From a virus, in IMG/VR virus record IMGVR_UViG_3300037517_001660, positions 1 to 23,585 of that record: 23,585 nucleotides of DNA; one strand, given 5' to 3'. The notes under the pieces are model-generated. The model searched no databases and was not told where the DNA came from. It was given only the letters and a program-made list of their open reading frames with translations. Made by a program: the position numbers and the translations under genes. Within the stretch, counting starts at the first letter, position 1. Each line of letters begins with the position of its first letter. Shown one piece after another: positions 1-23,585 of this stretch.

Positions 1-129
1 AAGGTATTATCGATTGTTGGATTAAAAATCAACACAGTGGATCCCATGCCGTTTAATGCTGGCGTAACACATTATGTAGACTTAATTGGTTTTTCAGGTG
101 ACAGCGGCGCGCCATATCTATTATTCTAA
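1..129 (+). CDS. C-terminal fragment of an unidentified (probably structural) phage protein
   Basis: The frame is open from the window edge to a TAA at 127-129, giving the last 42 residues of a protein that starts outside the window. The visible tail ends in GDSGAPYLLF. It is rich in Gly, Val and aromatic residues, as in beta-structured virion proteins, and is followed after 13 bases by another virion-like gene. No family can be assigned from this fragment. Its placement before two beta-rich small proteins and the lysis cassette suggests a tail or fibre component (inference). Confidence 0.6.
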   Translation, partial: KVLSIVGLKINTVDPMPFNAGVTHYVDLIGFSGDSGAPYLLF

Positions 130-142
130 TTAAAAGGAAATT

Positions 143-676
143 ATGAGCAATCTAGCAGAATCAAGAAACGATATAGAATTAGAAGATGTACAATTTAAGG
201 CAGGCGTTTCCGCATCGCTAATGACAAAGGTTGGACAGACGGCAAATTTTATTAATCGCAGACATTTTGAGCGCCATCAATGGAACTTAAACGGAACATA
301 TTCGGCACTAGTTCAAAATGGAATAGACGGCATTTTTATTTGTCCGTTTGACATGGAAATAACTGCTGTTGGAATGTCTAATTACCTGGCAGGAACAGCA
401 GGCACAACCGAAATTGATATTAAATGGTTATCAGGAACAGGAGTATTAGTTGGAACAATTTTTTCTACTACTCCAAAAATAAGTTATACAGCAGGCGATA
501 ATGCCTATGTTTTTAAAAATTTCGCAGATGGATTTCAAGAAACTGGCACCGGATTAACATTGCCAGTATTAAGTAAATCAACATTTGATCAAGGCGATGC
601 TTTACGTTTAGACGTTTTGGCAGCACAAACAGCAGCAACAACATTAGGCGCATATATATATTTTAGACCAATATAG
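143..676 (+). CDS. Putative virion structural protein (177 aa)
   Basis: The ATG follows an AAAGGAAA ribosome binding site with good spacing. The protein has no signal peptide, membrane segment or catalytic motif. After a charged first 25 residues it is dominated by Gly, Thr, Ala and aromatic-alternating beta-strand patterns, and ends in the strand-like IYFRPI. That composition is typical of small virion decoration, tail-tip or fibre-associated proteins. It lies between a truncated probable structural gene and another beta-rich small gene, just upstream of lysis genes, which fits late expression. I do not recognise a specific family; the structural role is inferred from composition and context. 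Confidence 0.6.
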   Translation: MSNLAESRNDIELEDVQFKAGVSASLMTKVGQTANFINRRHFERHQWNLNGTYSALVQNGIDGIFICPFDMEITAVGMSNYLAGTAGTTEIDIKWLSGTGVLVGTIFSTTPKISYTAGDNAYVFKNFADGFQETGTGLTLPVLSKSTFDQGDALRLDVLAAQTAATTLGAYIYFRPI

Positions 677-685
677 GGGAGATTT

Positions 686-1012
686 ATGGCATCTGCATTT
701 GAAGGCGAAAGGTTTTTAAACGCCGTTGCGGTCAACGGATCGGGAACGGCAACACATTACACAGTCCCAGCGAGTCGATATACAAAATTTTATATTCAAA
801 ATCTAACATTGCCAGGCAGCGCATCTAGTATAACACTAGGGAATACTTCTTTAATTAACACTGGCTCAATTCAAACATGGCAACCATTAATTACGTCTGG
901 AAGTCCAAGTCAAACTATAGAGGTTATATTAACCGCAGGCCAAACAATATCATCTGTTAATGCAACAGCAGTGCAAGGAACAGCACTAGAATTTGAGGAT
1001 AAAAATTTATAA
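686..1012 (+). CDS. Small beta-rich virion-associated protein (108 aa)
   Basis: Starts at an ATG preceded by GGGGAG and ends with a TAA whose last base is the first base of the next start (TAATG). The sequence is almost entirely short beta-strand segments rich in Ser, Thr, Gly and Asn, with an acidic tail, and has no cysteines. It resembles in style the 124-aa protein at 19211-19585: both have a Thr/Val-rich N-terminal region and hydrophobic strand segments separated by Gly/Ser loops. I cannot show homology by eye. A decoration or fibre-associated role is an inference from composition and position. Confidence 0.55.
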   Translation: MASAFEGERFLNAVAVNGSGTATHYTVPASRYTKFYIQNLTLPGSASSITLGNTSLINTGSIQTWQPLITSGSPSQTIEVILTAGQTISSVNATAVQGTALEFEDKNL

Positions 1013-1395
1013 TGTTTGAATTAAAAGATGATTGTAAATTATCTGATATTCAAAAATGGCAGACAGGCACCTTATTAGTCTATTGTCGCGTTTATCTTTT
1101 TTGCCTTGAATATAATTTAAATTGTCTGATTACTTCATTAATTTCCGACAGAAAAAATACACAATCAACCAGCAGGACGCATGAGGAAGGTAGAGCGTTT
1201 GATATTTCTACGCATGGTTGGTCAAACGTCCACATTGAAAAATTATGCTTTTTATTAAACGGAGAGTTTTTAGATATTGGCGCAATCGGTAAAGATTCGA
1301 TTGTTAGAGTGGCCGTATATCATAATTTTAATGGTCAAGGTGATCATATTCATTGTCAAATAAGACGAGATGCAAACATTAACAGATTTTTTTAA
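1012..1395 (+). CDS. Endolysin, M15-like peptidoglycan peptidase
   Basis: A 127-aa protein with the zinc-peptidase signature of the M15 (VanY / L-alanyl-D-glutamate or D-Ala-D-Ala endopeptidase) group: THEEGRAFDI at residues 56-65 supplies H57 and D64, and GDHIHCQI at about 110-117 supplies the third zinc ligand and the nearby histidine. Enzymes of this family cleave peptide cross-links in peptidoglycan. Length matches compact phage endopeptidases. There is no signal peptide, so export would depend on a holin, and a holin-like gene follows directly. The start overlaps the previous stop by one base, suggesting translational coupling. The function is well supported by motifs; which bond is cut is not visible. 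Confidence 0.8.
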   Translation: MFELKDDCKLSDIQKWQTGTLLVYCRVYLFCLEYNLNCLITSLISDRKNTQSTSRTHEEGRAFDISTHGWSNVHIEKLCFLLNGEFLDIGAIGKDSIVRVAVYHNFNGQGDHIHCQIRRDANINRFF

Positions 1396-1407
1396 AAGGA
1401 GAAAATC

Positions 1408-1686
1408 ATGGAACAAACATTGGAATGGGTTAAAACATTATTAGAACCAGCATTGTCTAGCTTGGGCGTAAATTACTCATGGGTTATTTCAGTATTCACA
1501 ATTATCGGCATGCTAAGGTTTTTTGTTAAACCAGTAATGTCATTTGTCCAAGCTTATGTTATGGCAACGCCAAGTAAATCAGACGATGAATTTTTTAATA
1601 AAGTTTTAGATTCTAAAATTTACAAAACAGTTAGTTATTTGCTTGACTGGTTTGGTTCACTTAAATTGCCACAGAAAAAAGTATAA
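1408..1686 (+). CDS. Putative holin (92 aa)
   Basis: The ATG is preceded by AAAGGAG. The central part (about residues 22-52) is a long hydrophobic stretch with one or two possible membrane segments, starting at YSWVISVFTIIGML. It is flanked by a polar, partly amphipathic N-terminus and a charged C-terminus ending in KLPQKKV. Small size, membrane character and position right after the endolysin fit a holin, which forms lesions in the inner membrane to release the endolysin. Holins are too diverse for a family name from sequence alone. The stop TAA overlaps the next start by one base. Confidence 0.55.
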   Translation: MEQTLEWVKTLLEPALSSLGVNYSWVISVFTIIGMLRFFVKPVMSFVQAYVMATPSKSDDEFFNKVLDSKIYKTVSYLLDWFGSLKLPQKKV

Positions 1687-1886
1687 TGACTTTTTGGGTG
1701 TTTCTAAAATTTCTTTGGAAGTTTTTACCAGAGGTTTACTCTCTGCTAAAAGGTATTTATGTCATGGCAGAGCGTGGTATTGAAGAAAAAATCTTGAGAG
1801 ATAAAATAACAAAGATTGGAAACGCATTTGCAAATCCAAATAGAGCAGAGGCAGCGAGGCAGTTAAATGATGTATTCCGTACTTAG
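1686..1886 (+). CDS. Small membrane-associated lysis-cassette protein (66 aa)
   Basis: The N-terminus is hydrophobic and aromatic (FWVFLKFLWKFLPEVYSLL), followed by a charged helix (about residues 28-55). That topology suits an inner-membrane protein with a soluble helical domain, such as an i-spanin or a holin partner. It is translationally coupled to the holin-like gene (TAATG), and its 3' end overlaps the start of the next gene by 20 bases in another frame. The nested arrangement resembles Rz/Rz1-type pairs, but the helical domain is much shorter than a typical i-spanin. Function is inference. Confidence 0.5.
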   Translation: MTFWVFLKFLWKFLPEVYSLLKGIYVMAERGIEEKILRDKITKIGNAFANPNRAEAARQLNDVFRT

Positions 1887-2151
1887 AATATTTATTTTAC
1901 TGCCTCTATTTATCTCTGCAAAATGTGACAGAGCAATTAAGTTTGATCCAGACTGGCATGTTGGCGACAGTCTGCAAGAGTCAATCGTTAATGAAAGAAA
2001 TGAAGTAATAACGTGCTTTGAACCAGCATTTAATGATTTCTCATGCATGCATAAAAATAAAGTCTGCGAGCTGGTTAAAATATTACAAAACGCTGGCGCG
2101 AGTAAAACTCAAATCAAAAAATCATTACCAGATGTTGATTGTTTTAAGTAA
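1867..2151 (+). CDS. Cysteine-rich secreted protein of the lysis region (94 aa)
   Basis: Two adjacent ATGs (1867 and 1870) follow a GAGG at 1856-1859 inside the previous gene, so the reading frames overlap by 20 bases. The N-terminus is a signal peptide (about residues 4-18, ending FISA). The residues before the first cysteine (SAKC) do not make a good lipobox because of the Lys at -1, so cleavage by signal peptidase I is more likely than lipidation. The mature part has five cysteines, suggesting disulphides in the periplasm. Position suggests a lysis accessory or outer-membrane-disrupting role (inference). It is the last gene before an 85-base spacer. Confidence 0.55.
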   Translation: MMYSVLRIFILLPLFISAKCDRAIKFDPDWHVGDSLQESIVNERNEVITCFEPAFNDFSCMHKNKVCELVKILQNAGASKTQIKKSLPDVDCFK

Positions 2152-2178
2152 CACGCAGCACAATTAGTCAATATTCTA

Positions 2179-2207
2179 TTTACAATCGCAATCAAAACAT
2201 ATTATTA
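2179..2207 (+). promoter_or_regulatory. Possible promoter before the early gene block
   Basis: The spacer between the lysis genes and the ATPase gene contains TTTACA at 2179-2184 and an AT-rich -10-like stretch (TTATTA at 2202-2207 with a 17-base spacer, or TATTAT at 2200-2205). The boundary between late-type and early-type genes is where a promoter would be expected. The match is only moderate in an AT-rich background. Confidence 0.25.
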
Positions 2208-2236
2208 ACCAACCTTAATAATTATTGGAGGTTTTA

Positions 2237-3151
2237 ATGAGCATGTTCAAAAAAGCACAACGTAAAAAAGTAAAAATTAAACTAGGTATTACAGGGCCAT
2301 CTGGATCGGGCAAAACCTATTCAGCATTGGAAATTGCCACTGGTTTAGGCGGTAAGATTGCCGTTATTGATACCGAGAATGGTAGCGCGTCTCTATATAG
2401 TGATCGGTTTGAGTTTGACACATTAGAATTACGCGCACCGTTTACGACTGAAAAATACATAGAGGCGATCAATGATGCGGTTAAAGCAAATTATGATGTT
2501 TTGATTATTGATTCTCTATCTCATGCCTGGAATGGTGAAGGCGGCATACTAGACCGCAAAGGCGCTATGGATTCTCGTGGGGGAAATTCTTTCACAAATT
2601 GGGCGAAGTTTACACCTGAGCAAGAAAAGTTTATTTCTGCATTACTTCATTCTGACATTCATTTGATCGCGGCAATTAGATCAAAACAGGATTACGTTTT
2701 AACTGATAACGGCAAGGGTAAATCAGCACCGCAAAAGGTCGGGTTGGCACCTGTACAACGTGAAGGTATGGAATATGAATTATCTGTGGTGTTTGACGTA
2801 GCTATGAACCATGAGGCGCAGACGAGTAAAGATAGAACAGGCTTATTTGTAGACAAAATTTTTAAGATCACTCAAGAAACTGGCAAACAAATAAAAGCAT
2901 GGTTGGATTCTGGCAGTGATGTAAAAGCAGAATTAAGGAATGAAATAGAGCAAGAATTAAAAGGCAAACCAGATGATTACGTTGCCAATGTTAAAAAGTT
3001 TATCAGTGGTAAATCAGTAACAGAGGATCAATTGCAAATTAGTTTATCAAAGGTTAAGGCCTATGTTGCTCCTGCTAATCCAGTAAACGAACTAAAGGCA
3101 GCGTCCGACTCATTCACCGAAAAAATGGCGCAGCAAGGTGCGGTAAAGTGA
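2237..3151 (+). CDS. Sak4-like RecA-fold ATPase (phage recombination/replication)
   Basis: A 304-aa P-loop NTPase. Walker A is GPSGSGKT at residues 20-27 and Walker B is DVLIIDS at about 87-93. The segment after Walker B, with GGILDRKG and KFTPEQEKFISALLHS, fits the phage AAA_24/Sak4 type. Sak4 proteins are RecA/RadB-like cores that help single-strand annealing or strand exchange on phage DNA, usually with an SSB. A TTG at 2225 is in frame, but GGAGG at 2227-2231 is correctly spaced for the ATG at 2237, which decides the start. The C-terminal 80 residues are charged and helical. It heads the early gene block and overlaps the next start (GTGA). Fold confidence is high; Sak4 identity is good but not proven. 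Confidence 0.8.
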   Translation: MSMFKKAQRKKVKIKLGITGPSGSGKTYSALEIATGLGGKIAVIDTENGSASLYSDRFEFDTLELRAPFTTEKYIEAINDAVKANYDVLIIDSLSHAWNGEGGILDRKGAMDSRGGNSFTNWAKFTPEQEKFISALLHSDIHLIAAIRSKQDYVLTDNGKGKSAPQKVGLAPVQREGMEYELSVVFDVAMNHEAQTSKDRTGLFVDKIFKITQETGKQIKAWLDSGSDVKAELRNEIEQELKGKPDDYVANVKKFISGKSVTEDQLQISLSKVKAYVAPANPVNELKAASDSFTEKMAQQGAVK

Positions 3152-3666
3152 AAAAATATGAAATGATTCCGACTGATTTAAAAGCGCCATCGGGTAATCC
3201 GTTTTTTAGAGTTAAATCATTGATTGAGATCGGTTCACTGATTATGCCAGGTGAACTTGGCGGCCTAATAGAGTATGAAAAAAACTTGTCACAATTCGGC
3301 GATGCATGGATTTTCGGCAATGCAAGGATTTCCGGCAATGCAAGGATTTCCGGCGATGCATGTATTTACGGCAATGCAAGGATTTCCGGCGATGCATGTA
3401 TTTACGGCAATGCATGTATTTCCGGCGATGCAGAGATTTCCGGCAATGCAGAGATGATAAATATTATAGGCCATCGCTATAACTTAACATTTACGCCACA
3501 AAATGTTTCTGGTGGTTGTAGACTTTTTACTCATGATGAATTTAGAGATTTAACATTAGAAAAATGTGAATCAGAATGGGAACAATGGGAGTTGGATAAC
3601 TATAAAGCTTACCAAAAACTATACTTAGAAAGATTGGAGAAATATCGTGACAAAGAAAAAAACTAA
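3148..3666 (+). CDS. Hexapeptide-repeat (left-handed beta-helix) phage protein (172 aa)
   Basis: Translation starts at a GTG that overlaps the upstream stop as GTGA. Residues 51-104 are nine tandem six-residue units of the form G-[D/N]-A-x-I-x, for example GNARIS and GDACIY. Hexapeptide repeats of this kind fold into left-handed beta-helices, three units per turn, so about three turns here. The N-terminus (about 1-50) and the acidic, Trp/Tyr-rich C-terminus (about 105-172) are not repetitive. Proteins with such repeats occur in many phages and prophages, usually without known function; there is no sign of an acyltransferase active site. Its last 20 bases overlap the next gene. Confidence 0.75.
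   Translation: MKKYEMIPTDLKAPSGNPFFRVKSLIEIGSLIMPGELGGLIEYEKNLSQFGDAWIFGNARISGNARISGDACIYGNARISGDACIYGNACISGDAEISGNAEMINIIGHRYNLTFTPQNVSGGCRLFTHDEFRDLTLEKCESEWEQWELDNYKAYQKLYLERLEKYRDKEKN
3298..3459 (+). repeat. Nine tandem 18-bp coding repeats
   Basis: Units begin at 3298, 3316, 3334, 3352, 3370, 3388, 3406, 3424 and 3442 and follow the pattern GGCRATGCANNNATTTNC; the ninth diverges at its end. Some units are identical (3316, 3334 and 3370; 3352 and 3388), pointing to recent duplication or slippage. Each unit encodes one hexapeptide, so gain or loss keeps the frame. Confidence 0.95.
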
Positions 3667-3910
3667 TTGCCGCAAGATAATCGGCATTGAATTAGTTAAA
3701 TATGTGCGCCAGCAATCGAATGTGTTGGGCTTACCAGAACTTGAGATTTACAAAGATGCTGGCATTAAAGGGCCTGCAATCGAGGCCTGGGAAGCTGGCA
3801 CGTCGAAGCCTAAACGATATAGCGCGTTTAAATTAGAGCAGGCAATCCAACGTCGCGCTGTCGCTATGGGTGTTCGGAGAGTTTTAAACGAGTCGATATT
3901 TGATTACTGA
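3647..3910 (+). CDS. XRE/Cro-like helix-turn-helix protein (87 aa)
   Basis: The start is a GTG with GGAG at 3636-3639, seven bases upstream, and lies inside the end of the preceding gene. Residues 35-66 carry the recognisable XRE-type pattern: a helix, then IEAWEAGTSKPKR, then a helix FKLEQAIQRRA. The W-E-x-G-x-x-x-P block is the hallmark of the end of the recognition helix and the following turn. The N-terminus is very basic (MTKKK). It is probably a small DNA-binding regulator of early transcription. It lies in a co-directional operon; the next gene's ribosome binding site overlaps its stop. Its operator is unknown. Confidence 0.65.
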   Translation: MTKKKTNCRKIIGIELVKYVRQQSNVLGLPELEIYKDAGIKGPAIEAWEAGTSKPKRYSAFKLEQAIQRRAVAMGVRRVLNESIFDY

Positions 3911-3916
3911 GGAATT

Positions 3917-4108
3917 ATGACTAGACCAGATTTTTACACAGCAGGAAAAAGAAAAAAGTATAATGCAAAATATTATGCCAGTAAACGAGAGGCGCGAATA
4001 AAACAGATGAGAGAATACCGCAAAAAAAACCGCGATATTCTAAACCAAAAAGCGAGAGACAAATATTGGGCTCAGTTTCTGGATAATAGTGATGCTTTAA
4101 TATCTTGA
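3917..4108 (+). CDS. Small basic protein (63 aa), unknown
   Basis: GAGGA at 3909-3913 is well placed for the ATG and overlaps the preceding stop. The protein is highly charged and basic, with Lys/Arg-Tyr clusters such as KRKKYNAKYYASKREAR, and is predicted helical. Composition suggests binding to nucleic acid, and similar small basic proteins are common among phage early genes. No domain is recognised. The gene ends eight bases before a strong hairpin (4116-4149). Confidence 0.55.
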   Translation: MTRPDFYTAGKRKKYNAKYYASKREARIKQMREYRKKNRDILNQKARDKYWAQFLDNSDALIS

Positions 4109-4115
4109 TCATTGC

Positions 4116-4149
4116 AGTGCTGTGTTTTACCATTTCAAAATGCAGCACT
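4116..4149 (+). promoter_or_regulatory. 13-bp-stem hairpin over the start of the 83-aa gene
   Basis: AGTGCTG (4116-4122) is perfectly complementary to CAGCACT (4143-4149). Two G-U pairs and four A-T pairs extend the stem inward around an 8-base loop (4129-4136). Both candidate starts of the next gene (GTG 4122, ATG 4140) lie inside the stem. No U-tract follows, so it is not a usual intrinsic terminator. Confidence 0.55.
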
Positions 4150-4391
4150 ATAAATCATGGGCGCAATTCCCTGAATTAATCCGTACTACAGCTATCTATC
4201 GTAATTATTTGCGCGCCAATTTAAAAACATCGTTAAACCTTGACCGCGATTTAAAGCGATATGCGATAATAAGTAATTTGTTATTTGCATATCAGATTGA
4301 TGATTACATGCCAGACTTTTACGATGGTTTAGATTCGATTGAATTAGAAGTAATATTGCAGATGCATGGCGTGGACGTTGATTTGGTATAA
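4140..4391 (+). CDS. Hypothetical small protein (83 aa)
   Basis: The frame extends back to a GTG at 4122, but the first ATG is at 4140; neither has a convincing ribosome binding site, and both lie within the hairpin stem at 4116-4149. The protein is helical and aromatic-rich, with an acidic C-terminal half containing DDYMPDFYDGLDSIELE and no cysteine or catalytic motif. I do not recognise it. The next gene's ribosome binding site follows within 13 bases of its stop, so it appears to be part of the same operon. The start is uncertain. Confidence 0.5.
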   Translation: MQHYKSWAQFPELIRTTAIYRNYLRANLKTSLNLDRDLKRYAIISNLLFAYQIDDYMPDFYDGLDSIELEVILQMHGVDVDLV

Positions 4392-4413
4392 TTTAAGCCT
4401 GGAGTTAATCTTA

Positions 4414-4776
4414 ATGAGATTCAATAAGCCTGTTAACGGTAAAAAAAGAATTAAATACAATAATCTATGGTTTGATTCTAATGCGGAACTTGCTTATTAT
4501 GTGCAGTTACTACATTTAGAAAAAGCTAATCAATTAAAAATAATATCATTGCAACCAAAAATTTATCTAAGTGGTGCTAAAATATTATATAAACCTGATT
4601 TTTTAATTGAAGAAAATAGTGAGTTGGTTTATGTGGACGTTAAAGGATTCACTACGCCAATATTTGCGATAAAAAAACGGCTATGGAAATTTTACGGGCC
4701 TGGCATATTGAGAATTGTTACTGGTAAAAAAATCGATAACGTGGAGGGTGGTAATGGGAAAGAAAATCAAGCATAG
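4414..4776 (+). CDS. DUF1064-type PD-(D/E)XK nuclease (120 aa)
   Basis: GGAG at 4401-4404 supports the ATG at 4414 rather than longer in-frame starts. The layout matches the phage DUF1064 family: a basic N-terminus, then IKYNNLWFDSNAELAYY containing E25, QPKIYL, PDF with D62 at 61-63, and YVDVKGF with D75 and K77. E25, D62 and the D-x-K pair form the usual PD-(D/E)XK nuclease core. Such proteins sit among phage recombination and replication genes and are thought to be structure-specific or resolvase-like nucleases. Substrate is not known from sequence. Its end overlaps the next gene by 23 bases. Confidence 0.75.
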   Translation: MRFNKPVNGKKRIKYNNLWFDSNAELAYYVQLLHLEKANQLKIISLQPKIYLSGAKILYKPDFLIEENSELVYVDVKGFTTPIFAIKKRLWKFYGPGILRIVTGKKIDNVEGGNGKENQA

Positions 4777-4924
4777 CGTTATTACCAATAAAATAACCGA
4801 CGAAAAAACGTATTGCGCATATTGCAAACAGCAATTAACCGAAATAGATAAATGGACCGATTTAATGCATGGCGAACATGCTCATTGCAAATTTGAGGTT
4901 TTAAGCGAAATTTTCGACAAGTGA
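4754..4924 (+). CDS. Small zinc-ribbon-like protein (56 aa)
   Basis: GGAGGG at 4743-4748 selects the ATG at 4754 inside the end of the nuclease gene. Residues 20-42 contain C-x-x-C (YCAYC) followed by HGEHAHC, offering up to six Cys/His ligands, so a single zinc site is likely. The rest is charged and helical. Small zinc proteins of this type are frequent in phage early regions; their partners are unknown. It is the last gene of this operon before a non-coding stretch. Confidence 0.6.
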   Translation: MGKKIKHSVITNKITDEKTYCAYCKQQLTEIDKWTDLMHGEHAHCKFEVLSEIFDK

Positions 4925-4989
4925 TATATTGGTATGCTTTTTTAATCCAACTCGATTTTAACCCTAAAAGAATTACAAATTGAGGCATG

Positions 4990-5033
4990 TTAATAATACT
5001 TTAATGCTCCATTAATCCTAAATTAATCCTTGC
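4990..5033 (+). repeat. Four tandem 11-bp iterons (TTAAT...)
   Basis: TTAAT recurs at 4990, 5001, 5012 and 5023, exactly 11 bases apart; the last two copies share TTAATCCT. The array lies directly upstream of, and runs into, the -35 element at 5030. One helical turn of spacing places all copies on the same DNA face, as for a cooperatively bound protein or an upstream promoter element. Confidence 0.65.
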
Positions 5034-5059
5034 ATGTTGGTTATACGCTGCAATATGAT
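5030..5059 (+). promoter_or_regulatory. Sigma70-type promoter for the 61-aa gene
   Basis: TTGCAT at 5030-5035 and TATGAT at 5054-5059 are separated by 18 bases. Each hexamer differs from consensus at one or two positions. The predicted transcription start (six to eight bases after the -10) falls on the ATG at 5066. Confidence 0.6.
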
Positions 5060-5065
5060 TATTTT

Positions 5066-5251
5066 ATGGATAAAAAAATAAATTATCTAACGCAGTTCTT
5101 AAAAATAATAGATCAACGCATTATAGGATTAACTGAATTGATCCAAGTCAAACCAGATAAACAAAAACAACTGGCATTATTGATTGTCGATAATGAGCGA
5201 TGGCGCGTCGCTGTAAAATATCGACTTGATAAATTAATGAACAACATTTAA
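5066..5251 (+). CDS. Hypothetical helical protein (61 aa), probably leaderless mRNA
   Basis: The frame is open back to a TTG at 5030, but that codon is part of the -35 box, so the ATG at 5066 is the sensible start. No Shine-Dalgarno sequence precedes it, and the promoter's expected start site coincides with the A of ATG, so the transcript is probably leaderless. The protein is helical, with two amphipathic segments (about residues 6-26 and 32-58), basic and with no cysteine. It is not recognised. Its independent promoter and the downstream terminator at 5292-5327 make it a stand-alone unit, which suits a regulator. Confidence 0.6.
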   Translation: MDKKINYLTQFLKIIDQRIIGLTELIQVKPDKQKQLALLIVDNERWRVAVKYRLDKLMNNI

Positions 5252-5291
5252 TATTAAATTTCATTTTTCCCTCCAGAAATTTGAACAATAG

Positions 5292-5327
5292 AAAGGCCGG
5301 CATTAAAAACGCTGGCCTTTTTATTTT
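5292..5327 (+). terminator. Rho-independent terminator
   Basis: AAAGGCCGGC (5292-5301) pairs with GCTGGCCTTT (5311-5320), ten pairs including one G-U, around a nine-base loop. The descending arm runs into a T-rich tract. It ends the transcript of the 61-aa gene. Confidence 0.85.
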
Positions 5328-5340
5328 TATGCCATAGATT

Positions 5341-5355
5341 ATAAGTAATACTTAT
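5341..5355. promoter_or_regulatory. Perfect 7-bp palindromic operator candidate
   Basis: ATAAGTA and TACTTAT are exact reverse complements separated by one A. A relaxed copy, ATAAGTA (5383-5389) and TACTGAT (5397-5403), lies 42 bases downstream. Both have the size of an HTH-dimer site. Confidence 0.55.
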
Positions 5356-5391
5356 CAACTTTGATTAAATTCTAAAAAGATCATAAGTAAA

Positions 5392-5397
5392 TATAAT
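5392..5397 (+). promoter_or_regulatory. Consensus -10 (TATAAT) inside an operator-like dyad
   Basis: A perfect TATAAT sits between the arms of the dyad at 5383-5403. No good -35 is found 16-18 bases upstream (5368-5375 reads AATTCTAA), so any promoter here would be weak or activator-dependent, and repressible by a protein bound to the dyad. Confidence 0.35.
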
Positions 5398-5474
5398 ACT
5401 GATTTATTTTAATCATCTAAATATTTAATATTATACATAATCGCTTTTATTGCCAGTCACAAATTGTTTAGTAG

Positions 5475-5660
5475 GGTATTTACAAAATATTAAGGTTTAT
5501 TAATTATTTATTCACGTATCTAACGCAATCCCTAGGCGTTCCGTGGCCCCAAGCTGATACGTGGCAATCGGGGAAATGGATAGGTAATGGGACAATCGAC
5601 GGCCGGCTCCAGAGGTTTATTAAAACTGATGGTGAATGTGCAATAGAGTGGCAAGGTTAA
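5475..5660 (+). other. Orphan codon-like frame without a start codon
   Basis: This frame is open from after a TAG at 5472 to a TAA at 5658. Its later part (from about 5523) reads like a real protein, with LGVPWPQAD, SGKWIGNGTIDG and GECAIEWQG, and is GC-richer than its surroundings. There is no ATG, GTG or TTG in frame. An ATT at 5499 follows TTAAGG, but such a start would be exceptional. Options are a decayed gene fragment, an unusual start, or a structured RNA that happens to be open. Confidence 0.3.
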
Positions 5661-5816
5661 TTTTCCAATGTCTCGAATAAAAAAGAGATAAGAAGAATTA
5701 ACTTTATTCTCAATCTATTGCCTCACCAAGGTTTATTTTTTTTAAATACATATAACTTAATTGAATTTGCATTCTTGTATTAATACTTAATTAAATTCTA
5801 AAACCATAAAATTGTC

Positions 5817-5840
5817 AGTCAAGTACACTCTTAATTGACT
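5817..5840. promoter_or_regulatory. Inverted repeat with -35-like arm
   Basis: AGTCAA (5817-5822) and TTGACT (5835-5840) are perfect inverted repeats with a 12-base spacer. TTGACT is also a good -35, with a weak -10 (TAGAGA, 5858-5863) 17 bases on. This looks like an operator overlapping the promoter of the gene at 5881. Confidence 0.4.
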
Positions 5841-5880
5841 ACCAGTTTTGTTTTTAATAGAGATTATTTGGAGGAAATTT

Positions 5881-6081
5881 ATGAGTGTTGAAAGTTGCAA
5901 TGTTGTAAATCTGCTTATGGAAAAAATTTTAAAAATATATGAGAAAGAAAATCATAGAGATATTAGCCTTAGAAATGCCGTATATGGGCTAGATAAATCT
6001 AATCATTATTTTAATGTAGTCAGTAAATCACTATGGAAAACAGTAAATGAACAAGTGGATTACAATCAACAACAAAAATAA
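5881..6081 (+). CDS. Hypothetical small protein (66 aa)
   Basis: GGAGGA at 5870-5875 strongly supports the ATG at 5881. The protein is helical with mixed charge, one early Cys, and a Gln-rich C-terminus; no domain is recognised. It stands alone between a regulatory region and a terminator-bearing spacer, with its own possible promoter (5835-5863). The strong ribosome binding site suggests high expression; a small regulator or host-takeover protein is possible but unproven. Confidence 0.6.
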   Translation: MSVESCNVVNLLMEKILKIYEKENHRDISLRNAVYGLDKSNHYFNVVSKSLWKTVNEQVDYNQQQK

Positions 6082-6143
6082 ATTTACTTTTCATTTTTGA
6101 TTATGTATTTATTTACCGTCTAGCAAACAATTTTAAATTTAAT

Positions 6144-6201
6144 CGGACGCAAGTCTGTAATTCTATCGGGTGTTTCTTTGCTAGGCCGCCCGATAGTTTT
6201 T
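6144..6201 (+). ncRNA. Structured element: GNRA hairpin followed by terminator (possible small RNA)
   Basis: CGGAC (6144-6148) pairs with GTCTG (6153-6157) around a GCAA tetraloop, and five bases later the terminator stem begins. The two hairpins in a row, in a 191-base gap, could be the 3' part of a small RNA or simply the 3' end of the preceding mRNA. No clear promoter is visible between 6082 and 6140. Confidence 0.3.
6163..6201 (+). terminator. Rho-independent terminator
   Basis: CTATCGGG (6163-6170) pairs with CCCGATAG (6189-6196), extended by a G-U and a G-C pair inside, followed by five T's. It ends transcription from the gene at 5881. The loop is long (about 16 bases), so strength is moderate. 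Confidence 0.75.
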
Positions 6202-6272
6202 ACAAAATTAAACAGAAATAGATAATTAATTGACGATTAATTAAACATATAACTTTATTTTCAAGGTATTAA

Positions 6273-6491
6273 ATGAATAAAAAATGCGTCTGTTTGCCAA
6301 AAAGAAAATGTTTCTACTGCGAAACTTGGGAGTGTTGGGACCAATTAAACGCCGAACAAAAAGCAGCAGGAGAAAAACTAGCTCGAGCAATGAGCGTTAG
6401 GCCAGTGGACCGAGATAATTTACGAGCAGCGATCCAAACAATGTCAAAATTAAACCTTGATATTAAATCAATCCCTCTTGAGATGTTTTAA
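6273..6491 (+). CDS. Small cysteine-cluster protein (72 aa)
   Basis: The ATG follows AAGG with seven-base spacing. The N-terminus carries five cysteines in 18 residues (CVCLPKRKCFYC then C at residue 21), a likely zinc-binding knot, followed by an Ala/Glu-rich helix and a second helix ending IPLEMF. Not recognised. It starts the operon that runs to the methyltransferase genes. A nucleic-acid or protein-binding role is possible. Confidence 0.6.
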   Translation: MNKKCVCLPKRKCFYCETWECWDQLNAEQKAAGEKLARAMSVRPVDRDNLRAAIQTMSKLNLDIKSIPLEMF

Positions 6492-6494
6492 ATT

Positions 6495-6647
6495 ATGGAA
6501 ACACAAATTAAAAAACCAACACATGACGATGTTATTAATTATCTAATCGCAACATTCTATCAATACAGGATAGGCGGCAGATCGCAATGCAGACGATTGG
6601 CGATTGAATTACTGGCAGAATTAAAGGCGCTAGGTGTTTATGAGTAA
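6495..6647 (+). CDS. Hypothetical 50-aa protein
   Basis: A 50-codon frame starting at the ATG three bases after the previous stop and ending at TAA 6645-6647. It has a polar N-terminus, then YLIATFYQYRIGG and a Leu/Ala/Glu-rich helix, with coding-like codon use and one Cys. The upstream ribosome binding site is weak, so it may rely on re-initiation after the 72-aa gene. Its last eight bases overlap the next start. Not recognised. Confidence 0.5.
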   Translation: METQIKKPTHDDVINYLIATFYQYRIGGRSQCRRLAIELLAELKALGVYE

Positions 6648-6819
6648 TATTTGGAAATTAATTTATGTTTTTTTAGTCGCCCTGTCTGGTTTTTTTCTTG
6701 GCACACAATTTCAAAAAACAGGTTGGGACCAGACAACTTGTCACGAATCCAGAGTAATGAAATACCGCCACAGTTATTGGTATGACACACAAGTTTATTG
6801 TGTAAAAACGTTAGACTAA
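6640..6819 (+). CDS. Small single-pass membrane protein (59 aa)
   Basis: The ATG at 6640 is preferred over a GTG at 6634; it overlaps the end of the previous gene. Residues 4-23 form one hydrophobic segment (IWKLIYVFLVALSGFFLGT), followed by a polar, probably periplasmic tail with two cysteines (at about 36 and 55) that could form a disulphide. Not recognised. Such proteins in phage early regions often alter the host envelope, for example in superinfection exclusion; that is only a possibility here. Confidence 0.6.
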   Translation: MSNIWKLIYVFLVALSGFFLGTQFQKTGWDQTTCHESRVMKYRHSYWYDTQVYCVKTLD

Positions 6820-6844
6820 TTTAATTATTATTTATAGAATAATT
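6811..6844 (+). promoter_or_regulatory. Possible promoter with dyad upstream of the XRE gene
   Basis: AATTATT (6823-6829) and AATAATT (6838-6844) are inverted repeats with an eight-base spacer. TTAGAC (6811-6816) and TAGAAT (6835-6840) form a fair promoter with 18-base spacing that overlaps the dyad. Autoregulation by the XRE protein is plausible. Confidence 0.35.
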
Positions 6845-6863
6845 GAAATTTATTGGGGGGATT

Positions 6864-7127
6864 ATGATTCGCAAAATTGGGCGATTTAAATATATTGCCA
6901 GCGTCGTTAGAGCAGCACGGTTAAAATTTCCAAACATGTCTCAAGAAGTACTGTCCGCAGAAATTGGTTATCAGAATGCGCAGTTTATCTCAAATGTTGA
7001 GCGTGGGCTTTGTACAGTGCCAGCAAAACGCATTGCTAAATTATGTGAAGTTTTAAAAATAGAACCGCACGAAGTAGTTAATGCGATTGTGCAGGATTAT
7101 GAAAGTCATATTAGGAGTAGGTTATGA
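6864..7127 (+). CDS. XRE-family HTH transcriptional regulator (87 aa)
   Basis: A run of six G's (6855-6860) serves as ribosome binding site for the ATG at 6864. Residues 25-70 match the XRE/lambda-repressor-like HTH: MSQEVLSAEIG, then the recognition helix QFISNVERG, then a conserved region ending in LCEVLKIEPHEV. A short basic N-terminus precedes it and there is no C-terminal dimerisation or cleavage domain, so it is Cro-sized. The dyad at 6823-6844 just upstream is a candidate autoregulatory site. It overlaps the MazG-like gene as ATGA. HTH family confidence is high; its targets are unknown. Confidence 0.8.
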   Translation: MIRKIGRFKYIASVVRAARLKFPNMSQEVLSAEIGYQNAQFISNVERGLCTVPAKRIAKLCEVLKIEPHEVVNAIVQDYESHIRSRL

Positions 7128-7426
7128 TTGATCAAGATCAAATAAATGAATGCGAAATTTATAGAACTGCGCTTGAAAAATTTGGAAGTAATAATCAATT
7201 AATTGCCGCAGTTGAGGAATTAGCAGAATTGCAGCAAGTGTTGTGCAAATTTGTAATAGGTAAACCAGTAACAGCAGATCAAATTATAGATGAGTTAGTT
7301 GATGTTAATATTGTACTGAATCAGGTGCAGATGATTTTTCATAATAACAAAATGATTACCGAGCAAAATTTGAGCATTAGGAAAGTGGTTAAATTAATAA
7401 AGTTAAAAATGAGGATTGGGTTATGA
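7124..7426 (+). CDS. MazG-like nucleotide pyrophosphohydrolase (100 aa)
   Basis: AGGAG precedes the ATG, which overlaps the previous stop. The all-alpha NTP-PPase signature is present: EELAEL at 31-36 (the E-x-x-E metal ligands) and DELVD at 56-60 (E57 and D60). These enzymes hydrolyse nucleoside triphosphates to monophosphates, in some cases house-cleaning modified dNTPs or lowering ppGpp. Phage copies are common and are thought to support nucleotide supply during infection. Length and motif spacing fit the single-domain MazG-like type. It is coupled to the next gene through a further ATGA overlap. Confidence 0.75.
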   Translation: MIDQDQINECEIYRTALEKFGSNNQLIAAVEELAELQQVLCKFVIGKPVTADQIIDELVDVNIVLNQVQMIFHNNKMITEQNLSIRKVVKLIKLKMRIGL

Positions 7427-7758
7427 GCGTTTGGACACTGGAAAAAATTAAGAGTTGTGAGGAAATTAAGTTTGGAACGATTATTGGCTTATCTGATAGC
7501 AATGCAAAATCTATATATATAAGAACAATGAATGACGGCTCCATGCAAGTTCTTAGTGAAGCCATTGGCCTACGGCACTGGAATGAATTTAAGATGGTTA
7601 GATTCTACCGCCCAGACGGCAGCGAGATATTGCCGCCGGAGGATAAAATTGAAGCACAACCAGCCGTGCAAATTGATTTATATCAAAGAGTGAAAAAACT
7701 TGAAGATCAAGTATATTTTTTAATTAATAAAAAAGATTCTACGCAAGAAAGATTTTGA
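7423..7758 (+). CDS. Hypothetical protein with C-terminal coiled coil (111 aa)
   Basis: Coupled to the MazG-like gene by an ATGA overlap. The N-terminal 70 residues look like a compact beta-rich domain (FGTIIGL, MQVLSEAIG, FKMVRFYRPDG); a Pro-rich linker is followed by a short coiled coil (about residues 85-103). Similar small proteins with a terminal coiled coil are frequent in phage early operons without known function. I do not recognise the family. Confidence 0.6.
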   Translation: MSVWTLEKIKSCEEIKFGTIIGLSDSNAKSIYIRTMNDGSMQVLSEAIGLRHWNEFKMVRFYRPDGSEILPPEDKIEAQPAVQIDLYQRVKKLEDQVYFLINKKDSTQERF

Positions 7759-7799
7759 TTTGGAGCTTTAGGATTATCTGCGAAATAAAGTGAGGGTGT

Positions 7800-8432
7800 A
7801 TGAGAGAGTATGAAATCATAGATAAAAAAGCACTTGAGAGATGGCTAGATGATTCAAGGTCAAATCCCAAGAATTTTATATCTGGACTGCTTTATGAATT
7901 TGGAAGAGCGGAGCATGTAGTAATTGATGAAATGAAAAACGAAATCGACGCACTAAAAGCCCAGCTTGCTAGTGCGAAAGAAAATGCTGTTTTTTATGCC
8001 AGGTTTTGGTCTAAAGTTTCAGTTTTAAGAAAAAACGAATGCTGGAATTGGTTATCTAGTATTTCTCCTAATGGGTACGGAAAAATATCGCGCAATAATT
8101 ATCCTCTTTCTGCTCATGTTGAGTCATACAAATATTTCCATTCCGATTATGATAAAAATTTATGTATAGACCATATATGTATGAATAGAAAATGTGTAAA
8201 TCCGCACCACTTAAGACAAGTGAGCTTCAGAGATAATTGTGTATATAATTCAAACTCTGTTTCGGCTAAAAACCTAAGCAAAGAAGAATGCAAACATGGT
8301 CATAAATTTACGGACGGCAACACTATAAAGAAGTTAAAGAACGGTAATATACATAGACTATGCCGAATTTGTCGAGATTTGAGCAGTAAAGAAAGCAGAG
8401 CGAGACAAAAAATCCAGAGAATGGTTGGATAG
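7800..8432 (+). CDS. HNH endonuclease fused to a phage N-terminal coiled-coil segment (210 aa)
   Basis: GAGGG supports the ATG at 7800. Residues 1-62 form a helical segment ending in a coiled coil (EIDALKAQLASAKE) unlike standard HNH enzymes. From about residue 68 the protein is a typical phage HNH endonuclease: CWNWLSSISPNGYG, then the HNH core IDHICMNRKCVNPHHL (H125, C127, C132, N134, H136), then RDN. A C-terminal zinc motif follows, with C-K-H-G-H at 164-168 and C-x-x-C at 188-191. These enzymes are often homing-type nickases. The fusion suggests that an HNH cassette inserted into an older phage gene. Confidence 0.8.
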   Translation: MREYEIIDKKALERWLDDSRSNPKNFISGLLYEFGRAEHVVIDEMKNEIDALKAQLASAKENAVFYARFWSKVSVLRKNECWNWLSSISPNGYGKISRNNYPLSAHVESYKYFHSDYDKNLCIDHICMNRKCVNPHHLRQVSFRDNCVYNSNSVSAKNLSKEECKHGHKFTDGNTIKKLKNGNIHRLCRICRDLSSKESRARQKIQRMVG

Positions 8433-8447
8433 CTTGAAGGGGGATAA

Positions 8448-8675
8448 ATGAGTAATTGGCGAATTTGGTTAATAAATAAATTGATTGGTGATAAAAGCTA
8501 TATGAAAAACATTCGCATAAATGGTGATGTGTTTATGCTGAAAAACACCAGTTATTTATACGGTTGCGAGTTTAATGGAAGGATTTATGCTAGTGACGGT
8601 AGAGAGTTTGCTATTCCTATTGGTAAATTTAAATATCGCAGAATAGAAATGCAAAAACAGGAAAATGCTTTATGA
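8448..8675 (+). CDS. Hypothetical small protein (75 aa)
   Basis: GGGGGA six bases before the ATG is a strong ribosome binding site. The protein has an N-terminal aromatic helix, WRIWLINKLIG, that is not long enough for a clear membrane span, then a beta-rich part with RINGDVF, YGCEFNGRIYASDG and a basic end. Not recognised. Its stop overlaps a further ATG at 8672. Confidence 0.55.
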   Translation: MSNWRIWLINKLIGDKSYMKNIRINGDVFMLKNTSYLYGCEFNGRIYASDGREFAIPIGKFKYRRIEMQKQENAL

Positions 8676-8725
8676 AACCAAAAAAGAAAAAGAAACTAAC
8701 CGCGACGATGTGGGCGAAAGAATAA
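8672..8725 (+). CDS. Possible 17-aa lysine-rich micro-ORF
   Basis: An ATG overlapping the previous stop (ATGA) opens a 17-codon frame, MKPKKKKKLTATMWAKE. The ATGA overlap is the same arrangement used by several real gene pairs here. It is too short to support on coding statistics, and it may simply be spacer before the glycoside hydrolase gene. Confidence 0.25.
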   Translation: MKPKKKKKLTATMWAKE

Positions 8726-8751
8726 TTTAGGCAATCAAGCCGAGGGGAATT

Positions 8752-9816
8752 ATGAAAATATTAATGCTGTTACTATTATTAGCCTGCGAAAAACCACAAC
8801 CGCCTAAACCCGATCCAGTGACAGTACAACCGCCAGTGTCATTGCCGACAACTGATAGTGCGAAATATAATCTATATTTAAAAGGTGAATTACGTGGCGC
8901 TAATATGTACCAGCAAGAAAAAGGATCAAGTGCTGGTCAGGTTTGGAATCCAAACATTACGCTGCAAGATTTAAAAGACTTAAGAAATGCTGGTGCTAAC
9001 TTTGTTAATTATTCTGTGCCAGGTGTTTTTGATGTCAATAAATATACTAAGCGAAATGATTTTGTGACCAAATTAGACACGTTAATCAAACATGCGTCAG
9101 ATGCTGGTTTGTATATCGTTATAGCATTTAGAACAGGCCCAGGCCGTGGTGAATATGACATTACCAATGATGGCATTAATAATAAGAAAGTTTACACCGA
9201 TGCCGCTGCTCAAACTGCCTATATCGAAATGTGGAAATTCATTGCGACGAAATACAAGGATAATAAATACATTGCTGGTTACGATTTAATGGTTGAACCG
9301 CATGATATTGACGCCGCTAAGTGGTCAGCATTTGCGCAAAAATTAGTTGATGCGATTAGAGCAATTGATGGCAATATGCCGATTATTGTCCCGGCGCCAG
9401 ATTGGTCAACGGTTGACGGTTTAAAAATGATAGGCAATTTAAAAGGGAATAATTTAGTTTATGCTGTACACCAATATGAACCCTATGAATATTCGCATAA
9501 TAATAAAGGCAATGTTGATGCGGCGATTAAGGAATTAAATGCGCTTTACTCAAGTATTTATTCATGGATTAATTTGCATAGATCACCTGTTATTGTTAAT
9601 GAATTTGGAGTGGCGAATAAAGTAACTAATGGCGAGAAATTTATAGCTGCGCAATTAGCGAAATTAGATGGCGCAAAGATTTCGTATGCTGCTTGGATTT
9701 GGGAAGTTGAATATGACAAGGATTATGATTATGCTGAGTTTGATTTCAAAGACAAGGCAGCAATTCTGAATGAATATAAGAAGTCATGGGCTAAGAATGT
9801 GGAGTTTGTGAGATGA
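8752..9816 (+). CDS. GH5-like glycoside hydrolase lipoprotein (354 aa)
   Basis: GAGGGG precedes the ATG. A short signal peptide ends in the lipobox LLAC (residues 9-12), followed by a Pro-rich linker (about 13-35), so the enzyme should be a membrane-anchored lipoprotein outside the inner membrane. The remainder is a clan GH-A TIM barrel resembling GH5 cellulases and mannanases: RGANM at 48-52, YDLMVEPHD at 177-185 with the acid/base E182, VHQYEP at 239-244, NEFG at 283-286 with the nucleophile E284, and W315/W317. The Asn that normally precedes the acid/base is Val181. The substrate is unknown; host capsule, exopolysaccharide or envelope glucan are options. A full-length lipoprotein GH5 in an early phage operon is unusual and may be a recent acquisition. 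It overlaps the next gene as ATGA. Confidence 0.8.
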   Translation: MKILMLLLLLACEKPQPPKPDPVTVQPPVSLPTTDSAKYNLYLKGELRGANMYQQEKGSSAGQVWNPNITLQDLKDLRNAGANFVNYSVPGVFDVNKYTKRNDFVTKLDTLIKHASDAGLYIVIAFRTGPGRGEYDITNDGINNKKVYTDAAAQTAYIEMWKFIATKYKDNKYIAGYDLMVEPHDIDAAKWSAFAQKLVDAIRAIDGNMPIIVPAPDWSTVDGLKMIGNLKGNNLVYAVHQYEPYEYSHNNKGNVDAAIKELNALYSSIYSWINLHRSPVIVNEFGVANKVTNGEKFIAAQLAKLDGAKISYAAWIWEVEYDKDYDYAEFDFKDKAAILNEYKKSWAKNVEFVR

Positions 9817-9932
9817 AAGAATTTCCAGATTATTTCAATATCATCGTGACAGCTATTTTTTTCGCATGGTTAGTGACTACAATTATTTATTGGCTTATCT
9901 ATATTGGATACACAATGGGGCAAGGCAAATAG
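9813..9932 (+). CDS. Small membrane protein (39 aa)
   Basis: The ATG overlaps the glycoside hydrolase stop. The polar start MKEFPDYFN is followed by a hydrophobic segment of about 22 residues (IIVTAIFFAWLVTTIIYWLIY) and a short Gly-rich tail. One membrane span is clear. No ribosome binding site is evident, so expression would be coupled to the hydrolase gene, and a functional link, such as shared action at the envelope, is conceivable. The next gene begins one base after its stop. Confidence 0.55.
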   Translation: MKEFPDYFNIIVTAIFFAWLVTTIIYWLIYIGYTMGQGK

Positions 9933-9933
9933 T

Positions 9934-10380
9934 ATGGGATTTGAAAACGGCAATAAAAAAGACAGCAAACATTATTGGCTTACGCCGCCATCACTCATGG
10001 CAGAGTTGCAACGTGAGTTTGATTTTAATTATGATCCTTGCCCATACCCCAAGCCGCCTGAGTATGATGGTTTAACAGTGGAATGGGGTAGCTCTAATTA
10101 TGTCAATCCGCCGTTCGGTAGTTTTATAGATAAGCATGGCAAGAAAAAAGGGCCTACAGCGTGGGCGAGAAAGTGCATCGAAGAGTATAAAAAAGGCAAA
10201 AAAGTTGTTATGGTTTACCCTATTGATAAATGGGTGTTAATGTTGATTGAACATGCCAGCGAAATAAGAAATCTAAAAGACGTAAAATGGCATGCTACCG
10301 AGGATAATACCGCAGGCAAAGGCACTGGTAGGCATATAGCTTGCTTTGTATTGGATCCAGAACATGGCAGGAGTTTGTGA
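9934..10380 (+). CDS. Phage DNA N6-adenine methyltransferase (Dam family)
   Basis: The first ATG after the preceding stop (9934) is chosen over longer in-frame starts. The 148-aa protein has the phage Dam-type layout: W-x-T-P-P (residues 15-19) with the following helix, FDFNYDPCP at 29-37, and the catalytic NPPF at 58-61, then a Trp-Ala helix. Members transfer a methyl group from S-adenosylmethionine to adenine, often in GATC. Phages use them to escape restriction or to time replication and packaging. Length fits this compact family. Family assignment is confident; the recognised site is not visible. Confidence 0.8.
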   Translation: MGFENGNKKDSKHYWLTPPSLMAELQREFDFNYDPCPYPKPPEYDGLTVEWGSSNYVNPPFGSFIDKHGKKKGPTAWARKCIEEYKKGKKVVMVYPIDKWVLMLIEHASEIRNLKDVKWHATEDNTAGKGTGRHIACFVLDPEHGRSL

Positions 10381-10384
10381 AGTG

Positions 10385-10570
10385 ATGATCACAATTGTTA
10401 AAATCGAAAATGGATATTTAATTAGCACACTAAGTGGACGCCAATATGTGTCTGGTCCTGCGCATCGTCAACTTAGTATTGTGTTAAAAAAGGCGCTTAT
10501 GGAATTAAACAAGCGTCCAGAGGCAAAAAAAGAAAGTCTAAAAATAGCAAATTTGACACAACCAGAATAA
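10385..10570 (+). CDS. Hypothetical small protein (61 aa)
   Basis: Two in-frame starts lie close together: GTG 10382 and ATG 10385. AGGAG at 10369-10373 is eight bases from the GTG and eleven from the ATG, so the GTG may be the true start. The first half is beta-rich (ITIVKIENGYLIST and RQYVSGP), the second half a basic helix. Similar small beta-alpha proteins are common in phage early operons. Function is unknown. Confidence 0.55.
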   Translation: MITIVKIENGYLISTLSGRQYVSGPAHRQLSIVLKKALMELNKRPEAKKESLKIANLTQPE

Positions 10571-10601
10571 ACTTTACTCTATTACTATCATTAGCAAAGG
10601 A

Positions 10602-11354
10602 ATGCTGTTGATAGTAAAACGCGCTATATTATGGCCTGACACTCATATAGGCATCGATGAAAGCCATGACCATAGAGCTGTTGAATTAGCTCTGTGGATT
10701 TGCCGCGAATTACAACCAGAATACATTTATTTTTTAGGCGACTTGGCAGATTTTTACAGCGTCATGTCACACACTAAAGACCCTAACTATAGATCAATTT
10801 TAAAAGATGAACTTTATTTGGTTAATAAATTCTTGGACAGAGTTAGGGACGAGAATAAAAATTGCGAATTACATTTCATTGAAGGCAATCACGAAAATCG
10901 CGCATCCAGATATTTAGCAGAGAAGGCACCTGATTTGATCGGGATTTATACAGTAAACGATTTGTTGATGCTCGAATCAAGGAATATTAATTATCATGCC
11001 TATGGTCCAAGTCAATTAGTGCAAGTGATGGACACAAATCTTTATGCTAGGCATGAACCCTATGGCAGATCGCCAGAGGCATCTGCACGTAAAGCAATGT
11101 GCAGTTTAATTAATGGACATGATCACAGAATAGCTCAAATTAAAATATCATCTGCCCATGGTAATGTTTGTCATGGCATCTCATGTGGTTGGTTGGGCAA
11201 TGCAAATCATAAAATTTTTAGTTATGTAAAAACCAGAGCGCAATGGCAATTAGGATTCGGCATTGTAACGGATATTGATGGCATCTGGTTTTACCAACAG
11301 GTTTATATACAAGATTATAAATGTATTGTGGACGGAGTTTTGTATGCTCTCTAA
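10602..11354 (+). CDS. Calcineurin-like metallophosphoesterase
   Basis: All metallophosphoesterase motifs are present, numbering from ATG 10602: D-T-H at 13-15, GDLAD at 46-50, GNHEN at 95-99, a His in YARHEP, and INGHDHR with the final metal ligands. These dinuclear-metal enzymes hydrolyse phosphomonoesters or diesters, including nucleotides, cyclic nucleotides and DNA ends. Phage homologues are common. AAAGGA (10596-10601) touches the ATG at 10602, which is too close; the TTG at 10608 is correctly spaced, so translation may really start there (two residues shorter). The substrate cannot be read from the sequence. The 3' end overlaps a small membrane-protein gene. Confidence 0.8.
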   Translation: MLLIVKRAILWPDTHIGIDESHDHRAVELALWICRELQPEYIYFLGDLADFYSVMSHTKDPNYRSILKDELYLVNKFLDRVRDENKNCELHFIEGNHENRASRYLAEKAPDLIGIYTVNDLLMLESRNINYHAYGPSQLVQVMDTNLYARHEPYGRSPEASARKAMCSLINGHDHRIAQIKISSAHGNVCHGISCGWLGNANHKIFSYVKTRAQWQLGFGIVTDIDGIWFYQQVYIQDYKCIVDGVLYAL

Positions 11355-11430
11355 ATGGCAAAACTTTTTAATTGATTTAATCCTTTGGTTGTCTTTAATG
11401 TTGGCGGTGTATTTATGGACGCAAATTTAA
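11344..11430 (+). CDS. Nested 28-aa membrane protein
   Basis: GGAG at 11334-11337, six bases before the ATG, is a proper ribosome binding site located inside the phosphoesterase gene. The frame encodes MLSKWQNFLIDLILWLSLML and a short tail: nearly the whole peptide is a single membrane helix. It overlaps the genes on both sides (11 and 16 bases). Compact overlap plus a good ribosome binding site argues for a real gene despite the size. Function is unknown. Confidence 0.5.
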   Translation: MLSKWQNFLIDLILWLSLMLAVYLWTQI

Positions 11431-11684
11431 AGCTGTTAAAGTTTACAATTGATGATCCGATTGCTGCGCGACTTAATGGATTAAAAGATTTATTAGAGCA
11501 AACAAATGATGATTACGGTTATGATCTAATAAAATTATGCTTAGATTATTTTGCAATCTATGAACCAGCAGAGCATATTAACGAATGTGAAATGTGTATG
11601 CGCCAAGCGCTGTTTCATTGGATTAATTACTGTTTAGAAAATAATATTCCGTTGCCAATCAGTGATGAGCTAATCAACAAATAA
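11415..11684 (+). CDS. Hypothetical acidic helical protein (89 aa)
   Basis: The ATG at 11415 is inside the nested 28-aa gene; longer in-frame starts have no support. The protein is acidic and helical, with four cysteines, two of them in an E-C-E-M-C motif near residues 57-60 that could bind metal. No domain is recognised. The upstream ribosome binding site is weak, so translation probably depends on the overlapping 28-aa frame. Confidence 0.55.
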   Translation: MDANLKLLKFTIDDPIAARLNGLKDLLEQTNDDYGYDLIKLCLDYFAIYEPAEHINECEMCMRQALFHWINYCLENNIPLPISDELINK

Positions 11685-11693
11685 TAATGCATG

Positions 11694-11722
11694 TTGACAT
11701 TATTAAAAAATGAGCAGAGCAT
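11694..11722 (+). promoter_or_regulatory. Perfect -35 (TTGACA) with weak -10 ahead of the parB-like gene
   Basis: TTGACA occurs at 11694-11699; 17 bases on is GAGCAT (11717-11722), a poor -10. If used, it would drive the ParB-like and cytosine methyltransferase genes. The match may be chance. Confidence 0.25.
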
Positions 11723-11765
11723 TTTACTGTCCTGCGGACAAAACTTTAACTTAGCGAGTGTAAAG

Positions 11766-12275
11766 ATGAAAATTAAATGCGCGCATTCCGCAATCGTGGA
11801 ATTGCATAAATTAGTTCCGAATCCACGCAATGCAAACAAACACCCTGAAAAACAAATAACAATGCTCGCAAAAATTATTGATCATGTTGGTCAACGGCAC
11901 CCGATTGTTATTAGCAAGCGATCTGGTTATATCTGTGCTGGCCACGGAAGGTTGCAAGCAATTCAATTGCTAGGTTGGGAAAAAGCGGCGGTTGATTATC
12001 AAGATTTTGAAACAGAGGCAGAGGAATTTGCATTCCTGATTGCAGATAACAAGATTGCTGAATTAGCAGAGCATGATGAATTAAAGATGATAGAAGGGAT
12101 TAAAGATTTAAAGCTAGATGATTTGGATTTTGAATTATTCGGATTAGAAGAATTTAAAATGCCAGAAACAGAAATGCTGGATTATTCAGATAAAAACAAA
12201 GAAATAGACACTGAAAATTTTGGCAATGATTTAATGCATCAATGTCCTAGTTGTGGGTTTGAATTTAATGAGTGA
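11766..12275 (+). CDS. ParB-like nuclease-domain protein with C-terminal zinc ribbon
   Basis: The ParB/sulfiredoxin-like fold is visible from the first residues: IVELHKLVPNPRNANKHP, HPIVIS, then the signature CAGHGRLQAI at 58-67. This is followed by LIADNKIAEL and a C-terminal QCPSCGFEF, half of a zinc ribbon. Phage proteins of this type lie next to DNA methyltransferases and may bind or nick DNA or guide modification; true partition ParB is longer. The frame extends to an ATG at 11691, which would add 25 residues of unlikely sequence; 11766 begins the conserved domain, but its ribosome binding site is weak, so the start is uncertain. It overlaps the methyltransferase gene by eight bases. Confidence 0.7.
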   Translation: MKIKCAHSAIVELHKLVPNPRNANKHPEKQITMLAKIIDHVGQRHPIVISKRSGYICAGHGRLQAIQLLGWEKAAVDYQDFETEAEEFAFLIADNKIAELAEHDELKMIEGIKDLKLDDLDFELFGLEEFKMPETEMLDYSDKNKEIDTENFGNDLMHQCPSCGFEFNE

Positions 12276-13245
12276 TAAATACATACCGAACTATCGATGG
12301 AATTTAACGGACCTAGATAAGGTTGAAAAAAATAATCTAAAAGTATTTTCGACATTTGCCTGCGGCGGCGGTTCAACAATGGGTTACAAGCTCGCTGGTT
12401 TTGATGTAATTGGCGCAAATGACATTGATCCAGAGATGGCATGGCATTATAAAGAAAATCATAAACCAAAATATTATTATCTTGAGGATATTAGAAAATT
12501 TAGACAGCGCGATGATTTACCTAAAGAATTATATGAACTAGATATTTTAGACGGATCGCCGCCATGTTCTAGTTTTTCGATGGCAGGATCAAGGGAAAAA
12601 GATTGGGGAAAAAAGAAAGTTTTTAGAGAAGGGCAATCAAGTCAGACCCTAGATGATTTATTTTTTGATTTCATTGAACTAGCAAGAAAATTACAACCTA
12701 AAGTTGTTATTGCTGAAAATGTTAAAGGATTAATTCAAGGTAATGCGAAAGGATATGTCAAAAAGATAATAAATTTATTCAATGTTTCCGGATATGATGT
12801 TCAATTGTTTTTGTTAAATGCTGCTACAATGGGTGTTCCGCAAGAGAGAGAGAGAGTGTTTTTCATATGCAGACGAAAGGATTTAAATTTTAAATCAATA
12901 AAAATTGCATTTAATAATAAACCAATAACAGTAAAAGAGGCTACTGGACTAGATGGGCATGTTTCTAATTCGGCAAATCTAAGGCACATACTAGCAAACA
13001 GACGGCCGAAATGGTGGACACACAACAGGCCATCACCGACAGTTATGGGGACTGATGGCGTTTTTTTAATAGATAAAAATCTAAAACAAGAAAAAATAAA
13101 ACCGCCGCATATTAATTTAATTGGATCATATCCATTGGACTATGTTTTTAAATCAAAACCAGAATATATGATTGGCATGAGTGTCCCTCCCTTAATGACT
13201 TATGGCGTTGCAAATCAAATTTATCAACAGTGGTTTAAGGAATGA
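12268..13245 (+). CDS. C5 cytosine-specific DNA methyltransferase (325 aa)
   Basis: All core motifs of 5-methylcytosine methyltransferases are present: motif I FACGGGSTMGYKLAGF (30-45), motif IV GSPPCSSFS with catalytic C100, motif VI ENVKGL (150-155), motif VIII QERERVFFI (192-200), the RPSPT block, and motif X near the end (YGVANQIY). The protein looks full-length and active. It flips and methylates cytosine in a specific site, protecting phage DNA from host restriction; no cognate nuclease is visible. The target recognition region is between motifs VIII and IX. The ATG at 12268 overlaps the end of the ParB-like gene, so the two are translationally coupled. Confidence 0.9.
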   Translation: MSDKYIPNYRWNLTDLDKVEKNNLKVFSTFACGGGSTMGYKLAGFDVIGANDIDPEMAWHYKENHKPKYYYLEDIRKFRQRDDLPKELYELDILDGSPPCSSFSMAGSREKDWGKKKVFREGQSSQTLDDLFFDFIELARKLQPKVVIAENVKGLIQGNAKGYVKKIINLFNVSGYDVQLFLLNAATMGVPQERERVFFICRRKDLNFKSIKIAFNNKPITVKEATGLDGHVSNSANLRHILANRRPKWWTHNRPSPTVMGTDGVFLIDKNLKQEKIKPPHINLIGSYPLDYVFKSKPEYMIGMSVPPLMTYGVANQIYQQWFKE

Positions 13246-13275
13246 CCAAGAATTTTAAAACATCGAGGTTATTTT

Positions 13276-13644
13276 ATGCCAGCATCAAAATATAAAGAAG
13301 AATACTGTGACATGCTAATAAAGCATTGTCAGCAGGGTTTAAGTTTTGGTTCATTCTGTGGCGTCATTAGGGTTAGCAGAGAATGCGCATATCAATGGAC
13401 CGAGAGACATAAAGAGTTTGGCGAGGCCAAGGATATTGCCGATTCATTGGCGCTTTTATTTTATGAAAAACTCCTAAGCGCAAAGGCATCTGGACGCAAC
13501 ATAGAAGGGTTTGACCACAAAAAATCAGACATTGCAGCAATCTTGTTTCCTCTTAAAACTAGATTCTGGCGTCTATATGGTGAACGTCCTGAATTAAATC
13601 AATCAATCAGCATCACAATAAGTAAAGATGAGTCAAATCTTTGA
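13276..13644 (+). CDS. terS: Terminase small subunit (122 aa)
   Basis: GAGGTT precedes the ATG. The N-terminal 45 residues form an HTH (GLSFGSFCGVIRVSRECAYQWTERH) like those of phage small terminases that bind packaging sites; the following helix-rich part would oligomerise. It overlaps the large terminase gene by 17 bases, the standard arrangement. Size fits the family. It is the first gene of the packaging and head block; the DNA site it binds is not identifiable here. Confidence 0.75.
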   Translation: MPASKYKEEYCDMLIKHCQQGLSFGSFCGVIRVSRECAYQWTERHKEFGEAKDIADSLALLFYEKLLSAKASGRNIEGFDHKKSDIAAILFPLKTRFWRLYGERPELNQSISITISKDESNL

Positions 13645-14893
13645 GCTAACCGACAAGCAAAAAGAATTAGGACGCATGCTTGGCGGTCCTGAAAAATTCT
13701 TTATGGCATATGGCGGATCAAGGTCAGGTAAAACATTCTATCTGTGCAGAGCAATAATGATTAGAGCGTCCAAGGTTAAATCTAGACATCTAATTGTCAG
13801 GGAACATTTTAACCATGTTAAAACGTCCATCTGGTATGACACATTCCCAAAGGTTAAAAAATTAAGTTTCCCTACTTTAACAATGGACGAGAATAAGACG
13901 GATCATTTTTGGACATATCCCAATGGTTCGGAAATTTGGATTGCAGGATTGGACGATGAAAAAAGAGTAGAAAAAATTCTAGGTAAAGAATATTCAACTA
14001 TATATTTCAATGAGTGTTCACAGATTAAGTATAAATCAGTGCAGATAGCAATTACCAGATTGGCAGAAAAAAATGAGTTAAAGAAAAAAGCATATTTCGA
14101 CGAAAATCCGCCAACCAAAAAACATTGGAGTTATTCTTTGTTTATCCAAGGTGTTGATCCAGAATCTGGCGAACCTGTTAACAGAGATGATTACTCAAGT
14201 ATTATTATGAATCCTCAAGATAATATCAAAAATATTGATGAGGATTATTTGAAGTTATTGGCAGGATTACCAGAGAAACAAAGGCAGCGTTTCTTGCTAG
14301 GTCAATTCATAGATTCAGACGATGGCATTGCTTATTATGCATTCGACAGAGATAAACACGTTGCACCCACAACACTAATTCACGGCACCAGATTTGCTGG
14401 TATGGATTTCAACGTTAATCCAATGACGGCAGTTATCTGCCAAGTAATCGGCGATGAATTGCATGTTCACGATGAGGTTTGGTTAGAAAATAGCGACACT
14501 TATAAAATGAGTGATTACCTAATAAAGGAATCACACGGCGGCGCATCTATTATTCCAGACAGCACTGGCAAAAATAGAAAAACGTCAGGGAAGTCGGATC
14601 ATTTGATTTTAAAAGAAAATGGATTTACAGTTATCACAACGCATAATCCATTTGTCAGGGATAGGGTAAACAATTTGAACAGGCTATTTACCGCAGGCAG
14701 GATAAAGATAAATCCTAAATGCAAAAAGCTTATTGGCGACTTGAATAAAGTTTCTTGGAAGGACGATGATTTAGATAAAACAAGCGACCCAATGCTAACT
14801 CACGTTTCCGATTGTTTAGGTTATGTTGCTTGGAAATTGTTTCCGATGAAAAAAGATTTTGAATTTAACAATATACCGCAGGATAGACGATGA
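13628..14893 (+). CDS. terL: Terminase large subunit, ATPase and nuclease (421 aa)
   Basis: Walker A is GGSRSGKT at residues 29-36, Walker B is STIYFNEC at 123-130 with catalytic E129, and the coupling motif DENPPTKKHW is at 158-167. The RNase H-like nuclease domain follows, with GMDFNVNP (D260), IIPDSTG (D311) and a C-terminal H/D cluster at 392-395. This motor pumps DNA into the prohead at the portal and cuts the concatemer. Length is normal and all key residues are present. The start lies inside terS; the end overlaps the portal gene as ATGA. Strong assignment. Confidence 0.93.
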   Translation: MSQIFELTDKQKELGRMLGGPEKFFMAYGGSRSGKTFYLCRAIMIRASKVKSRHLIVREHFNHVKTSIWYDTFPKVKKLSFPTLTMDENKTDHFWTYPNGSEIWIAGLDDEKRVEKILGKEYSTIYFNECSQIKYKSVQIAITRLAEKNELKKKAYFDENPPTKKHWSYSLFIQGVDPESGEPVNRDDYSSIIMNPQDNIKNIDEDYLKLLAGLPEKQRQRFLLGQFIDSDDGIAYYAFDRDKHVAPTTLIHGTRFAGMDFNVNPMTAVICQVIGDELHVHDEVWLENSDTYKMSDYLIKESHGGASIIPDSTGKNRKTSGKSDHLILKENGFTVITTHNPFVRDRVNNLNRLFTAGRIKINPKCKKLIGDLNKVSWKDDDLDKTSDPMLTHVSDCLGYVAWKLFPMKKDFEFNNIPQDRR

Positions 14894-16437
14894 TTAATCA
14901 AGATTTGTTACTAACAGTTGAAGGCCGTAGAAAAATTGTCGAGATTATTGAATCAAATGAAAATAAAGGACGTAAAGCAGAGTCATATAAAAAGAGCGAG
15001 ATATTAAAGGACCGCTTGGATAATTATGTTTATGCTGAATTACGCAAACAGTTTGACGAGCAAACCATTATAGAAATGCCTGTTGTTAAATCAATTAATA
15101 TCTGTAAACGCGCCATCAATAAAAGTTCAATCGTCTATCAAGAGCAACCAGACAGACGTATTGCCAATAGCGAATATGATTTACAATCGCTTTATCAAGA
15201 AATCGGGGTTAATAAGGCAGTTTGCTCTGCATTGAAATATTACAAATTGCATAGACAGATTTTAATGCAAGTTGTTCCGGCCAATGGGAAATTGACAACA
15301 AAGATTTATCAACCGCACCACTATGATCCGATCATGGGCGATAATGATATAGAGAATGCTGCTGGTTATATTATCTCTGCATATGACAAATCAAACGAGG
15401 CATATGAGCAAGGTAAAAGGCCTGCGCCAGCGACAGGGACATTTTCAATGTCTGCTCAATCGACAGATCAATATAATGAAACAGCTCAAATGCGAGAGAA
15501 AGAAAAACAGAAAAATAAAAGATATGCTGCTTGGACCAAGCAGTTGAATTTTATTTTCAATGGAGCAGGGGAAATTGTTTCTGGCGATAATGTTTCAAAT
15601 GAATTAGGCATATTGCCGTTTATCGAAATATCAGATGTAAAAGAATACGAATATTGGGTTAGACAAGGATCGCCTTTTTCTGATTTTACAGTTGAGTTTA
15701 ACACTCGCATGAGTGAGGCAGCTCAAGTTGTAAAGATGCAGGGATTTGCGCAGGCATGGTATAAAGGCAATAAAGAGGCATTGCTACAATCGGTAAAGGT
15801 TGGACCTAACTACGTTTTAAAATTACCTAATGATAAAGAGGCAGGAGTCGAAACAGATTTTGGATTTGCCACACCTAACGCCGATATTGGCGGCACAATT
15901 GAGTTTTTAAAAGTATTGTTATTTATGTTTCTGTCGAGTCAATCAGTTGATGGCGCTATTACGTCTGATAATTCTGGAGAGTCATATGCCAGCGGATTTG
16001 AGCGATTAGTTTCAATGATAGACAGAGCAATGAGCAATAAAGATGATTTCGAGACATTTACAAATGCTGAAATTGCTCTATTCCATTTAATTAAAACGAT
16101 GCAAGGTAATTTATCAAAAACTGCCACGTTGAATTTAATGAAGTCGCCATCTATTCCGGCAGATTCAGAACTATCAATTACATTTAAAAAACCACAATCA
16201 GAAAAAACTGAAACAGAGGAATGGGATTTAATGGAGAGACAATTGCCGCAAAACGTAGTTTCAATTATCGATTACATTGCAAAAAAAGAAAATATAAGCA
16301 GGACCGATGCATTAAAGAAACTGCAACAAAACATTATCGATAACAAACTGGCGACTGGCGAGATAGAAGAAAAAGCAGACGTTAGTAAAATGGACAAAAT
16401 CAATAAAGAAATGGAGCAGGACGATATAGAGGAATAA
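14890..16437 (+). CDS. Portal protein (515 aa)
   Basis: A 515-aa protein directly after the large terminase, with the usual features of SPP1-gp6-like portals: an N-terminal helical region, a middle beta-rich clip and wing region (ILPFIEIS, EYWVRQGSPFSDFT), a long helical stem/crown part, and a charged helical C-terminus ending DKINKEMEQDDIEE. Portals form a dodecameric ring at one vertex, nucleate head assembly and hold the packaging motor. The Gln/Lys-rich stretch at about residues 190-215 looks like a flexible insertion. The assignment rests on size, position and pattern rather than a single motif. Confidence 0.8.
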   Translation: MINQDLLLTVEGRRKIVEIIESNENKGRKAESYKKSEILKDRLDNYVYAELRKQFDEQTIIEMPVVKSINICKRAINKSSIVYQEQPDRRIANSEYDLQSLYQEIGVNKAVCSALKYYKLHRQILMQVVPANGKLTTKIYQPHHYDPIMGDNDIENAAGYIISAYDKSNEAYEQGKRPAPATGTFSMSAQSTDQYNETAQMREKEKQKNKRYAAWTKQLNFIFNGAGEIVSGDNVSNELGILPFIEISDVKEYEYWVRQGSPFSDFTVEFNTRMSEAAQVVKMQGFAQAWYKGNKEALLQSVKVGPNYVLKLPNDKEAGVETDFGFATPNADIGGTIEFLKVLLFMFLSSQSVDGAITSDNSGESYASGFERLVSMIDRAMSNKDDFETFTNAEIALFHLIKTMQGNLSKTATLNLMKSPSIPADSELSITFKKPQSEKTETEEWDLMERQLPQNVVSIIDYIAKKENISRTDALKKLQQNIIDNKLATGEIEEKADVSKMDKINKEMEQDDIEE

Positions 16438-16438
16438 A

Positions 16439-16963
16439 ATGAAAATATCTCTCTCAATGGACGAGGTAAAGCAGGAGATAAACTTGGCGACATTGCTAGG
16501 TTATAATCCGAGCAAAGCAGAGGCAGATGCTTTTTTCGAGATAGCGAAAGAAGTAATAATAGAAAGAACACAATCAAATAAAGATATTAACCAGAAACAA
16601 TTTAAAGATTATTCCGAAGGCTATGCGAACTTTAAAGGTGTTTCAGTCGATGAGGTTGATATGACTTTATTCGGCGATATGTTAGAGGCAATCGATTATG
16701 ATTATTCCAAAGGAAAATTTACCCTCAAGATAGACGACGATAATGCAGTAAAGGCATTTGCTCACATGACAGGTTACGAGGGACACCCAACAATTGAGAA
16801 TGGACCTAAAAGAAAGTTTTTCGGATTAACAAAATCAGAGGCAACACTAATTGCTGAGGCCATTGCAAGGTCAGACGATCAAGGCGAAAGAACAGCAGCA
16901 GATATTGTTGAGCAAGAGGATATTAGGGACATTGTTAGAAATCTTAGATTAGAGGCAGAATGA
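16439..16963 (+). CDS. Putative head-completion/virion morphogenesis protein (174 aa)
   Basis: AGAGGA upstream and an ATG one base after the portal stop. The protein is helical and acidic, and contains the segment TGYEGHPTIENGPKRKFFGL (about 112-131), which recalls the R-x-F-x-G-L region of tail-completion/virion morphogenesis proteins (P2 gpS / Mu gpG type). Proteins of this group help join head and tail. Position between portal and scaffold is consistent with head assembly. The family link is by eye and moderate. It overlaps the next gene as ATGA. Confidence 0.5.
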   Translation: MKISLSMDEVKQEINLATLLGYNPSKAEADAFFEIAKEVIIERTQSNKDINQKQFKDYSEGYANFKGVSVDEVDMTLFGDMLEAIDYDYSKGKFTLKIDDDNAVKAFAHMTGYEGHPTIENGPKRKFFGLTKSEATLIAEAIARSDDQGERTAADIVEQEDIRDIVRNLRLEAE

Positions 16964-17475
16964 GCACTAAGGTGACAATTAACCTAAAAGGATTAGAGCG
17001 AGCTACAAAGGCGCAAAAAAGAAAAATATATTCTGCCATTGCTCGCAGTGATTTCAAGGAAACACTTAAAAAAGAATTAATAATAGAAACAAGAATTGCC
17101 GGATTATCGCCATCATTAAAAAGAGCGTCTATAAAATATAGGGAATACTTAGCGCGATATAATAATATGCATGCAAAATTTAGAGCAGCATTTTCAAATT
17201 TAACCGCCACTGGTGAGCTATTGGATTCAATGAAATCATTTTACGTTACTGCTCAAAATCAATTTAGATTTATCTTTCCAGAAAAAAAACATAAACCATA
17301 CAAGAAATCTAACGGCAGGAATATGAAAGGCAAACAATCAACTATGAAGCAAATCTATGAATGGCAATCAGATGCAGGCAGGAACATTCAAGAGCAAATT
17401 GTAACTAGAAAATCATTTCTTGATAAAGTTAGTGCGATGTTAGTAAAATCTGTGCAACGCTTTATCAGGTATTGA
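16960..17475 (+). CDS. Putative minor head/neck protein (171 aa)
   Basis: The ATG overlaps the previous stop. The protein is strongly basic and helical, with a central LSPSLKRASIKYREYL and FSNLTATGELLDSMKS (about 47-90) that resembles HK97-gp10 or virion morphogenesis proteins, where a short helix with L-x-x-T-G-x-L-x-x-S is typical. Likely a head-closure or tail-completion component. Two such genes in a row are notable; they could be paralogues or the two halves of a head-tail connector. Family assignment is tentative. Confidence 0.5.
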   Translation: MSTKVTINLKGLERATKAQKRKIYSAIARSDFKETLKKELIIETRIAGLSPSLKRASIKYREYLARYNNMHAKFRAAFSNLTATGELLDSMKSFYVTAQNQFRFIFPEKKHKPYKKSNGRNMKGKQSTMKQIYEWQSDAGRNIQEQIVTRKSFLDKVSAMLVKSVQRFIRY

Positions 17476-17497
17476 CAAACAAACAGGAGTATTTACA

Positions 17498-18106
17498 ATG
17501 AGTAAAACAGGCAGCTCCAGCGGAGCAGATCAGAACGCCAGCGGCGATGCTGAATCAATCGAAACATTTAAAAGACGCATCGAGGCAATGGAGAGTAAAA
17601 ACTCTGAATTGCTCGGAGAGAATCGGAAATTAAAAGATAAATATTCCGAAACTCAAAGCGCCCTTGAGGCACATTCTAAGAAGGAATTAGAAGCCCAAGG
17701 AAAGTTTCAAGAACTTGCTGGTAATTACCAAAAAGAGAATGAAACTTTAAAAAAACAACTAGAGGAAAAAGAGAAATCCTACGGTTGGAATGTTGTTAGC
17801 AGCGCGATTAAAAACGTTGCTGTTCAAAACGGTTGCCTTGCTCCTGACGATTTTTTAAAAGCTCTGGAAAAAACAGACTTGGAAAAAATTAAGGTTGGGA
17901 AAAATTATGAGGTTGATGCCAGTACGGTGTCGGGCCTAATTGGAGAGTTAAAAACTAAAAAGAGTTACTTCTTTAAATCGGACGCAGTAACAGTTAAAGA
18001 TGTGGCACCAGTTGATAACTCGAAAAATGAAAAACCAAAAACGCTGGACGCGTTAAAAAGAGAAGACATAGAAACAATGCTCAAGAAAGGGCAGTATAAA
18101 AAATAA
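17498..18106 (+). CDS. Scaffolding protein (202 aa)
   Basis: AGGAG with standard spacing precedes the ATG. Residues 22-95 form a long coiled coil rich in Glu/Lys/Gln (FKRRIEAMESKNSELLGENR and onward). A compact middle part follows (AIKNVAVQNGCLAPDDFLKAL), and a basic C-terminus ends in KKGQYKK. Scaffolds of tailed phages have exactly this form, with a basic C-terminal tail that binds the coat protein, and lie directly upstream of the major capsid gene, as here. It should be needed for prohead shape and removed or cleaved afterwards. Confidence 0.8.
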   Translation: MSKTGSSSGADQNASGDAESIETFKRRIEAMESKNSELLGENRKLKDKYSETQSALEAHSKKELEAQGKFQELAGNYQKENETLKKQLEEKEKSYGWNVVSSAIKNVAVQNGCLAPDDFLKALEKTDLEKIKVGKNYEVDASTVSGLIGELKTKKSYFFKSDAVTVKDVAPVDNSKNEKPKTLDALKREDIETMLKKGQYKK

Positions 18107-18121
18107 AAAAGGGAGTAAACA

Positions 18122-18982
18122 ATGGCAGACGTAGTAACAGGCAACACAGAATTAGGCGCAACAAAACAGGATTTGATCCTTGCACTAGTTCAAAAAGAAT
18201 TGGCATTCCAATCAGTGCTAGGACAATGGTTCACTGATTTATCAGTGTTCGCAGTGCCCGGCGCAAAATCAATTGCATATCCAAAATTGACCAGCTTTAC
18301 AGTGGTTGATCGCGTTGAGGCAGCTCAAGGCGACGCGAGCGTTTTGACCTCCACAATCGACACATTGAACCTAGATAACAATGCTTATATTGCATACATC
18401 TTGGACGCAATGACAAAGAAACAATCAAACATCAATTCAGAAATGGAGTTTGCAAAACGCGCTGCTGCTGCTCATGCTCGCTATTTCGATAGCGCCTTGA
18501 TTTCAGTTTTAGGGCCTGCTGCTGCTCACTATCAAAACGTAGGTGCAGATGTTGATGTTACATTTGCCAACTTGCAAGATATGCGTAAACGCTTTTTGAA
18601 AAATGATGGTAATGCTCGTCAGGGTTTCTGGTTGGCCTCAGTTGCCCAAGAAACTGTTATCATGGGCCTATCACAATTTCAAAAAAATCTTGAATACGGC
18701 GGTAACGCAGTTGTTCCAGATGGTGTTATCGGTAAAATCTTTGGTATGCCAGTTATCGTTCACAACGGATTGGCAGATAAAGAACTTTACCTTTGCGAAA
18801 AAGAATCGGTTGCCTACGGTTTCCAATCTGGTCCGGCAATGGATTCTCAAAAAGCAAACGAATTTGGCGTAGGCGCCGAGCGTGTGGCCATTGATCAATT
18901 GTTCGGAGTTAAAGCACTACACACAGATGAGAAATCTGCTGGCGCTGGTAATTCTGCCTTGATCTTTGCTCTAAACGATTAA
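18122..18982 (+). CDS. Major capsid protein (286 aa)
   Basis: GGGAG precedes the ATG by normal spacing. The 286-aa protein follows the scaffold and fits an HK97-fold coat protein: N-terminal arm, a spine-helix region (MEFAKRAAAAHARYFDSALI), P-domain and A-domain strands, and a C-terminal part with VGAERVAIDQLFGVKALHTD. Codon use is noticeably richer in GC-ending and preferred codons than in its neighbours, as expected for the most abundant virion protein. A strong terminator follows, setting it off as the end of the head operon. Confidence 0.85.
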   Translation: MADVVTGNTELGATKQDLILALVQKELAFQSVLGQWFTDLSVFAVPGAKSIAYPKLTSFTVVDRVEAAQGDASVLTSTIDTLNLDNNAYIAYILDAMTKKQSNINSEMEFAKRAAAAHARYFDSALISVLGPAAAHYQNVGADVDVTFANLQDMRKRFLKNDGNARQGFWLASVAQETVIMGLSQFQKNLEYGGNAVVPDGVIGKIFGMPVIVHNGLADKELYLCEKESVAYGFQSGPAMDSQKANEFGVGAERVAIDQLFGVKALHTDEKSAGAGNSALIFALND

Positions 18983-18993
18983 TTACTTAAAAC

Positions 18994-19022
18994 AGCAGGG
19001 GAGAAATCCCCTGCTTTATTTT
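18994..19022 (+). terminator. Strong Rho-independent terminator after the capsid gene
   Basis: AGCAGGGGA (18994-19002) pairs perfectly with TCCCCTGCT (19007-19015) around a GAAA tetraloop, followed by TTATTTTT. It separates the head genes from the next virion genes, which must be reached by read-through or another promoter. Confidence 0.9.
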
Positions 19023-19023
19023 T

Positions 19024-19236
19024 ATGCAAGTAACATCGCAAACAAGTCCTAGTTTTTTAAAGTCTAAGACCGCAGAGGGATTAGTTAACTTGATGCGAGT
19101 TAATAACATAAAAAGAAAAATCTGGTTTAATTATCAGATCAATTTTGCAAACGGTTACTTTTATGCGTGGTTCCATGTTGAACTTGAACAGACGATAAAA
19201 GAGGAACTTGATGGCACTGTCAACCTCAATACATGA
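19024..19236 (+). CDS. Hypothetical small protein (70 aa)
   Basis: The ATG lies at the very end of the terminator T-tract, and no ribosome binding site is visible, so expression is doubtful. The translated sequence nevertheless looks protein-like: a basic N-terminal part (SPSFLKSKTAEGLVNLMRV), then aromatic strands (IWFNYQINFANGYFYAWFHVE), and an acidic end. It overlaps the next gene by 26 bases. It may be a short connector or a remnant. Not recognised. Confidence 0.45.
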   Translation: MQVTSQTSPSFLKSKTAEGLVNLMRVNNIKRKIWFNYQINFANGYFYAWFHVELEQTIKEELDGTVNLNT

Positions 19237-19585
19237 TAGGGAATTTACAAAATTTGAAGAGGTAAATTCACAAACAACGGTTAGGGTAAAGACAGTTTCT
19301 AATCCATCTCCAAACGGCGCAGCAGTAACAGCAACCAAGGCGCTATCGACAACATTCCAATTAGCATCTGTTGGCGTTTCAAATCAAGCAAACAGGGCAT
19401 TGCTAATTATGCAACCGTCTGGGGCATCTGCTAGATTTTCATTTTCACCGTCTGGAATACCAGCGTATAATTTTCCAACAGCAAACCAACCATATATTTT
19501 AAACGTAGGGCCATCAGTGAACGTTTACATTGGATCATCATCAGGCACGCCTAACATAATATTGACAGAGGTTTCCCATGTCTGA
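19211..19585 (+). CDS. Small virion structural protein (124 aa)
   Basis: GAGG at 19201-19204 supports the ATG at 19211 rather than the TTG just before it. The protein is rich in Ser, Ala, Thr and Pro with beta-strand alternation and no charged clusters except near the N-terminus. Such sequences are typical of capsid decoration, neck or fibre-base components. Similar in style to the 108-aa protein at 686-1012. Its end overlaps the next start by eight bases. The specific role is unknown. Confidence 0.6.
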   Translation: MALSTSIHDREFTKFEEVNSQTTVRVKTVSNPSPNGAAVTATKALSTTFQLASVGVSNQANRALLIMQPSGASARFSFSPSGIPAYNFPTANQPYILNVGPSVNVYIGSSSGTPNIILTEVSHV

Positions 19586-19778
19586 TGGTCTATATAAAAT
19601 AATGATTGATGAGGTTAATTCAAATTTAACCTACATTGGCAAGGCAGAACCTGGCACTCCGCTAAGTTCCTCTTTGTGGCAGATAATAACAATAACGCCA
19701 ACAGGTGTTTTGAGCGCAGATGGGACAGATGAATTTATTAAAGTCTGGAATGATAGAGCAAGTTATTCATATTCATAA
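19578..19778 (+). CDS. Small conserved-type virion protein (66 aa)
   Basis: GAGG precedes the ATG inside the end of the previous gene. The sequence follows a pattern I know from small proteins in many environmental phages: a short strand (YKIMIDE), then TYIGKAEPGTPLSSSLWQI, a strand, an acidic DGTDEF turn, and a terminal W-x-D-R-A-S-Y. Those neighbours are usually virion genes near the neck or tail. Function has not been assigned to the type as far as I know. Recognition is by eye only. Confidence 0.6.
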   Translation: MSDGLYKIMIDEVNSNLTYIGKAEPGTPLSSSLWQIITITPTGVLSADGTDEFIKVWNDRASYSYS

Positions 19779-19789
19779 AGAGGTATTAA

Positions 19790-20194
19790 ATGAGCAAGTC
19801 CAACACAACCGAAAATGACACTTTAAAAATGCTACTAAAAGGAGTCGATCCTTCCTATAGAGGTAATGCAAATATTTACTTAGCATTATTTACCGCCGAT
19901 CCAGGCGAGGCAGGTTCACTTGCTGCCGAGGCCGATTATACAGGCTATGCAAGACAAACAATTATTAAATCATCTGGTTGGACCGATGGCGGCAGCACAT
20001 TTACTAATGCAAATTTAATTCAATTTCCACAGTGTACAGGCGGTTCAAATATTCTAACCCATTGCGCGCTAGTCGAAACATCGTCTGGCGCGGGCCAAGT
20101 GTTTTATAAAGGTGCATTAAACGCATCTTTGACCGTGCAAAACTTAGTGCAACCGCAATTTAGTATTGCAGCATTATCAGTGAGTGAGGATTAA
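19790..20194 (+). CDS. Phage tail-fibre-like/decoration protein (134 aa)
   Basis: GAGG at normal spacing precedes the ATG. The protein matches a widespread small phage family, usually annotated as tail fibre protein: IYLALFTADPGEAGS near the start, E-A-D-Y-T-G-Y-A-R-Q in the middle, W-T-D-G-G-S-T-F-T-N-A-N, an FPQCTGG loop, and a C-terminal FSIAALSVSED strand. It has the beta-rich composition of a virion surface protein. Whether it decorates the capsid or the tail is not known from sequence. The following small gene is coupled through a GAGGA inside its end. Confidence 0.7.
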   Translation: MSKSNTTENDTLKMLLKGVDPSYRGNANIYLALFTADPGEAGSLAAEADYTGYARQTIIKSSGWTDGGSTFTNANLIQFPQCTGGSNILTHCALVETSSGAGQVFYKGALNASLTVQNLVQPQFSIAALSVSED

Positions 20195-20195
20195 G

Positions 20196-20279
20196 ATGAG
20201 TAATCAAAAACCAATTATAGTGGAGCTTGGCTCTGTTCTAACTGGCGTTGGCGCTATAAAAAAGAAGGATAAAAAATAA
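20196..20279 (+). CDS. Very small basic protein (27 aa)
   Basis: GAGGA at 20186-20190 is correctly spaced from the ATG at 20196. The 27 residues comprise a polar start, VELGSVLTGVGAI and a basic tail, IKKKDKK. The stop overlaps the next ATG by one base (TAATG), which points to coupled translation. A real gene is likely from the ribosome binding site and overlap, but the function is unknown. Confidence 0.5.
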   Translation: MSNQKPIIVELGSVLTGVGAIKKKDKK

Positions 20280-21136
20280 TGATTGTTACAGGTGACTTAG
20301 TTGATGCGGAATTATCGGGGAAGGTTATTTATACCTCATTCCGAAAATTACCCAATCAAGCATCTGCATCAAGAACTTGGTTTGATACATCTATGTCGCC
20401 TGGCTATCCGTCCGCTCAATATTATGCGGCCATACCATTAAACGCCACTGCTTTAAGTTATTCAGTAAATAAAGGAATTTTTAACGGTGGGAATGTTTCA
20501 CCTAGTAAAAAATATTTGAGGCAAATTAGTATTTACGGAGGCAGTGCAAACTATCACCCGTCCAGCTGGATTTTGTGCGATTATTTAATGTTCTATTCCT
20601 TCATTGATGAGTCAACGACTGACGAGCAAATGTTAACTACGTCAATACCATTGCCAAGGTATCCAGACGGATTTGGCGTTAACATGATGGCGGTATCGTT
20701 AGGCGCTAGAACAGGCGGCCAAACTTTTACGGTTAAATATACCAACAGCGACGGAGTTACAGGCAGAGTTTCTAAATTGACTTTACAAAACACTGCATCT
20801 GTTACTGGGAATATTATTAATAGCCATACAACTAACAATGATCCAAATAGCTACGGGCCATTTATACCGCTGCAAGATGGCGACAAAGGCGTGCGAAAAA
20901 TAGAATCTGTTACGATGAACGGCGTTGATATTGGACTTTTTGCGCTGGTATTAGTAAAAGTTATTTCATCACAAAGCACATACGAGATAACAGCATTTAG
21001 CGAAATTGATTTTCTTGTAGATAAATCATTAGTGCCGGAAATAAAAGACGATGCATATTTGAATTTTTTATGCCTTCCTGTTGGAAGTGTTTCGGGTAAC
21101 CAATTTATAGGCGAATTAAAAACGGTATTTATATAG
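20279..21136 (+). CDS. Virion structural protein, paralogue A (285 aa)
   Basis: Coupled to the 27-aa gene by TAATG, with AAGGA upstream. The beta-rich protein shares landmarks with the next gene: a PLPRY block, an F-T-V-K-Y-T-N-S-D-G-V-T-G-R strand pair, YGPFIPLQDGDKGVRKIESV, and a C-terminal PEIKDDAYLNFLCLP. They are probably paralogues from tandem duplication. Large Ser/Thr/Gly beta proteins in this position are likely tail, baseplate or fibre components. No catalytic motif is seen. Confidence 0.65.
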   Translation: MIVTGDLVDAELSGKVIYTSFRKLPNQASASRTWFDTSMSPGYPSAQYYAAIPLNATALSYSVNKGIFNGGNVSPSKKYLRQISIYGGSANYHPSSWILCDYLMFYSFIDESTTDEQMLTTSIPLPRYPDGFGVNMMAVSLGARTGGQTFTVKYTNSDGVTGRVSKLTLQNTASVTGNIINSHTTNNDPNSYGPFIPLQDGDKGVRKIESVTMNGVDIGLFALVLVKVISSQSTYEITAFSEIDFLVDKSLVPEIKDDAYLNFLCLPVGSVSGNQFIGELKTVFI

Positions 21137-21146
21137 AGGTATTTTT

Positions 21147-22295
21147 ATGGCCATTTCATCTTTAGATTCTTTAACAAATGCGATTACTAGCGGCAGATTT
21201 CATCGTCAAGATTGGAATAAAAACTTCCTTCCAACAGCTGCAGCAGTCGCAGGGGAATGGCATCATTTATTCAGAGGGACAGGCGCGCCTGGCGCGGATT
21301 CGGTGGCTAACACAGGGACAAACTTAGCATTTCAACCGTTGAGTTATTCAACAACCAATGCGACAGGAATTTATTCCGGCCCTGACGTTGGTCCAATGGA
21401 TAAATATTTAATCAATTTGTCGGCAGGCTCAGGGGCATCAACCTCAATGCCTGCTGTTCTAATGTTGGTTGATTTGGTTGGATTTTATCGAGTAACGACA
21501 GTAACAACCACAACGCTGCAATCATTTACAAATACATTGAATGTCAGCTACACATTTACCGCCGATGCATCAACAGATATTTGCACCCATGCATTTTATC
21601 AATTAAAAAATTATACCTGTGTTAGACTAACAACATCTGGGACACTGCCAGCAGGATTAGCAACAGCAACGGATTATTTTGTTATTTATTTATCGAACAC
21701 AACCTGCAGACTTGCTACATCGTATGCAAACGCAGTGGCAGGAACATATATAAACATCACAGATGCCGGAACAGGGACACATAATATTACAACTTTATTG
21801 CCACGTTATACCAATGGCGACAGAGTTAGAAAATTTGCATACAACACCAACGCAACGGCAATGGGCGCAGCAACTCCAACGCTTGATTTTAGATATACAA
21901 ATACTTCATTCACCGGAAGCAGGGCGACTCCAGCTACATTGCCTACATGTAAATCTGGCGCAGCTAACGGAACGGTTCTTTATTCAGGAGCGGGCGCAGG
22001 GAAGTATAATCCATTTGTCCCATTAGCCGCTGGTGATTCCGGTATTACATCTGTTGAATCAATTCAATTGAGCGCGTCCTATTTATCTGGCGAATTTAGT
22101 GTGATGTTATGTGTTCCAATCGTTACAATCCCTATGACAACAATCGGCGTCTGGTCAGAACGAGATTGCGTAAACCAAATGCCAAGTTTCCCAAAAATTG
22201 AAGATGGCGCCTGTTTGAGTTGGTTGTTAATGTCAGGCGCAAACACTCCAACAAACACTCCGTACTATGGACACTTAGATATGGCTTGGAGCTAA
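21147..22295 (+). CDS. Virion structural protein, paralogue B with inserted domain (382 aa)
   Basis: GAGG precedes the ATG. It follows the order of the preceding protein: LLPRY (217-221), a DFRYTN strand, YNPFVPLAAGDSGITSVESI, and PKIEDGACLSWLLM near the end. Relative to that paralogue it carries an extra segment of about 90 residues (roughly 125-214), with VRLTTSGTLPAGLATATDYF and DAGTGTHN. This pattern recurs as a small beta module in many phage fibre and tail proteins. The insertion probably adds a surface module for binding or stabilising. Function is inference. Confidence 0.65.
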   Translation: MAISSLDSLTNAITSGRFHRQDWNKNFLPTAAAVAGEWHHLFRGTGAPGADSVANTGTNLAFQPLSYSTTNATGIYSGPDVGPMDKYLINLSAGSGASTSMPAVLMLVDLVGFYRVTTVTTTTLQSFTNTLNVSYTFTADASTDICTHAFYQLKNYTCVRLTTSGTLPAGLATATDYFVIYLSNTTCRLATSYANAVAGTYINITDAGTGTHNITTLLPRYTNGDRVRKFAYNTNATAMGAATPTLDFRYTNTSFTGSRATPATLPTCKSGAANGTVLYSGAGAGKYNPFVPLAAGDSGITSVESIQLSASYLSGEFSVMLCVPIVTIPMTTIGVWSERDCVNQMPSFPKIEDGACLSWLLMSGANTPTNTPYYGHLDMAWS

Positions 22296-22299
22296 TACC

Positions 22300-22992
22300 A
22301 TGAGTTTGATTGGCAATCATTCGCTGTTTATGAAAAATCCCAATAGAAATATTGGGACGGCCCAGTCAACGCTTAGAAGTAATTTTAATCAATCAGGCGC
22401 AGATCAAAACAGATTTATGCAATTCGATAAATTTGTTTGTCAACCAAACGGCTATCGTCCTCCGTACACTTATGTCAATCCAAGGTCAGACGGTGGGTTA
22501 GCGTCAACAGGCAGAATAGAAGGCATTGCAGGATTATCAAGCGCCAATCTCGCAGGCGGCAGAAATGCTGAATCAACAATTGTAGGCGCTGGTTCAATTG
22601 ATTTTGCAAACATGATTTTAATTTTAGAGTTTGCATCAAACATGATTGGAACAGGCCAAATAAACAATGCGGCATTATCCGCAGCGGTATTTGGCGTTTG
22701 TTCTATATCAGGCAGTGCAACAGTAGACGCATACATAGGCGCAACAGTTAGCGCATTATGTTCAATATCAGGCGTAGGATCGTCGTCTGCAGGTATTAAA
22801 GGCCTTGCTGATTTGTCTGCTGATCTTGATCCATTTACGGAATTATCTCCGCAATCATTGGCAGATGCTGTCTGGAATGCTCTAAAAGATGATTATAATA
22901 TTTCCGACACTATGGGCGAGGCATTAGCAAATGCTGTTGGAAGTGACACAAGTAAATTATTAACGGTTGCAAAATTTCTGGCATTAAAATGA
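22300..22992 (+). CDS. Tail fibre or receptor-binding-type protein (230 aa)
   Basis: GGAG at 22288-22291 supports the ATG. Residues 60-170 are Gly/Ser/Ala-rich with short repeated phrases such as CSISGSATVDAYIGA and CSISGVGSSSAGIKG. The C-terminus has LSPQSLADAVWNALKDDY and TMGEALANAV, the A-V-W-N-A element that recurs at the ends of phage fibre and tail proteins and probably forms a trimerising or capping helix. This suits a fibre or receptor-binding component. The next gene starts eight bases after the stop. Assignment is by pattern only. Confidence 0.6.
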   Translation: MSLIGNHSLFMKNPNRNIGTAQSTLRSNFNQSGADQNRFMQFDKFVCQPNGYRPPYTYVNPRSDGGLASTGRIEGIAGLSSANLAGGRNAESTIVGAGSIDFANMILILEFASNMIGTGQINNAALSAAVFGVCSISGSATVDAYIGATVSALCSISGVGSSSAGIKGLADLSADLDPFTELSPQSLADAVWNALKDDYNISDTMGEALANAVGSDTSKLLTVAKFLALK

Positions 22993-22999
22993 GGATTCT

Positions 23000-23585
23000 A
23001 TGATTTCAATACAAGCAAGATTTGAAAGTATAATTCAGCAATATGATAAAACAAGAATAGATGCCACAAAATCATTTATTAGCACCGATCAAGGCGCCAT
23101 CACTGTCGTAGAAATTAAACCAGAGGCCAGTGGATCATATATAACAGTAACAACAAATAAGTACCTTGATTGGGCATATGAAACGGCAGGGTTAAAAACT
23201 GCCACAATCAGAATAACTACATCAACAGGTTCACCAACAAGCACCACAAAGGACATAACTTTTGAAGTGGTAACGTCTGCTGCTGACCTTTTATTCTCGA
23301 ATGATGAGGATTTAATAGCTCAACAAGACGACATACATAGACACTTAAGAGATGGCCGCGCAACATTCCTGGATAAACACAGAGAGAGTCAAAAAGAAAT
23401 ATTAGATGAGCTGGATCGCATGCGCGTATTTGCTAATGATGGGACCAAGCTAAGCAAAACCGATTTACATGATGTTACAGAAATTAGAGATTGGTCAAAA
23501 TATTTAACGCTGTACAGAATATTAAACTCAAATAAAAATGAAGTGGGCGACGTTTACGACGATAAAGCAAAATCATTTCTTGATT
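23000..23585 (+). CDS. 5' part of a structural-type protein (truncated by window end)
   Basis: GAGG before the ATG at 23000 opens a frame that runs 195 codons to the window edge. It begins MISIQARFESIIQQYDKTRI. A Thr/Ser-rich beta domain follows (ITVTTNKYLDW, ATIRITTSTGSP, FEVVTSA), then a charged helical part (QDDIHRHLRDGRATFLDKHR). The beta-domain-plus-helix layout suggests a virion protein such as a tail or neck component. No family is recognised. Confidence 0.6.
   Translation, partial: MISIQARFESIIQQYDKTRIDATKSFISTDQGAITVVEIKPEASGSYITVTTNKYLDWAYETAGLKTATIRITTSTGSPTSTTKDITFEVVTSAADLLFSNDEDLIAQQDDIHRHLRDGRATFLDKHRESQKEILDELDRMRVFANDGTKLSKTDLHDVTEIRDWSKYLTLYRILNSNKNEVGDVYDDKAKSFLD

Follow-up and report, generated by a model that had tools for sequence, protein, structure and literature searches.

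A gene at positions 8752 to 9816 of the window (the whole 23,585-nucleotide stretch of DNA that was analysed, a partial tailed-phage genome) encodes a 354-residue protein of glycoside hydrolase family 5 (GH5). It belongs to a clade in which three of eight residues otherwise constant in the family are replaced and both catalytic glutamates are kept. On balance the protein is probably a membrane-anchored hydrolase – active, of the GH5 type, and carried by the phage as cargo – that is displayed on the infected cell and acts on polysaccharide of the envelope or matrix. GH5 is among the best-studied of enzyme families, and an Arg, a His and an Asn in its -1 subsite are regarded as nearly universal: a clade that keeps both Glu and replaces all three is a direct test of the role of those residues and of the substrate that is accepted. 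The phage copy would add an unusual mode of delivery, in which the infected cell, and not the virion, bears the anchored glycosidase.

The gene lies on the plus strand (as do all features given below), starts with an ATG at 8752 and is preceded by a ribosome-binding-site-like GAGGGG (8742-8747). Its product matches the Pfam profile PF00150 (Cellulase/GH5) at E=6.9e-33 (114.7 bits, cutoff 23.5), as do 36 of 36 clade members. The AlphaFold model, based on a 36-row alignment (A2), has a mean pLDDT of 90.1, a pTM of 0.88 and eight barrel strands; in it E182 follows β4 (residues 174-178) and E284 stands at the end of β7 (280-285), the arrangement of a complete (β/α)8 barrel with its catalytic Glu at β4 and β7. 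An earlier note, made from the DNA letters, had described a full-length GH5-type hydrolase, and both the profile match and the predicted fold bear this out. The top Foldseek matches of the model are GH5 endoglucanases (6kdd, TmCel5A, CelC and TtEnd5A; E down to 2e-17, TMt 0.78-0.80), and the best match is not to a non-catalytic family.

Lipoprotein-like start and phage setting

The protein begins with a putative signal peptide of only 11 residues (MKILMLLLLLA; 8752-8784), in which a short hydrophobic start leads to LLAC (residues 9-12) and to Cys12 (8785-8787), the predicted lipid-anchor residue. A Pro-rich linker (EKPQPPKPDPV..., residues 13-38; 8788-8865) follows, the model having a pLDDT of 54-69 over residues 1-30. 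The signal is shorter than the 15-35 residues that the PROSITE rule for a lipid-bearing Cys prescribes. A second phage (L004, L005; MREKMVLKMLVNLFQVTIIALSVSC) also carries the GH5 gene, although its large terminase is a clearly different protein. By blastn the DNA that the two phages share has its left edge precisely on the Cys codon (8785) and extends to 9820, shortly after the stop codon: the segment 8785-9820 is 89% identical and resembles a cargo cassette, its flanks are different, and the signal peptides on the two sides of the comparison are non-homologous. Because two unrelated signal peptides both lead into this Cys and the Pro-rich linker behind it, lipidation of Cys12 is supported, and we infer that the phage protein is lipidated on this residue and exported. 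The earlier note's view of the protein as a lipoprotein thus fits the LLAC motif and the lipoprotein-like start. The form is not specific to the phage, however, since a lipobox-like start is found in at least 19 of the 55 clade members (cellular and viral) with a readable N-terminus.

In the 5' part of the window the gene order is a recombination ATPase-like gene, an HNH nuclease and the GH5 gene; downstream lie adenine-methyltransferase-like, metallophosphoesterase, ParB-like and C5-methyltransferase genes, followed by terminase, portal and major capsid. A longer identical contig extends 4.9 kb further than the window and there carries tail genes, which lie beyond the capsid. The GH5 gene is therefore situated upstream of the terminase and, as the earlier note had proposed, outside the tail region; its product has an export-signal-like start, whereas a phage tail depolymerase is encoded among tail genes and has no export signal. 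The GH5 proteins of Erwinia phages phiEaP8 and Hena1 and of Klebsiella phage SopranoGao differ from it in size (700-830 aa) and in keeping the Asn before the acid/base (24-29% local identity), those of phiEaP8 and Hena1 being annotated in or beside tail genes. The GH5 gene of Pseudomonas phage ZQG1 resembles the studied gene in lying outside the tail region, where it adjoins the portal gene, but its product has an ordinary Asn-Glu pair (LMNEP) and no N-terminal lipobox.

The two phage versions of the gene differ with dN 0.031 and dS 0.553 (dN/dS about 0.06): the phage GH5 gene is under strong purifying selection. The search of metagenomes for phage homologues that the earlier note had proposed was made by scanning viral contigs (by protein, alignments and motifs) and by tblastn against phages and plasmids; it returned only the studied phage, its copies and the one sister phage, and the RTGPGR pattern gave only chance matches in viral contigs. 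The clade profile found no match in more distant phages, which share portal and capsid at 34-45%, although their records may be incomplete. Taken together, purifying selection, different terminases and the lack of a match in distant phages suggest that the gene is best regarded as cargo that selection maintains in a small group of phages.

If the protein is anchored as predicted, then after infection it would be exported by the Sec/lipoprotein route, Cys12 would be lipidated, and the Pro-rich linker would hold the barrel at the envelope. There the barrel would most likely hydrolyse beta-linked polysaccharide belonging to the host envelope or to the surrounding matrix, with Glu182 as acid/base and Glu284 as nucleophile of a retaining mechanism, in a rebuilt -1 subsite that has Asn86, Arg127 and Val181 instead of Arg, His and Asn. 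The likely benefit would be a loosened capsule or matrix around the infected cell that favors escape and spread of progeny, or sugar released for the host.

Alternatively, the lipoprotein might serve receptor trimming or superinfection exclusion, altering or masking a surface glycan receptor and so protecting the infected cell from further phage and keeping new virions from re-adsorption to debris. Lipoproteins that phages encode away from their structural genes often serve exclusion, the gene stands amid DNA-modification and methylase genes, and the more distant phages of the group gave no match; on the other hand, lipoproteins with that role are as a rule small and lack enzymatic activity, and the complete glycoside hydrolase barrel with its conserved catalytic Glu speaks for the importance of catalysis. 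We consider this explanation unlikely, and it need not be mutually exclusive with that of an envelope-directed hydrolase.

A 16.9-kb contig in a Bdellovibrionota genome (L224) carries relatives of the portal, capsid (33-35%) and terS genes and is a possible prophage and hint of host. Together with the GH5 homologue nearest to the phage protein, these relatives hint at a Bdellovibrionota host without proving it; the search for a tRNA gene as a further clue to the host found none.

Several minor features of the phage DNA were recorded. A 39-residue single-span membrane protein, read by eye at 9813-9932, overlaps the GH5 stop codon (ATGA) and is possibly translationally coupled; an unrelated 57-residue membrane protein takes its place in the sister phage. 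Local mosaicism is evident in a near-identical phage (L263), where a 55% relative stands in for the ParB-like gene and the C5-methyltransferase has no match. At 1867-2151, after two holin-like and one peptidase-like open reading frames, lies a small Cys-containing lipoprotein-like frame that is a candidate spanin. Tandem repeats (3297-3450), open in several frames, occur in a YdcK-type beta-solenoid gene (Pfam PF18836). One record deposited as 'Bacteriophage sp.' (L006, MT835628.1) holds SusC/SusD-like and glycosidase genes as in a Bacteroidota polysaccharide-utilisation locus and is probably not a phage.

Relatives in bacteria and archaea

The earlier note drew attention to Val181, which stands where clan GH-A enzymes have Asn (Val181-Glu182, GTT GAA; 9292-9297). 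The change from Asn to Val takes two base changes. A sequencing error can be rejected, since the same codon is found in two further contigs that are 100% identical (L002, L003) and in the 92-95% identical protein of the other phage (L004, L005). A mutation confined to the phage can likewise be rejected, the Val being fixed in a cellular clade: at least about 65 cellular relatives carry it, in Chloroflexota, Aminicenantes, Bipolaricaulota, Acidobacteriota, Bdellovibrionota, Myxococcota and a few archaea. A degenerate YDLMVEP search of GTDB genome contigs yielded at least 117 loci; tblastn identified about 60 of these as true relatives, most of them with both (F/A)RTGPGR and GYDLMVEP(N/H); an exact-peptide scan of genome contigs gave no match. 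The best among the matches listed is a locus from Bdellovibrionia (L143; 42%, 3e-76, tblastn).

Because the YDLMVEP search itself selects Val, its result was checked by motif-free protein and profile searches of 369 Bdellovibrionota, 251 Chloroflexota and 237 genomes of the phylum of L051 (Deltaproteobacteria according to its record, Myxococcota in the tree listing). The searches gave two separated score classes: Chloroflexota members scored E<=1e-141 and the next GH5 1.5e-33. Every member had Asn, Arg and Val or Cys at the three positions, whereas the readable ordinary GH5s had Arg, His and Asn (two of them having Phe instead of the His). Seven members were found without the motif (L175-L178, L202, L225, L227), six with Val, one with Cys and none with Asn. 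In a tree of 44 proteins, whose long outgroup branches call for some caution, the Val group forms a single clade (support 99/98), within which the phage proteins group with L143 and L051 (100/99), the Bdellovibrionia and Myxococcota homologues to which they are nearest (about 40% identity). The substitution noticed earlier is thus real, and the nearest homologues do not have Asn at this site; it is, however, not peculiar to the phage protein, being clade-wide and coupled with Asn86 and Arg127. The first interpretation is therefore partly supported, the altered residue appearing as one part of a three-residue change.

The best solved structure scores 140 bits against the clade profile, compared with roughly 350-610 bits for clade members. 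None of 36 members matched an NCBIfam model, the clade motifs were found in no relevant paper, and the branch is described in no paper or database searched. Judged by the literature and NCBIfam, the clade is apparently an undescribed branch of GH5, which CAZy may already list. Gene neighborhoods of the cellular homologues showed no consistent partner.

That the closest relatives are secreted or lipoprotein enzymes of cells would also be expected of an auxiliary metabolic gene, acquired from a Bdellovibrionota- or Myxococcota-like bacterium and degrading environmental polysaccharide to feed the infected host. There are viral precedents in the excerpted reports of a soil-virus GH5 endomannanase (Emerson et al. 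2018, PMC6786970) and a rumen-virus GH5 cellulase (PMC10465536), both described there as shown to be active and so also precedents for the preferred reading of an active hydrolase. Like the phage copy these are accessory genes; compared by description, the excerpts mention neither a lipid anchor nor an Asn-Arg-Val active site. Against this origin and role, no transporter or sugar-use gene was recognised in the window, and an identity of about 40% implies either an old acquisition or an unsampled donor. We regard it as distinctly unlikely.

Active site and substrate

The clade has in common with CelC (1cec), TmCel5A (3mmu, 3amc) and TtEnd5A (8ag9, 8b3y) the PF00150 domain, the barrel, the two Glu, the His and Tyr of β6 and the Trp of β8. 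In printed alignments with CelC, identical residues are E140 (E182 in the phage protein), H198 and Y200 (H240 and Y242; 9469-9477), E280 (E284, the predicted nucleophile; 9601-9603) and W313 (W315, kept in most members; 9694-9696). E182 is the predicted acid/base, as the earlier note had supposed: it aligns with CelC Glu140 and with the Glu mutated to Ala in the E329A chain of TtEnd5A, a position marked by the PDB titles of 1cen ('Glu 140 replaced by Gln') and 8anx ('E329A'). The differences from CelC lie at R46, which is Asn86 on β2 (9007-9009), at H90, which is Arg127 on β3 in the motif FRTGPGR (9130-9132), and at N139, which is Val181 on β4. Thus the β6 His-x-Tyr, the β7 Glu and the β8 Trp of GH5 are present, whereas the β2 Arg and β3 His of the -1 subsite and the Asn before the acid/base Glu (Val throughout the clade, with one Cys exception) are absent. 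Since that Asn is lacking, GH5 membership rests on profile and fold, and Val181 marks a divergent clade.

Conservation within the clade is high. The 36-row alignment shows no substitution at R127, V181, E182 or Y242, and N86, H240 and E284 reach at least 90%; E284 is kept in every aligned member that covers the site, and both catalytic Glu, His240 and Tyr242 are kept in nearly all complete members. That the barrel is a pseudoenzyme or glycan-binding protein, which has lost hydrolysis with the three-residue change and only binds polysaccharide, is very improbable: the Arg, His and Asn are indeed all replaced, and catalytically dead groups are documented, in that GH5_30 (set apart here by its description, and like the clade in having changed active-site residues) and other GH5 modules are reported to lack the catalytic machinery, one such group being lipoproteins (Aspeborg et al. 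2012, PMC3526467), but those groups lost essential catalytic residues, whereas here both Glu and the His, Tyr and Trp are kept over very long divergence, many phyla and archaea, and Arg and Asn appear at neighboring positions. The loss of the β2 Arg together with the gain of an invariant β3 Arg suggests remodelling of the -1 subsite rather than decay. No characterised or solved clade member was found, so the preferred reading – an active hydrolase – rests on the two retained Glu.

The Asn lost in the clade normally contacts the 2-OH of the -1 sugar; Val could therefore suit a sugar that is C2-substituted or reoriented, and an altered substrate or activity, as the earlier note had suggested for the phage protein, remains plausible for the Val-bearing clade. 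Four clade GH5 domains (L161, L138, L075 and L162, from Chloroflexota and one archaeal genome) have at their C-terminal side a domain of GH114, the endo-galactosaminidase family, which acts on exopolysaccharides that contain galactosamine (PMC12054363), and other members carry beta-helix, laminin-G-like or propeller domains. These partners favor an extracellular polysaccharide, perhaps with amino sugars, as the substrate of the clade. The phage protein lacks a partner of this kind, so that for it these domains are weak evidence, and no genomic link of the phage copy to a defined polysaccharide was found. As a long shot, the -1 subsite of the clade might have been rewired (Arg moved from β2 to β3, Asn lost) to accept C2-substituted sugars, for example amino sugars in matrices that resemble Pel or galactosaminogalactan, with phages of Bdellovibrionota-like bacteria using a surface-anchored copy to open the matrix.

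A separate GH5-like group (L204, L206, L207, L210, L215, L216 and others) has Gln in place of the β3 His, AYSLLAEP around the acid/base (with Ala before it) and HxF for HxY, and is a further naturally occurring deviation from the usual active site of GH5.
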